From assembly GCF_013035425.1 (NCBI RefSeq), contig NZ_WQHX01000005.1:1-64000 (forward strand): a stretch of DNA of 64,000 bases, written 5' to 3'. Shown piece after piece: positions 1-64,000 of the stretch. The position numbers and the translations under genes were made by a program. This stretch comes from Ruegeria arenilitoris. GTDB taxonomy: Bacteria > Pseudomonadota > Alphaproteobacteria > Rhodobacterales > Rhodobacteraceae. Each line of letters starts with the position of its first letter. Positions within the stretch are counted from its first letter, which is position 1. A model generated the notes under the pieces. It did not search any database and was not told the origin of the DNA. It saw only the letters and a program-made list of their open reading frames with translations.

Positions 1-55
1 CAACCGTGCCAATGTTGACATGCGGTTTCGTACGCTCAAACTTTTCCTTTGCCAT
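1..55 (-). CDS. tuf: Elongation factor Tu, N-terminal fragment (runs off the window)
   Basis: The reverse complement of the first 55 bases reads MAKEKFERTKPHVNIGTV, the typical N-terminus of EF-Tu, which carries aminoacyl-tRNA to the ribosome. Only 18 codons are inside the window. The ATG is at 53-55, preceded by a strong AAGGAGG Shine-Dalgarno. It is last of the visible minus-strand genes rpsL-rpsG-fusA-tuf, the classic str operon order, 59 bases after fusA. The rest of the gene lies to the left of the window. Confidence 0.96.
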   Translation of the reverse strand, partial: MAKEKFERTKPHVNIGTV

Positions 56-80
56 GATGGCCTCCTTTTTCGGTAATGAA

Positions 81-103
81 GGGAGCCCGCGGCGCGAGCT
101 CCC
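81..103 (-). other. Hairpin between fusA and tuf
   Basis: GGGAGC (81-86) and GCTCCC (98-103) form a 6-bp stem with an 11-base GC-rich loop in the short fusA-tuf spacer. On the minus strand no run of U follows, so it does not look like an intrinsic terminator. An mRNA processing or stabilising hairpin between two highly but differently expressed genes is an inference. Confidence 0.4.
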
Positions 104-114
104 TCAAATTTTCG

Positions 115-2232
115 CTATGCGTATTTCGCCTGGATCTCGTCCGAGATGTTCTGCGGAACAGGATCATAGTGGTCGAACTGCATGGTGAACTGGGCACGGC
201 CCGAAGACATCGAACGCAAAGTGTTGATGTAGCCGAACATGTTGGCCAGCGGAACAAAAGCATCAATAGCGATGGCATTCCCGCGGGGCTCTTGACCAGA
301 TACCTGTCCCCGACGCGATGTCAGATCACCAATGATGCCACCGGTATATTCTTCCGGGGTAATCACTTCGACCTTCATGATCGGTTCCAACAATTTCGCG
401 CCGGCTTTGCGCATACCTTCACGCATGCACATACGGCCCGCAATCTCGAACGCCAGAACACTTGAGTCAACGTCGTGGAACTTACCGTCCAAAAGCGCAA
501 CTTTGAAGTCGATAACAGGGAAGCCGGCCAACGGGCCGCTGTCCATAACCGACTGGATGCCTTTTTCGACGCCCGGGATGTATTCCTTCGGAACAGCACC
601 GCCGACGATACGGCTTTCGAACGAGTACCCTTCGCCTGGCTCCGTCGGCTGGATCTCCAGCTTGACTTCCGCGAACTGACCCGAACCACCCGACTGTTTC
701 TTGTGGGTATAGGTGTGTTCAACCGGCATCGAGATGGTTTCACGATAGGCCACCTGTGGTGCACCAATGTTCGCTTCAACCTTGAACTCGCGCTTGAGAC
801 GGTCAACCAGGATGTCCAGGTGAAGTTCGCCCATACCCTTCATGATGGTCTGACCCGATTCCAGGTCGGTTTCCACGCGGAAGGACGGATCTTCGGCGGC
901 CAGACGGGCCAGACCCTGAGACATCTTTTCCTGATCGCCCTTGGTTTTGGGTTCGACCGCAATCTCGATCACCGGATCGGGGAAGGTCATGGTTTCCAGA
1001 ACCACCGGATCCTTGGCGTCGCACAAAGTGTCACCGGTGGTAGTGTCTTTCAGACCTGCCAATGCGATGATATCGCCTGCAAACGCCTCCTCGATCTCTT
1101 CCCGGTTGTTGGAGTGCATCATCATCATACGGCCGATGCGCTCTTTCTTACCTTTGGTCGAGTTCAGGATTGAGTCGCCTTTGTTCATGACGCCCGAATA
1201 GATGCGGGTGAAAGTCAGCGAACCGACAAACGGGTCGTTCATGATTTTGAACGCCAGACCTGAGAAAGCCATGTTGTCGTCGGCGCGACGTGCGATGTCA
1301 CGAACTTCGTCCTCGTCGCCAGGCTTGAAGCCCATGTAATCGACAACGTCCAGCGGGCTGGGCAGATAGTCGATCACAGCGTTAAGCAGCGGCTGAACAC
1401 CTTTGTTCTTGAACGCCGAGCCGCCCAATACAGGAACAAATGCAATTTCCAGCGTACCTTTGCGCAGTAGCGCGCGCAGTGTCGGAATATCCGGCTCATT
1501 GCCTTCCAGATACTCCATCATCGCGTCGTCATCCATTTCGACGGCCGCTTCGATCATCTTGCCACGCCATTCTTCAGCCATGTCTTTCAGGCTGTCGCGA
1601 ATCGGAGCTTTGACCCAGCTTGCGCCTAGATCTTCGCCCTGCCACAGCCACTCTTCCATGGTGACCAGGTCGATCAGGCCTTCCAGCTCAGACTCGGCGC
1701 CAATCGGAATACCAACTGGAACGGCGCGCGCGCCAGTGCGGTCTTCAATCATGTTGACGCAGTTGAAGAAGTCGGCGCCGATCTTGTCCATCTTGTTGAC
1801 GAAAACCATACGCGGAACTTTGTAGCGGTCAGCCTGACGCCACACGGTTTCGGTTTGTGGTTCCACACCAGCGTTTGCGTCCAGAACACAGACTGCCCCG
1901 TCGAGAACCGCCAGCGAGCGTTCAACTTCGATGGTGAAGTCAACGTGGCCGGGGGTGTCGATGATGTTCAGGCGGTGCTTAGGGGTATCGGCGGTCTGAC
2001 CGTCCTCGGTGCGTTCCCAAAAGGTGGTTGTCGCAGCCGAAGTGATGGTTATGCCGCGTTCCTGCTCCTGCTCCATCCAGTCCATGGTGGCTGCACCATC
2101 GTGCACCTCACCGATGTTGTGGGATTTGCCAGTGTAATACAGGATACGCTCCGAGCAGGTGGTTTTGCCTGCATCGATGTGCGCCATGATACCGAAGTTA
2201 CGGTATAGTTCGAGCGGATATTCGCGTGCCAT
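115..2232 (-). CDS. fusA: Elongation factor G
   Basis: This 705-residue protein is the ribosomal translocation GTPase. Canonical G motifs are visible: G1 AHIDAGKTT at residues 17-25, G3 DTPGHVDF, G4 NKMD, and the switch I signature ERGITITSA. Domain IV carries [15 protein letters not shown]. Length and motifs are normal for bacterial EF-G. The ATG is 18 bases downstream of the rpsG stop, so the two genes are surely co-transcribed. It should not be confused with the shorter degenerate paralogue at 33487-35418, which lacks the canonical G1 and switch I sequences. Confidence 0.99.
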
Positions 2233-2250
2233 TGGTCTAAGCCTCTAGGA

Positions 2251-2736
<486 letters not shown>

Positions 2737-3108
2737 TTACTTGGGACGCTTCGCGCCGTATTTCGAACGACGCTGTTTACGGTCTTTGACGCCCTGGGTA
2801 TCCAGAACACCGCGCAGGATGTGGTAACGCACACCGGGAAGGTCTTTTACACGGCCGCCACGGATCAGAACAACCGAGTGTTCCTGCAGGTTGTGGCTTT
2901 CACCAGGGATGTAAGAGATGACCTCGAATCCGTTGGTCAGGCGCACCTTGGCAACTTTACGCATAGCCGAGTTCGGCTTCTTCGGTGTAGTTGTATACAC
3001 ACGGGTGCAAACGCCGCGTTTTTGCGGGCACTGCTCCAGATGCATAGACTTCGAGCGTTTTACTTTTGGCTGCCGCGGTTTGCGGATCAGCTGTTGAATA
3101 GTTGGCAT
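2737..3108 (-). CDS. rpsL: 30S ribosomal protein S12
   Basis: The 123-residue product starts [16 protein letters not shown]. An in-frame upstream extension to 3198 exists but is rejected because S12 is always about 123 residues and begins MPTI. S12 sits at the decoding centre. The loops containing the classic streptomycin-resistance positions look wild type (TPKKPNSA and GRVKDLPG). It is the first gene of the str operon here; the promoter must lie in the 248 bases before it, away from the accessory genes that follow to the right. Confidence 0.98.
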
Positions 3109-3356
3109 TCCGGTTTCTTCCCCGTTTTGCAACACACATGACATGCACGCGCGTTGCGTGCGGTTAAACTTGCTGCACTTATGCGTCCACAAGCGCAAAA
3201 CCCGCGAGCGTTCCCATTCCGAGGTGAACGTCGCGGTTGATTATCAGAGGGCGCGAACTGCAAAATTGTTCGGGCCTTGACCAGTTCATTACTGAAATCG
3301 GTTGCGGGGCGGCCCCCGGTTCCGAGATGACGGGCGTATAGGGGGAGTCGGCCTAA
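3109..3356 (-). other. Upstream region of the str operon
   Basis: No gene was found in this stretch. It must hold the leader and promoter of rpsL-rpsG-fusA-tuf on the minus strand, but I could not pick a convincing -35/-10 pair. A GC-rich tract around 3303-3325 (GGGGCGGCCCCC) could form a local hairpin on the far side of the leader. Confidence 0.3.
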
Positions 3357-3827
3357 GTGTCAACAGCACCTAAGCAAGCGGTCGTTTGTAAGACAAATCA
3401 TGCCGTCTGGCAGTTGCCGGGTTTACGTTGCATCGGCATGATCTCAGCATATCCCCCAGAACACGATTCAACTGAGACCCGGCTGCTCTACCTTTATAAC
3501 CCTGACCGACTGAACAAGCGGTTTCGGCTGTTTGGAAGAGTTACTTTACCCAGTTTGCGCGCACAAACTATCAATGTCTTCGACCTTGTAATAGTGGGCG
3601 GTGGTTGCGAGCTGACAGTCATGAATTTTGCCCATCAAAATGTGAGTCGGTTAATGCCTGTCGTTAGTTACCCCGATGGGCCTATGTGGTTACGCACCCT
3701 GAACGGTTCCAACAATTCAAAAAACGCATGCCGGGAAAGACAGGAGTTAGAGACGCGAGCCAACAATCACCGGACCACCTTCGCAAAGCGTTTTGCCATC
3801 GATATTGGCGTTTTAGAACAGGCTTAG
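3357..3827 (+). pseudogene. Remnant of a rhamnosyltransferase-like glycosyltransferase
   Basis: The 156-codon reading frame opens with GTG. Around residues 45-80 it has DRLNKRFRLFGRVTLPSLRA followed by QTINVFDLVIVGG. This resembles the N-terminal pattern of the putative rhamnosyl transferase family (Pfam Rhamno_transf; YxxxRLxxRFxLFExxTLPSLxxQT), common in Rhodobacterales. Family members are much longer, and the Asp-rich DDDDAV-type motif that should follow is absent, so this looks like a truncated or decayed copy. The assignment comes from remembered family patterns, not a search. It overlaps the stop of the convergent transporter gene by 4 bases. An expressed short protein of other function cannot be excluded. 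Confidence 0.38.
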
Positions 3828-4693
3828 TCTGATGTCTGAACCGCTCTTTGCCGGAACAAAGTGAAAAGCCCCGCCCCTACCACCAATGCAGCGCCGATTA
3901 AGGTGACACTGTCTGGCCAGTCGCCAAAAACGATCCAGCCGAGGCCCAAAGCCCACAGAAGGCTTGAATATCGAAATGGGGCGATAAAACCAACTTCTCC
4001 CACGCGCATTACCATAACACTGAACAAATATCCCATAAGAACGAACACAGCAGCCGAGCCGACCATGACACCCGCCGTTCGAGAAACTGGCACCCAGCCT
4101 TCGAATGCTGAAACCCCTGCTGCAGTCAGAGTGATTACCAGAGACGTTGCAAGCGTAACTATCATCGTAGGCACTTCGGGAGACATTCTTCGGGTGACCA
4201 AATCGCGAACCGTGACGGAAGCGACCGCAAGCAAAGCATAAATGGAATATATGCTAAATCCTTCGGGACCGGGCCGCACAATAAGCAACATTCCCGCAAA
4301 ACCCAGACAAATGGCTAGGATACGTCGCCAGCCAACGGTCTCACCAAAAAACACTGCAGCCCCTAACGTAACGGTCAGCGGCAGTACCTGCAGTACGGCA
4401 GTGACATTAGCCAGCGGCATATGCATCAGAGCCGTCAAGAAAAAGAAAGTAGCCAGCAATTCTGACAAACAGCGACAGGCGACAAGCCATTTGTCGTGAC
4501 GCGAAAAATTTAGATGCAGGGCACCCAAATTCCGCGCCAACAGGTAGACTAGGATAGTGGCGACTGCACCTCGCATCGCTATCAACTGGAACAAAGGAAG
4601 ATCCTGCCCCGCCGATTTCACAAGCGTGTCGTTTACAGTGAAAGCTGCCATGCTGCCCATCATCAGCAAAGCGCCTCTGGCGTTTGGTGTCAT
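3824..4693 (-). CDS. EamA/DMT-family membrane transporter
   Basis: The 289-residue protein is made almost wholly of hydrophobic segments, about ten helices arranged as two repeats. It starts RGALLMMGSMAAFTVNDTLV and contains ANVTAVLQVLPLTVTLGA and GEVGFIAPFRYSSLLWALGL, both typical of EamA drug/metabolite transporters of the inner membrane. Substrates cannot be read from sequence; members export amino acids, nucleobases and other metabolites. It stands alone between the rhamnosyltransferase-like remnant and a quinone-reductase pseudogene, so it belongs to an accessory patch set between rpsL and rpoC. Confidence 0.88.
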   Translation of the reverse strand: MTPNARGALLMMGSMAAFTVNDTLVKSAGQDLPLFQLIAMRGAVATILVYLLARNLGALHLNFSRHDKWLVACRCLSELLATFFFLTALMHMPLANVTAVLQVLPLTVTLGAAVFFGETVGWRRILAICLGFAGMLLIVRPGPEGFSIYSIYALLAVASVTVRDLVTRRMSPEVPTMIVTLATSLVITLTAAGVSAFEGWVPVSRTAGVMVGSAAVFVLMGYLFSVMVMRVGEVGFIAPFRYSSLLWALGLGWIVFGDWPDSVTLIGAALVVGAGLFTLFRQRAVQTSD

Positions 4694-4773
4694 TTCTTAA
4701 AAGCCCGTTCACAGTCGAGTCATCGCATAGGCCCCGTCCGTGAATACAATGTCAACTCATGTCATGACCCCGC

Positions 4774-5379
4774 CTAATCTGTTTGGCTCACATGGCGCGG
4801 CGGCGGAAGGGTGTAGCCAATCTGATGGCTTCTCTATAAAATTTCCTGTCGCCGTTTCTTAGAACCTGTAGCGCCACAAAGCAGTTCCAGTCTGCGAGGA
4901 GAGAAACCAAAATAGCCAAACGTCTCCTTCATCCAAACAGTTTCCAGAGCAGCCAGATACCCTTTGCGTACTATTTCGTCGGAACGCGCACCTGCCGGGA
5001 CTAAAAGCAACCCGGACCGTGGCCGTTGAAGTGACAGCTCGGGGTCGTGTAGCTGATCATAGGCCCATCCCCAACTCCAAACCCGATCGACCCAGCCTTT
5101 GATCATCGAAGGCATACCCCACCAGAACAAAGGAAATACCATGCAAATCGCATCCGCTCAGGCGATCCTTGCTTGTTCCGCGACGATATCAGGCAAGGAT
5201 TGTTCTTGGTTGTTCGCCTCAATCTCGGCCATGGACCAGCGTGGGTCGAAACCTTCGGCGTGCAAATCCGCCAGCTTAACCGAATGACCCGCCAAAATGG
5301 CTCCGTCCATAAAATTTCGGGCGACCACCGCACTGAATGAAGCAGGGTTGGGGTGATCCAGAATTGTCAAAACGTGCAT
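4774..5379 (-). pseudogene. NAD(P)H dehydrogenase (quinone), flavodoxin fold, two in-frame stops
   Basis: The first part (5379 down to 5161) reads MHVLTILDHPNPASFSAVVA, the start of a Flavodoxin_2-type NAD(P)H:quinone reductase. At 5158-5160 an in-frame TGA interrupts it. The same frame continues ADAICMVFPLFWWGMPSMIK then GWVDRVWSWGWAY, the family core, where relatives have (R)xxWADA, so the TGA very probably replaced a Trp TGG. A second in-frame TAG at 4834-4836 follows KKRRQEIL, after which RSHQIGYTLPPPRH continues to a natural stop at 4774-4776. The total of about 200 codons matches family length. Two nonsense changes without any frameshift indicate recent inactivation. An ATG at 5140-5142 could still start a C-terminal fragment, but it would lack the N-terminal FAD-binding part. 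Confidence 0.85.
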
Positions 5380-5597
5380 TGGTCGGCTCTAAGCGTTTTG
5401 TTTGTTTCACGAGCAATCGCCGGATTTCGAAAGCCGCCGGTAGCGCGTGCTTTGACCAAATCAGGACAACGCTGTCCTGTCCGGTTTGCTGTGCGATACT
5501 ATCGAAGCTCAAGGTACCTTCAGATTAAGAAGATTCGTTCTCTTCGTTCGATCAAAACCCTGATTGTGATGGCACCGACTAGTTTTACATAACCCAA

Positions 5598-5631
5598 ACG
5601 TAAAAGGCCCCGCGAAACCGCAGGGCCTTTT
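5598..5631 (-). terminator. Intrinsic terminator of the rpl-rpoBC operon
   Basis: AAAAGGCCC (5602-5610) pairs with GGGCCTTTT (5623-5631), with GCG/CGC pairing inside and an AAAC-type loop. On the minus strand the stem ends in TTTT and then ACGTTT. It lies 23 bases beyond the rpoC stop, exactly where the long rplJL-rpoBC transcript should end. The bases from 5632 to 5653, and those from about 5380 to 5597 up to the quinone-reductase pseudogene, hold nothing else I recognise. Confidence 0.85.
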
Positions 5632-5653
5632 CAGATTTTTGTTTTGCTTAGCC

Positions 5654-8600
5654 TTACTCGCGGCTTTCAGGCGTTTCCACCAGAACATCCAGTTCGCCAC
5701 CAACCAGATCGTCGTCCATAATCGGTGCAGCAAGTGCAGCTGCGGCTTCAGCCTCTTCCCGGCGTGCCTCGATCACGACGTTATCGCGTGACTGAGCAAC
5801 TTGACGCACGGCCTGGGTCGCTCCACCAGTACCTGCTGGTATCAGGCGACCAACGATGACGTTTTCCTTCAGGCCAACCAGCTTGTCTTTCTTGCCCTGA
5901 ACCGAGGCTTCGGTCAGCACACGAGTGGTTTCCTGGAACGACGCCGCTGAGATGAACGAACGCGTCTGTAGCGAGGCTTTGGTAATCCCCAAGAGGATCG
6001 GCTCGCCCTGTGCCGGACGACCGCCGCGCGCGAGGGTCTTCTCGTTGGCAGCGTCGAACTCCTGCTTGTCGACATGTTCGCCTTTCAGCAGGGTGGTGTC
6101 GCCTGAATCCAGGATCTCCCACTTCTGCAGCATCTGGCGCACGATGACCTCGATGTGCTTGTCGTTGATCTTCACGCCCTGCAGACGATAGACGTCCTGC
6201 ACCTCGTCGATCATGTAATCCGCCAGGGCTTCGACGCCCATGATAGACAGGATGTCGTGCGGAGCCGGGTTACCGTCCATCAGGTATTCACCCTTCTGGA
6301 TAAAGTCGCCTTCCGCGACCGGGATATGTTTGCCCTTGGGCACCATATACTCGATCGTTTCCATCGACTCGTCCGCCGGCTCGATGCTAATGCGGCGCTT
6401 GTTCTTGTAGTCGCGACCAAAGCGCACGTAACCATCAGCTTCAGCGATGATCGCGTGATCTTTAGGACGGCGAGCTTCGAACAGTTCGGCCACACGCGGC
6501 AAACCACCGGTGATATCTTTGGTCTTGGCCCCCTCACGCGGGATACGCGCGACAACATCACCGGCCTCGATCTTTTGACCGTCTTCGACTGATAAGATCG
6601 CATCCACCGACATCGGATAGTGCACTGGGTTACCCGCATCGTTGCGGACCGGCTCACCATCTTCGCCGACCAGAATGATCTCAGGCTTGAGGTCGCTGCC
6701 TTTGGGGGCCGCACGCCAGTCGATCACGATCTTCTGGGTCATACCGGTAGCTTCGTCCGTTTCATCCCGGACAGCAAGGCCTGAAACAAGGTCGACGTAT
6801 TTCGCGGTACCGGCTTTCTCGGCAATGATCGGCAGGGTGTACGGATCCCATTCGAACAGCTTGTCGCCACGCGCAACCTTGGCGCCTTCTTTGACGAACA
6901 GTTTAGAACCGTAACCCAGCTTGAAGCTGGCACGCTCTTCGCCATGTTCGTCGTTGATAACAACCTTCATGTTCCGGCCCATGACCAGGCTTTCGCCTGC
7001 GGCATTTACCAGAATCTGCGGGTTCTCGAACGCGATGATGCCTTCCTGGTTTGCTTCTTGGAAAGACTGCTGACCACCCTGCGCAACGCCACCGATGTGG
7101 AATGTCCGCATGGTCAGCTGCGTACCCGGTTCACCGATAGACTGGGCGGCAATGATGCCAACAGCTTCACCGGTGTTCACCATAGTACCGCGAGCCAGGT
7201 CACGGCCGTAGCAGGTGGCACAAACGCCTTCCTCGGACTCGCAGGTCAAAGGCGAACGGATACGGGTCGACTGAACGCCAGCTTCATCAATAGCGTCCGC
7301 CATACGCTCGTCGATCAACTGTCCTGCGGCCACGATCACCTCATCCGTGCCCGGACGCAGGATGTCATCTGCAGCCACACGACCCAGCACACGTTCGGCC
7401 AACGAGGCAACAACTTCACCGTCGTTAACTGCTGCTTCTGCCGTGATCGCACGCTCTGTACCACAGTCGATTTCGCGAACAATGCAGTCTTGCGCAACGT
7501 CCACCAAACGACGTGTCAGGTAACCCGAGTTCGCCGTCTTCAGAGCGGTATCCGACAGACCCTTACGGGCACCGTGGGTCGAGTTGAAGTATTCAAGAAC
7601 GGTAAGACCTTCCTTGAAGTTTGAGATAATAGGCGTTTCGATGATGTCGCCGTTCGGCTTGGCCATCAAACCACGCATACCGCCCAACTGCTTCATCTGC
7701 GTAACCGAGCCACGCGCGCCTGAGTGGGCCATCATGTAGACCGAGTTCGGCTCCATATCAGCCCCAGAGTCGTCTTTAGCGACGTCCGAGATTGTGCTCA
7801 TCATCGCTTCGGTGACACGGTCGTTACACTTTGACCACGCATCGACAACCTTGTTGTACTTTTCGCCCTGGGTGATCAGGCCATCCATGTACTGCTGTTC
7901 AAAGTCTTTCACCTGATCGCGAGTGTCATCTACGATGCCCCACTTGTCGCCGGGGATAACCATGTCGTCTTTGCCGAACGAGATGCCCGCCTTGAACGCT
8001 TCTTTGAAGCCCATCGACATGATCTGGTCGCAGAAAATAACCGACTCTTTCTGACCGCAGTAACGGTAGACAGTGTCGATGACTTGTTGAACTTCTTTCT
8101 TCCGCAGCAGGCGGTTGACCAGTTCGAACGGCGCCTTGTTGTTCATCGGCAGCAACGCACCCAGACGCAGACGGCCCGGAGTGGTCTCGTAACGCTTTTG
8201 AACTTCGTTACCTTCGTCGTCGATCTGCGTGATCCGCGCGGTGATTTTCGAGTGCAGATGCACCTCACCCGCGTCCAGCGCGTGCTGAACTTCCTCGATC
8301 GAACCAAAGACCTTACCTTCGCCCGGCATGCCTTCGCGTTCCAAGGTCACGTAGTACAGACCTAGGATCATATCCTGCGACGGAACGATGATCGGCGCGC
8401 CGTTTGCAGGGGACAGAACGTTGTTCGTCGACATCATCAGAACACGCGCTTCCAGCTGTGCCTCAAGGCTCAGCGGGACGTGAACCGCCATCTGGTCGCC
8501 GTCAAAGTCGGCGTTAAAGGCAGAACAGACCAGCGGGTGCAGCTGGATCGCCTTACCTTCGATCAGGACCGGCTCGAACGCCTGAATGCCAAGACGGTGC

Positions 8601-9895
8601 AGTGTTGGCGCACGGTTCAGCATGACAGGGTGTTCGCGGATCACCTCGTCGAGGATATCCCACACTTCGGGACGCTCTTTCTCGACCAGTTTCTTCGCCT
8701 GTTTCACAGTTGAAGACAGACCCTTGGCTTCAAGGCGCGAGTAGATAAACGGCTTGAACAGCTCCAACGCCATCTTCTTGGGCAGACCACATTGGTGCAG
8801 CTTGAGTTCCGGACCGGTCACAATGACCGAACGGCCCGAGAAGTCGACGCGCTTACCCAAAAGGTTCTGACGGAAGCGGCCTTGCTTACCTTTCAGCATG
8901 TCGCTGAGCGATTTCAGCGGACGCTTGTTCGCACCGGTGATGACGCGGCCGCGGCGACCGTTGTCAAACAGCGCGTCAACGGATTCCTGCAACATCCGCT
9001 TTTCATTGCGGACGATGATGTCAGGTGCGCGCAGCTCGATCAGACGCTTCAGACGGTTGTTCCGGTTGATGACGCGGCGATACAGATCGTTCAGATCCGA
9101 CGTCGCAAAACGGCCACCATCCAGCGGAACCAGCGGACGCAATTCCGGCGGAATGACCGGGATCACGGTCATAACCATCCACTCGGGCCGGTTGCCCGAC
9201 TCGAGGAAGGATTCAACAACCTTCAGACGCTTGATGATCTTCTTGGGCTTCAGTTCGCCGGTTGCTTCGGCCAGATCAGCGCGCAGCTGCTCGGCTTCGG
9301 CTTCCAGATCGATCTGGGCCAGCATCTCACGGATAGCTTCGGCACCGATATTGGCGGTGAACGCGTCCATGCCATAGGCATCCTGCGCATCCATGTACTC
9401 TTCTTCGGTGAGCATCTGGCCATAGGTAAGGTCGGTCAGACCGGGCTCGATGACGACGTAGTTTTCAAAGTACAGAACGCGTTCCAGATCGCGCAGCGTC
9501 ATGTCAAGCATCAGACCGATGCGGGATGGCAGCGACTTAAGGAACCAGATGTGTGCGACAGGAGCGGCCAGTTCGATGTGGCCCATACGCTCACGGCGGA
9601 CTTTCTGCAGGGTGACTTCCACACCGCATTTCTCGCAGACAACGCCGCGATACTTCATCCGCTTATATTTGCCGCACAGACATTCGTAATCTTTGATCGG
9701 GCCAAAGATACGCGCGCAGAACAGACCGTCGCGTTCGGGCTTGAACGTACGGTAGTTGATGGTTTCGGGTTTCTTGATCTCGCCATAAGACCAAGACAGG
9801 ATCCGCTCGGGCGACGCCAGCGAGACCTTGATCTCGTCGAAGACCTTCGGGGGCGTCAGCGGGTTGAACGGGTTGTTGGTGATTTCCTGGTTCAT
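5654..9895 (-). CDS. rpoC: RNA polymerase beta' subunit
   Basis: The 1413-residue protein is the clamp and catalytic subunit of RNA polymerase. The N-terminal zinc site [20 protein letters not shown] is near residue 71, the Mg-binding NADFDGD motif is present, and the second zinc cluster [13 protein letters not shown] lies in the C-terminal half. Trigger-loop-type sequence ([18 protein letters not shown]) is intact. Length is normal for alphaproteobacteria. It follows rpoB by 50 bases and ends at a strong terminator. The long plus-strand reading frames opposite are shadows of its codon bias. Confidence 0.99.
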
Positions 9896-9945
9896 TTGTT
9901 ACCTCAAATCTTGCGGAAGGGGGGACGGGAGAAAGGGCAGCGCCC

Positions 9946-14082
<4,137 letters not shown>

Positions 14083-14221
14083 GTCAGATGTCACCTTTCG
14101 ATGTTCTCAGCGGGCAAAGACACCGTCGGGCCCCGGCGCCTTGCACATTCGAGACGACACGTCCGGATCAATTCATGGCCACCGTCCCGAGTGGCGGCCT
14201 CCCGATCCGCGAACCGTATCT

Positions 14222-14245
14222 TAGAAAACTCCTCAGGGATTGAGG
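14222..14245 (-). terminator. Weak attenuator-like hairpin before rpoB
   Basis: On the minus strand CCTCA (complement of 14241-14245) and TGAGG (complement of 14231-14235) make a 5-bp stem with a 5-base loop, directly followed by AGTTTTCT. The stem is short, so only partial termination is expected. In E. coli a leaky terminator in the rplL-rpoB spacer reduces rpoBC relative to the L7/L12 genes; the position here fits the same role, by inference. Confidence 0.4.
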
Positions 14246-14264
14246 CCCTTTCTAAGACAGGTTC

Positions 14265-14294
14265 GGCTGGACCCGAATTTCTTCGAGCCCAGCC
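14265..14294 (-). other. Long hairpin with GAAA tetraloop in the rplL-rpoB spacer
   Basis: On the minus strand GGCTGG-G-CTCGAA pairs with TTCGGG-T-CCAGCC around a GAAA tetraloop, 13 base pairs including two G-U wobbles. The wobbles make it stable only in minus-strand RNA, i.e. in the operon mRNA. No U tract follows, so it is more likely a processing or stability element than a terminator. E. coli has an RNase III site in the same spacer; homology of function is an inference. Confidence 0.6.
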
Positions 14295-14331
14295 AAATTT
14301 CGACGCATCATTAATGCGCCAATGGACTGAC

Positions 14332-14709
14332 TTAGGCCAGTTCGACCTCGGCGCCAGCTGCTTCCAGCTTGCCTTTGATCTCTTCTGCTTCTGCCTTGTC
14401 CACGCCTTCTTTGATCTTGCCGCCAGCTTCGACCAGTTCTTTGGCTTCTTTCAGGCCCAGGCCTGTGATGCCGCGAACTTCTTTGATGACGTTGATTTTT
14501 GAAGCGCCAGCGTTCTTCAGAACGACGTCGAATTCGGTCTTTTCTTCCTCGGCTGCACCGCCGGCATCGCCAGCTGCGCCTGCGACCATTACAGCGCCGC
14601 CAGCTGCGGGCTCAATGCCGTACTCGTCCTTGAGGATTGTTTTCAGTTCTTGTGCTTCCAGCAGGGTCAGACCAACGATCTCTTCTGCCAGTTTCTTCAG
14701 ATCAGCCAT
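14332..14709 (-). CDS. rplL: 50S ribosomal protein L7/L12
   Basis: The 125-residue acidic protein has the L7/L12 layout: an N-terminal dimerisation helix ([20 protein letters not shown]), an Ala/Gly-rich hinge around residues 36-55 ([20 protein letters not shown]), and a C-terminal factor-binding domain with [20 protein letters not shown]. It forms the ribosomal stalk that recruits translation GTPases. It follows rplJ by 80 bases; the L10 and L7/L12 products form the stalk complex together. The spacer to rpoB is 249 bases and structured. Confidence 0.99.
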
Positions 14710-14789
14710 TGTATCAGCTCTTTCCGTTTACAATCATGTGTTCCAACGTCTGGGTATTCACCCCACGCAGATCATTCAGTGCCAACCGC

Positions 14790-15308
14790 TTACGCAGCTT
14801 CCGCCTTCTCTTCGATGGTGGAAAGGATGCTTGCGATATTGCTTGCAGGTGCGCCAATCGCGCCGGCAATGTTCGAGGCAGGTGCGCCAATGCAGCCAAC
14901 GATCGAAGCAATAAGCTCTTCACGAGACGGCATTTTCGAAACTGCTGTAACACCAGCACGGTCCAGAGCGTTCTCGCCCATTGCACCGCCAAGGATTTCG
15001 AACTTCTGGTTCTCCTTGGCGTAGTCCTCGGCCACCTTGGCTGCTGCCACCGGGTCCTCGGAATAGGTCAGAACGGTCATCCCTGTCAGCAGGTCGGCCA
15101 TGCTTTCACAAGGCTTACCCTCAAGGGCGATTTTGGCGAGCCTGTTCTTGGCAACACGCACAGAACCACCCGCTTCACGAGCACGCGCGCGAAGGTCCTG
15201 CATCTCAGCAACTGTCAGACCGGCGTAGTGCGAAACCACTACGACGCCAGAGCTTTCAAAGATCTGGCCGAGTTCCTCGACCACTTTCTCTTTCTGGGCT
15301 CTATCCAC
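14790..15308 (-). CDS. rplJ: 50S ribosomal protein L10
   Basis: The start chosen is GTG at 15306-15308, giving [20 protein letters not shown] (172 residues). A GGAGAG Shine-Dalgarno lies five bases upstream, and the extension to TTG at 15320 would run through that site. L10 anchors the L7/L12 dimers to 23S rRNA. Conserved [20 protein letters not shown] and [11 protein letters not shown] are visible. Unusually, the rplJ leader does not follow rplA directly: a glycosyltransferase gene and 379 non-coding bases lie between them. L10 autoregulation through a leader RNA is known elsewhere and could act through this long leader. Confidence 0.97.
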
Positions 15309-15687
15309 AGTTCTCTCCAAGTTAGGGGCGATATTTCACCCCGGCTCATATTTGCCAAAGCCAAAGCTCCGGCGTTCAGGTCCGTTGTTACGGGATTAGC
15401 CAAAATGCGCCCAAGGGTCAGGACCCTCAGAAATCTTTGGTCTTACCCGTCTCAGGCAGGAAATTAAGGGACCGGTCGGGCCCACCCACCGTCTTGGACG
15501 AAACGAAATAAAGCGCACGACGAATCGCACGCTTTATTCCGCAGCTCTACTTAGGCCACTTAGGCGAGGTTTCCAAGGGGTAAATTCGGGCTTTCTGCGG
15601 CTAGAAAGAACGACGCTTTGTATCCGTCGCTGTTTGCCCAACCCAGTTCCAAGAAATCTAAAACTCAATTTTCTTTGCAGCAGGCAA
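15309..15687 (-). other. rplJ leader and promoter region
   Basis: No gene is seen in these 379 bases. An inverted repeat AATAAAGCG (15507-15515) / CGCTTTATT (15530-15538) and a smaller hairpin CTTTCT/AGAAAG (15591-15608) are present, neither followed by a convincing U tract on the minus strand. Because rplA ends at its own terminator and a glycosyltransferase intervenes, rplJ-rplL-rpoB-rpoC probably have a promoter here and a long leader of the sort L10 binds. The exact promoter could not be assigned. Confidence 0.45.
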
Positions 15688-16896
15688 TCAATTGGTATCG
15701 CTGCGGGCTAAGTCTTCAAGATGTTGCATCCGGGCCCGGCTCAGCGCTTCAAAACTGTTCTGCTTGGAAAATGCTGCCGCAAGCTCGCATCTGTGCGCAA
15801 TATCTGATCTGGACTTTTCAATTTGAGCGATGACTGCAGCCAGCTTTTTTACCTGACCTATCGGTGAGACCCATCCGGCCCGAGAGTCCTTTTGCAGGTC
15901 CGACCACATTTCATTTCCATAGCCGACCACCGAGAGCCCACATCCCATGTTCTCGATATACGTGCATGACGGGTCTGATTGCCGGTGACAGCATACATAG
16001 ATGTCACAATTTGATCTGAGATACGGAACCAACTCTGAACTAAAGTCCAATGGTTCCAGGCGTTGAACATTTTCTGAAAGATTATTTTGCGCGATGTCAT
16101 TGTCGATTTGACCCTCCAAGCTGCCAGTGCCGAAGATCTTCAACATGAAAGGTACGCCCAACGACCGTAGTTCCAACGCCAGTGGAACTAAGTCGTGGGC
16201 ACCCTTCATCTTTTCCAATCGCCCCGTGTAGACCAATTGCAAGGGGTCGCCTGCCAACAACCTGTTGCGCCTATGTTGCATTTCCTCGGGTGTCGCATAA
16301 AGGTCTGCGGTCATACGATTGTCGAGGAACAAAAGTGTGTTCGGATCGAACTTCTTGCATACTTCAAAAGCTGGATACCCGTTAGCCTGAATGGCATCCA
16401 TTTTCCCAAGGAATTTTCGCCTCCGAAACTCCTGCAGCACCAGTTTTGCCGCGGTATATATCCTTCGAATAGCGTTGCGGTCTTGGTCGAGAAAAGCAAT
16501 CCGCAGTCGCGTATTGAGGTTATACTCCAGTGTCGTTGCTACTTTGGCTCCGACAGAGCGGGCTAGATCAGGAACACTAAAATTTCTTTTGTCATCAGCG
16601 CTGCAGAAAATCAAATCATAGCCGCTCAAATGTTCCGGTCTTACCTCTTCGTGTTCAGATATGAGGTGCAGTTGGAAACCCGCGGTTTCTGGTTGATACG
16701 GACGCGCCCCGAACGGGATTTCTGTCGCGCCTTCTCTCATTAGGCAATCAAAAGAACCGGGCCACATACTGCTTTGAAGCTTCATGCCTTCTAGGAACTT
16801 CGAATCCAGTTCATAGCCCTGACTTGTCTCAACCACGGGCGCCGGCGTAAGCATCAGCATTCGAAGTTCCGGCATAATTGCGAACCTAACACCCAT
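15688..16896 (-). CDS. Glycosyltransferase, GT4-like, between rplA and rplJ
   Basis: The protein is 402 residues from ATG 16896; a second ATG at 16873-16875 (MPELRMLMLTPAP) is an alternative start and gives a more natural N-terminus. The C-terminal half has the GT-B donor-binding pattern: LQLVYTGRLEKMKGAHDLVP, FMLKIFGTGSLEGQI, then an E-rich segment PSCTYIENMGCGLSVVGYGN, in the place of the usual EGxxxxxxEAMAxGxPVV. Probably it transfers a sugar to a surface polysaccharide or lipid carrier. There is no signal peptide. It is in the operon direction, preceded by an AT-rich spacer and the rplA terminator. Sugar and acceptor are unknown. Confidence 0.82.
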   Translation of the reverse strand: MGVRFAIMPELRMLMLTPAPVVETSQGYELDSKFLEGMKLQSSMWPGSFDCLMREGATEIPFGARPYQPETAGFQLHLISEHEEVRPEHLSGYDLIFCSADDKRNFSVPDLARSVGAKVATTLEYNLNTRLRIAFLDQDRNAIRRIYTAAKLVLQEFRRRKFLGKMDAIQANGYPAFEVCKKFDPNTLLFLDNRMTADLYATPEEMQHRRNRLLAGDPLQLVYTGRLEKMKGAHDLVPLALELRSLGVPFMLKIFGTGSLEGQIDNDIAQNNLSENVQRLEPLDFSSELVPYLRSNCDIYVCCHRQSDPSCTYIENMGCGLSVVGYGNEMWSDLQKDSRAGWVSPIGQVKKLAAVIAQIEKSRSDIAHRCELAAAFSKQNSFEALSRARMQHLEDLARSDTN

Positions 16897-17040
16897 TTGT
16901 GAAAACGAACATTGCCCTGACCAATCTCGTCTTAACTATCTCAATCATTTTTTTCGATTGAGAAAAAGGTTCAGGGTACGTCTATCTTCACAGTTAAAAA
17001 CACACTAGACGAGGGTAACTTTCGATAAATTTTATGCAAG

Positions 17041-17070
17041 AAAAATCCCGGATGGCTTTCACCATCCGGG
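17041..17070 (-). terminator. Intrinsic terminator after rplA
   Basis: CCCGGATGG (17047-17055) pairs perfectly with CCATCCGGG (17062-17070) around a 6-base loop; on the minus strand it is followed by ATTTTTC. It lies 28 bases past the rplA stop. It closes the rplK-rplA unit and so separates it from the glycosyltransferase and from rplJL-rpoBC. The AT-rich bases 16897-17040 that follow are the presumed promoter region of the glycosyltransferase gene. Confidence 0.93.
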
Positions 17071-17098
17071 ACCAAAACTCAAATTTTATGCGCAGAGC

Positions 17099-17797
17099 TT
17101 ATTCGCCCGACGCGGCTGCCACATCCAGTGTCACGCCAGGGCCCATTGTCGAGCTAAGCGCGATTTTCTTCATATATGTGCCTTTGGCTCCCGACGGCTT
17201 GGCCTTCGCAACAGCCGAGATAAAGGCGCGGACGTTTTCAACCAGCTTGGCTTCGTCGAACGACGCTTTGCCAACGCCAGCGTGCACAACGCCGCCTTTT
17301 TCCGCCTTGAATTGAACTTCGCCGCCTTTAGCCGCCTCTACAGCCGCTTTTACGTCCATGGTCACAGTGCCAACTTTGGGGTTCGGCATAAGGTTACGTG
17401 GACCCAAGACTTTACCCAAACGGCCAACGATTGGCATCATGTCAGGGGTTGCAATGCAGCGGTCAAATTCAATGGTGCCGCCCTGAATGGTCTCCATCAG
17501 ATCCTCTGCACCCACGATATCTGCGCCAGCTTCCTTTGCTTCGTCGGCTTTGGGTCCACGTGCAAATACAGCGACGCGCATTGCCTTACCGGTCCCGTTA
17601 GGCAGGCCGACAACGCCACGAACCATTTGATCCGCGTGACGCGTGTCGACACCCAGGTTCAGCGCTATCTCGATGGTTTCGTCGAACTTAGAAGTCGCGT
17701 TGCCCTTGACCAGTGAAACAGCTTCTTCAACCGACAGGTTTTCCTTGCCGGCGATAGCTTCGCGCGCTGCGCGCGTACGTTTGCCAAGTTTTGCCAT
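17099..17797 (-). CDS. rplA: 50S ribosomal protein L1
   Basis: The 232-residue product starts [15 protein letters not shown] and shows the L1 signature [20 protein letters not shown] at residues 128-147 (single-letter positions approximate). L1 forms the mobile stalk at the E site and in other bacteria represses the L11-L1 mRNA. The ATG follows the rplK stop after a single base, so the two are translationally coupled. The gene ends 28 bases before a strong terminator, which is unusual because L10 normally follows in the same transcript. Confidence 0.99.
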
Positions 17798-17798
17798 C

Positions 17799-18248
17799 TT
17801 ACTTCACCTCTATGCCCATAGAGCGGGCCGAGCCCAGGATGATCTGCATTGCGCCTTCGACGTCATTGGCATTCAGATCTTTCATTTTGGCTTCTGCTAT
17901 TTCGCGTACCTGCTTAGAGGTAACTGTCGCCACCGTTTCGCGACCGGGATTTTCTGCACCGCGTGGGCGATTGCGCTTACCCACCGGCTTCAGTCCAGCC
18001 GCTTTTTTCAGGTAGTAAGACGCGGGCGGCGTCTTGATGTCCATAGTGAAGGACTTGTCCTGATAGTAGGTAATCACAGTCGGGCAAGGTGCACCCGGCT
18101 CCATATCAGCGGTCTTGGCATTGAACGCCTTACAGAATTCCATAATGTTGATACCGCGCTGACCCAACGCCGGACCAACTGGTGGCGATGGGTTCGCCTG
18201 ACCTGCAGGAACCTGCAGCTTCATTGTACCAGCAAGCTTCTTAGCCAT
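17799..18248 (-). CDS. rplK: 50S ribosomal protein L11
   Basis: The 149-residue protein begins [20 protein letters not shown] and has the typical [20 protein letters not shown]. It binds the GTPase-associated centre of 23S rRNA. It is a few residues longer than the common 141-143: the segment [18 protein letters not shown] between the two domains looks like a small insertion relative to the usual SGSxxPG linker. Start ATG 18246-18248 is preceded by AAGGAGAAACC, a good Shine-Dalgarno. One base separates it from rplA. Confidence 0.98.
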
Positions 18249-18269
18249 CTGGTTTCTCCTTTTCCAACA

Positions 18270-18291
18270 CCCCGCAAACGCGTCTTTGGGG
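18270..18291 (-). other. Small hairpin in the rplK leader
   Basis: CCCC (18270-18273) pairs with GGGG (18288-18291) and AAA with TTT inside, with a two-base bulge, a short distance before the rplK Shine-Dalgarno. It could be part of a leader structure; no U tract lies on the minus-strand 3' side. The rest of the spacer 18249-18424 holds the presumed rplK promoter, including GCGGATAATAAAGCGTG on the minus strand. Confidence 0.25.
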
Positions 18292-18424
18292 TTTTAAGTT
18301 GTGTGGTCCGGTTTGCACATCGCGTTGCGCGCGCCTCCCACGCTTTATTATCCGCTTATCGATTGGATTCGCGAACGACGATGCGGGTTATATCGAAACT
18401 TCTCTGATATCAAGCCTTGTCTTC

Positions 18425-19618
18425 TCAATCAGTGTTCAGAAGATCTTCGTAAGCAGACATCCAAGACGAAGCGACAGTCGGCCAAGCGTAGTCCCGCAAA
18501 GCGCGAGAGCGTGCCTTCTGAGAAATTTTTTGCGCGAAACTAGCGTCAGAGGAGAGTTGATCCATCGCGCGTGCGACGCCGCGGACCACAGTATCCGGGT
18601 CACTTGCCTCAACAAATATAGCCTCTTCATCCGTAGCCAACTGTACCGGCCCACCCCATCGAAGTGTGACAACCGGCAATCCAAGACCCATCGCCTCTTG
18701 CATAACAATACCGTTCGCTTCTGCCAGAGTTGGAAAAATAAACCCGCGAAATCGAGACATGTCCTTCACATAACTGGAATGATCCAACCAGCCGGGAAAA
18801 GTCACGCGATCTGCGATTCCCAGGCTTTCAGCCAGCTCCACCAATTTGGCGCGTTCGGAACCTTCACCGTAAATCGTCAATTTGACTGGTTGTTCGGACA
18901 CGGCAACAGCTCGAATTGCAAGGTCCGCTCCCTTGTAGTTCACCATCCGTCCGATCCAGACAAACTCGCCATTCCACCCTTCATGAGTAATTGGCGGCGC
19001 GGACAATATTTCTTCCGAGATCCCGGCATCTGCGACTGAGATCATTTTCCCCCGATCGCAACCTGCCCATCCAAGAGCTCTGCGGGTACGTTCGCCTCCC
19101 GATACCAGCAGTTTATCGGCCTTCTTCATTATTCCCAACGTCGACCCTAAAAAGTTCTGGATTGGTTTGTAAAAACGTTGCTGAACACGCTTTCCTTTAC
19201 TCTGACGATCACTGAACCCGGAGGGAAAGAAAATGTTACCCGAGAGCGGCCCGACAACGTGACGATACCCCGCGGGTGGAAAACGTTGCGTCGTAGGTGA
19301 GATCGGGCAGAGGTAATGCAAAATCGTTATGGTTGGGTCGAAATCTCGGCAAATCTTCTTGATTTCAAGATGAAACAGGGTGTCGACTAAAGAGCCCAAA
19401 ATTCGACTGCGCCAGCACAGAACCATTAATGCAGAATCCCGGACGAAAATCACTCGGTCATCAGCAAAGTGTCCCTCAAGCGAGGCTTTACATCTTTCAT
19501 GTGTCAGAAGATATGCGTCGTAGTCGTTTTCAAGAAGGAACCGAAAGAACTGAAAGGCTTTTATCGCCTCTCCTCCCATATCCGTTCCAGCATTGGTCGA
19601 AATCACCACAATTTTCAT
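18425..19618 (-). CDS. Glycosyltransferase family 4, between nusG and rplK
   Basis: The 397-residue protein starts MKIVVISTNAGTDMGGEAIK, a GT-B N-terminal glycine-rich loop. The C-terminal domain has GEFVWIGRMVNYKGADLAIR, VKLTIYGEGSERAKL, and FIFPTLAEANGIVMQEAMGL followed by GLPVVTLRWGGP, which is the GT4 EX7E donor-binding motif. It probably adds a hexose or deoxyhexose in cell-surface glycan synthesis in the cytoplasm. It lies between nusG (91 bases upstream) and rplK, with all three in one direction. It is clearly different from the glycosyltransferase at 15688-16896. The acceptor is unknown. Confidence 0.9.
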   Translation of the reverse strand: MKIVVISTNAGTDMGGEAIKAFQFFRFLLENDYDAYLLTHERCKASLEGHFADDRVIFVRDSALMVLCWRSRILGSLVDTLFHLEIKKICRDFDPTITILHYLCPISPTTQRFPPAGYRHVVGPLSGNIFFPSGFSDRQSKGKRVQQRFYKPIQNFLGSTLGIMKKADKLLVSGGERTRRALGWAGCDRGKMISVADAGISEEILSAPPITHEGWNGEFVWIGRMVNYKGADLAIRAVAVSEQPVKLTIYGEGSERAKLVELAESLGIADRVTFPGWLDHSSYVKDMSRFRGFIFPTLAEANGIVMQEAMGLGLPVVTLRWGGPVQLATDEEAIFVEASDPDTVVRGVARAMDQLSSDASFAQKISQKARSRALRDYAWPTVASSWMSAYEDLLNTD

Positions 19619-19709
19619 AAAAACCGCGCGGGTACACTAAATACTCCGCGCAGCTTATGACCCGGGTCGCGCTTTGCCAAGCGCGATCACTCCCGGCGAA
19701 CAAACAAAC

Positions 19710-20243
19710 CTAGGATTGTTTCGTGACCTGAGTGAAATCCAGTTCCACCGGCGTTTCCCGGCCAAAGATCGAAACAGAGACTTTCAATTTCTGATTCTCG
19801 TCGTCGACACCTTCGACCATGCCGTCGAAATCTTCGAAAGGGCCATCGTTGACCTTTACCTTCTCGCCAACTTCGAAGGTAATCATCAACTTTGGCGCTT
19901 CTTCGCCTTCCTGAACGCGGTTGAGGATTTGGTTAACCTCGGCATCTCGCATAGGCATTGGGCGGCCTTGCGGCCCAAGGAATCCAGTGACACGGTTTAT
20001 CGAGTTAATCAGGTGATAACCCTGATCAGACATTTCCATGTGAACCAACACATAGCCTGGCATAAAGCGGCGTTCCGTCGTGACCTTTTTGCCCCTGCGA
20101 ACTTCGATCACTTCTTCGGTGGGAACTAGAACCTCGTCTATGTCCTCTTCAAGGCCATGCTCTGCGACGGAGGTACGGATTTGTTCTGCGATCTTCTTTT
20201 CGAAATTCGAAAGAACGCTGACCGAGTACCACCGTTTCGCCAT
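19710..20243 (-). CDS. nusG: Transcription termination/antitermination factor NusG
   Basis: The start at ATG 20241-20243 gives [17 protein letters not shown], 177 residues, the usual length. An upstream in-frame ATG at 20273 adds ten residues, but the internal ATG has AAGGG at better spacing. The NGN domain (residues 1-110) contains [11 protein letters not shown], and the C-terminal KOW domain contains [19 protein letters not shown]. NusG couples RNA polymerase to Rho and ribosomal S10. It follows secE, but an intrinsic terminator lies between them, so it may have its own promoter. Confidence 0.97.
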
Positions 20244-20324
20244 GAACCTGTCGCCCTTGTTTGCCTTCGGCATATCCTAATTCTTGGACATGCCCATCGT
20301 TGAAATTATATCACCGTCTCCGGA

Positions 20325-20355
20325 ATAAAAAGCGGCGCACAGCCCGAATCGCCGC
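20325..20355 (-). terminator. Terminator-like hairpin between secE and nusG
   Basis: GCGGCG (20332-20337) pairs with CGCCGC (20350-20355), and on the minus strand the stem is followed by TTTTTATT. Shape and U tract are those of an intrinsic terminator. It would separate secE from nusG, genes usually co-transcribed; partial read-through or a nusG promoter in 20244-20324 would be needed. Confidence 0.7.
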
Positions 20356-20444
20356 ACGCCCATTCCGAATAGTTCCGCGTCAACTACTCTGACACGACGC
20401 TCTGTGCAAGGGGGCAGTAGCGATTGGTTTCAACCCGACCCGTC

Positions 20445-20642
20445 TTAGCTGAAGGCGCCAAGAACCAGCTGCAGGCCACCGCGGATACCCAGATCGACCA
20501 ACGCAAAGAAAACAGCCGTCAAAGCTGCCATGATAAAGACCATCACCGTGGTCAACAGTACTTCGCGCCGTGTAGGCCAAACGACTTTGGACACTTCGGC
20601 GCGAACCTGCTGAATGAACTGTATTGGGTTTGTGGTTGCCAT
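20445..20642 (-). CDS. secE: Preprotein translocase subunit SecE
   Basis: The product is 65 residues from ATG 20640-20642: MATTNPIQFIQQVRAEVSKV, then VWPTRREV, the SecE hallmark, followed by one membrane helix (LLTTVMVFIMAALTAVFFAL). The longer frame to 20714 adds an unconserved leader and is rejected. SecE clamps the SecY channel in the inner membrane. It lies upstream of nusG as in most bacteria and next to the cbb3 assembly gene ccoS. Confidence 0.96.
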   Translation of the reverse strand: MATTNPIQFIQQVRAEVSKVVWPTRREVLLTTVMVFIMAALTAVFFALVDLGIRGGLQLVLGAFS

Positions 20643-20722
20643 CAGGCTTTCGTCTCTTTGCTTGCGGATGGGTCGGACATAACCGGGCAATGCGGCAATT
20701 TCAAGGGCCGCCACGATGCTAG

Positions 20723-20881
20723 TTAAGGCTTAGGGTGGTCATCCCATTCATTATTAAGAATGCGCTGAGCATCGCCTTCGGGGTCATCGTATTGATTTGA
20801 CCGGACTGTGTAGAGGAAAGCAACCAGACCGATACCGCCCAGAAACAGGGAAATAGGGATCAGATAGGCCAGGACTTCCAT
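20723..20881 (-). CDS. ccoS: cbb3 cytochrome oxidase assembly protein CcoS
   Basis: A 52-residue reading frame, translated by hand from the minus strand: it starts MEVLAYLIPISLFLGGIGLV and ends in WDDHPKP. One N-terminal helix is followed by the CcoS pattern FLYTVRSNQYDDPEGDAQRI. CcoS is needed for insertion of heme b and CuB into CcoN. Its ATG is 5 bases after the ccoI stop, with the GAGGTGA at the end of ccoI acting as Shine-Dalgarno, so it is the last gene of ccoGHIS. Confidence 0.95.
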   Translation of the reverse strand: MEVLAYLIPISLFLGGIGLVAFLYTVRSNQYDDPEGDAQRILNNEWDDHPKP

Positions 20882-20886
20882 TCAGT

Positions 20887-23064
20887 TCACCTCAACCTCA
20901 GTGCGTTCAGTGATACTGTAATCGAAGATGCCGACATAGCCAAAGCGGCGATCAAAGGGGTTGCCAATCCTGCCACAGCCAACGGGACAGCAATAACGTT
21001 ATAAACCGTGGCGATCCGAAAATTCTCACGAATACGTCGTGTTGCCGCATTCGCTGTTTGGCAAGCCTCCGAAATCGGGGAAAGATCGTTTCCAAGCAAC
21101 ACAATGTCAGATGCCACCCGAGCGGCATCCAACGCCGACGCAGGTGAAATCGACACATGTGCGGCAGCCAATGCTGCTGTATCGTTCAAGCCATCACCGA
21201 CCATGAGAACGCGGCGGCCCTGATCGCCCATCTCCTGAACTCTTGCTGCTTTGTCCTGTGGCAATGCTTCCGCTTCCCACGCATGAATTCCCAGCCAGTT
21301 AGCGAGATTTTCCACCGCACCCTGTGTGTCGCCCGATATCAGCATGACATCTTTTCCCGCCAATTGGAAAGCTGACACGGCCTCTGCCGCACCTTTGCGC
21401 AAACTATCGGAAAAATAAAACGCCACCGGCTTTTGATCTCCAATTGCCAACCAAGCCGCCGTCACATTTTCAGCCTCCCCGCCAGTCCAAGCCGCACGAC
21501 CAAAGCGGGCCCTCTGACCATTGTATGCGGCCTCGGTTCCGAAACCCGGCACCTCTTTGATGTCTTGCAAATTGGCTGGCTCAATTCCTGCCTCGCGTGC
21601 GGCTCGGGCCAATGCCACAGACAAAGGATGCGCAGATGCTTCAGCCAAAGCCAGCGCAACCTGCAGATCATCTTCAGAGTGCGAACTCAGATCGGTGACC
21701 TCCGGCTTGCCGTCTGTAAGTGTACCGGTTTTGTCAAACACGACAGTATCCACTTCGGCCAACCTCTCCAAAGCGGTGGCATGCTTGATCAACATGCCAT
21801 TTCGAAACAAACGACCTGATGCGGCAGTTGTCACGGCAGGAACAGCGAGGCCCAATGCACACGGGCAGGTAATAATCAGTACTGCTGCCGCGACATTCAG
21901 TGCTGTTCGAATATCGCCTGAGTACACATACCAACCTAGAAAGCTGAAAGCGGCGAGTATATGCACGCCCGGCGCGTAAAGTTTGGCGGCCTTGTCCGCC
22001 AATGAGGTATAGCGTGAACGCCCTGACTCGGCGATGGCTACCAAATCCGCCATCTGATGCAGTGACGTATCCTCGCCTACGGCAGTTGCGCGAATAGTAA
22101 GAGGGCCGGTCAAATTGACCTCGCCGGCGCTTACCTTCAGCCCTTCTTGGGCAAAAACCGGGGTGGTTTCTCCTGTCAGAAGCGATCGATCCAGCTCTGA
22201 CCGACCTGAGACAATCTCGCCGTCAACAGGCATTCGCCCACCGGGGCGGACAAGTACAAGGTCGTCAAGTTTCAAATCTGCTACAGCGACTTCCTCCTCG
22301 ATCCCCCCAACAAGCCGAGTTGCTCTGGGCACTTCAAGCGCTGTGAGTTCTTCTGCCGCAGATCGTGCGATCGCGCGCGTGCGGTAGTCCAGATAGCGAC
22401 CGGCAAGCAAAAAGAAGGTCAACGTCAGTGCAGCGTCGAAATACGCATGCTTTCCGCTTAACGCGGTTTCCGAAAGTGAGGTCGCCAAAGCCAGCAGAAT
22501 AGCAAGAACAATAGGCACGTCCATGTTCAATCTTCGAACACGCAGTGCACCCCATGCATTTGCAAAAAATGGCTGGGCAGAAAACGCGATTGCAGGCAGG
22601 GCAATTGCAGCCGAAATCCAGTGGAACATATCGCGTGTCGCGTCGGTCGCTCCCGACCAGACCGAGACAGACAACAACATAACGTTCATCGAAGCAAACC
22701 CGGCGACCGCCAGACGCATCAGCAATTCCCGCCCGGTCTTATCCGTCTGCGTGGCGGAAAGAGCGCCCGGATCCAATTCGTGTGCCTCATATCCCGCACG
22801 TTCCAAAACCGGTATCAAATCTCTAGCGTTCAGATCCGGCGCAGCCTTAACCATGGCCCTTTTCAGTGTCAGGTTTACCCTGGCGTCTTCGACACCAGGA
22901 AATGCGTTCAGTTCGCGTTCAACTGTTGCGATACACGCCGAGCAGTGAATTCCGGGCAGCGAAAGTGCGATTTGTGCATCCCGAGGAGTAACTCGCGCAG
23001 GCTCAGCAGGTGACGCTATACAACCCGGACAAGCTGCCGCGCTACTGGAAGTCTGCCCCGTCAA
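20887..23064 (-). CDS. ccoI: Copper-exporting P-type ATPase for cbb3 oxidase assembly (CcoI/FixI)
   Basis: The 725-residue P1B-type ATPase has an N-terminal Cys-rich stretch (CPGCIASP), a heavy-metal-associated domain with GIHCSACIATVEREL, the intramembrane CPC motif in TCPCALGLAVP, the phosphorylation loop DKTGTLTDG and the hinge GDGLNDTAALA. It supplies copper to the cbb3 oxidase rather than giving bulk copper resistance, judged from its position between ccoH and ccoS. It starts four bases after the ccoH stop. Confidence 0.96.
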   Translation of the reverse strand: MTGQTSSSAAACPGCIASPAEPARVTPRDAQIALSLPGIHCSACIATVERELNAFPGVEDARVNLTLKRAMVKAAPDLNARDLIPVLERAGYEAHELDPGALSATQTDKTGRELLMRLAVAGFASMNVMLLSVSVWSGATDATRDMFHWISAAIALPAIAFSAQPFFANAWGALRVRRLNMDVPIVLAILLALATSLSETALSGKHAYFDAALTLTFFLLAGRYLDYRTRAIARSAAEELTALEVPRATRLVGGIEEEVAVADLKLDDLVLVRPGGRMPVDGEIVSGRSELDRSLLTGETTPVFAQEGLKVSAGEVNLTGPLTIRATAVGEDTSLHQMADLVAIAESGRSRYTSLADKAAKLYAPGVHILAAFSFLGWYVYSGDIRTALNVAAAVLIITCPCALGLAVPAVTTAASGRLFRNGMLIKHATALERLAEVDTVVFDKTGTLTDGKPEVTDLSSHSEDDLQVALALAEASAHPLSVALARAAREAGIEPANLQDIKEVPGFGTEAAYNGQRARFGRAAWTGGEAENVTAAWLAIGDQKPVAFYFSDSLRKGAAEAVSAFQLAGKDVMLISGDTQGAVENLANWLGIHAWEAEALPQDKAARVQEMGDQGRRVLMVGDGLNDTAALAAAHVSISPASALDAARVASDIVLLGNDLSPISEACQTANAATRRIRENFRIATVYNVIAVPLAVAGLATPLIAALAMSASSITVSLNALRLR

Positions 23065-23068
23065 CGAC

Positions 23069-23527
23069 CTACCCTTTCACATACAGCGGAATGCGCTGCG
23101 TGAATTCTGTTCCGTCATGGTTTGTGGCCAAAAGACGAATATTCCAGTTTCCCTCTCCCAGAATGGCAGGCGCTGCATACGCTAATCCATCAAATGTGAA
23201 ATCGGGCGAGAAATCTTCCTTCACATGTGTGGCTCGTCCCACAACCGCTTGCAAATCGGATACCTTTACCGGAGATCCTGTTTGGTCCGTGATATGGAGG
23301 ATCAAAAGCCCGCCTTTGAACTCCGCCCGAACATCCCAACCCAAGGCTTGGTGATTCTGTAAGCGCTCATTGAATTCCTGACTAGCAACATAGGAATTCT
23401 TCACCTCGAGTCCCGGAAAGGTCTTGACCGCATTATAGGCCAATACAAGGTTAACCGTAATAATCACGCCAAAGGCCGCTACAAACATAGCCAGAGCGTG
23501 TTTTCCGGTGAACTGCCGTTCCGACAT
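23069..23527 (-). CDS. ccoH: cbb3 oxidase assembly protein CcoH (FixH family)
   Basis: The 152-residue protein has a short cytoplasmic N-terminus, one membrane helix (ALAMFVAAFGVIITVNLVLA) and a periplasmic domain with YVASQEFNERLQNHQALGWD, the FixH pattern. FixH/CcoH stabilises the assembling cbb3 complex and works with the CcoI copper pump. It sits two bases after ccoG and four bases before ccoI. Confidence 0.94.
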   Translation of the reverse strand: MSERQFTGKHALAMFVAAFGVIITVNLVLAYNAVKTFPGLEVKNSYVASQEFNERLQNHQALGWDVRAEFKGGLLILHITDQTGSPVKVSDLQAVVGRATHVKEDFSPDFTFDGLAYAAPAILGEGNWNIRLLATNHDGTEFTQRIPLYVKG

Positions 23528-23529
23528 AC

Positions 23530-24957
23530 CTAGTCCCCCCGACCTATGAACGTTGTGTCTTTGTATGCACGTTCGCCGCTTTCAAGATCTTCAACCCAAA
23601 TACGTACCGAGGTTGTATCAGCTCCCGCAGGGTCGGTGTCTTTGGACGCAGCAATGTAGACCCGCGTTAACTGCGCGGTGTCCGCTGCGACGATCACGGT
23701 GTCACCTTCAACACCTTCGACTTCGATCTGCATTGCCGGATCGCCGACCAGCGACAACCTGAAAGAACGCTCTTCGCCATGTTTGTTGCGCAAACGGACA
23801 TCGTAGGTATTTCGGATTGTGCCATCAGACAATGTAACGAAAGTGGGATTGCGCACGGGCGCGACCGTCAAATCGATATCCGACCGGATGAATAGAGCAA
23901 ACAATAGAGCGAACCCAACGAGCGACCAAAGTGCTGTGTACATGATAGTTCTTGGTCGAAAGATATGCTTCCAGACATTCTTTGGCTTTTCGCCTGCACG
24001 TTCGCGCGTTTCGTCGCTCAGTGCCATGTAGTCTATCAGTCCGCGCGGCTTCCCGATCTTGGCCATCATGTCATCGCAGGCATCGATACAGAGTGCGCAG
24101 GTGATACACTCCAACTGTTGTCCATCTCTGATATCAATCCCGACCGGACACACGTTCACGCAGGCCATGCAGTCAATGCAGTCGCCCAATTCAGAATCAG
24201 CAGTTCTCTTACCCTTGCCGCGAGGTTCGCCCCGCCATTCACGATATCCGACCACAAGCGTGTCTTCGTCCATCATCGCAGCCTGAATCCTGGGCCATGG
24301 ACACGCATAGATACAAATCTGTTCTCGGGCGAACCCCCCGAACAAAAAGGTGGTGCCAGTTAGGATGAGTACGGTCGTATATGCGATCGGGTGCGCGTTT
24401 CCGGTGATCAGATCGCGCGCCAAGGTAGGCGCGTCAGCGAAATAGAAAACCCAGGCTCCGCCTGTCGCCAGACCGATCAGCAACCAGACTACCCATTTCG
24501 TCAATCGCAATCGTGCTTTTCTAAGATCCAGTTTCTTTTGCCGATGCAATCGCAATCGCGCGTTCCGATCGCCTTCGATCCAGCGCTCAACCAGAATATA
24601 CAGATCCGTCCAAACAGTTTGAGGGCAAGCATATCCGCACCACACCCGGCCCAGTGCCGAAGTGAACAGAAACAGCCCCAACCCCGCCATGATTAAAAGC
24701 CCTGCAACGAAGTAGAATTCATGCGGCCAAATCTCGATCCAGAAGAAATAAAAGCGACGGTTCGCCAAATCCAGCAACACTGCTTGATCTGGCAGGCTTG
24801 GCCCACGATCCCACCTGATCCACGGCGTCAGATAGTAAATCCCCAAAGTGACCGCCATGATGATCCATTTCAGGTTGCGAAATGGCCCGGATACGCGCCG
24901 GGGGAAGATCGGCTCCCTGGCCGCGTAAAGGCTCGGGGCTGGGTTGGAATCGCTCAC
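23530..24957 (-). CDS. ccoG: cbb3 oxidase assembly cupric reductase CcoG (FixG/RdxA)
   Basis: The 475-residue polytopic membrane protein carries two ferredoxin-type clusters: CIDCMACVNVCPVGIDI near residue 262 and CITCALCIDACDDMM shortly after. It also has the FixG WCGYACPQTVWTDL and CIYACPWPRIQ motifs within membrane segments. The C-terminal periplasmic domain is Ig-like. Relatives reduce copper for cbb3 assembly. It is first gene of ccoGHIS; an FNR-type box lies 60 bases upstream. Confidence 0.96.
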   Translation of the reverse strand: MSDSNPAPSLYAAREPIFPRRVSGPFRNLKWIIMAVTLGIYYLTPWIRWDRGPSLPDQAVLLDLANRRFYFFWIEIWPHEFYFVAGLLIMAGLGLFLFTSALGRVWCGYACPQTVWTDLYILVERWIEGDRNARLRLHRQKKLDLRKARLRLTKWVVWLLIGLATGGAWVFYFADAPTLARDLITGNAHPIAYTTVLILTGTTFLFGGFAREQICIYACPWPRIQAAMMDEDTLVVGYREWRGEPRGKGKRTADSELGDCIDCMACVNVCPVGIDIRDGQQLECITCALCIDACDDMMAKIGKPRGLIDYMALSDETRERAGEKPKNVWKHIFRPRTIMYTALWSLVGFALLFALFIRSDIDLTVAPVRNPTFVTLSDGTIRNTYDVRLRNKHGEERSFRLSLVGDPAMQIEVEGVEGDTVIVAADTAQLTRVYIAASKDTDPAGADTTSVRIWVEDLESGERAYKDTTFIGRGD

Positions 24958-25017
24958 AAGGTGGCTCCGGTTCTGGCTTTTTCAGGCGACTTCTTCCAGA
25001 TCATACAACCAAGAACT

Positions 25018-25031
25018 TTGATTTGGGTCAA
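25018..25031. promoter_or_regulatory. FNR-type box upstream of ccoGHIS
   Basis: TTGAT-TTGG-GTCAA matches the FNR/FnrL consensus TTGAT-N4-ATCAA in nine of ten half-site bases. It is centred about 67 bases before the ccoG start, in the 99-base spacer after the LysR gene. Activation of ccoGHIS by FnrL under low oxygen is known in Rhodobacterales; here it is inferred. Confidence 0.82.
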
Positions 25032-25056
25032 AAGCACATCACAAAGACACCTTTTG

Positions 25057-25932
25057 TCACACCTGCCGAGCTTGCCGTTTTAGCCAGCCTACGAATGTTT
25101 TGACCTCTGCCCGCATCGGAGATCGGGCCGTAACAATATGGTATCCGGCTGCGTCTGGCTCTGAGTATAGCTCAACAATTCGACCATTCAGAATGTCCTG
25201 TTCGACAAAGTGTCGCACAGTGATAGTGACGCCCTGCCCTGCCCTTAGGCCGTCTAACACCAAATTTCCGGGAACTTCGATACGGCCTGCACCCGGCCCA
25301 ATTTCCGCACCGCGGCCAGCAAGCCACATCGACGCTTCGGTTGTACCAACCTCTTGCAGCCAGGGCAGCTCGGCCAAATCGGCAGGGGTCCAGTCGGACT
25401 TGTCTTCCAAAAGCTCCGGCGCAGCCACTATCACCATCGGAGACCTGAGCAGCATTTGCGAGTCGACACCTGACCAACCGCCTTCACCGTAACGGATCGC
25501 AATATCAACTCCGCCCGGGCGCAGTTCAACCAGCTCTGGGGAAGGATCCAGAATTAGGCCAATTTCGGGATGGACTGCGCGAAACGCAGGAAGCCGAGGC
25601 ATTAGCCAAGATGCGGCGAATGAAGATGTCAGGGAAACATGCACCGGTCGGTCTGAACCTGATCGGACGAGCTCTTCGACCGCTGCCCCTATCGCCCCAA
25701 ACCCCAGATGCAAAGCGCGGGCGAGGTGTTCGCCTTCAGCGGTCAACGACATGGTCTTACCGCTTCGATCCAACAGCGCGACTCCCATGTGCTCTTCCAG
25801 AACTCGCAATTGCTGGCTTATTGCAGCGTGACTAACATTTAGCGCGGCTCCGGCCTGAACAACATTTTTCTTTTCTGCGAATGCAGAGAATGCTCTCAAC
25901 GATGTCAAAGGCGGAAGTGATTTCCAATTCAT
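25057..25932 (-). CDS. LysR-family transcriptional regulator (GcvA-like)
   Basis: The 291-residue protein has an N-terminal winged HTH (LPPLTSLRAFSAFAEKKNVV, then LNVSHAAISQQLRVLEEHMG) and a C-terminal substrate-binding domain with GVDIAIRYGEGGWSGVDSQM, the pattern of GcvA-type LysR regulators. It splits the cco genes into ccoNOQP and ccoGHIS, which are usually adjacent. A divergent 52-codon gene starts about 100 bases away, the usual target arrangement. A perfect 8-bp palindrome covers its own start codon. The ligand is unknown. Confidence 0.92.
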   Translation of the reverse strand: MNWKSLPPLTSLRAFSAFAEKKNVVQAGAALNVSHAAISQQLRVLEEHMGVALLDRSGKTMSLTAEGEHLARALHLGFGAIGAAVEELVRSGSDRPVHVSLTSSFAASWLMPRLPAFRAVHPEIGLILDPSPELVELRPGGVDIAIRYGEGGWSGVDSQMLLRSPMVIVAAPELLEDKSDWTPADLAELPWLQEVGTTEASMWLAGRGAEIGPGAGRIEVPGNLVLDGLRAGQGVTITVRHFVEQDILNGRIVELYSEPDAAGYHIVTARSPMRAEVKTFVGWLKRQARQV

Positions 25933-25953
25933 ATGTAACCCAGACTTACATAT
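25931..25953. promoter_or_regulatory. Palindrome over the LysR start codon
   Basis: ATATGTAA (25931-25938) and TTACATAT (25946-25953) are perfect inverted repeats separated by seven bases. The dyad contains a T-N11-A core, as expected for LysR-type sites, and overlaps the start codon of the LysR gene (25930-25932). Autoregulation and control of the divergent small gene are inferred from position. Confidence 0.62.
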
Positions 25954-26033
25954 CGAAATAGTAATTGAGTCGCATTTCTACCGTCAAAGGTCAATCTTGA
26001 AAGCAGTTGTCAAACACATGCAGGAGAGTTTCT

Positions 26034-26192
26034 ATGCTATCGATCTACGCAAAATCGTTCATGACCGCCACGCGCATTAACGCACCGACCATCGTGGATG
26101 CGCCGCGACGCAAGAGTGCGAAACGACATTGGCTACCCAATGGCCACTGGTGGCTGCAAAGAAAACGCGATATCGACTTGCGCCACCTGTGA
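26034..26192 (+). CDS. Small basic protein, divergent from LysR regulator
   Basis: The product is 52 residues, starting MLSIYAKSFMTATRINAPTI, with a very basic C-terminal part (RRKSAKRHWLP, then QRKRDIDLRHL). The start at 26034 is chosen because AGGAGAG lies six bases upstream; a frame extension to 26007 lacks such a site. I do not recognise a family. It has no clear membrane helix and no cysteines; tryptophans at residues 33, 39 and 40 are notable. Its divergent position makes it the likely target of the LysR regulator. Confidence 0.55.
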   Translation: MLSIYAKSFMTATRINAPTIVDAPRRKSAKRHWLPNGHWWLQRKRDIDLRHL

Positions 26193-26244
26193 TTGCCGAA
26201 CCAAACCAGTTTCTGGACCCAATCGGTTCTAGGTTATATTCTTG

Positions 26245-26300
26245 AAAAATCGGCACCGGCTGTTCAGGAAACGCGCGAACAGATGATACAACCGGTGCCG
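26245..26300 (-). terminator. Terminator of ccoNOQP
   Basis: CGGCACCGG (26251-26259) and CCGGTGCCG (26292-26300) form a perfect 9-bp stem, with CTGTTC/GAACAG (26260-26265 and 26277-26282) paired inside. On the minus strand the stem is followed by ATTTTTC. It lies 42 bases past the ccoP stop, so it ends the ccoNOQP transcript. The remaining bases up to 26342 also hold a weaker CCTTCGG/CCGAAGG repeat. Confidence 0.85.
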
Positions 26301-26342
26301 AGACCTTCGGGCGAAAAGCCGTCCGAAGGTATCCCCATATCG

Positions 26343-27206
26343 TTACTGGCCGCCGCCCAGCTGATGCACATAGGCGGTAACTGCTCGGATTTGTGCTTCG
26401 GTCAGGCGGTTTTCCCATGCGGGCATCACACCGTAGCGACTGTAAGTAACCGTTTCAGTCAGTTCCTGCTCACTTCCGCCGAACAACCAGATCGCGTCTG
26501 TCAGGTTCGGCGCGCCTTGAGTAACATCGCCTTTACCGTCTTCACCGTGACAAACCGCGCAATTGTCCGCATAGACGACTTCGCCGGCTTGCGCTGCACC
26601 GTCATCTGTCTGCGCATTTGTCAAAGACATTACGTATTGAACAACTTGTGTTATCTCATCTTGCTCAAGGATTTCGCCAAATGCAGGCATTTCAGAGTAC
26701 CGCGCATCGTCGCTTTCTTCGTTGCGGATGCCGTAGGCTACCGAGTATTCGATGTCTTCCATCGTACCACCCCACAGCCAGGCATCATCCAACAAGTTGG
26801 GGAAACCCGAAGCACCCTCCGCGCCTGACCCGTGGCATTGCGCGCACCACGTACGGAAAACCGCGCCGCCCGCATTTACGGCGTATTGCTGAAGCTCTGC
26901 ATCGCTTGCGATACTATCCAACGGGGTTTCTACAAGCTTCGCGTTCAAGGGCGCGTTCGCCTCTTGGAAAGCGATCATCTCCTCTTGTACCAAAGCACGT
27001 GAAGACCACCCCAGGACACCAGCTGTAGCCGACTGAACCAAAGGCCACGCGGGATACATGATCGTGTAAATCACGCCCCAAAAAATAGTCGCGTAGAACG
27101 TCCAAAGCCACCAACGCGGCATCGGGTTGTCAAACTCTTCCAGACCGTCCCAGCTGTGACCGGTTGTCTGCGGATCACCCGGTTGTTTTTCAGGTGTCTT
27201 GCTCAT
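26343..27206 (-). CDS. ccoP: cbb3 cytochrome c oxidase subunit III (diheme CcoP)
   Basis: The 287-residue protein has an N-terminal membrane anchor ([20 protein letters not shown]) and two c-type heme motifs, CAQCH and CAVCH, in two cytochrome c domains exposed to the periplasm. The [17 protein letters not shown] start is typical of CcoP. It receives electrons from cytochrome bc1 through soluble or membrane cytochrome c. Its start overlaps the ccoQ stop by four bases. Confidence 0.98.
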
Positions 27207-27388
27207 TTCCGCGCCTCCTTGGATGTGGCGGGTTTGTCTTCATGGCGGAATGGAATGTTCGCCGTGTCTTTGTACTCTTTGCTGGCACCTGGGCGAAAAA
27301 CCCAGATGACGATGCCTATGAAAAAGGCAAAGAGCAGCAGCAACATCCAACTATCCGCAAACTGCCTTAGGATTGTGTATTCTTCCAT
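27203..27388 (-). CDS. ccoQ: cbb3 oxidase subunit CcoQ
   Basis: The 61-residue protein has one membrane helix ([20 protein letters not shown]), the FRPG motif and a hydrophilic C-terminus, matching CcoQ/FixQ, which stabilises the oxidase in the membrane. It lies between ccoO (10 bases) and ccoP (4-base overlap), the standard order. Confidence 0.95.
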
Positions 27389-27398
27389 TGCACCCTCC

Positions 27399-28127
27399 CT
27401 AGCGGCTCGGGTCCGGGGTGAAAGTCGAGAAATCGACCAAAGTACCCAGCATCTGCAAATACGCGATCAGCGCGTCCGCTTCGGTCAACTCGGGTTGGCC
27501 ATCAAAGTTTCGCACGTTCACCTTATCGCCGTATCTTTCAAGCAGACCGTCGTAATCGCTGTCCGGGTCAGCCTGGGCGCGGAAGTCGGCCTGAGCATTC
27601 GCGATCATTTCTTCTGTATAAGGCGTTCCAACAACCGCATTTGCAGCCATAATGTCGCCGATATACTCACCGTCCAGCTTTCGGTTTTCGAGGAAGCCGT
27701 ATTTTGGCATCACCGACTCCGGCACCACAGATTGGGCATCTCGCAGGTGCCGAACGTGCCAATCGTCCGAATATCTGCCGCCAACGCGGGCCAGATCTGG
27801 CCCCGTCCGTTTTGACCCCCATTGAAATGGATGGTCATACATCGATTCAGCGGCCAGCGAATAATGTCCGTAACGTTCGACCTCATCCCGCATCGGACGG
27901 ATCATCTGACTGTGACAGACGTAGCAGCCCTCGCGCAGATAAATTTCCCGGCCAGCCATCTCTAACGGGGTGTAAGGACGCATGCCCTCAACCTTTTCGA
28001 TGGTGTTTTCAAGATAGAAAAGCGGGGTAATTTGAACGATGCCACCAATGGTAACGACCAAAAAGCTGAAGATCAGCAGGAGGGTCGCATTGGTCTCGAG
28101 GATTTTATGTTTGTCGAGAATTGCCAT
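27399..28127 (-). CDS. ccoO: cbb3 oxidase subunit II (monoheme CcoO)
   Basis: The 242-residue product has an N-terminal anchor ([20 protein letters not shown]), the single heme motif CYVCH inside [20 protein letters not shown], and the FixO pattern [20 protein letters not shown]. It hands electrons from CcoP to CcoN on the periplasmic side. It lies 14 bases after ccoN. Confidence 0.98.
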
Positions 28128-28141
28128 TGCTCCGGCCCTCC

Positions 28142-29749
28142 TTATTCAGCCGGGACCGCGACGGTCAGGCTGGCCTCTTTGGCCGGTGCCTTTCGGACGG
28201 TCATCCACAGGTTGTAGCACATGATTACCGAGCCAGCGAGGAACAGTACTCCTCCCAAACCGCGCACCACGTACATTGGGAACTTGGCTGCAACTGTGTC
28301 AGCAAATGAATTCACCAAGAAACCATTGGCGTCCACTTCGCGCCACATCAGGCCTTCCATGATGCCGGTAACCCACATCGACGCGGCGTAGAGCACAATG
28401 CCGATGGTGGCGAGCCAGAAGTGCCAGCTGACCATTTGCAGCGAATAAAGGCGCTCGCGCTTCCACAGGACAGGCACCAGGAAGTACAGCGCACCAAAGG
28501 TTATCATACCATTCCAACCCAGCGCGCCCGAATGCACGTGGCCAATGGTCCAGTCGGTGTAGTGGCTGAGGCTGTTCACCGCACGGATCGACATCATCGG
28601 ACCTTCGAAGGTGGACATGCCATAAAAGCCCACGGAAATAACCATCATTCGGATGATCGGATCGGTACGTAGCTTATCCCAAGCACCTGACAACGTCATC
28701 AGTCCGTTGATCATACCGCCCCAAGACGGCATCCAAAGCACGACTGAGAACACCATACCAAGCGTCGAGGCCCAGTCCGGCAACGCAGTGTAATGCAGAT
28801 GGTGTGGACCTGCCCAGATATACAGGAAGATCAACGCCCAGAAGTGGATGATGGACAATTTATATGAAAACACCGGACGTTCGGCTTGTTTCGGAATGAA
28901 GTAGTACATCATCCCCAGGAAACCGGCGGTCAGGAAAAAGCCGACAGCATTGTGACCATACCACCACTGGATCATAGCATCCTGCACACCGGACCAAACG
29001 ATGACCGATTTCGATCCCCAGATGCTGACCGGAATTGTCATGTTGTTCACCAGATGCAACATTGCAACCGTAACGATGAAGGCCAGGTAAAACCAGTTGG
29101 CCACATAGATATGAGGCTCTTTCCGTTTTACGATCGTGCCAAGATATACGGCCAGATATGCGACCCAGACGACTGTCAGCCACAAATCAATATACCATTC
29201 AGGCTCTGCGTATTCCTTGGACTGTGTGCCGCCAAGCACATAGCCTGTCGCGGCCAGAACAATGAATAACTGGTAACCCCAAAACACAAACCATGCCAGG
29301 TTACCGCCCCACAACCTGGCGGCACTGGTACGTTGCACCACATAGAAAGATGTCGCAATCAGTGCATTTCCGCCGAATGCGAAAATTACCGCCGACGTGT
29401 GCAGCGGGCGCAGACGGCCAAAATTCAGATAGCCCTGAGCCCATTCAAAGTTTAGCCCGGGAAAAGCCAACTGGAACGCAATGAACGTACCCGCCAAAAA
29501 ACCAACGACGCCCCAAAACGCCGTCGCGATCACGCCATACCGGATGACGTCATCCATGTATTCCGCCGAGCGATCTACAATAATATCTGGTTCATCGGTG
29601 TTGCGAAGCGTCCAGATGAACAATCCTGCGGCGATTAGCATCACCAGAATCGCATGCACCTGATACGCCAAATCCCGTGCATAATTGGATCCTATGGCTG
29701 CAAATAGCACCACAAGACCAAGCACGATCAGCTTGATGTAATTCGACAT
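28142..29749 (-). CDS. ccoN: cbb3 oxidase catalytic subunit I
   Basis: The 535-residue polytopic protein is the heme-copper catalytic subunit, with about twelve membrane helices. Histidine-rich motifs for heme b, b3 and CuB are seen: [50 protein letters not shown] and [18 protein letters not shown]. It reduces oxygen at high affinity and pumps protons. First gene of ccoNOQP; a perfect FNR box lies about 100 bases upstream, shared with the divergent stress-protein gene. Confidence 0.99.
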
Positions 29750-29842
29750 GTTGCGTCCCTTTGCCGTGCCTCGCCCGGTTCTCGTGCCGTGCGAAACTTA
29801 TTTGACTGGCTGCAGTTCTGTCGGACGGCAGCCAATACTGCT

Positions 29843-29856
29843 TTGATCTGTATCAA
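29843..29856. promoter_or_regulatory. FNR-type box between ccoN and universal stress protein
   Basis: TTGAT-CTGT-ATCAA is a perfect FNR consensus. It is about 94 bases before the ccoN start and about 90 bases before the divergent universal-stress-protein start, so one box may serve both promoters. Low-oxygen activation of ccoN by FnrL is the established model in related bacteria; it is inferred here. Confidence 0.88.
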
Positions 29857-29945
29857 GACAATAACCTGAATTCTGTGACACGCATAAATAATTGAATGGG
29901 TTAACTGGTCTCGCGATCCAAGTTACCCAATTGAATGAGGTCAAG

Positions 29946-30785
29946 ATGGCGTACAAATCTCTTCTCACGGTTATGACCGAAACGGAAAAAGCACGAGCGG
30001 CACTAGCCCAGATCGCCGTTTTGGCGGACGCGCAAGATGCACATGCCGAAGCTCTCTGTCTGGGCGTCGACCGAACGCAGACCGGATATTACTACGCAGG
30101 AGCAAACGCTCTGATTCTTCAGGAATCACTGACCCGGGCAAATGCCGAGGCAGACAGCTTGCTGGCTTTTGCAAAGGACTATCTTGGCAAAACCGGAGTT
30201 AGATGGTCGGCCGAAAATGGCGTTGCGCAGATCGCAGATATTGGCCGCCACGTCGCCCACCGCTCCCGGTTTTCTGATCTTGTCGTACTGCCGAAACCGT
30301 ATGGACAGGATTGTGGGACCGAAGCAGAACCTATTGTCGAATCCGCCTTGTTCGAAGGACATGCACCGGTACTGATCGTACCGGAAGACATTGAGCCTGT
30401 TGTAACGCCCAGCACGGTTCTTGTCGGTTGGAACGAAAGCGTCGAAGCCATGCGAGCCATTCGCCGCGCGTTGCCCTTTCTGCAACAGGCGGAACTAACG
30501 CGGATTGTCGTGATCGACCCACCACGTCACGGACCAGATCGGTCTGATCCTGGTGGGATGCTGTCACAGATGCTTTCGCGGCACGGTGTTAAATGCGAGA
30601 TTGACGTGCTCAGCAAGACGATGACCCGGGTTTCGGACATTCTTAACCGACATGCCGCCGATACAGAAGCCGACATGATCGTAATGGGAGCTTATGGTCA
30701 TTCTCGGTTTCGCGAAGCCATTCTGGGTGGTGCAACCCGCAACATGTTAGAACAATCGGCTGTCCCGATCTTTATGGCTCACTGA
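29946..30785 (+). CDS. Universal stress protein (UspA family)
   Basis: The start at ATG 29946 gives MAYKSLLTVMTETEKARAAL (279 residues), with GAGG upstream; the 18-codon extension to 29892 runs through the leader and is rejected. The C-terminal Usp domain ends with GAYGHSRFREAILGGATRNM, the G-x2-G-x9-G ATP-binding pattern; the N-terminal half is a degenerate Usp repeat. It is divergent from ccoN and shares an FNR box, which suggests a role at low oxygen. The partner is unknown. Confidence 0.9.
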   Translation: MAYKSLLTVMTETEKARAALAQIAVLADAQDAHAEALCLGVDRTQTGYYYAGANALILQESLTRANAEADSLLAFAKDYLGKTGVRWSAENGVAQIADIGRHVAHRSRFSDLVVLPKPYGQDCGTEAEPIVESALFEGHAPVLIVPEDIEPVVTPSTVLVGWNESVEAMRAIRRALPFLQQAELTRIVVIDPPRHGPDRSDPGGMLSQMLSRHGVKCEIDVLSKTMTRVSDILNRHAADTEADMIVMGAYGHSRFREAILGGATRNMLEQSAVPIFMAH

Positions 30786-30806
30786 TGCAGGTGCCGATCT
30801 CGTTCG

Positions 30807-30830
30807 ATGGCCGCCAGATTGAGCGGCCAT
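30807..30830. terminator. Convergent hairpin between usp and glsB-like gene
   Basis: ATGGCCGC (30807-30814) pairs with GCGGCCAT (30823-30830), loop of eight bases. It lies between two convergent stops; on the plus strand TTCGCGTTT follows. The U tracts are poor, so strength is uncertain. Confidence 0.5.
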
Positions 30831-30837
30831 TTCGCGT

Positions 30838-31092
30838 TTAAACCTTTCGGACCAACCCGATTAGGAACAGTAAAATCACGGCTCCTATCGTTGCAAAAAA
30901 GATCGATGAAAATAGTCCGCCACCAACAGAAAATCCAAGCGCAGGAAAGACGGTGCCGGCAAGAAACGCGCCAACGATACCAACAATAATATTACCTATA
31001 AGGCCGAAACCGCGTCCTTCCATAATCTTTCCGGATAGCCAACCAGCAATAGCGCCGATGAAAAGCATCGCCAAAACGCTAGAAAATTCCAT
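30838..31092 (-). CDS. GlsB/YeaQ/YmgE-family membrane protein
   Basis: The start at ATG 31090-31092 gives MEFSSVLAMLFIGAIAGWLS (84 residues); AGGAGAG precedes it by four bases, and a six-codon extension to 31110 is rejected for that reason. The protein has three hydrophobic segments and the family pattern GWLSGKIMEGRGFGLIGNII. The family is called transglycosylase-associated, but its biochemical role is not known; members are often stress-induced. It sits between usp and fnrL. Confidence 0.86.
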   Translation of the reverse strand: MEFSSVLAMLFIGAIAGWLSGKIMEGRGFGLIGNIIVGIVGAFLAGTVFPALGFSVGGGLFSSIFFATIGAVILLFLIGLVRKV

Positions 31093-31138
31093 GAAACTCT
31101 CCTGAAGCAATTGAACTCTGCAGCGCCCATCTGCGCCC

Positions 31139-31882
31139 TTAGACTAGAAAACCTCCGTCGGCATCGTCGCCCGCTTCCTCCATCAAGCGGCCCATATCGG
31201 GTATGGTGACGTGGCGCTTACCTTCAAGGGTGATAACCGTATCTTTCTTCAGGGCCGATATCTGGCGACTTACGGTTTCAAGCGTCAAGCCCAGGTAATC
31301 GGCCATCGCCTCGCGCGTTAGCGGAAGGTCAAAGACGATTGGTCCAGTAATGCCGGTCTTGTTAACCGATGCATCCCTGCGCGCAATGATCGACAAAAGG
31401 CTGGCGATTTTTTCACGCGCGGTCTTGCGTCCCAATACCAGCATCCATTCTCGCGCTGCATCCAACTCATCCAATGTCATCTGCAACAGGCGATGGGCAA
31501 TATGGGGAGTGCTGGCCATCATCTCCTCGAACGGCTTTTTTCTGAAACAACACATCACAACATCAGTAGTTGCCTGTACATCGTACGGGGCTGTTTCGCG
31601 GCCCGGACGACCTACAAAATCGCTTGGCAGCAACAGGCCGACCATCTGCGTGCGTCCGTCTTCCATGGTTTGTGTCAGAGAGGCGATCCCAGATACGACC
31701 GAACCAACAAAGTTCATTGGATCACCTGACCAAATAATCGTCTGACCGGCTTCAAAACTGCGATAGTATTTGATCTTTTCCAGAGCTTCGAGTTCGTCTT
31801 TTTCGCAATGCGCGCATACGGCCCGATGCCTTATGGGGCACTCTTCGCAATTTGTATGCTCATACAGGGCCTTGAGTGTCAT
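31139..31882 (-). CDS. fnrL: Oxygen-sensing Crp/Fnr regulator FnrL
   Basis: The 247-residue protein has N-terminal cysteines at 12, 15, 23 and 26 (NCEECPIRHRAVCAHCEKDE) and a further pair at 111-112 (VVMCCF). C15, C23 or C26 plus a residue of the 111-112 pair are the expected 4Fe-4S ligands of the FNR type. It has a cNMP-like beta-roll and a C-terminal HTH with LTLETVSRQISAL, the E-x2-SR recognition helix that reads TTGAT. It activates ccoNOQP, ccoGHIS and hemN at low oxygen in relatives. A box between fnrL and hemN suggests autoregulation. Confidence 0.95.
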   Translation of the reverse strand: MTLKALYEHTNCEECPIRHRAVCAHCEKDELEALEKIKYYRSFEAGQTIIWSGDPMNFVGSVVSGIASLTQTMEDGRTQMVGLLLPSDFVGRPGRETAPYDVQATTDVVMCCFRKKPFEEMMASTPHIAHRLLQMTLDELDAAREWMLVLGRKTAREKIASLLSIIARRDASVNKTGITGPIVFDLPLTREAMADYLGLTLETVSRQISALKKDTVITLEGKRHVTIPDMGRLMEEAGDDADGGFLV

Positions 31883-31894
31883 TCACATTCCCAA

Positions 31895-31908
31895 TTGATC
31901 TCGGTCAA
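31895..31908. promoter_or_regulatory. FNR-type box between fnrL and hemN
   Basis: TTGAT-CTCG-GTCAA lies 13 bases before the fnrL start and 36 bases before the divergent hemN start. So close to the fnrL ATG it would most likely repress fnrL, and activate or modulate hemN. The roles are inferred from spacing only. Confidence 0.78.
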
Positions 31909-31943
31909 AGTACCAGAGCGACTTCCGGTATACCGGGATTGCC

Positions 31944-33299
31944 ATGATAGTAAAACCGCAATTGGCAAAGCTTGGACTTTTTGACGCTAAAGTACCGCGT
32001 TATACAAGTTACCCGACAGCCCCACATTTCAGCAATGACGTGGATTCCGACAAATTTGGCGCGTGGATATCGGGCATAAGACCGAACAGCGCCATATCAC
32101 TTTATATTCACGTGCCTTTTTGCCGCAGGCTTTGCTGGTTTTGCGCCTGCCGAACGCAGGGAACCCAAACGGACAATCCAGTAATTGCCTATGTGGATGT
32201 TCTGAAAGCCGAGCTGGATTTGCTCGCTGCACGGCTGCCAAAGGGTGTGACACTGTCGCGGCTGCACTGGGGTGGCGGAACGCCAACCTTGTTGAAGCCT
32301 GAGCTAATGCGAGATCTGGCGGCGCGCATTCAAGAAACGGTTCCTTTGGGACGCGGCGCTGAGTTCTCAGTTGAGATCGACCCAAACGAGATTGATGAGG
32401 CCCGCTTGGATACACTGGCCGAAGCGGGCATGAACCGCGCTTCGATAGGAATTCAGGACTTTGATGAAGAGATTCAGAAGACAATCGGTCGTATTCAGGG
32501 TTATGACACCACTCGCCGTGCAGTAGACATGATCCGAGCGAGGGGGATTTCGAGCCTGAACGCCGACATTCTCTTTGGTTTACCGAACCAATCCAAGTCA
32601 CGGATGACCGAAAGCGTCCAAAAACTTCTGTCACTGTCACCAGACCGGGTAGCCTTGTATGGATATGCTCACGTTCCTTGGATGGCAAAACGCCAACAGA
32701 TGATACCTTCGGACGCATTACCGACGCCCGAGCAAAGGCTGGATTTATTCGAAACCGCGCGGCGCCTGTTTTTATGGGATGGCTATGCTGAAATTGGGAT
32801 AGATCACTTCGCGACAAAAGACGACGGCCTGACCCGTGCGCAACGCGCCGGGCGCCTGAAACGGAATTTTCAGGGTTATACGGACGACGATGCCCCGGTT
32901 CTAATCGGGTTGGGTGCCAGCTCGATTTCACGCTTTCCACAAGGATACGCACAGAATGCCGCTGCCACGTCAGCCTATATCAAAGCCATCCGTGCTGAAC
33001 GCTTTTCGACAGCGCGTGGGCATGTATTCAAGGGTCGTGACATTCTTCGGGCCCGCATGATCGAAGCATTAATGTGCGATTTCCAAATCGATTCAACCGA
33101 GATTTTGCGGGATCATGATGTTACCAGCTCTGAATTGATCCAGATGTACGATGCGGTGAACGCTGAATTTGATGGGTTGCTAAATGTTAGTGACGCAGGA
33201 CTTGTCATTCCGCCCGAAGCTCGCGCACTGACCCGCATGATCGCCCGTAAATTTGACGCATATGACCTAAGCAAAGCTGGCCATAGTTCTGCAATTTAA
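31944..33299 (+). CDS. hemN: Oxygen-independent coproporphyrinogen III oxidase
   Basis: The 451-residue radical-SAM enzyme carries the cluster motif YIHVPFCRRLCWFCACRTQG (C60, C64, C67; a further C69), followed by HWGGGTPT and the NRASIGIQDFD stretch. It decarboxylates two propionates of coproporphyrinogen III without oxygen, feeding heme synthesis for the cbb3 oxidase. The motif C-x3-C-x2-C is that of HemN rather than HemW-type proteins, and HemN length agrees. Divergent from fnrL. Confidence 0.97.
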   Translation: MIVKPQLAKLGLFDAKVPRYTSYPTAPHFSNDVDSDKFGAWISGIRPNSAISLYIHVPFCRRLCWFCACRTQGTQTDNPVIAYVDVLKAELDLLAARLPKGVTLSRLHWGGGTPTLLKPELMRDLAARIQETVPLGRGAEFSVEIDPNEIDEARLDTLAEAGMNRASIGIQDFDEEIQKTIGRIQGYDTTRRAVDMIRARGISSLNADILFGLPNQSKSRMTESVQKLLSLSPDRVALYGYAHVPWMAKRQQMIPSDALPTPEQRLDLFETARRLFLWDGYAEIGIDHFATKDDGLTRAQRAGRLKRNFQGYTDDDAPVLIGLGASSISRFPQGYAQNAAATSAYIKAIRAERFSTARGHVFKGRDILRARMIEALMCDFQIDSTEILRDHDVTSSELIQMYDAVNAEFDGLLNVSDAGLVIPPEARALTRMIARKFDAYDLSKAGHSSAI

Positions 33300-33486
33300 A
33301 GCTGTTTTACCGCCTAATCTGCAGGGGCTTGACGTGTACCTCTGATTTTCTCCACACTCAGAACGTGGGAAATCCAACATTCCACGGCCTGAGGCAGGCA
33401 AATCTGCAGACAGTTCCGCCCGACGCACAGTGTCGGACCGCCTTTTTCGTGCAGCTATGATGCAACTTGAAAGAGGGACAGCACTC

Positions 33487-35418
33487 ATGCGCGTTTTCAC
33501 CGTCCTCGGCCCCAGCCAATCGGGCAAATCCACTCTGGTCGAGGCTATCAGCCGCCTCGACGGGCGGCCCACCACATTCGATGTTTCCGGAACCGTGCAC
33601 TTGCACGGTTTTTCTTACTTGAACGAGCCCTGGTGCGCGATTGATGTGGACGGTGGCGGCGACGCGCTGGCCTACGTTGGTCCTGCAATGGCCATTTCAG
33701 ACGCCGCTGTAGTGGTCGTTCCACCTGACCCGGATGCCGCAGTTCTATGCGCTCCTTACCTACGGTTGGTGGAAGAGGCAGGTATACCGTGCTTCCTCTT
33801 TATTAACCGGATGGACAATCCGAACGGCCGCATTCGTGACATTATCGCGGCGCTCCAAACATACTGCACGCACCATATCGCCTTGCGGCAAGTTCCAATC
33901 CGCGAAGGCGACACGATCGTTGGCGCTGTTGACCTGATCTCGGAACGCGCTTGGAAGTATCAAGAGGGCCAGCCTTCGGCTTTGATCGAGCTGCCCAAAT
34001 CAGTCGAGGATCGCGAGCAGGAAGCCCGCACAGAATTACTAGAGACTTTGTCCGATTTCGACGATCATTTACTGGAACAGCTGATCGAGGACAAACAACC
34101 GCCCAGCGCCGAAGTCTACGATTTGGCTGCGCAGGTATTGCAAAGGCACCAGCTGATCCCAGCGTGCCTTGGTGCCGCAAGCCATGGCAATGGTCTGACG
34201 CGACTGATGAAAGCATTGCGTCACGAGGCGCCTGAGTTCGACATCGCCGCAGGGCGCGACGAAGCGGAAGAAAACGCACGCGCTATCGCTGGTTTTGCCG
34301 ACGTGAAGAAACATATCGGAAAAATCATCGTTCTTCGGGCATTGGGTGATGGTGTCAAGGCACACGAGTCTTTGGGCGGTGAAACAGTCGGTAACCTGAC
34401 GACACTTGATGCCAAAACTCAAATCGGCTCGCTTGAGGCAGGTCAGATCGGGTTGGCCGTAAAGTCGGACCACCTGAACCCTGGCAATCTTTATGACAGT
34501 AAATCGGCGACACCGTTGCCGGAATGGGCGTCGTCGCATCCGGTTGCGCACCGTCAGGTCGTTTCGCCCGCGCACGAGCGTGACGACGTTCGCCTTTCAA
34601 ACGCGCTCAGCCGTATGGCAGAAATCGATCCTGGGCTGTATCTTGAGCAAGACGAGTTAAGCGGTCACGCGGTTCTAGGTTCTCAGGGACCTCAGCATAT
34701 GCGCCGGGTTACCGCAAAACTGTCAGAGGATTTCGGTATAGAAATTGCCGCAGATCCAGTCGAAACCGCCTACCGCGAAACGATCCGCGCGCCGATTGAA
34801 CATCGCCATCGCCACCGCAAGCAGTCAGGAGGTGCGGGTCAATTTGCCGATGTCGTGATCTCAATTGCTCCACTACCCCGCGGATCTGGCTTTCAGTTCG
34901 AAGAAATAGTCAAAGGCGGCGCGGTGCCGAAAAACTACATTCCATCAGTCGAACATGGCGCCAAGGACGCTCTGGTACAAGGTCCCGAAGGCTTCCCAGT
35001 GGTGGATGTAAAAGTAACGTTGAGTGACGGTAAACACCACAATGTCGACAGCTCTGACTATGCGTTTCGGACTGCTGGTAAAAACGCAGTACGCGAGGCT
35101 TTGCCGCAGGCCAAGCCTGTTGTGTTGCAACCAATTCTGAATGCAGAAATCCATTTGCCGTCCGATTTTGTTGGCGATCTCGTGCCCACCATCAGTTCGT
35201 TGCAAGGGCAGGTATTGGGATTCGAAGGAAATCCGAACGCTTCCGGTTGGGAGATCTTCAACGCGCAACTTCCTGCTGTCGCCGAAGATGAATTGCATCG
35301 AACTCTAGCCAGCGCAACCCGCGGAACCGGTTGGGTTAAATTGCAATTCGATCATTACGAAGAATTGCGCGGCCCTGTTCCCAAATCGGCGGAAAAGGAA
35401 AAGATGGCCAGCGCTTGA
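33487..35418 (+). CDS. EF-G-like translation factor with degenerate G domain
   Basis: The start at ATG 33487 gives MRVFTVLGPSQSGKSTLVEA (643 residues). G1 is GPSQSGKST (8-16) instead of AHIDAGKTT, the G3 place reads DVDGGGD (53-59) instead of DTPGHVD, and G4 is NRMD (107-110). The switch I segment with RGITI is missing altogether. Domains III-V are well conserved (KQSGGAGQFADV, then IVKGGAVPKNYIPSVEHG). Proteins like this are annotated as elongation factor G paralogues; the job, perhaps ribosome rescue, recycling or protection, is unknown. It follows hemN in the same direction after 187 bases. Confidence 0.85.
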   Translation: MRVFTVLGPSQSGKSTLVEAISRLDGRPTTFDVSGTVHLHGFSYLNEPWCAIDVDGGGDALAYVGPAMAISDAAVVVVPPDPDAAVLCAPYLRLVEEAGIPCFLFINRMDNPNGRIRDIIAALQTYCTHHIALRQVPIREGDTIVGAVDLISERAWKYQEGQPSALIELPKSVEDREQEARTELLETLSDFDDHLLEQLIEDKQPPSAEVYDLAAQVLQRHQLIPACLGAASHGNGLTRLMKALRHEAPEFDIAAGRDEAEENARAIAGFADVKKHIGKIIVLRALGDGVKAHESLGGETVGNLTTLDAKTQIGSLEAGQIGLAVKSDHLNPGNLYDSKSATPLPEWASSHPVAHRQVVSPAHERDDVRLSNALSRMAEIDPGLYLEQDELSGHAVLGSQGPQHMRRVTAKLSEDFGIEIAADPVETAYRETIRAPIEHRHRHRKQSGGAGQFADVVISIAPLPRGSGFQFEEIVKGGAVPKNYIPSVEHGAKDALVQGPEGFPVVDVKVTLSDGKHHNVDSSDYAFRTAGKNAVREALPQAKPVVLQPILNAEIHLPSDFVGDLVPTISSLQGQVLGFEGNPNASGWEIFNAQLPAVAEDELHRTLASATRGTGWVKLQFDHYEELRGPVPKSAEKEKMASA

Positions 35419-35427
35419 TCCCAGTTT

Positions 35428-35449
35428 GGCGGGCCGTGTTCAGCCCGCC
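35428..35449. other. Hairpin at the convergent end of the EF-G-like gene and yejF
   Basis: GGCGGGC (35428-35434) and GCCCGCC (35443-35449) form a 7-bp GC stem overlapping the last codons and stop of yejF. No U tract follows on either strand, so it is a weak candidate for a bidirectional end of transcription. Confidence 0.4.
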
Positions 35450-37017
35450 GCTGAAATCAATTCGCGAGTATATTCAGTCTGAGCATTCTCGAACAATGCG
35501 TCGGCAGTGCCCATTTCAATTACGTCGCCATTCCGCATTACAATGACATTGTGTGACATCGCCCGGACAACCTTAAGGTCATGGCTGATAAACAAATAAG
35601 CCAGACCATATTTGCGTTGCAGATCACGCAGCAGATCAACAATCTGCACCTGAACGGTCATGTCCAACGCGCTTGTTGGCTCATCAAGAACCAACAATTT
35701 CGGGCGTAGCACCATCGCGCGGGCTATTGCAATGCGCTGACGCTGCCCACCGGAAAACTCATGTGGATAACGATCCATTGTTGCTGGATCCAAACCAACC
35801 TCGGTCATCACGTCCGCAACCAACTCACGGGGTTGGCGGCCCGGATCTACCTTATGGATTGCCAAACCTTCCGCAATGATCTGCATACATGTCATGCGCG
35901 GGCTCAAGCTCCCAAAAGGGTCTTGGAACACTATCTGCATATCCTTGCGTAGGCGGCGCAACTCACGCGTGGACCAGCTACGAACATCCTGATCGCGAAA
36001 GGTAATTCCGCCCTCAGAGGCGATTAAACGCATGATTGCCAATGCCAAAGTTGTCTTGCCAGACCCGCTTTCCCCAACTATGCCCAGCGTTTCACCGGCG
36101 CGCACGCTCAGCGTCGCGTCGTTGACCGCTTTCACATATCCAACGGTCCGTTTCAGGAATCCGCGCTGAATTGGGAACCAAACCTTAAGGTGATCTGTCC
36201 GGGTCACCTCCTCTGCGTCTGCGTTTACTGGTTCGGGGCTGCCCGAAGGCTCCGCTGCCAGTAACTTACGCGTGTACGGATGCTGCGGATTATCAAATAT
36301 GTCGGTGGTTTGGCCAGTTTCGACAATTTCACCATCCTTCATTACGCACACCCGATCCGCAATCCGACGCACAATGCCTAGGTCGTGGGTAATGAACAGC
36401 ATCCCCATACTCTCGGATTTCTGTAATTCGGCTAACAGGTCGAGAATTTGCGCTTGAATTGTCACGTCCAATGCAGTCGTTGGTTCATCTGCAATCAGAA
36501 TGTCCGGCTTGTTGGCCAAGGCCATTGCAATCATGACACGCTGCCGTTGCCCACCTGACAACTGATGTGGATAGCTGTCCAGCCGTTCTTCGGGATCGCG
36601 GATACCGACCTTGGTCAAGAGCTCGACAATCCGTTCACGCGCGGTATCTCCCGAAACGCCCTGATGCAAGGCCAGAGACTCGGCCATCTGCTTTTGGATT
36701 GTGTGCAATGGGTTCAACGACGTCATCGGTTCCTGAAAAATGAAACTGATGTCGTTGCCTCGTACCTGCATGAGGCGGTCTTCAGATGCACCTATCATCT
36801 CTTGGCCATCGTACTTGACCGAACCTTCGACAACCGCGCTATCGCCTAGAAGCGAGACGGTGCTCAGAGCGGTCACAGATTTCCCCGAGCCTGATTCCCC
36901 AACCAGCGCAACGGTTTCGCCACGATCCACAGTGAACGAGACACCTTTGACCGCGGCCGAGATCTGTCCGTCCTGCCGAAACGAGACGTTGAGATTATTC
37001 ACTTCCAGCAAGCTCAT
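35440..37017 (-). CDS. yejF: Peptide ABC transporter, fused double ATPase YejF
   Basis: The 525-residue protein holds two ABC ATPase domains. Walker A motifs are [10 protein letters not shown] (near 40) and [10 protein letters not shown] (near 310). Signatures are [15 protein letters not shown] and [15 protein letters not shown], and Walker B motifs are [11 protein letters not shown] and [11 protein letters not shown]. Both halves look competent. It powers the YejAB-E oligopeptide (and microcin C in E. coli) importer. Its start overlaps the yejE stop by four bases (ATGA), so translation is coupled. Confidence 0.96.
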
Positions 37018-38120
37018 GAAAAAGTCTTTCTGGGATCAAACGCATCGCGGACGCCCTCAAATATGAAGACCAGTAAGGACAGCATAATGGCAAAGGTGAA
37101 AAAGGCGGTGAAAGCCAGCCATGGGGCCTGAAGGTTTTGTTTAGCCTGCAAGGTCAATTCACCCAACGAAGGGGCCGATGACGGCAGGCCAAAACCAAGA
37201 AAGTCCAGCGAGGCAAGCCCGCCGATGGTCCCTGTCACGATAAAAGGCATGAAGGTCAAAGTCGCAACCATCGCGTTGGGCAACATGTGCCGGAACATGA
37301 TTGTCATGTTCCCCACGCCCAGCGCCCGTGCGGCCCGCACGTATTCAAGGTTTCTTGCTCGTAGGAATTCCGCTCGGACCACGCCGACCAACCCAGTCCA
37401 CGAGAACAGGATCATTAGGATCACCAGTAGCCAGAAACTTCGCCCAAGAACCGCGAACATAATGATGATTACATAAAGAGACGGTGTCGCCGACCATATC
37501 TCGATAATCCGTTGAAAAATCAGATCCAGCCAACCACCAAAAAATCCTTGGATTGCGCCTGCGAAAACTCCTATCAGGCTGGCTGCGCCCGTGACTATCA
37601 ATGTGAATAAGATCGACAGGCGAAAACCATAGATAACACGCGCCAGGACATCCCTTTTAGTGTCATCGGTCCCTAGCAGGTTTTGTCCGTTGGGCGGCAA
37701 AGGAGCGGCCCCAGGGCGGTCCACACTGGTGTTGAAGGAATAAGGAATAGGCGGCCAAATGGCCCAGCCTCGCTCAAATCCTTCGGCCTGGAACGTGCCT
37801 TGCTGGATTTCTTCAATGATCCCCTCCGGGTCATCGAAACATTGGTCCAACCCACCGCTGTCAATAAGGCACTGAACCTCGGGGTCTCTGTAAATCGCTT
37901 CGGTCTGGAAATCGCCGCCGAATTCTGTTTCCGCATAAAAATTGAAAACCGGCGTGTAGAACTCACCCCTGTACTTCACCAAAATTGGCTTATCGTTAGC
38001 GATGAATTCCGCGAAGAGTGACACGCCAAACAAAACTGAGAAAATGATCAACGACCAGAAAGCCCGTCCATTGCGGCGAAAGTTGCGCCAACGGCGTTGA
38101 TTGAGAGGGGAAAGAGCCAT
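37014..38120 (-). CDS. yejE: Peptide ABC transporter permease YejE
   Basis: The 368-residue permease begins with a short cytoplasmic tail (NQRRWRNFRRNGRAFWSLII) and one helix, then a periplasmic segment of about 100 residues, then the permease core with the binding-protein-dependent loop EYVRAARALGVGNMTIMFRH. It is one of two pore subunits with YejB. It starts immediately next to the yejB stop and overlaps yejF by four bases. Confidence 0.95.
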   Translation of the reverse strand: MALSPLNQRRWRNFRRNGRAFWSLIIFSVLFGVSLFAEFIANDKPILVKYRGEFYTPVFNFYAETEFGGDFQTEAIYRDPEVQCLIDSGGLDQCFDDPEGIIEEIQQGTFQAEGFERGWAIWPPIPYSFNTSVDRPGAAPLPPNGQNLLGTDDTKRDVLARVIYGFRLSILFTLIVTGAASLIGVFAGAIQGFFGGWLDLIFQRIIEIWSATPSLYVIIIMFAVLGRSFWLLVILMILFSWTGLVGVVRAEFLRARNLEYVRAARALGVGNMTIMFRHMLPNAMVATLTFMPFIVTGTIGGLASLDFLGFGLPSSAPSLGELTLQAKQNLQAPWLAFTAFFTFAIMLSLLVFIFEGVRDAFDPRKTFS

Positions 38121-39215
38121 CTACCCCTCCCGCTTTTCGAAATCGATACGCGGATCAACCAGCACATACATCAGATCGCTGATAATCCCCACAACCAGCC
38201 CCATAAGACCGAATATGAAAAGCGTACCAAAGATCACCGGGTAGTCACGCGCAACCGCGGCTTCGAACCCAAGCCGCCCCAAGCCATCAAGCGAGAAGAT
38301 GGTTTCGATTATGATCGAACCGCCAAAGAAAACACCGATAAATACCGCTGGGAAACCGGCGATTACGATCAGCATAGCGTTGCGAAAAACATGGCCATAC
38401 AAAACTCTGCCCTCTGACAAACCTTTCGCACGCGCGGTCATAACGTACTGTTTCTTAATCTCATCAAGAAACGAGTTCTTGGTCAGCAAGGTCAGTGTAG
38501 CAAAGGCAGAGATTGTCAGAGCGAAAATAGGCAGCGCAATGTGCCAGAAGTAATCCGCTATTTTGCCCAAAAGGCTAAGGCTGTCCCAATTGTCGGATGT
38601 CAGCCCACGCAGCGGGAAAATCTGCCAATAAGATCCGCCTGCAAACAACACCAGCAGCAAAATGGCGAACAGGAAGCCGGGAATTGCATAAGCAACGATG
38701 ATCGTGCCACTGGTCCAGGTGTCAAACCGCGATCCATCCCTAACGGCTTTGCGGATACCCAGAGGAATCGAAACCAGATACGCAATTAAGGTTGACCAAA
38801 GACCCAGCGAGATCGAAACCGGCATCTTCTCCAAAACCAAGTCGATCACGCTGATCGACCTGAAATAACTCTCACCAAAATCGAGCGTTAGATAATTGCC
38901 CATCATGCTTAGAAACCGCGCAAGGGGCGGTTTGTCGAAACCAAACTCCTTTTCAAGCTCCGCTATGAACTCGGGCGGCAGCCCCCTTGCCCCGACATAT
39001 TTGTCGTCAAAGACGCCACCTCCGGGTTCGGCGCTTGCACCGGCATCGCCACCGCCGGCAAACCCGGCGAACACATCCCCCTGACCCTCAATCTGCGCAA
39101 TAATCTGTTCGATTGGCCCACCGGGAACGAACTGCACCAACGTGAAGTTCACGACCATAATGCCCAGCAGTGTCGGAATGACCAGCAGCAGACGTCTTAG
39201 GATATAGGCGCCCAT
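38121..39215 (-). CDS. yejB: Peptide ABC transporter permease YejB
   Basis: The 364-residue permease starts [20 protein letters not shown] and carries a periplasmic loop rich in Gly and Ala ([17 protein letters not shown]), then six-helix permease core with the EAA-type loop [20 protein letters not shown]. It is the partner of YejE in the oligopeptide importer. It is separated from yejA by one base and from yejE by none. Confidence 0.95.
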
Positions 39216-39216
39216 G

Positions 39217-41130
39217 TTATCGAAGCGCGCCTTTGGCTTTCAGAGCGGCTTCTTTTTCTGGGTTGATCCACCACAGATCCAGATACCCAAGGCTGAAAGG
39301 GGGCAAGTTTTCCGGATACTCGTACATGTCGTAATAAGACGTCCAATAGTCAGCGATGTACCCCACTGGGATTACGAAGAATTCGTATCGCAATGCTCGG
39401 TCCAATGCCATCAGGGCCGCATCTTGATCAGCTTGATTGTCGGTTTCGAAGGATGCTTCGATAATTGCATCGACCAATGGGCTTGCCAGACCAGCCGGAT
39501 TGAAAAGGCTGAATGCCGCCTCCTCTGATCCATACATTTGGCTCAGGCCTCCACCCGTGGACAAAAACGATCCATAGCGGGTTGAGTAAACCATGTCGTA
39601 GTCCCGCTCACGGCTACGCAAGGTGTATTGGGCCGGGTCGACTTTTTCTGCCGAGGCATCCACGCCCAGAGCTTGAAGGTTCTGAACATAGGTCTCGATC
39701 ATCGTCGCGGTCGAGGTCGGGAGGTTGGACGGGTATGGTATGTTGACTTTTAGTGTCTGCCCCTCGGCATTGCGACGCAGATTACCTTCGCCAACAGGCC
39801 AACCTGCCTCGTCCAATGCTTTAGACGCCTTGCGCAGGTTCCGGCGATCGTTCAAGCGCGCCGGGTTCGATTCATGAACGACTACTGCTTCTTCTGCTAG
39901 GAAATCCGCCGGAACAACATCACCCAGACCTTCCAGGAAAGCCAATTCGGCCCCTTGCGGAATACCTGTGGCCTCAAGCGGAGTACCTTGGATAAAGGAG
40001 TTCCGAGGAGAATTCAGCCCAAACAAAAGAGACTCGTTTGTCCACTCAAAATTAAATGCCAAAGCCAAAGCCTCGCGGACGTTCTTGTCGGTAAATTGAG
40101 GTTTACCAAGATTGAACACAAACCCAGAAGGCGTCGGTGGGCTGCCGTCAGGAATTTCGTCTCGAACCACTGATCCTTCGTTCAGCTTCGGGAAATTATA
40201 TCCGGTGGCCCAAAGTTTTGGGTCACTCTCGATGCGCATAGTGTATTCTCCGGCCTTGAAACCTTCGAAGGCAGCCGTTTGATCCGCGAAGTATTCTACC
40301 CGGATAATGTCAAAATTGTTTCGCCCGCGATTGAAAGGAACATCATTGCCCCAATAGTCGTCCCGTCGCTTGTAAACGATGCGTCGGTTAATGTCGTAAC
40401 TATCCAGCTGGTAAGGCCCGGAGCCAACGGCAACCTCGAGCCGAGGTTCGTCCAACCTGCGAGATTCGTCAGCTTCGAACCAAGCTTTCGAGAAAACAGG
40501 AGTAGCACCCACCGTTTCGATCAGGCTTCGTCGTGTAACTTCTGGGTTAAATGTGAACTTGACGGTGTGATCGTCCAAAGCTTCGGCACCGGTGACCATC
40601 CGACCAACAGCCTGCGCGTAAGAAGGGAGGCCCTGTTCAATAAACAGTTTATGACTGTAAACAACATCTTCGGCGGTGACCGGTGTTCCGTCCCAGAATT
40701 TTGCCTCCGGGCGCATGTGAAAGATGACGTAGTTGCGCCCCTCATCATATTCCAGGCTTTCTGCAAGAACCCCATAGTACTGCCCTACGCTGTCGTCAGA
40801 ACTTTCGATCAGACGATCGTATTGCAATGTCGTCAACGCACCAGAGCGGCCCTTGCGGGAATAGGGGTTGAGCGAATCGAACGTGCCCGAAGCCGCCAAA
40901 GACAACTCCCCGCCTTTGGGCGCATCTGGGTTAACATAGTTCAGATGAGTGTAATCCGCCGGGTAGTCCAGATTCCCGAAATAGGAATATCCGTGACTGC
41001 TTGTAACCTTGTCTTCTGACGCCAGCGCTGGGTCACCTGACAGAACGGTTGCAGACAAACCCAAAACCGCCACCCATGGCCGGAATTTTGAAACGCGCGT
41101 TGATGGCGAAAGGGAGATCATAGTGCTCAT
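39217..41130 (-). CDS. yejA: Periplasmic peptide-binding protein YejA
   Basis: The 637-residue extracellular solute-binding protein (family 5) has a signal peptide with hydrophobic core [15 protein letters not shown] and likely cleavage after PALA. The family-5 pattern [20 protein letters not shown] and [20 protein letters not shown] is clear. It captures peptides for YejBEF. First gene of the yejABEF operon; its promoter should lie in 41131-41237, where the terminator of the neighbouring cytochrome gene also ends. No operator was recognised. Confidence 0.95.
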
Positions 41131-41237
41131 CCTCTGGTGTCTATCACGGTTTTTATGTCGTTCATGTTAGGTAAAAGTCCAACACTGCCTGTTGCAAGTT
41201 TAGACTGCGTGAACGCTTTGTGAAGATTTCATCAGAC

Positions 41238-41269
41238 AAAAAAAGGCCGCTGCGGTTTGCGGCGGCCTT
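41238..41269 (-). terminator. Terminator of the cytochrome c gene
   Basis: AAGGCCGC (41243-41250) pairs with GCGGCCTT (41262-41269), with GCGG/CCGC-type bases in the loop region; on the minus strand seven T residues follow. It lies 25 bases past the cytochrome stop. Strong intrinsic terminator. Confidence 0.92.
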
Positions 41270-41294
41270 GAATCTTTGCGATGGGATAGCAGGA

Positions 41295-41804
41295 TCAATT
41301 TCCGATGGTTTGCAAATATGCAATTAAATCGGCGCGTTCTTGCGGCTTTTTCAGGCCGGCAAAGCTCATCGAAGTGCCCGAGATATAGCCGCTTGGACGT
41401 TCAAGGAACGCATCAAGCGCTTCGGGTGTCCAATTGCCGCCATGTGCCTGCATGGCCGCCGAATATCCGGTAAAGCCCTTGGCCGACGCAACCGGCCGGT
41501 CAACGATAGCGTACAGGTATGGACCTGTGCCATTTGCGCCGTCTTCCAGCTTGTGACAAGCCGTGCATTTGCGGAACACACGGGCACCTTTCTCCGGGTC
41601 TGCAGCTGCTAAAAGCTCTTCGAACACAACCTCTTCACCATCAGCACTTTCACCGGCGCTTTCCGTCTCAATCACGTAAGCAGCCTCCGCGCTGTGGCCA
41701 CCCACATGATACAGGATATCTCCGCCCCATTTGGCCAGAAGAAGCGCAAGGAAGGTTCCGAACAGGCCGGCTGCGGCCTTGGTAACTGTCATCGTGTCGA
41801 ACAT
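41295..41804 (-). CDS. Membrane-anchored cytochrome c (cytochrome cy type)
   Basis: The start at ATG 41802-41804 gives MFDTMTVTKAAAGLFGTFLA (169 residues), the family N-terminus; the 62-codon extension upstream is non-conserved, and an ATG at 41819 is an alternative. The N-terminal helix is an uncleaved anchor. An acidic linker follows, then a class I cytochrome c domain with CTACH and the axial Met in SGTSMSFAGLKKPQER. It probably shuttles electrons from bc1 to the cbb3 oxidase. It is divergent from pheA. Confidence 0.9.
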   Translation of the reverse strand: MFDTMTVTKAAAGLFGTFLALLLAKWGGDILYHVGGHSAEAAYVIETESAGESADGEEVVFEELLAAADPEKGARVFRKCTACHKLEDGANGTGPYLYAIVDRPVASAKGFTGYSAAMQAHGGNWTPEALDAFLERPSGYISGTSMSFAGLKKPQERADLIAYLQTIGN

Positions 41805-41923
41805 TGATCGCGAGTCCATTTCAGCTGTCTTCGGGGTGTCTAAGGCTTCCCCTCGCAAGAGGCAAGGTATAGACACCGCGACGAAACGCCCAATGTGGGA
41901 ACTTGTTGCACGGAATCGATCAA

Positions 41924-42757
41924 ATGACCAAACGCATCGCTTTTCAAGGGGAACCCGGCGCTTACAGCCACGAAGCCTGCCGCAATGCAAGGCCAGAAAT
42001 GGATGCTTTACCCTGCCGAACTTTTGAAGATGTTATCGAATCGGTCCGTTCCGGCGAGGCGGATTTGGCGATGCTGCCGGTGGAGAATTCCACTTATGGC
42101 CGTGTTGCCGACATTCACCGACTGCTTCCTCATAGTGGGCTGCATATTATCGAAGAAGCCTTTGTTAGGGTTCATATCAACCTTTTGGGAGTGCCCGGCG
42201 CGAAGTTAGAAGATATTACCGAAGCTCACTCCCACTTAGTGTTGCTTCCACAATGCGAAGGTTTCCTTAAAGAACACGGTATTCGTGGCCGGGTCAGCCC
42301 TGACAATGCGCGCGCCGCCCGCGAGATCGCCGAACTGGGTGACAAGCATTCGGCCGCCCTGGCCAGCGAATTGGCTGGTAAGATTTATGGTCTGAATGTT
42401 TTGGCCCGGCACGTTGAAGACCGCGGCGACAACACCACCCGTTTTCTTGTTATGTCACCGCAAGCCGACACGACGCGACGCGGCGAACATGAAATGATCA
42501 CGAGTTTCGTTTTCCAGGTGCGCAATATCCCCGCGGCTTTATACAAGGCTATGGGCGGTTTCGCCACCAACGGCGTTAACATGACAAAGCTGGAAAGTTA
42601 CATGATCGATGGATCTTTCACCGCGACGCAATTCTACGCGGATATTGTCGGCCACCCAGAAGACCGAAATGTACAACTTGCCCTCGACGAACTTGAACAC
42701 TTCACAACGAATGTCGAAATTTTGGGCGTGTACCCTGCGGCCCGGCCAAGAGGCTAG
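41924..42757 (+). CDS. pheA: Prephenate dehydratase
   Basis: The start at ATG 41924 gives MTKRIAFQGEPGAYSHEACR (277 residues); the TTG seven codons upstream is rejected. The catalytic domain has the ENSTYGRVADIHRLL pattern and the TRF motif in DNTTRFLVMSP; the C-terminal ACT domain contains NMTKLESYM, the Phe-binding ESRP region in its alphaproteobacterial form. It makes phenylpyruvate for phenylalanine and has no chorismate mutase domain. It is divergent from the cytochrome c gene. Confidence 0.96.
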   Translation: MTKRIAFQGEPGAYSHEACRNARPEMDALPCRTFEDVIESVRSGEADLAMLPVENSTYGRVADIHRLLPHSGLHIIEEAFVRVHINLLGVPGAKLEDITEAHSHLVLLPQCEGFLKEHGIRGRVSPDNARAAREIAELGDKHSAALASELAGKIYGLNVLARHVEDRGDNTTRFLVMSPQADTTRRGEHEMITSFVFQVRNIPAALYKAMGGFATNGVNMTKLESYMIDGSFTATQFYADIVGHPEDRNVQLALDELEHFTTNVEILGVYPAARPRG

Positions 42758-42896
42758 AACTTTTATACCAACGAATCTCGGACCCCCGCTAAGCGCTGCA
42801 CCAGTACTGTCTTACAGCCGAACGAAACTCCTTGAAGAACGATTTAACGATCAGCGCCACCTAAACACTGAGCACCCAAACCCACCTGTGGACGGG

Positions 42897-43364
42897 CTAC
42901 ATGCTGTGACGGTAACGTTCCTCCGCATCGCGGGCGAAGTCACTCAGTCGCGATTGAAACTGGCGCCGAACACGTGACTGCCCAAGTTTAAGGGATTGCA
43001 ACAACAAACGCGCCGTAAGGGTCTTGGCCGCCAGCGACATTGAGATTTTCAAGCGTGTGCGACCCTTGGAAAGTGCTAGAAGCTCGATCGAAGTTTCACC
43101 CTTCATTCCTTTGCTGTTGGCCCTAAATTTTATCGCAGAAGGCCGATCAAATTCAGTCATTTCAACCATGATCTGGCGAGGTTTGCTTCGCACTTTGACT
43201 ACGGTCTCCCATTTGGCTCCAACGATTGCAGAGTGTTGCGCAGAAATTCGTCGCACGTCAGCGCCTCGCCGAACGGCCAAACGCTCGAATCTATCGAAAT
43301 CCGACACAAAGGCGAATACCTCATCGATTGGAGCTTCGATGTCTTCCTGCGCTGAAAACTTCAT
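42897..43364 (-). CDS. SRPBCC-family protein (polyketide cyclase-like)
   Basis: The start at ATG 43362-43364 gives MKFSAQEDIEAPIDEVFAFV (155 residues) with AAGG six bases upstream; the longer frame to 43406 overlaps nudC and is not needed. The beginning is the helix-grip (START-like) fold pattern, I-x-AP-x-D-x-VF-x-x-V. The ligand is unknown. It ends in basic, Arg-rich helix sequence. It follows nudC in the same direction by 38 bases. Confidence 0.8.
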   Translation of the reverse strand: MKFSAQEDIEAPIDEVFAFVSDFDRFERLAVRRGADVRRISAQHSAIVGAKWETVVKVRSKPRQIMVEMTEFDRPSAIKFRANSKGMKGETSIELLALSKGRTRLKISMSLAAKTLTARLLLQSLKLGQSRVRRQFQSRLSDFARDAEERYRHSM

Positions 43365-43402
43365 TTTTGCCTTTTTAGTCTTTGTTACGAACCAAGCTTT
43401 CG

Positions 43403-44386
43403 TCAATCCAGCGTGTCTGACAGCCAGTTTTGCAAAAGAAAGTGTGCAATCGCTCCTTTTCGAGCAGGCAGCAGCTTTGGATGCTCACCTGCGTAAGCCT
43501 GCATCATTTCTGTTCTGGTGACCCAAATGGCGTCTTCAATTTCGACCGGATCAATTTGAATGTCGCGCGACAGAGCCTGACCCGAACACCCCATCATAAG
43601 CGACGCCGGGAAAGGCCAAGGCTGGCTCGCCAAATACTGCACAGCGCCGACGGGAACTCCAGCTTCTTCCATCACTTCACGACGGACGGCGGCCTCTAGC
43701 GTTTCACCAGGTTCCACAAATCCGGCCAACAGAGAATACATCCCCTCCGGCCATCCGGGCGACCGTCCCATCAGCACAGAATTTCCATGGGTTATCAGCA
43801 TGATCACCACGGGGTCGGTTCGCGGAAAATGCTGCGCCCCGCACGCAGGACAACTGCGCTGCCACCCTCCTTGCGAGATTTCGCTGCCCGCGCCACAACG
43901 GGCGCAGAAGCGATGCGTTTCGTGCCACCCCACGACCGCCTTTGCCGAGGCGGCCAATTCCGCATCCCGCGGTGACAGCCTTGTCATGATTCGACGCAGC
44001 TCAGCAAAAACATGGCCTGTTGGCAAATCTGGATGCTGCTGTTCACTTCCATCTACAAATGCGCCGACACCGGAAATGTCCAACCCTTCTGCGTCCCAAC
44101 CTGAAATATCCATTGCAAAATGCGGCACATCTTGATCGCCAAGACCCAGAAAAACAGGTTGTTCAACCGCGCCGCCAGGCCCCTCTGTTATTATGTCATG
44201 ATGCATTGGGACCGATGCAAGTGAATCCAACCCCTCTCCCTGCACAAGAACCTTACCGCGCCAAATCAAATGACATTTAGCGGCCCCACCAGACTTTACC
44301 TTGGCCAGCATTTTCGCGTCACCTCGAATATGCGCCGCGCGGTCCAAACCCGAACCGCCGAATGTTACCTGTTCCGCGCGTTTCAC
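43403..44386 (-). CDS. nudC: NAD(+) diphosphatase (NADH pyrophosphatase)
   Basis: The 327-residue protein has the NudC layout: N-terminal domain, a zinc ribbon CARCGAGSEISQGG then CPACGAQHFPRTDP, and the Nudix box GFVEPGETLEAAVRREVMEE with the NudC-specific SQPWPFPASLMMG. It splits NAD(H) into NMN and AMP and removes NAD caps from RNA in relatives. All catalytic residues of the Nudix box are visible. Confidence 0.97.
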   Translation of the reverse strand: MKRAEQVTFGGSGLDRAAHIRGDAKMLAKVKSGGAAKCHLIWRGKVLVQGEGLDSLASVPMHHDIITEGPGGAVEQPVFLGLGDQDVPHFAMDISGWDAEGLDISGVGAFVDGSEQQHPDLPTGHVFAELRRIMTRLSPRDAELAASAKAVVGWHETHRFCARCGAGSEISQGGWQRSCPACGAQHFPRTDPVVIMLITHGNSVLMGRSPGWPEGMYSLLAGFVEPGETLEAAVRREVMEEAGVPVGAVQYLASQPWPFPASLMMGCSGQALSRDIQIDPVEIEDAIWVTRTEMMQAYAGEHPKLLPARKGAIAHFLLQNWLSDTLD

Positions 44387-44614
44387 TATTTTGCTCCCTC
44401 AAGTCCGAACCAAGGGCTGCCACGTCTTGCCCTCTGGTGCAACGGGCGTTCATCGGGCAAAATGCAAATGTCGCGTTTGAAAAACCGCACAATCGCCGCG
44501 GAAGTCGCAATCGTCCCGAACATTATGAACAAACAAATATTTTGACCGCAAGAAGCACATAACTTGATCACCAAACCAAAACTGCCGTTAGGCCAGCGCA
44601 AAGACGACCGCGCC

Positions 44615-46450
44615 ATGATTCGGATTCTGGCCACCTCCGATATCCATATGAACGTGACTGGCTACGACTATTACGCTGATTGCACGGACACACGGATCGG
44701 ACTCACCCGAACCGCAACCTTGATCCGCGAAGCACGGCAACAAGCCGTTCAGAATGACGCCCTTGTTTTGATGTTTGACAACGGCGATTCCCTACAGGGC
44801 ACACCCTACGGTCAGTGGGCAGCCCAAACCATTCAACACGCCCATCCACTACCACAGGCGTTTGCTGCATTGGGTTATGATGCCGTAGGCCTGGGCAATC
44901 ATGACTTCGGGTTCGGAGTCGCATTTCTCGAACAAATCGCTGAAAAGGCCACGTATCCGATTTTGTGTTCGAATATGCGGTACAAGGCCCTGAAAAGCCC
45001 TTGGCATCCTTATGCAATCCTTCCTCGCTCGGTTGTTTTAAACGGCAATAACGAACCGATTTGCATCGGCGTTTTATCAGTGTTGCCACCGCAAACACTC
45101 CAATGGGAAGCCCACAAACTTAAAGGTAAGGCCGAGGTTGAGGATATTGTCACTTCTGCCCATCACACTGCCGCAAATTTGAAGCAATTGGGGTGCGATT
45201 TGGTTGTGGCCCTGGCCCATACCGGATTAGGAGCCGATACTTTTGAAAACGGTCAGGAAAACGCCGCAATACCTTTGGCGGAAATAGACGCCATTGATGC
45301 GATCATAGCAGGGCACACGCACCTGACACTGCCAGGTCCTGGGCACGCGGGGTTAAAACACGTCGACCACGCAAGAGGTCTTGTACACGACAAACCCGTC
45401 GTTATGCCCGGATGGGCAGGATCACATTTGGGGATCATTGACCTATCCCTGAAACGGGATCAGAACAAAAAATGGCGGGTCGAAAATAGCCAGGCCGAAC
45501 TAAGATCAATCCAATCGGACGTTGATGCATCCACAGTGGCGGAGGACGCAGAAATCTCGGCTTTTTTCGCGGCCGGCCATGTAGAGACCAGGGCACAGTC
45601 TGCCGAGCCGGTTGGACGAATTACGAAACCCCTGCACAGCTATTTCTCTTATTGTGGGTCCGACAGGAGCCTGAGTCTTTTGGCCGAGGCACAGGCCGCA
45701 GCTGTGAAGCCGTTTCTAGCCAACACGCAATTTGCGGATATTCCGGTACTCTCAGCGGTCGCACCAGCCAAATTCGGTGGCAGGGCAGGACCGCGATACT
45801 ACACCGATGTGCCTGCCGGTGAAATTTCGATGCGCCATGTTGCGGACATTCACGTTTTTCCAAACGAACTTCGCGCCGTCCTTGCAAACGGTACACAGAT
45901 TCTGGACTGGCTTGAAATGTCTGCAGGCTTGTTCAGTCAGCTATCAAAAGACGGCCCCCATCTTTTGACTAATCCACATTGGACGGGTCATAACTTTGAC
46001 ATCCTTTACGGAGCGACCTGGCAAATCGACCTCTCAAAACATGCCCGTTTTCACTGTGACGGTAGCCTGGTAGACGCTGCTAATTCACGCATTCTCGACG
46101 CAAGCTTCAATGGCACGCCAATCACGGAGGATCAGATTTTTGTCGTCGTTTTAAACAACTATCGGGCAAATGGTGGTGGCGACTTTCCAGTTGCGAAAAA
46201 CCCGCGACTGATTTCTTTGCCATCGCTTCGCATTCAGGATGCACTGCGTGATTATCTGGCCGGGAATTTGCAGCCAACCCTGTTGGCTGAAACAGTAAAA
46301 CCGTTCTCTTTTGCCCCTATGGGCAGCAGAACTGCAATCCTCAAAACCGGGCCTAATGCGCGGAATTACATTGATGAACTTGCAGAGTACCGACCGATTG
46401 ATTTGGGACTTGATGACGAAGGCTTTATGCAAATCCAACTCACGCTGTGA
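44615..46450 (+). CDS. 5'-nucleotidase / 2',3'-cyclic phosphodiesterase-type metallophosphoesterase
   Basis: The start at ATG 44615 gives MIRILATSDIHMNVTGYDYY (611 residues); the TTG at 44564 gives a longer, unconserved leader. Metal-binding motifs of the UshA/CpdB family are all present: ATSDIHMN, FDNGDSLQG, GLGNHDFGFG, ALAHTG and IAGHTHL. The C-terminal nucleotide-binding domain has NNYRANGGGDFP. Unlike E. coli CpdB there is no signal peptide, so it is probably cytoplasmic. It is divergent from nudC, another nucleotide hydrolase. Confidence 0.9.
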   Translation: MIRILATSDIHMNVTGYDYYADCTDTRIGLTRTATLIREARQQAVQNDALVLMFDNGDSLQGTPYGQWAAQTIQHAHPLPQAFAALGYDAVGLGNHDFGFGVAFLEQIAEKATYPILCSNMRYKALKSPWHPYAILPRSVVLNGNNEPICIGVLSVLPPQTLQWEAHKLKGKAEVEDIVTSAHHTAANLKQLGCDLVVALAHTGLGADTFENGQENAAIPLAEIDAIDAIIAGHTHLTLPGPGHAGLKHVDHARGLVHDKPVVMPGWAGSHLGIIDLSLKRDQNKKWRVENSQAELRSIQSDVDASTVAEDAEISAFFAAGHVETRAQSAEPVGRITKPLHSYFSYCGSDRSLSLLAEAQAAAVKPFLANTQFADIPVLSAVAPAKFGGRAGPRYYTDVPAGEISMRHVADIHVFPNELRAVLANGTQILDWLEMSAGLFSQLSKDGPHLLTNPHWTGHNFDILYGATWQIDLSKHARFHCDGSLVDAANSRILDASFNGTPITEDQIFVVVLNNYRANGGGDFPVAKNPRLISLPSLRIQDALRDYLAGNLQPTLLAETVKPFSFAPMGSRTAILKTGPNARNYIDELAEYRPIDLGLDDEGFMQIQLTL

Positions 46451-46454
46451 TGGG

Positions 46455-46483
46455 TTGCCATTTTATGTCCTGACACTTATATC
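46455..46483 (+). promoter_or_regulatory. Promoter of the SRP RNA gene
   Basis: TTGCCA (46455-46460) and TATATC (46478-46483) with a 17-base spacer, ending about five bases before the 5' end of the SRP RNA. It is a good sigma-70-type match, with the -10 lacking the final T as in many Rhodobacterales promoters. Confidence 0.7.
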
Positions 46484-46487
46484 ACAC

Positions 46488-46586
46488 GGTGAGAGGTTGG
46501 CGCGGGCGAGCGCCTCGCCAACCTGGTCAGGTCCGGAAGGAAGCAGCCACAACGAGCCCCGCTTGGGTCGATGTCCAACCTCTCAC
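46488..46586 (+). ncRNA. ffs: Signal recognition particle RNA (4.5S type)
   Basis: The ends GGTGAGAGGTTGG and CCAACCTCTCAC pair to form the long SRP RNA helix. The conserved domain IV motif GGTCAGGTCCGGAAGG then AAGCAGCC is complete, including the tetraloop and the asymmetric loop that bind Ffh. The small bacterial form, about 99 nucleotides. It is preceded by a promoter and followed by a terminator-like hairpin at 46709. Confidence 0.97.
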
Positions 46587-46708
46587 TCTCGAACGTGTAT
46601 CGCGCGTAAATTCTTTCAGCGGCAGGAGGGCCTTTATGATTGTAGCAATGACCCTTCGGGCTGATGGTTTCTGAGAACACACAAACTGATCATTGCCTGA
46701 ACACACGA

Positions 46709-46743
46709 CCTGAGGATGCGCGTTCGCCATCCCCAGGCCTTTT
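46709..46743 (+). terminator. Terminator-like hairpin downstream of ffs
   Basis: CCTG-GGATG (46709-46712, 46714-46718) pairs with CATCC-CAGG (46728-46732, 46734-46737), with one unpaired base on each side; CCTTTTG follows. It lies 22 bases before rsgA, so it could end ffs transcripts and/or act as an rsgA leader. Confidence 0.55.
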
Positions 46744-46764
46744 GACCTGAAAACAGGCAGAACA

Positions 46765-47793
46765 ATGGTTTTTTCACTTTCGGACCTTGGATGGTCCTCT
46801 CATTTTGCCGCACAACACGCGGTTGATGCCTCACTGAATCCATATCGCATTTCAGCGGTTCATCGAGATCGCCTTAAAGCCCTATCGCCTGAGGGCGAGG
46901 TGCCTTTAACGACCCCAAATCAGTCGACCGGAGATTTTGCTGTCGGCGACTGGGTACTGGCCGATGAACATGGTCGCATTCAGCTTTTATTGGAACGTCG
47001 CAGCCTGCTTCAAAGACGTGCGGCTGGTACAAGTGCCGAGTCGCAGTTAATTGCAGCAAATGTCGACGTCTTGTTCATCGTCAGCTCTTGCAACGCTGAT
47101 TTCAACTTGCCTCGGCTCGAACGATATCTGGCGCTGGCACATCAGGCGGGATGTTATCCTGTGATTGTCTTAACCAAGGCCGATACCTGCGAGGACGTAG
47201 TAGACTATAGTTCGCGTGCTGAAAGCCTGGCTCCATTCATAACTGTCTTGAGTGTAAATGCGCTGGATGCGGCTGATATCCAACATCTTCTGTCATGGTG
47301 CCCAACGGGTCAGACTGGCGCTCTGGTCGGGTCCTCGGGCGTTGGAAAGACGACGCTGGCAAACGGGATGACCGGTCAGTCCAACACAACGGCTGGTATC
47401 CGCGAAGATGATGCGCGAGGACGGCACACAACGACCTCGCGCGCCCTTATCAAGATGCGAAACGGCGGATGGCTTATCGATACACCTGGAATGCGGGCAT
47501 TGCGGTTGCTCAATGCCGAAGAGGGTGTAGATGAAGTGTTTTCGGAGGTTATCGACCTCGCGAGAGCGTGCCGATTTTCTGATTGCCAACATTTGTCAGA
47601 ACCCGGTTGCGCCATTCAGGCAGCTATCACCGCGGGAGAATTGGATGCCGCACGGCTTGATCGTTGGCGCAAGTTGCGACGTGAGGAATTGCACAATTCA
47701 GAAACCGTCGCGCAAGCCCGCGCTCGAGACAAGGCATTCGGCAAAATGGTAAGGTCCGTTATGCTGGACAAGAAGGCACAAAAGCGGATTTAA
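46765..47793 (+). CDS. rsgA: Small ribosomal subunit biogenesis GTPase RsgA
   Basis: The 342-residue protein has a circularly permuted GTPase domain: G4 TKAD precedes G1 GSSGVGKTTL, and G3 DTPG comes last. An N-terminal OB fold (VGDWVLADEHGRIQLLLERR) and a C-terminal zinc site (CRFSDCQHLSEPGC) complete the RsgA layout. It releases late assembly factors from the 30S subunit. All motifs are intact. Confidence 0.97.
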   Translation: MVFSLSDLGWSSHFAAQHAVDASLNPYRISAVHRDRLKALSPEGEVPLTTPNQSTGDFAVGDWVLADEHGRIQLLLERRSLLQRRAAGTSAESQLIAANVDVLFIVSSCNADFNLPRLERYLALAHQAGCYPVIVLTKADTCEDVVDYSSRAESLAPFITVLSVNALDAADIQHLLSWCPTGQTGALVGSSGVGKTTLANGMTGQSNTTAGIREDDARGRHTTTSRALIKMRNGGWLIDTPGMRALRLLNAEEGVDEVFSEVIDLARACRFSDCQHLSEPGCAIQAAITAGELDAARLDRWRKLRREELHNSETVAQARARDKAFGKMVRSVMLDKKAQKRI

Positions 47794-47798
47794 AATTT

Positions 47799-47820
47799 GG
47801 GCGCCGCGCAACCGGCGCCC
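47799..47820. other. GC hairpin after rsgA
   Basis: GGGCGCCG (47799-47806) pairs with CGGCGCCC (47813-47820) around a six-base loop, five bases past the rsgA stop. No plus-strand U tract follows, so it is a weak terminator candidate at best. On the plus strand the bases 47821-48050 hold nothing recognised apart from a possible promoter TTGACT (48015-48020) with a weak -10 at 48038. Confidence 0.4.
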
Positions 47821-48050
47821 AATATTCATGCCGGTATCATCCGGGGACAAACAGCTGCATTTCCATATGCAACGACCACTAGGTGTTCGATCTATCGTAA
47901 TCCGAAGTCTAAAGGTTCCAACTGAGTGAACCGATAAAACCCTATGTTTGGATTTACCTTGCGTTTTTCTCCCTGAGTTTGAGCCTTAAGCTCACACTCG
48001 AGAATACAGCAAGCTTGACTTGGGTGTGGTTTGGCCATTAGCCGTTGGCT

Positions 48051-48241
48051 GATGGTTTCCCTGCCCTCGATTGAGGACGGGATTAAAAGGGAACACGGTG
48101 CGACCTTCCCGGGATACCGGAATGGTTCAAGTCCGAGACTGCCCCCGCAACTGTAAGCGGAAAGCGATGCCGAGATACCACTGGCCTACAGGCTGGGAAG
48201 GTCGGCAAAGCGACGACCCGCAAGTCAGGAGACCTGCCATC
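48051..48241 (+). promoter_or_regulatory. Cobalamin riboswitch
   Basis: The closing stem GATGG (48051-48055) / CCATC (48237-48241) encloses the standard elements AAGGGAACACGGTG, GACTGCCCCCGCAACTGTAA then GCGG, and GTCAGGAGACCTGCC. These are hallmarks of adenosyl-/methylcobalamin riboswitches. The next gene on the plus strand is the small Cys-rich protein 105 bases downstream. Its Shine-Dalgarno is itself in a hairpin loop (48328-48344), so control is probably translational; no U-tract terminator was found. Confidence 0.93.
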
Positions 48242-48327
48242 AAAAATTGAAACCGAAACTCGGGCGGGGCGTCCGGTTGGGGTCAGACCGTGATACGCGG
48301 GTCTTCCCGAACAAAGCCCATCGTCCA

Positions 48328-48344
48328 ATGTGCGGAGGGCACAT
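48328..48344 (+). promoter_or_regulatory. Hairpin presenting the Shine-Dalgarno in its loop
   Basis: ATGTGC (48328-48333) and GCACAT (48339-48344) form a perfect 6-bp stem whose five-base loop is GGAGG, the Shine-Dalgarno, with the start codon at 48346-48348 right after. It is a plausible expression platform for the cobalamin riboswitch upstream. Confidence 0.6.
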
Positions 48345-48345
48345 C

Positions 48346-48753
48346 ATGATCTGGAACACGAAAACACATCAATTTACGGCCACGATTTGCCATCGCACGG
48401 GCACCTCGTGCCCTGCGATGGCACGCACGGGCCGTGAGCTGGCTAAATCCATCTTAGCCTCGGGACGGAGTGCAACGCGCGATATCGAAATCGAAGGCAG
48501 CGTTGAACTGGCGTATTGCAAAAACGGATGCACCGCAAAGTTTCGAGCACGGGTGGACGAAGTGCGCCTTTATTGCGGAGTGGAAACTGACGCCCAAATG
48601 GATCTGTTAGATACCTTTGCCGAGCTAATGTTTGGGACAGATTTTGGTATCCTGCCATCTAGTGCGACATACAATCCCCCATGCGCCATGCTCCAGGCGC
48701 TAACGATATCTGAAATAGATGTGGCTGAACCAGATTTCTGTGCGATCCTTTAG
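48346..48753 (+). CDS. Cys-rich protein of unknown function under cobalamin riboswitch
   Basis: 135 residues from ATG 48346, chosen because GGAGG is seven bases upstream. Cysteines at 15, 22, 58, 62, 77, 113 and 132; the order C-x6-C ... C-x3-C (CHRTGTSC, CKNGC) is reminiscent of thioredoxin-like [2Fe-2S] proteins and of DUF1636, a family often seen beside cobalamin genes, but similarity was judged by eye only. There is no signal peptide or membrane helix. No known cobalamin enzyme or transporter gene is next to it; the following gene is on the opposite strand. A role in cobalamin or cobalt handling is inferred from the riboswitch. Confidence 0.72.
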   Translation: MIWNTKTHQFTATICHRTGTSCPAMARTGRELAKSILASGRSATRDIEIEGSVELAYCKNGCTAKFRARVDEVRLYCGVETDAQMDLLDTFAELMFGTDFGILPSSATYNPPCAMLQALTISEIDVAEPDFCAIL

Positions 48754-48755
48754 GG

Positions 48756-49259
48756 CTATTGCGCCGCGAAAACGACAGCCGGCGCTGTCGCCCAATGCAT
48801 TTGGTCATCGGTCTCGACAGCACCAGGACGAAGGGCCCGCAAGCGTGTCAGCGCCGTATCGGGGTTTTCGCCGCATTCGACCATTAATCGGAGTACGACC
48901 ATTCCCGAACGACCGCACCCGCCGCGGCAATGAACCAAGACGCGACCACCGCCTGAGAGCGCTTGCCGCGCTGATGCGCTGGTAACACCCCAGCGTTTGC
49001 GGATTTCCGCCGATGGTGCCCCAAAATCCTCGACAGGAAGGTGAACCCAACGGCTGGCGCGGCCTTGCACGTCACGTCCAAAGTCGCGGGCGCCGTCCAT
49101 GATCATCTCAACTTCGGTCGCCATCGAGATCACAAGACCCGGACGCCAGCCGGAAATCATCTCAAGATCACCGGAATAATCACCATTCCGCCCAGGCATT
49201 GAGGTTAGCGCAAGTGTGCCACCGCCCACTTGCAACGCATGAATCACCATTTGAGACAT
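48756..49259 (-). CDS. Protein-tyrosine/dual-specificity phosphatase family protein
   Basis: 167 residues. The signature HCRGGCGRSGM (C111 nucleophile, R117) is the HC-x5-R motif of cysteine phosphatases; the likely general acid is D78 in LPVEDFGAPS. It resembles the small Rhodobacterales protein-tyrosine phosphatases. Its stop is two bases past the stop of the convergent riboswitch-controlled gene. The start of dnaX is divergent. The target is unknown. Confidence 0.88.
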   Translation of the reverse strand: MSQMVIHALQVGGGTLALTSMPGRNGDYSGDLEMISGWRPGLVISMATEVEMIMDGARDFGRDVQGRASRWVHLPVEDFGAPSAEIRKRWGVTSASARQALSGGGRVLVHCRGGCGRSGMVVLRLMVECGENPDTALTRLRALRPGAVETDDQMHWATAPAVVFAAQ

Positions 49260-49429
49260 CTTGCCGTTCCCCCCGAAACGTTACCCAGTAAGTCTTACGC
49301 GTGACATCAGACTCGGTGATTTTAACTCTGCCAGCGCAGTTTCCAAAACAAAATCCTGCTTACCCGCTGTGGACGCGGACGACAGGGGCCTCTACGCTGC
49401 GGTCTGAATACGAATCCGCGAAAGCAGAC

Positions 49430-51187
49430 ATGACCGACACGCCCAGCCCCGCCTATCAGGTTCTCGCCCGAAAATATCGTCCCGAAACCTTTGCCGATCT
49501 GGTGGGGCAGGACGCTATGGTTCGGACGCTAAAGAACGCGTTTGCAGCAGACAGGATCGCGCAGGCTTTTATCATGACCGGTATTCGAGGCACCGGTAAG
49601 ACGACAACGGCCAGAATAATAGCCAAGGGCATGAACTGTATCGGCCCTGACGGCGAAGGCGGACCAACGACTGAACCATGCGGTCAATGCGAACATTGCA
49701 TAGCGATAATGGAAGGCCGCCATGTTGACGTTATGGAGATGGATGCCGCCAGCCGCACGGGTGTGAACGATATCCGAGAAATCATCGACAGCGTACGTTA
49801 CCGCGCAGCGAGCGCGCGCTATAAGATTTATATAATCGACGAAGTTCACATGCTGTCGACCAGCGCTTTTAACGCGCTGCTCAAGACTCTGGAAGAACCG
49901 CCCGAGCATGTGAAATTCATCTTTGCCACGACGGAAATCCGAAAGGTCCCGGTGACCGTCCTGTCGCGATGCCAACGGTTTGACCTACGCCGGATCGAGC
50001 CCGAGGATATGATCGCACTTCTCCGCCGGATCGCGGCGGCGGAAGACACTAAAATCGCAGATGACGCACTGGCGCTGATTACCCGCGCAGCCGAAGGATC
50101 AGCCCGCGATGCAACCTCTTTGCTGGATCAGGCAATTTCGCACGGTGCCGGCGAAACCACCGCAGACCAGGTTCGTGCCATGCTGGGCTTGGCTGACAGG
50201 GGTCGCGTGTTGGACCTGATGGATATGATCTTGCGGGGCGACGCCGCAGGTGCGTTAACGGAATTGAGCGCACAGTATGCTGAGGGCGCAGATCCATTGG
50301 CGGTACTGCGTGATTTAGCCGAAATAACACATTGGGTTTCTGTTGTGAAAATCACACCAGACGCGGCGGAGGACCCAACTGTTTCCCCGGATGAGCGGGC
50401 ACGCGGTCAAGATATGGCCTCAACGCTGCCTATGCGCGTCCTGACCCGAATGTGGCAGATGTTGCTTAAAGCGTTGGAGGAAGTGTCCGCAGCGCCAAAC
50501 AGTATGATGGCTGCGGAAATGGCAATCATTCGTCTTACGCACGTTGCCGATCTTCCCAGCCCGGAAGAGCTGGTGAAACGTCTGCAAGATGCGCCGACGC
50601 CGCCACCCGGCGGCCCGGGCGGCGGTATTCCGAATGGCGGCCAAAGTGTTACTACAACGCATGTGTCGGCCCCTGCGTCATATGCCGCCACGCCACGTGG
50701 AAGCGCCGGCGCACCGACGGCTGCTTTGGCCCAAGACACTCAAACCGCGCTGGCGCGGTATCCGACGTTCGACCATGTTGTCGAACTGATCCGTTCTAAC
50801 CGCGACGTAAAGTTACTGGTCGAAGTCGAAAACGGCATACGCCTTGTTTCATACCAGCCTGGTCGGATCGAGTTCACACCGGCCGATAAAGCACCCTCTG
50901 ACTTGGCTGCCCGGCTGGGTTCGGCTTTGCAGCGCTGGACTGGAAATCGATGGGCCGTCTCAATCGTATCGGAGGGAGAGGCCCCTACAATTGCGGAACT
51001 TCGCGACATTGCTGACTTAGCCTTGCGTAATCAGGCAGAGCAACACCCGATGGTTCAAGCGGTTCTGGCGCATTTCCCAAAGGCTCGGATCACCAATATT
51101 GAAACACCAGAACAAAAGGCAGCCCAAGTCGAGACCGAAGCTCTGCCAGAGGTGGAAGACGAATGGGACCCGTTCGAAGAAGACTAA
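49430..51187 (+). CDS. dnaX: DNA polymerase III subunit gamma/tau
   Basis: The start at ATG 49430 gives MTDTPSPAYQVLARKYRPET (585 residues); the frame open to 49301 is non-conserved. The clamp-loader AAA+ ATPase has Walker A GIRGTGKTTT (51-60), zinc ligands in CIGPDGEG ... EPCGQCEHC, Walker B IIDEVHML, and sensor LSRCQRFDLRR. A Pro/Gly-rich linker (near 390) leads to the tau-specific C-terminal part. No obvious slippery A-rich frameshift site was seen, so it may make only tau. Confidence 0.95.
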   Translation: MTDTPSPAYQVLARKYRPETFADLVGQDAMVRTLKNAFAADRIAQAFIMTGIRGTGKTTTARIIAKGMNCIGPDGEGGPTTEPCGQCEHCIAIMEGRHVDVMEMDAASRTGVNDIREIIDSVRYRAASARYKIYIIDEVHMLSTSAFNALLKTLEEPPEHVKFIFATTEIRKVPVTVLSRCQRFDLRRIEPEDMIALLRRIAAAEDTKIADDALALITRAAEGSARDATSLLDQAISHGAGETTADQVRAMLGLADRGRVLDLMDMILRGDAAGALTELSAQYAEGADPLAVLRDLAEITHWVSVVKITPDAAEDPTVSPDERARGQDMASTLPMRVLTRMWQMLLKALEEVSAAPNSMMAAEMAIIRLTHVADLPSPEELVKRLQDAPTPPPGGPGGGIPNGGQSVTTTHVSAPASYAATPRGSAGAPTAALAQDTQTALARYPTFDHVVELIRSNRDVKLLVEVENGIRLVSYQPGRIEFTPADKAPSDLAARLGSALQRWTGNRWAVSIVSEGEAPTIAELRDIADLALRNQAEQHPMVQAVLAHFPKARITNIETPEQKAAQVETEALPEVEDEWDPFEED

Positions 51188-51262
51188 CTTTGGCTCGATC
51201 AAAGCGGAAAGCCCCACAACGTGTCGCTCATGCTGTGGTTAGGCATGTGACGGAGGAACCTA

Positions 51263-52132
51263 ATGCACTCGACCCCGCTGCACCCTAAATTCGGACTCAC
51301 TATCCATGACGTCGACCTCAGGGAAGTTGACAAGGGCAATCTTTATCCTGAAATCCGAAGAGCTTTCGAAACGAATTCCGCACTATTGTTTCCGGCGCAA
51401 TCCCTGACCGATGACGATCATATTCGATTGGGAGAGCTGTTTGGTCCGCTGGAAAACCGCGAAGCAATGGCTGCCGGGCGCGACGTTTCGTTTCACGTTC
51501 CCGAGCTTACAAATCAAACCAAGTCTGGCGTACGGGCGAAGGATGATCTCAGATTGCTGGATTTGCAGGCCAACATGTTGTGGCATACCGACAGCACTTT
51601 TTTACCGGTGCCTGCCCTTATCAACATTCTGACGGCTCATGTCGTTCCACCCTCTGGCGGGGAAACCGAAATTGCATCGACTCGCGCCGCATGGTCTGAG
51701 ATGCCCGAGCATTTGAAATCCGTTCTACAGGATGCTGTCATCTGGCACCGCCTGTCACACTCTCGCTCCAAGATATCGACCGATCTTGCCGCTTTACCGA
51801 ACATGACACGTTGGCCCGATCGACCGTGGCGCGCTGTCTGGCCAAACCCAGTAACCGGTGAGGAAGCCTTGTTTATCGCATCGCACGCCTTTGCGATCGA
51901 AGGTATGGGCCATGAAGAAAGCCAAGAGATACTGAACGAGGCGATCGCCTTTTGTACGCAGCCTGATTACGTTTACTCGCACAAATGGAATGTGGGCGAC
52001 GTGCTGATTTGGGACGAGCGCGCTACACTCCACCGAGGGCGCCCCTGGGATTACAGCTATCCACGAACTCTTCGCTCGATATGTTGTTCCGTCACCGATG
52101 ACGATGGGTTAGACAGGGTGCGCATCGTCTGA
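51263..52132 (+). CDS. TauD/TfdA-family Fe(II)/2-oxoglutarate dioxygenase
   Basis: 289 residues. The facial triad is visible as H108-x-D110 in LWHTDSTF and the distal His in DERATLHRGR; the Arg that binds 2-oxoglutarate is in the YPRTLRS segment. Members hydroxylate taurine, 2,4-D or carnitine-type substrates; the substrate here is unknown. Its placement inside the conserved dnaX-ybaB-recR order is unusual. RBS GGAGG precedes the ATG. A TauD-type activity would fit the sulfonate genes further right, but that is speculative. Confidence 0.9.
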   Translation: MHSTPLHPKFGLTIHDVDLREVDKGNLYPEIRRAFETNSALLFPAQSLTDDDHIRLGELFGPLENREAMAAGRDVSFHVPELTNQTKSGVRAKDDLRLLDLQANMLWHTDSTFLPVPALINILTAHVVPPSGGETEIASTRAAWSEMPEHLKSVLQDAVIWHRLSHSRSKISTDLAALPNMTRWPDRPWRAVWPNPVTGEEALFIASHAFAIEGMGHEESQEILNEAIAFCTQPDYVYSHKWNVGDVLIWDERATLHRGRPWDYSYPRTLRSICCSVTDDDGLDRVRIV

Positions 52133-52272
52133 GCCGCGCCATGGGATATTTCTGAAGCTGTTGGTGAGGACTTGACAATGATAGTGGCGCCCATCGCATG
52201 TAACTGTCCCCCCTTGTACCACGCGTGCACCCCTCGTATTTAGGCGGGAAACCAATTTTCTGGAGAAGTGCA

Positions 52273-52617
52273 ATGCTCAAAGGACTCGGCGGCTTGGGCG
52301 ATATGGCCAAGATGATGAAATCCGCACAGGACCTGCAAACCAAAATGACTGAAATGCAGGACGAGTTGAATAACATAATTGTCGTAGGTGAATCAGGTGC
52401 AGGGCTTGTCAAAGCAACTGCTTCCGCCAAGGGAGAACTGAAAAGCCTGGATATCGATCCGTCGATCTTCAATGGCGACGACAAAGAAGTGGTCGAGGAC
52501 CTGATCCTTGCCGCAATCAAGGACGCCCAATCAAAAGCTGCCCAGCGATCACAGGAAGAAATGGGCAAGTTAACAGAAAGCATGGGCCTTCCGAAAGACA
52601 TCAAACTGCCCTTTTAA
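52273..52617 (+). CDS. Nucleoid-associated protein of the YbaB/EbfC family
   Basis: The start at ATG 52273 gives MLKGLGGLGDMAKMMKSAQD (114 residues), with GGAGA upstream; the extension to 52225 is rejected. The family pattern is clear (VVGESGAGLVKATASAKGEL then KSLDIDPS). It forms a DNA-binding dimer of tweezer shape. It lies 58 bases before recR. Confidence 0.95.
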   Translation: MLKGLGGLGDMAKMMKSAQDLQTKMTEMQDELNNIIVVGESGAGLVKATASAKGELKSLDIDPSIFNGDDKEVVEDLILAAIKDAQSKAAQRSQEEMGKLTESMGLPKDIKLPF

Positions 52618-52672
52618 TAACCGAACCCATCTACCCAACGAGGCGCATTTCTAAAGAAGTGCAGGACAGGCC

Positions 52673-53266
52673 GTGAGCTCAAATAGCGATATCGATAACT
52701 TGATCGACCTGATGGCTAAGCTTCCTGGTCTTGGCCCTCGCTCGGCCCGACGCGCCGTTCTGCACCTGATCCGCAAACGCGCCCTTTTACTGACGCCACT
52801 TTCGGATGCCATGCAACAGGTGGCCGCTACAGCGCGCGAATGTTTAAACTGCGGCAATGTCGGCACGACGGACGTCTGTGAAATTTGCGACAGTGAGGCC
52901 CGAGCAACCGGAGAACTTTGCGTGGTCGAGGATGTGGCCGACCTTTGGGCGATGGAACGCGCCGGAGTTTTTAAGGGCCGTTACCACGTTCTAGGCGGCA
53001 CCTTGTCTGCATTGGACGGTGTCGGCCCAGACGAGCTGCGGATTCCGCGCCTTAAGGATCGCGTCATCGCGGAAGGGATTCGCGAGGTCATCCTGGCGCT
53101 TAATGCAACTGTCGATGGGCAAACAACTGCCCACTACATTGCCGATCAGTTGGAAGGCCAGGTACGCCTGACGTCATTGGCGCAAGGTGTGCCAATTGGC
53201 GGTGAACTTGATTATCTGGATGACGGCACGATTACCGCCGCTCTGCGAGCGCGAAAAGAAATTTGA
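52673..53266 (+). CDS. recR: Recombination protein RecR
   Basis: 197 residues from GTG 52673 ([20 protein letters not shown]), preceded by AGGACAGG. The HhH motif [17 protein letters not shown], the zinc finger [18 protein letters not shown] and the Toprim domain starting [16 protein letters not shown] are all present. It loads RecA with RecF/RecO at gaps. Last gene of the dnaX-(TauD)-ybaB-recR run; the 225 bases after it hold no recognised gene. Confidence 0.96.
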
Positions 53267-53491
53267 AAAACTTAATCCCTTTAGGATTGTGGCCAGCAAT
53301 TTTGATGGTCTCTATTGCCGCGATCAAACAAGATTCTTTTTGATATTTGAATAAAAGACCTTAACCCAGATTCTGTGATATAGGGGGTCACACCTGTAAC
53401 TAGATACGAATGAAAGCTAATTTGAGTTCGGCCATTCAGACGGGCAGCTGCATTAGTTGCCGTCCGGAAACAAATTTAGGGAGATTAGGCA

Positions 53492-53896
53492 GTGGAAAAT
53501 ATGGTGTCGGCGGTCCAGAAGGTTTTTTCCAACTACGCGACATTTTCCGGACGCGCATCTAGGTCGGAATATTGGTGGTGGTTCCTTGCACTACTTATTT
53601 TCATGCTGATCCTGGGCGTACTGGACGCATTCGTCATAGCCCCTCTTTTAGGCTTTCAGGCGGGCGACGAAAACGCCGGGCAGCCGCTCTCACTTTTGGC
53701 GAGCCTTGCGGTACTGCTACCAAATTTGGCAGTCGGCGCACGTCGATTACATGATACGGATCGTTCAGGCTGGTGGTTGCTTATTGGCCTGATTCCTTTG
53801 ATTGGGTTTCTCATCCTCATCTACTTTTTTGTTCAACCCAGCGACGCTGAGGCAAACAGGTTTGGAGAAGCGCCCTCGTGGCCGCCGTCGATATAA
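53492..53896 (+). CDS. DUF805-family membrane protein
   Basis: 134 residues from GTG 53492 with GGGAGA upstream. Typical DUF805 features: FSGRASRSEYWWWFLALLIF at the start, a second hydrophobic segment, and RRLHDTDRSGWWLLIGLIPL. Three or four membrane helices. The function of this family is unknown. It stands alone between recR and a secreted protein gene. Confidence 0.9.
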   Translation: MENMVSAVQKVFSNYATFSGRASRSEYWWWFLALLIFMLILGVLDAFVIAPLLGFQAGDENAGQPLSLLASLAVLLPNLAVGARRLHDTDRSGWWLLIGLIPLIGFLILIYFFVQPSDAEANRFGEAPSWPPSI

Positions 53897-53956
53897 TCAT
53901 GAACAAAAGGTCAACTTAAACCGGTAAGTTTCGCCAGAACCGACCCAGGAGTTCCA

Positions 53957-54445
53957 ATGAACCGCATTCTAGCCCTCACTTTCGCCGCCTTCACGGCAAC
54001 CGCGGCCTTTTCACAAGAATTGATAGACAAAGGTTTTGTCCAAGGCTGGAACATCATGATGGATCCAGCCTTGGGCAATGGATGTCTGATCCAGACCGTA
54101 TATCAGGATCTATCGGTCGTTCGTTTGGGTTATGATGCTCTGGGCAATCGTGGGTATTTCACCGTTTACAATAAGGCGTGGGGCGAAATCGAACCCGGTA
54201 AAAGCTATCCGATCCGGTTCGAGCTGGATGGCAAAAGTTTTGACGCCACTGCAATAGGTTTTAGGCAAGACCGCGTACCGGGTGCGACTGTGTTCTTCAC
54301 TGACCGGAATTTTGTCAACGCTATCGCGCAAAACAAAACCATGACCGTCTATAACCCTTTAGGTGAGGTGGTGATGGCCATCGATCTGAACGGAACAGCC
54401 AAAGCGCTGGAATACGCGCGGGATTGCCAGAACCGTAAACTTTAG
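53957..54445 (+). CDS. Secreted protein of unknown function
   Basis: 162 residues with a clear signal peptide (MNRILALTFAAFTATAAFSQ, likely cleavage after AFS or FSQ). The mature part is about 140 residues with two cysteines, C47 (NGCLI) and C156 (ARDCQNRK), that could form a disulphide in the periplasm. I do not recognise the family. The stop overlaps the stop of the convergent RNase T2 gene by four bases. Confidence 0.75.
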   Translation: MNRILALTFAAFTATAAFSQELIDKGFVQGWNIMMDPALGNGCLIQTVYQDLSVVRLGYDALGNRGYFTVYNKAWGEIEPGKSYPIRFELDGKSFDATAIGFRQDRVPGATVFFTDRNFVNAIAQNKTMTVYNPLGEVVMAIDLNGTAKALEYARDCQNRKL

Positions 54446-55071
54446 CGAATCGGATCAAACAAAGCGTCTTCCGCTGAGCAATCTCTGATCACATCGCGTC
54501 CGCAAGGCACTGGTTCAAGCGCGCGCGAAAGACACAGGCGAACTTCTTCGATGTAACCCTGCTTGCAAGTGATTGTGATCATGTCCCGCGACAGATCTGG
54601 GTTTGCTTCAACGAACGCGTCTTCAACAACCGAGGCGGGCAATCTGACAGACTTGTCAAGTTTTCGAAACACCTCGGGACGTTTCACGCTGTCGTAGGCC
54701 CGTCTTGAAAGAGCAAAGTAATCAGGCGCACTAAGGCCCGAGCACGTGCCATGTTTTTTCCATTGATGCCACGCCAGCCCGGAACTTCCCTGTATATCAG
54801 ACATCGCACGGGTCATTCGGCGCGAAGGTTGTGCTTCGGTGGTACGGCAGAAAGAAGGCCAACCTTGATTATACTGCGGCCAGAGGCCGTGCAGAATCCA
54901 CCCATAATCGTGCCGGACATCACATTGGTCTGATCCCCGCGCATCGCCTTCGCGTGCGCACCAATTCGGTGACCAGCTGAGTGATAGTACGTAGTAGTCA
55001 AACTCACCCGCTGTTTCACTATCGGCATACGCGGTCATTGCGCTGAACACCCAAAGAACCAACCAACGCAT
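54442..55071 (-). CDS. Secreted ribonuclease, RNase T2 family
   Basis: The start at ATG 55069-55071 gives MRWLVLWVFSAMTAYADSET (209 residues), with AGAGG just upstream; the open frame to 55434 is rejected because it crosses the trcR gene. A signal peptide precedes the RNase T2 fold. The CAS I motif is HGLWPQY (His61), CAS II WHQWKKHGTC has His107 and Lys106, but Gln103 stands where family members usually have Glu. It cleaves single-stranded RNA in the periplasm or outside. Convergent with the secreted protein gene. Confidence 0.88.
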   Translation of the reverse strand: MRWLVLWVFSAMTAYADSETAGEFDYYVLSLSWSPNWCAREGDARGSDQCDVRHDYGWILHGLWPQYNQGWPSFCRTTEAQPSRRMTRAMSDIQGSSGLAWHQWKKHGTCSGLSAPDYFALSRRAYDSVKRPEVFRKLDKSVRLPASVVEDAFVEANPDLSRDMITITCKQGYIEEVRLCLSRALEPVPCGRDVIRDCSAEDALFDPIR

Positions 55072-55201
55072 TCGCCTCTTCCCTTCTTGCCTTGCGGCGA
55101 CTATATACAGCCCAAGTTCCCCGACAACGGAAACCTGCCCCAAGACCACGGGGCCGCCGAATTCCGGCGACGGGATAGATGTATGTATAGGAGATGGGCT
55201 G

Positions 55202-55963
55202 ATGGCAAAACCCCTGATGGCCAAGGCAACAGCAGTATGGCTGGTGGATAATACCACGATCAGCTTCAAGCAAATCGCGGATTTCGTGGGCATGCACGAG
55301 TTAGAGGTGCAGGGTATCGCCGATGGTGACGTTGCAGCAGGTGTCAAAGGTTTCGATCCGATCGCCAACAACCAGCTCACACAGGATGAGATCGAAGCGG
55401 CGCAGAGTGACCCTTTGCATAAACTGAAACTCAAGTTTAATCCGGCCGCAACTGGCGAAGAGAAACGGCGCGGACCCCGCTATACGCCATTGTCCAAGCG
55501 GCAGGATCGTCCGAACTCGATTCTTTGGTTGGTCAAGTTTCACCCCGAACTTAGCGACGGACAAATCGCCAAGCTCGTGGGAACCACGAAACCGACGATC
55601 CAGTCGATCCGCGAGCGGACGCACTGGAACATAACGAATATGCAGCCAATTGATCCCGTTGCACTGGGGCTATGTAAGCAGTCCGAGCTGGACGCAATCG
55701 TTCAAAAGGCCGCCGCCAAGAAGGCAGCCGAAGGCGGTGTAATGAGCGACGATGAGCGGCGCAAACTGGTTTCAACTGAACAGTCGCTCGAAATGGAAAA
55801 TGCGCCCAAGATACCAACCGCGATCGAAGGTTTGGAGACCTTTTCGCTGTCTGAAGAGCCAGAAAGCAAGGAAGAAGAGGAACCCATCGTGGACGCGGAC
55901 AGCTTCTTCAACCTTCCAAAAGGAAGTGGCGAAGAAGAAGATGAAGACGACTTGCGCCAATGA
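55202..55963 (+). CDS. trcR: Cell cycle transcriptional regulator TrcR (DUF1013)
   Basis: 253 residues. DUF1013 core (MAKATAVWLVDNTTISFKQI, and LSDGQIAKLVGTTKPTIQSI with a helix-turn-helix look) is followed by a long acidic tail (EEPESKEEEEPIVDADSFF). Members are alphaproteobacterial regulators, studied in Rickettsia and Caulobacter, that act on cell-cycle transcription. GGAG lies just before the ATG. It heads a likely two-gene unit with the next ORF, 52 bases downstream. Confidence 0.9.
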   Translation: MAKPLMAKATAVWLVDNTTISFKQIADFVGMHELEVQGIADGDVAAGVKGFDPIANNQLTQDEIEAAQSDPLHKLKLKFNPAATGEEKRRGPRYTPLSKRQDRPNSILWLVKFHPELSDGQIAKLVGTTKPTIQSIRERTHWNITNMQPIDPVALGLCKQSELDAIVQKAAAKKAAEGGVMSDDERRKLVSTEQSLEMENAPKIPTAIEGLETFSLSEEPESKEEEEPIVDADSFFNLPKGSGEEEDEDDLRQ

Positions 55964-56015
55964 TCTTAGTAGCCCCGACGCAGCATAGTCGGGGCGCTTG
56001 TTCCCGGGAAACACC

Positions 56016-56405
56016 ATGCTGAATGCACTGTCCGCTATTTTTGGACCACACCGCGCAGTATCAATCTATGTATTTCTCAAGACAAAGGGTCTGGCCATTC
56101 TGGGCGGTTTGATCATGATCGCGCTGGTCACCAGTCTGTTTGTACTCGGTGACGATGGCGAACACGAGCACGACTCATTCCTGACGGTCGCGGTTCTGTC
56201 CGCAACCCCTATCAATGGCGATTTGAAAAACGGGGTAATCGCATCGGTTCGTTTGCCAGACGGTTCCGCGACTTCGATCACATCAACAGACGGGCTTATC
56301 TCGCAATCTGTCGGGACAAGTGCTTGTGTGGAAAAACGTGTCTTCGTGAAAAGTGGCGAGGCGCGCTATCGTTTGAAATTGCCACAGCTTTGCGAGGCAA
56401 GCTAA
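56016..56405 (+). CDS. Small single-pass membrane protein of unknown function
   Basis: The start at ATG 56016 gives MLNALSAIFGPHRAVSIYVF (129 residues). One membrane helix (LAILGGLIMIALVTSLFVLG) at about residues 32-51 is followed by an HEHDS stretch and a beta-rich C-terminal domain with ADGxxTS-type repeats and two cysteines (SACVEKRVFV and PQLCEAS). I do not recognise the family. It follows trcR and ends at a perfect 12-bp terminator. Confidence 0.7.
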   Translation: MLNALSAIFGPHRAVSIYVFLKTKGLAILGGLIMIALVTSLFVLGDDGEHEHDSFLTVAVLSATPINGDLKNGVIASVRLPDGSATSITSTDGLISQSVGTSACVEKRVFVKSGEARYRLKLPQLCEAS

Positions 56406-56409
56406 CGGC

Positions 56410-56445
56410 AAACCGCCCGCTAAAGTCAGCGGGCGGTTTTCTTTT
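56410..56445. terminator. Bidirectional terminator between the trcR unit and the permease
   Basis: AAACCGCCCGCT (56410-56421) and AGCGGGCGGTTT (56428-56439) form a perfect 12-bp stem with a six-base loop; TTTT then CTTTT follows on the plus strand and AAA runs on the other. It serves the plus-strand gene ending at 56405 and the minus-strand permease ending at 56444. Confidence 0.94.
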
Positions 56446-57475
56446 ACAACGTTTGGAACAAAATACCTGTTACGATCGCGCCGGAAACGCCTAAGCCGAG
56501 ATAGGTTGCGAATACCCGTGGTCTGACGAGCGACCAAACAGCCGCCATTGCTGGTATCGAGCTAACGGCACCAGCGACCATGAAGGACATCGCTGCGCCT
56601 GCGCTCATGCCTTGTTCCATCAGCCCGGCCAGTAGCGGCGGTGCGACGTACGAGTTCAGATATGCAGGCATTCCAACCAGTGCTGCGATCACGATGGGCA
56701 CGACGCCTTCTCCACCTACAACACGCGCGATTAGGTCTGCTGGCACATAGCTGACAAGCAACGCCTCGAGTACATAGGCCAATGCCAACCATTTCAGCAG
56801 AAATACGCCGTTGTGCACAAACTCGGAACGGAATCGGGCGCGGCGCTCGGGCTGCTGCCAGAAACGCCAAACCGGCCTATCATCCTGCTTGGGTCCGCAA
56901 CCGCAGCAACCTGCTGGTTTGTATTCACGCAGTGGTTGGGCAAATGCGCCATTGCGCATCAGGAACCGAACGGTAAAGCCGCCGAACAAGCCAAGCGCCA
57001 CCGCTGCAATTGCCTTTCCGATTGCGAAAGGCCAACCCAATGCACCAGCCGTGATTAATAATGTCGGCGGATCTATCAGCGGAGAGCTGAGCCAAAACGC
57101 CATCACGGCCGAGAGCGGTGCCCCAAGCGCTAGAAGGCCGGCGATGAAGGGGATTACTTCGCAAGAACAAAACGGAGCCAACCCACCGAACAATGCAGCC
57201 AGCAGGATCATCCGGGTCTCGCGCCCTTCAAAAGCGCGCGCAACCATAACCTCGGCCCCGGTGGCCTTTAGGTAAGACAAGAGCAAAACGGCAAACAAAA
57301 TGTATTGGCCCGTATGGGCCAGCGCCTTGGCGGCAAACGTGACCACGTCGACCCAGTTATCTGGGTCAAGTACGGCGACTGCCATCAAAAGCGCAACGAT
57401 CAACGCCCATGGCGTTTTTATCATCTCAAGGATGGCTTTTGGTGCCATCTTTGGATTTTGAGTCAATTCAGCCAT
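56444..57475 (-). CDS. Permease of the DUF318/ArsP family
   Basis: The start at ATG 57473-57475 gives MAELTQNPKMAPKAILEMIK (343 residues). About eight membrane helices; the family motif LAPFCSCEVIPFIAGLLALG is present, with the AFWLSSPLIDPPTL loop and a cytoplasmic CCGCGPK cluster. Family members export trivalent organoarsenicals or other metal species, but assignment to arsenic is only by family. The ATG lies inside the arsR stop region (ATGGCTGA), eight bases overlap, so it is translationally coupled to arsR. Confidence 0.85.
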   Translation of the reverse strand: MAELTQNPKMAPKAILEMIKTPWALIVALLMAVAVLDPDNWVDVVTFAAKALAHTGQYILFAVLLLSYLKATGAEVMVARAFEGRETRMILLAALFGGLAPFCSCEVIPFIAGLLALGAPLSAVMAFWLSSPLIDPPTLLITAGALGWPFAIGKAIAAVALGLFGGFTVRFLMRNGAFAQPLREYKPAGCCGCGPKQDDRPVWRFWQQPERRARFRSEFVHNGVFLLKWLALAYVLEALLVSYVPADLIARVVGGEGVVPIVIAALVGMPAYLNSYVAPPLLAGLMEQGMSAGAAMSFMVAGAVSSIPAMAAVWSLVRPRVFATYLGLGVSGAIVTGILFQTL

Positions 57476-57776
57476 CGTTTGCAGCCTTCCCGATTTCGTC
57501 CGCACAACATTCGCTCAGGATAAATTGTGCCAGTTTTCTAAGTTCGTCGAAATTGGCGCGATTTATAGTACTCCGCCCTATTTTTTCTTGCTCGACAACA
57601 CCGCCCGCGGACAGAAACCGCAGGTGATGTGCAAGGGTCGAAGGCGCAATATCAGTCCGGTTTTGGATTTCACCGACTGTCAACCCTGATTCCCCGGCAC
57701 GAACCAGCGTTTTCAGAACCTTTAGCCGGGCTTCTGAACCCATTGCAGAAAACCCAGCTGCTGCCGCTTCCCACAT
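57468..57776 (-). CDS. ArsR/SmtB-family transcriptional repressor
   Basis: 102 residues. Winged-HTH of the ArsR type (EARLKVLKTLVRAGESGLTV, then IAPSTLAHHLRFLSAGGVVE). C-terminal SECCADE gives a vicinal Cys pair that could bind a soft metal or organoarsenical. It is coupled to the permease gene. A weak dyad AACTA-N6-TAGTT at 57792-57807, 16 bases before its start, may be the operator. GGAG lies before the ATG. Confidence 0.88.
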   Translation of the reverse strand: MWEAAAAGFSAMGSEARLKVLKTLVRAGESGLTVGEIQNRTDIAPSTLAHHLRFLSAGGVVEQEKIGRSTINRANFDELRKLAQFILSECCADEIGKAANDG

Positions 57777-57791
57777 ATATTATCTCCATAA

Positions 57792-57807
57792 AACTAATTT
57801 ACTAGTT
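57792..57807. promoter_or_regulatory. Possible ArsR operator
   Basis: AACTA (57792-57796) and TAGTT (57803-57807) with a six-base spacer lie 16 bases upstream of the arsR start, in an AT-rich promoter region. The match to a dyad is short and the role is inferred. Confidence 0.35.
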
Positions 57808-57867
57808 ATATGAACTTTTCAGAAGCATAGGTCAACCAAAAAATTAATAGACAAAGCTCGCGCTAAC

Positions 57868-57899
57868 TTATGTCCAGATTGCCCCCTGGTTAAGTCCAG
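57868..57899. promoter_or_regulatory. Pair of TauR-type sites upstream of tauR
   Basis: TTATGTCCAG (57868-57877) and TTAAGTCCAG (57890-57899) are direct repeats 22 bases apart; on the minus strand they read CTGGACATAA and CTGGACTTAA, close to the reported TauR repeat CTGGACYTAA (recalled, not searched). They end 15 bases before the tauR start. Autoregulation is inferred. Confidence 0.7.
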
Positions 57900-57913
57900 C
57901 TTATAACTTGGTA

Positions 57914-59374
57914 ATGGCCATCTCAGTCGACACATTTTTTCTAGAACCGAACGGGCAGGGCACGTTGCAAGCCCGAATTCAACAAATGATTGCCGAAGGC
58001 ATTTTGTCAGGTCGATTCCATGTGGGCGAAAAACTACCCTCATCGCGAAATCTGGCGTCTCATCTGGGTGTCAGTCGGATCACAGTGACGTTGGCCTACA
58101 CAGAATTACTGGCCAATGATTATCTGACAGCAAAAGACCGCTCGGGGTACTACGTGTCACAGAATGCGCCTGTACCTCCGCAATACACGCCTGTTCAACG
58201 CGGCGCTGAAACTGTTAACTGGAACGCCGCCCTTGCACGTCGATTTTCAGAGGGGGATTTCCTGCAGAAACCCAGTAACTGGCAGGAATATCTTTATCCA
58301 TTCATCTACGGTCAAGCCGACAGAACTCTGTTCGATCACGCCAATTGGCGATTGTGCGCCGTACGTGCACTAGGGCACAAGGACTTTGACTCACTCACCG
58401 GAGATTATGTCGACCGGGACGACCCGCTGCTGGTCGAATTTATTGCCCGGCACACATTGCCACGACGCGGGATTTCGGCACGACCAGAGGAAATTTTAAT
58501 CACACTTGGCGCGCAGAATGCGTTGTGGCTCGCTTCACGCGTTCTTTTGAACCGCAATAGCAAAGCAGCTATCGAGGATCCATGTTATTACGCCCTTCGC
58601 GATCTCTTGAACCATGCCGAATGTGAATTGGCGCCGATAAGTGTGGATCAGCGAGGTTTGCCGCCCGATGCGATCCCCGAGGATACCGACGTCATCTTCA
58701 CCACACCAAGCCATCAGTGCCCAACCACCGCGACTATGCCAATCGACAGGCGCAACGCTTTGCTGGCACGGGCGCGCGAATTGGATGCCGTCATAGTAGA
58801 AGATGATTACGAGTTTGAAATGGCATTTTTGGGCGCGCCGTCTCCGGCATTGAAATCTATCGACCGGGAAGGGCGTGTGATATACGTAGGCAGCTTTTCG
58901 AAGTCACTGTTTCCTGGATTGAGACTTGGATACATGGTCGGTTCCGAAGCTTTCATTCGTGAAGCACGGGCTCTGCGATCGTTAGTCCTAAGGCATCCAC
59001 CGGGGCATATTCAGCGAACCGCCGCGTATTTTCTGTCGCTGGGTCACTACGATGCCCAGATACGGAGGATGTCCAAAGCGTTACAGCAACGCCGTGAAGC
59101 GATTGAAGAGGCTATCGCCGAACATGGATTGAACGTCGCAGGGCGTGGCGTGTTCGGCGGATCCTCCATTTGGATGCAAGCCCCCGAGGGCATAGATACC
59201 ACGCAATTGGCCAAAACCCTTCAGGAAAAATCTGTCCACATCGAACCTGGAGAGTTGTTCTTTTCCGGCCCTAATCGACCGACGAACTATTATCGGCTTG
59301 GGTACTCGTCGATAGCACCTGAACGAATACGTGCCGGAATCCACCAGATCGCCGACACCATTCGCCAGTATTGA
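57914..59374 (+). CDS. tauR: Taurine regulator TauR (MocR-type GntR/aminotransferase)
   Basis: 486 residues from ATG 57914. An N-terminal GntR winged HTH (KLPSSRNLASHLGVSRITVT) is joined to a type I aminotransferase-like domain with the PLP lysine in VGSFSKSLFPGLRLGYMV. TauR activates taurine utilisation genes in Rhodobacter capsulatus. Direct placement before xsc and pta, and repeats like the TauR site in both promoters, support the name. The ligand is expected to be taurine. Confidence 0.9.
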   Translation: MAISVDTFFLEPNGQGTLQARIQQMIAEGILSGRFHVGEKLPSSRNLASHLGVSRITVTLAYTELLANDYLTAKDRSGYYVSQNAPVPPQYTPVQRGAETVNWNAALARRFSEGDFLQKPSNWQEYLYPFIYGQADRTLFDHANWRLCAVRALGHKDFDSLTGDYVDRDDPLLVEFIARHTLPRRGISARPEEILITLGAQNALWLASRVLLNRNSKAAIEDPCYYALRDLLNHAECELAPISVDQRGLPPDAIPEDTDVIFTTPSHQCPTTATMPIDRRNALLARARELDAVIVEDDYEFEMAFLGAPSPALKSIDREGRVIYVGSFSKSLFPGLRLGYMVGSEAFIREARALRSLVLRHPPGHIQRTAAYFLSLGHYDAQIRRMSKALQQRREAIEEAIAEHGLNVAGRGVFGGSSIWMQAPEGIDTTQLAKTLQEKSVHIEPGELFFSGPNRPTNYYRLGYSSIAPERIRAGIHQIADTIRQY

Positions 59375-59380
59375 ACAAAA

Positions 59381-59413
59381 CTGGACCTACCCGGGCTTGT
59401 GTTTTGGCCCTAA
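59381..59413. promoter_or_regulatory. TauR-type repeat upstream of xsc
   Basis: CTGGACCTAC (59381-59390) and a weaker TTGGCCCTAA (59404-59413) lie 23 bases apart, in the 123-base tauR-xsc spacer. The first matches nine of ten bases of the reported TauR repeat, the second eight of ten. Activation of xsc by TauR is inferred. Confidence 0.6.
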
Positions 59414-59497
59414 CGCGACAGACACCCATACGCCAAAACCAGATGGAAACGTCGGGGTGGAATACCCCGCTACTTCCTATCAGCCCGGAGAACTCAC

Positions 59498-61273
59498 ATG
59501 AAGATGACGACAGAAGAGGCGTTCGTTAAGACGCTACAGATGCATGGTATCAAGCATGCCTTTGGCATTATCGGTTCAGCAATGATGCCGATTTCGGATA
59601 TCTTTCCAGCGGCTGGAATAACCTTCTGGGATTGTGCGCACGAGTGCTCTGGCGGGATGATGGCCGATGGCTACACCCGTGCTACGGGCGAGATGTCAAT
59701 CATGATCGCCCAGAATGGTCCTGGTATCACTAACTTTGTGACTGCGGTTAAGACGGCATACTGGAACCATACACCGGTTCTGCTAATCACACCGCAGGCT
59801 GCCAACAAAACCATCGGCCAGGGCGGTTTTCAGGAAATGGAACAGATGAACCTGTTCGCCGATTGTGTGGCGTACCAGGAAGAGCTGCGTGACCCGACCC
59901 GTGTGGCCGAGGTTCTAAACCGCGTGATCATGCAAGCTAAACGCGCCTCGGCACCCGCGCAGATGAATATCCCCCGCGACATGTGGACCCAAGTTGTTGA
60001 CATCGAGCTACCGAAAATTGTCGACTTTGAACGCCCTTCCGGCGGTGCAAATGCGGTTGCCGAGGCAGCGGCGCTTTTGTCGAAAGCCAAGAATCCGGTT
60101 ATTCTGAACGGCGCAGGCGTTGTTCTGTCGAAGGGAGGCATCGAAGCTTCGCAGGCATTGGCTGAACGTTTGGATGCACCTGTATGTGTTGGCTATCAGC
60201 ACAACGACGCTTTCCCGGGCAACCACCCTCTGTTTGCCGGTCCGCTCGGATACAACGGTTCTAAAGCAGGGATGGAGTTGATCAATCAAGCTGACGTTGT
60301 TTTGTGCTTGGGCACACGTTTGAATCCGTTCTCGACTCTTCCGGGATACGGCATCAACTATTGGCCGACAGACGCGAAAATCATACAGGTTGACATCAAC
60401 CCCGATCGCATCGGTCTAACCAAGGACGTGACCGTAGGTATCGTGGGTGATGCGGCGCTGGTTGCTAAAGGTATTATGGACCAGCTGACAGAAGACGCGG
60501 GCGACGCAGGACGAGACGAACGCAAAGCTAAAATAGCTCAAACAAAGTCCGCATGGGCACAAGAACTAAGCTCTATGACCCATGAAGACGACGATCCAGG
60601 CACCACTTGGAACGAGCGTGCTCGCGCCGCCAAGCCCGAATGGATGAGCCCCCGTATGGCATGGCGCGCAATCCAGCAAGCGCTGCCGCGTGAGGCGATC
60701 ATTTCGTCGGATATTGGTAATAACTGTGCGATTGGAAACGCCTACCCGTCATTCGACGAAGGCCGGAAATACCTAGCACCCGGGCTCTTTGGCCCTTGTG
60801 GTTACGGTCTTCCTGCGATCATTGGCGCCAAGATCGGTTGCCCTGACGTGCCCGTGGTAGGTTTTGCTGGCGACGGAGCATTCGGCATATCGGTTAACGA
60901 GTTGACCGCGATTGGCCGCGAAGAATGGCCCGCAATAACGCAAATCGTTTTCCGCAACTACCAGTGGGGTGCTGAGAAGCGGAACTCGACCCTTTGGTTT
61001 GACGACAACTTTGTCGGCACCGAATTGGACCAGGGCGTGTCTTATGCCGCAATCGCAAACGCCTGTGGCCTGAAGGGTGTACAGGCGCGCACTCAGGAAG
61101 AGCTGACCGCAGCGCTCAATCAGGCAATTATCGACCAGAAGAACGGCATTACAACGCTGATTGAGGCCTTGATCAACCAAGAGCTGGGCGAGCCGTTCCG
61201 CCGCGACGCGATGAAAAATCCTGTGCGTGTTGCTGGTATCAACGCTGCAGACATGGCTGAAACACAGGTGTAG
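59498..61273 (+). CDS. xsc: Sulfoacetaldehyde acetyltransferase
   Basis: 591 residues from ATG 59498, with GGAGAACTC before it. A thiamine-diphosphate enzyme: the N-terminal half has FGIIGSAMMPISDIFPAAG and HECSGGMMADGYTRATGEMS; the C-terminal ThDP motif is GDGAFGISVNELTAIGREEW followed by NYQWGAEKRN. It converts sulfoacetaldehyde and phosphate to acetyl phosphate and sulfite. The name follows from the sequence and the neighbours tauR and pta. No taurine-pyruvate aminotransferase or taurine dehydrogenase gene is in the window. Confidence 0.96.
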   Translation: MKMTTEEAFVKTLQMHGIKHAFGIIGSAMMPISDIFPAAGITFWDCAHECSGGMMADGYTRATGEMSIMIAQNGPGITNFVTAVKTAYWNHTPVLLITPQAANKTIGQGGFQEMEQMNLFADCVAYQEELRDPTRVAEVLNRVIMQAKRASAPAQMNIPRDMWTQVVDIELPKIVDFERPSGGANAVAEAAALLSKAKNPVILNGAGVVLSKGGIEASQALAERLDAPVCVGYQHNDAFPGNHPLFAGPLGYNGSKAGMELINQADVVLCLGTRLNPFSTLPGYGINYWPTDAKIIQVDINPDRIGLTKDVTVGIVGDAALVAKGIMDQLTEDAGDAGRDERKAKIAQTKSAWAQELSSMTHEDDDPGTTWNERARAAKPEWMSPRMAWRAIQQALPREAIISSDIGNNCAIGNAYPSFDEGRKYLAPGLFGPCGYGLPAIIGAKIGCPDVPVVGFAGDGAFGISVNELTAIGREEWPAITQIVFRNYQWGAEKRNSTLWFDDNFVGTELDQGVSYAAIANACGLKGVQARTQEELTAALNQAIIDQKNGITTLIEALINQELGEPFRRDAMKNPVRVAGINAADMAETQV

Positions 61274-61297
61274 GCCACAAGACAGGGACCGGGGCGA

Positions 61298-62308
61298 ATG
61301 ACAAAGACACCTATCGAGCTGTTGCGCAACAGCGCCCCGGCAGCCCGTCCTGTAATTGCATTGAGCGAAGGCAGTGATCCCCGGGTCGTGGCGGGGGCGC
61401 TTGCCGCCCATAACTCGGGGTTGACCGATATCATTCTGGTCGGACCCGAGGACGAAGTCTCGTCGGCGCTTGCTGCTGAAGGCATATCCGTCGGAGCAGG
61501 CATAGAAATTCACGATCCGGCAACCTCGGAATTGACCGAAATGTTTGCCGCAGAGTTCCTTGCACTGCGCAAACACAAAGGTGTCGACGAAGTAAAGGCG
61601 CGGGCGGCAGCTGAAACTCCGTTAATATATGCTGCAATGCTTGTGCGGCTTGGTCAAGCCACAGGCACCGTCGGCGGCGCCGTGCACACAACGGGCGATG
61701 TAGTGCGAAGCGCTATCCAAGTGATCGGTATGGCACCTGACGCTGGCATGATCTCGTCATTTTTCTTGATGTATCCACCCGACGACGCGCCCGATAATGC
61801 GCGCGCCATGCTATATTCAGATTGCGGGCTTGTAATTGATCCTTCAGCTTCCGAGCTTGCCAACATCGCAGAAACCTCGGCCGCTTCGGCGCGTTCTCTC
61901 CTGCAGGTCGAGCCAAAAATTGCTATGCTGAGTTTTTCCACAAAGGGAAGCGCACGCCATAAAGCCGTCGACAAGGTGATCGAAGCAACAAATACCATTC
62001 GCGCAAAGCGTCCCGATCTCGAAGTCGACGGAGAGCTTCAATTCGACGCCGCGTTTGTGCCGACAGTGGGTGAGCGAAAATCTCCGGGTTCATCCGTGGC
62101 CGGGCAAGCCAATGTTATGATCTTTCCCAATCTGGACGCGGGTAATATCGCCTACAAAATTACCCAGCGATTGGGTGGGTACGCAGCCATTGGCCCCGTT
62201 ATGCAAGGCCTCGCCAAGCCTGCGAACGATTTGTCCCGTGGATGCAGTGCGGATGATGTAACGCAGATCATCGCCGTTACCGTTTTACAGGCGCAAACTG
62301 CGCAATAG
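61298..62308 (+). CDS. pta: Phosphate acetyltransferase
   Basis: 336 residues from ATG 61298, 24 bases after the xsc stop. It is the short PTA/PTB-type enzyme, with AVHTTGDVVRSAIQVIGMAP, DGELQFDAAFVPTVGERKSP and LGGYAAIGPVMQGLAKPAND. It turns the acetyl phosphate from Xsc into acetyl-CoA. The xsc-pta pair is the standard module in sulfonate-degrading alphaproteobacteria. Confidence 0.95.
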   Translation: MTKTPIELLRNSAPAARPVIALSEGSDPRVVAGALAAHNSGLTDIILVGPEDEVSSALAAEGISVGAGIEIHDPATSELTEMFAAEFLALRKHKGVDEVKARAAAETPLIYAAMLVRLGQATGTVGGAVHTTGDVVRSAIQVIGMAPDAGMISSFFLMYPPDDAPDNARAMLYSDCGLVIDPSASELANIAETSAASARSLLQVEPKIAMLSFSTKGSARHKAVDKVIEATNTIRAKRPDLEVDGELQFDAAFVPTVGERKSPGSSVAGQANVMIFPNLDAGNIAYKITQRLGGYAAIGPVMQGLAKPANDLSRGCSADDVTQIIAVTVLQAQTAQ

Positions 62309-62395
62309 ACTAAAACCTGCGGCCGGTGCCGCGGACTACCCCATTCCGGCCCGGCCGACCAAAGCCGTATCCGGATCAACTGACAGGACCCGCCA

Positions 62396-64000
62396 ATGAC
62401 TCATCAGCAGCCGATCCTTGACACCAGTCCCAAAGTCTCGGACGAGATTCGAAAGACCACCTGCTACATGTGTGCCTGCCGTTGCGGGATCAATGTTCAC
62501 ATGAAAGACGGCAAAGTGGCTTATATCGAGGGCAACCGCGACCACCCGGTAAACAAAGGTGTGCTTTGTGCCAAAGGCTCGGCAGGTATCATGCAGGTCA
62601 ATGCCCCTTCGCGGTTGAAAGCCCCATTGAAACGAGTCGGTCCCCGCGGGTCAGGCGAATTTGAAGAAATCAGTTGGGACGAGGCGCTGGACATAGCCGT
62701 CGGCTGGCTCAAACCGATCCGTGAAGACAACCCGGAAAAACTGGCGTTTTTTACGGGTCGCGACCAGAGCCAAAGCTTTACAAGTTTTTGGGCGCAGAAT
62801 TTCGGTACCTGCAACTATGCTGCCCACGGCGGCTTTTGCTCGGTCAACATGGCCGCGGGCGGCATTTATACCATGGGTGGCGCATTCTGGGAATTTGGAC
62901 AACCTGATTGGGATCACACCAAACTGTTCATGCTATTTGGCGTGGCCGAGGATCATGACTCGAACCCAATCAAGATGGGCATCGGCAAAATCAAGGCACG
63001 CGGCGCACGTGTGATTGGCGTCAACCCGATCCGTTCGGGGTACAACGCAGTGGCAGATGACTGGGTCGGCATAACACCAGGGACCGACGGGCTATTCATC
63101 TTGTCCATGATTCACGTCCTGATGAAGGCAGGTAAGATCGACCTGGACTATCTCAGCCGCTATACCAACGCGCCCGTTTTGATCGACGCGTCCGAAGGTC
63201 CCACCAAGGGCCTGTTCCTGCGAGATAAAAACGGCAAACCGTTGGTCGTCGACCGCGAAACAGGTAAGTTGACGGCTTTCGACAAGCCCGGTGTGCGTCC
63301 TGACCTTTCAGCGGTTTATGAAAGGGGCGGTGTTACTCATCGCCCGGTTTTCCACCTGATGGCTGAAAGGTATCTCAGCGATGAATACGCGCCGGAGAAC
63401 GTCGCCGATCAGTGTGGTATCCCTGCCCAACGCATCCGCGCAATCGCAGGCGAACTGGCGCGCGTGGCCTTTGACGAAGCCTTTGAACTGCATCATGAAT
63501 GGACCGACTTTCGCGGTGAGAAACACACCAAGATGATCGGTCGCCCAGTGGCGATGCACTCGATGCGCGGTGTTTCTGCCCACGCAAACGGTTTTCAAAC
63601 CTGTCGGGCGTTACACGTCTTGCAAATTCTCCTTGGTACGGTGGAAGTGCCAGGCGGTTTTCGCTTCAAGCCGCCTTACCCCAAACCGGTCGAAGCGCAT
63701 CCGACACCGCACTGCAAAGTGACGCCAAACTCACCATTGGACGGACCTCATCTGGGGTTTGTTCAGGGGCCCGAGCATCTTGCACTGAAAGCGGATGGCA
63801 GTCCTGCCCGGATCGACAAGGCATTCACATGGGAAAACCCGATGTCCAGCCACGGGCTGATGCATATGGTAATCTCTAACGCGCACGCGGGTGACCCCTA
63901 TAAGATCGACACATTATTCATGTACATGGCCAATATGTCCTGGAACTCGACCATGAATACCAAGGGTGTCATGGATATGCTGACGGATATGGACGAACAC
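62396..64000 (+). CDS. Molybdopterin oxidoreductase, probable sulfite dehydrogenase SoeA (partial)
   Basis: At least 535 codons from ATG 62396 and open to the window edge. Near the N-terminus a 4Fe-4S motif is formed by C23, C26, C30 and C58 (TTCYMCACRC and LCAKGS), then the Mo-bisMGD fold with GVAEDHDSNPIKMG and GARVIGVNPIRSG. Cys148 in AHGGFCSVNMA is a candidate molybdenum ligand. It follows pta by 87 bases in the same direction. Because Xsc releases sulfite, and soeABC-type genes are known beside sulfonate genes, it is probably the catalytic subunit of a quinone-linked sulfite dehydrogenase; a formate dehydrogenase-like enzyme is the alternative. No twin-arginine signal is seen, which fits a cytoplasmic SoeA. 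Confidence 0.72.
   Translation, partial: MTHQQPILDTSPKVSDEIRKTTCYMCACRCGINVHMKDGKVAYIEGNRDHPVNKGVLCAKGSAGIMQVNAPSRLKAPLKRVGPRGSGEFEEISWDEALDIAVGWLKPIREDNPEKLAFFTGRDQSQSFTSFWAQNFGTCNYAAHGGFCSVNMAAGGIYTMGGAFWEFGQPDWDHTKLFMLFGVAEDHDSNPIKMGIGKIKARGARVIGVNPIRSGYNAVADDWVGITPGTDGLFILSMIHVLMKAGKIDLDYLSRYTNAPVLIDASEGPTKGLFLRDKNGKPLVVDRETGKLTAFDKPGVRPDLSAVYERGGVTHRPVFHLMAERYLSDEYAPENVADQCGIPAQRIRAIAGELARVAFDEAFELHHEWTDFRGEKHTKMIGRPVAMHSMRGVSAHANGFQTCRALHVLQILLGTVEVPGGFRFKPPYPKPVEAHPTPHCKVTPNSPLDGPHLGFVQGPEHLALKADGSPARIDKAFTWENPMSSHGLMHMVISNAHAGDPYKIDTLFMYMANMSWNSTMNTKGVMDMLTDMDEH

Follow-up and report, generated by a model that had tools for sequence, protein, structure and literature searches.

Riboswitch, leader and gene organization

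The window, by which we mean the whole 64,000-nucleotide stretch of Ruegeria arenilitoris DNA analysed here, contains a cobalamin riboswitch followed by one small gene, P0001, both on the forward strand. The aptamer (RF00174) was placed by cmscan at 48036-48255 (+); it scores 127.8 bits (gathering score 31.5, E 9e-32), and the match covers the model from end to end (1-189 of 189). The first-pass annotation was right in calling this riboswitch complete, but its start at 48051 falls 15 nt inside the aptamer, and the gap of 105 bases that it gave between aptamer and reading frame is 90 nt when measured from the aptamer end to the ATG at 48346. The reading frame itself has the size reported earlier, 135 residues encoded at 48346-48753 (+) including the stop codon, and a GGAGG lies 7 nt upstream of its ATG. 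The next gene, with a dual-specificity-phosphatase-type domain, is found at 48756-49259 (-). Because it lies on the opposite strand, the riboswitch precedes P0001 only, which bears out the earlier description of a single-gene unit. In place of genes of B12 synthesis or transport, this RF00174 riboswitch is followed by one small gene annotated without a function.

The R. arenilitoris genome (4.8 Mb) carries five cobalamin riboswitches. One of them, on contig C23 (L043:9822-10031, minus strand), lies upstream of genes for an ABC ATPase and for a periplasmic protein of ZnuA type, a metal-type importer that is probably under B12 control. A weak second match of 41.1 bits on contig C26 (L044:5577-5732, plus strand) is near cbtA, with no obvious gene 3' of it. 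Two other structured RNAs in the window scored above their own cut-offs, a Rhodo-rpoB RNA at 14115-14208 (-) and a small SRP RNA at 46490-46588 (+).

Several elements of the P0001 leader are shared with RF00174 riboswitches that have a translational expression platform, namely the whole aptamer, an adjoining G-rich hairpin and a ribosome-binding site placed in a conserved hairpin. The G-rich hairpin (48259-48276, +), presumably P13/L13-like, is nearly unchanged across an alignment of 39 leaders and may base-pair, through its loop, with the CCCCCG loop of the aptamer at 48142-48147 (+), which the RF00174 alignment locates and which we take to be L5. A C-rich stretch at 48316-48326 (+) is a putative switching element suggested by the fold of the window leader and by a consensus fold; in these models it would have two alternative pairing partners, the G-rich hairpin and the ribosome-binding site. 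The predicted fold of the window leader contains the stem between the G-rich and C-rich stretches together with the GGAGG hairpin. Its energy is not significant against shuffled leaders (z -1.3, with 19 of 200 shuffles equally stable).

The hairpin that presents GGAGG in its loop (48328-48344, +) was compared in 67 homologous leaders. At least four standard pairs surround GGAGG in 62 of them, with changes on both sides of the stem; three others have three pairs, one has none, and in the last GGAGG is absent from the stretch examined. Taken together, the 19 distinct hairpins have 78 paired positions out of 95 as against 69.4 in shuffles, a value reached by 8 of 5000 in a statistic that ignores kinship. 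In the R. arenilitoris hairpin a C-G pair is replaced by U-A, a double change. The segment GCGGAGGGC upstream of the ATG was considered as a coding upstream reading frame and rejected, since it is identical in 65 of the 67 leaders, a near-identity without the silent changes expected of coding DNA, and its frame relative to the gene varies between groups.

By analogy with the btuB riboswitch, as it is described in PMC7689651, we infer an off-switch that probably acts at translation. When cobalamin is scarce, the ribosome-binding site in the loop of the small hairpin would be open and P0001 would be made; when cobalamin is bound, the aptamer would shut the ribosome-binding site. Cobalamin riboswitch RNA has been reported in transcripts of R. 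pomeroyi, the gene being unspecified in the portion of the paper available (PMC4809877).

Conservation of the riboswitch and gene pair

The pairing of riboswitch and gene is real and goes beyond chance. The P0001 gene is present in 37 of 37 genomes searched in the genus, and the riboswitch is immediately upstream of it in every one (the window, L007-L026, L027-L035 and L105-L111); it is likewise carried by L037 and L038, two more records named as Ruegeria, the latter with the orthologue of R. pomeroyi. In the wider family the orthologue profile matched 46 of 394 genomes, that of R. arenilitoris included, with E-values computed per single genome. Loci were built for the best 30 of these 46, leaving the 16 weakest unscanned, and a riboswitch was found in all 29 other than that of the window (20/20 and 9/9). 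These 29 comprise 13 loci of P0001 type, one of which (L120) is from the same genus, 6 intermediate loci and 10 that we call bridge loci. The association that the first-pass annotation had singled out therefore holds for 37/37 genus genomes and 29/29 further family loci. Regulation of P0001 by the riboswitch is a well-supported prediction.

Outside these groups the gene is sparse. No P0001 homologue was found in 24 genomes from other families of the same class, and a class-wide draw gave matches to the P0001 profile in 4 of 385 genomes. Two of the four are from the same family (R. arenilitoris itself and G135), one is from another family and has the riboswitch (L150), and one is a weak match without it (L151). 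A tblastn search in plasmids returned two Tritonibacter mobilis records with more distant relatives (29-33% identity). With no match in 348 of the 394 family genomes, the function is dispensable for most of them.

Where the gene is present, it is under purifying selection. All 39 of 39 orthologues share M1, W3 and H8, and 59 pairs of orthologues whose dS lay from 0.1 to 1.2 gave a median dN/dS of 0.29. Scanning flanks of 1.5 kb (5 kb for L037 and L038), we found dnaX near 37 of the 39 orthologues and in 10 of the 13 family loci of P0001 type, and the phosphatase active-site motif of the opposite-strand neighbour in all 39 orthologue loci.

Descent from DUF1636 and the shift in cysteines

The sole Pfam match to P0001 is DUF1636 (PF07845), at 19.8 bits against a cut-off of 31.6 (E 0.0011), and an NCBIfam scan gave no match. 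PF07845 also matches 14 of the 39 orthologues at E <= 1, with a best E of 4e-5, and the profiles of P0001-type and of typical DUF1636 proteins, when compared directly, match weakly (probability 63%, E 7e-5). Intermediate sequences firm up this relationship. The bridge protein L138 is matched both by the P0001 profile (E 2.5e-12) and by PF07845 (108.7 bits), and L137 similarly by the P0001 profile at E 5.7e-13 and by DUF1636 at 43.5 bits; of seven more divergent P0001-type or intermediate proteins, four have sub-cut-off matches to DUF1636 and the other three have none. Using hhalign, the P0001-type and bridge profiles aligned over 115 columns with a probability of 99.2 and E 1.2e-19. A 63-row tree with typical DUF1636 proteins as its root places the P0001 branch (44 rows including four intermediates, branch support 100/99) within the bridge group, its exact position being less certain because the branch is long. 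These results show that P0001 is a derived branch of the DUF1636 family, linked to it through the bridge proteins, which have six cysteines and are its nearest relatives. P0001 shares with DUF1636 (a family that includes PDB 9jn8, 'ORF378') this ancestry and the link to cobalamin riboswitches. It differs in scoring under the Pfam cut-off and in having lost most of the conserved C-terminal motif DG..RP..L...RIP, of which little but P112 and A114 is left.

The suspicion of a DUF1636 relationship raised from the letters of the window was thus right in kind, and as had been said, no known B12 enzyme or transporter was among the matches in the Pfam and NCBIfam scans. The label 'unrecognised' was too strong, since P0001 branches from a known, if uncharacterised, B12-linked family. 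Our literature searches, in which subscription journals were mostly uncovered, returned no tested function for DUF1636 and no account of the P0001 branch.

The earlier count of seven cysteines, with C-x6-C and C-x3-C, was confirmed. For comparison across the family we numbered six slots as C1-x2-C2-x6-C3 and C4-x3-C5-x3-C6. C15, C22, C58 and C62 of P0001 are present in 52 of 52 P0001-type proteins and correspond to C2, C3, C5 and C6, spaced C-x6-C-x35-C-x3-C in all 52 rows, whereas C1 is found in 1 of 52 and C4 in none. Beyond the slots, C77 is nearly invariant (39/39 close orthologues, 37/40 in the wider set of alignment A5), C113 is kept in 38 of 39 and 38 of 40 respectively, and C132 in only 1 of 39 close orthologues. 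The bridge proteins have all six slots filled (10/10). The DUF1636 type linked to cobW has C1, C2, C4, C5 and C6 (4/4 rows of A5, with the motif in 30/30 loci), while the genus types linked to cbtA (2/2) and to ABC genes (3/3) have C1, C2, C4 and C5 in the A5 rows. C2 and C5 are invariant over all 63 rows of this alignment. The conserved set has therefore been shown, within these alignments, to have moved from C1-C2/C4-C5 to C2-C3/C5-C6 with the bridge proteins as six-cysteine links. L137 is missing C4 alone, and L135 and L132 retain C1; these states suggest a plausible order for the steps. The four invariant cysteines would fit a metal or iron-sulfur site.

DUF1636 proteins are predicted to be thioredoxin-like [2Fe-2S] ferredoxins (PMC4520260). 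Searching the PDB, typical-DUF1636 profiles found 9jn8 at E 4.5e-30 and 5.4e-27, followed by non-significant matches to complex I 24-kDa subunits and a 2Fe-2S ferredoxin, along with the unrelated chains of a collagen adhesin and an epoxyqueuosine reductase. The bridge profile alone and L138 alone also found 9jn8 (E 4e-10 and 7e-11) and no ferredoxin in the PDB. P0001 alone gave no PDB match, and the broad P0001-type profile A7 gave one unrelated chain only. Weak matches of the genus profile A1 to alphavirus E1 chains (best E 0.006, best over residues 24-92) were discarded as chance, because they disappeared with A7 and with P0001 alone. Among six relatives scanned against NCBIfam, two had a '2Fe-2S ferredoxin' model as a weak top match (E 0.03-0.05, far under the cut-off), one had an Rhs model and three had nothing.

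Two AlphaFold2 models of P0001, the second from an alignment that included bridge and DUF1636 rows, had pLDDT values of 81 and 87. Their predicted order of helices and strands is compatible with a thioredoxin-like fold, and the four invariant cysteines fall in two predicted loops. Structure searches with both models gave best Foldseek E-values of 0.05 and 0.09, and the best VIA-align score (Z 5.3, rmsd 3.2, 70 aligned) was to a pseudopilin. Neither a thioredoxin-like ferredoxin nor 9jn8, which may be outside the library, was among the 50 matches listed for both models. The likeness to thioredoxin-like [2Fe-2S] ferredoxins (NuoE and those of Aquifex and Clostridium) lies in the predicted fold of the parent family and in cysteine spacing, that of P0001 being close to the C-x4-C-x35-C-x3-C of NuoE. 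A difference is that the alignment places the cysteines of P0001 in a shifted register; the ones matching ligands one and three of the 24-kDa subunits of complex I have been lost.

B12 gene context and a proposed function

The relatives of P0001 are found in loci for importers, cobW and cbtA, and on this evidence what unites the family is a link to cobalt and corrinoids. In R. arenilitoris one DUF1636 paralogue lies 3' of a cobalamin riboswitch and 5' of cobW, with cobN downstream, and another adjoins cbtA. An ABC Walker-A motif is encoded in 10 of 10 bridge loci as against 0 of 19 other family loci, and in L138 the next genes encode an ABC ATPase and then a Peripla_BP_2 protein (26.5 bits, cut-off 27.5). 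The leaders of ABC-linked DUF1636 genes (L113-L116) show after the aptamer what seems to be a short reading frame that has a ribosome-binding site to itself; judged by eye, the frames of L114-L116 are alike and that of L113 is less so.

One genome of the same genus, G004, is informative. It is listed as 100% complete and, alone among the 37 genomes of the genus, gave no match to DUF1636 at E <= 1. It has no CobN, the only CobN-family gene being BchH in the photosynthesis cluster, and CobH and CobO were not found in it. A PduO-type adenosyltransferase is present, as are a TonB receptor and a periplasmic binding protein that are led by a riboswitch, and from this gene content G004 looks like a B12 auxotroph living by salvage. 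Its P0001 orthologue is intact, with cysteines and riboswitch kept. A second genome, G213, also lacks CobH and CobO, has an adenosyltransferase and carries a divergent P0001 copy 3' of a riboswitch; the other 18 of the 20 genomes in the same test have both CobH and CobO. Since G004 retains the gene without CobN, CobH and CobO, P0001 is unlikely to act solely in inserting cobalt or in the synthesis of the corrin. The earlier suggestion of a cobalamin- or cobalt-handling factor is therefore weakened in its cobalt part. Cobalamin riboswitches also precede, in G004, a ribonucleotide reductase with an RNR_N domain (L157), presumably class Ib, and a Rieske oxygenase with its reductase (L156).

From these observations we propose, tentatively and at somewhat less than an even chance, that P0001 is a cobalamin-repressed one-gene unit encoding a thiolate redox carrier, probably an iron-sulfur protein, for corrinoid salvage or activation. 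C15, C22, C58 and C62 would be the ligands of a [2Fe-2S] cluster or of some other metal held by thiolates. P0001 would donate electrons to Co(III)/Co(II) corrinoids and in this way allow cobalamin, whether imported or spent, to be adenosylated or reactivated. P0001 would then serve the salvage and use of cobalamin and not cobalt insertion. Of the roles considered, electron transfer to corrinoids is the most likely, with modest confidence. To our knowledge, no electron source has been established for reducing cobalamin in aerobic marine bacteria. Against the carrier stand the many family genomes that lack a match, the want of a ferredoxin among the PDB matches of the bridge profile and of L138, the loss of the cysteines matching two ligands of the complex I subunits, and the fact that no gene for a redox partner is adjacent to P0001. 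The split cobalamin methyltransferases of R. pomeroyi have to be recharged by reduction, and RamA and DUF1638 have already been put forward for this task (PMC12478193). P0001 would add to these proteins, which may be its partners or, equally, a reason against the need for another donor.

Other explanations have to be weighed against this carrier. That P0001 is a cobalt-handling factor, as the first-pass annotation had it, acting as a buffer or chaperone for B12 synthesis, draws on the two paralogues of its own genome, one between a cobalamin riboswitch and cobW-cobN and one beside cbtA; we consider it rather unlikely, given the intact gene in G004 and the position of 47 of 52 P0001-type loci near dnaX, away from genes of cobalt uptake or chelation. 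A factor for B12 shortage that does not act on corrinoids, for example an adaptor or regulator bearing zinc or a disulfide, is also improbable, but is a contender to be taken seriously: B12 riboswitches may precede other genes, as with the ribonucleotide reductase of G004, and both the fold and the iron-sulfur cluster of P0001 are predictions. It fits poorly with the occurrence of relatives in importer, cobW and cbtA loci.

These same importer loci suggest a protein of corrinoid import, either a regulator or a factor for reductive release, that has left the locus of its ABC transporter and acts in trans. The bridge proteins are encoded beside an ABC ATPase, in L138 with the near-cut-off periplasmic binding protein 3' of it, but the Walker-A motif was found in none of the 13 P0001-type family loci, and we hold this to be quite improbable. 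Finally, the riboswitch could belong to another transcript and the reading frame be fortuitous, since other reading frames overlap it mechanically. The chance of this is negligible and the idea is in practice refuted by the conservation of start, ribosome-binding site and cysteines, by purifying selection, and by the riboswitch upstream of the gene in every genus genome scanned.

Returning to the redox carrier, it is possible, if doubtful, that a natural shift in register of the entire ligand set within a ferredoxin-like fold, by way of six-cysteine ancestors, gave rise to a new, B12-repressed electron carrier that reduces corrinoids for their salvage or reactivation and has outlived the loss of B12 synthesis. 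Swaps of cysteine ligands have reportedly been engineered in the [2Fe-2S] ferredoxin of Clostridium pasteurianum, which has the thioredoxin-like fold. The stepwise shift of cysteines in this family would offer a natural series on the movement of a metal site within one fold. DUF1636 recurs in B12-linked loci, and the P0001 branch would part at least one member of the family from cobalt insertion.
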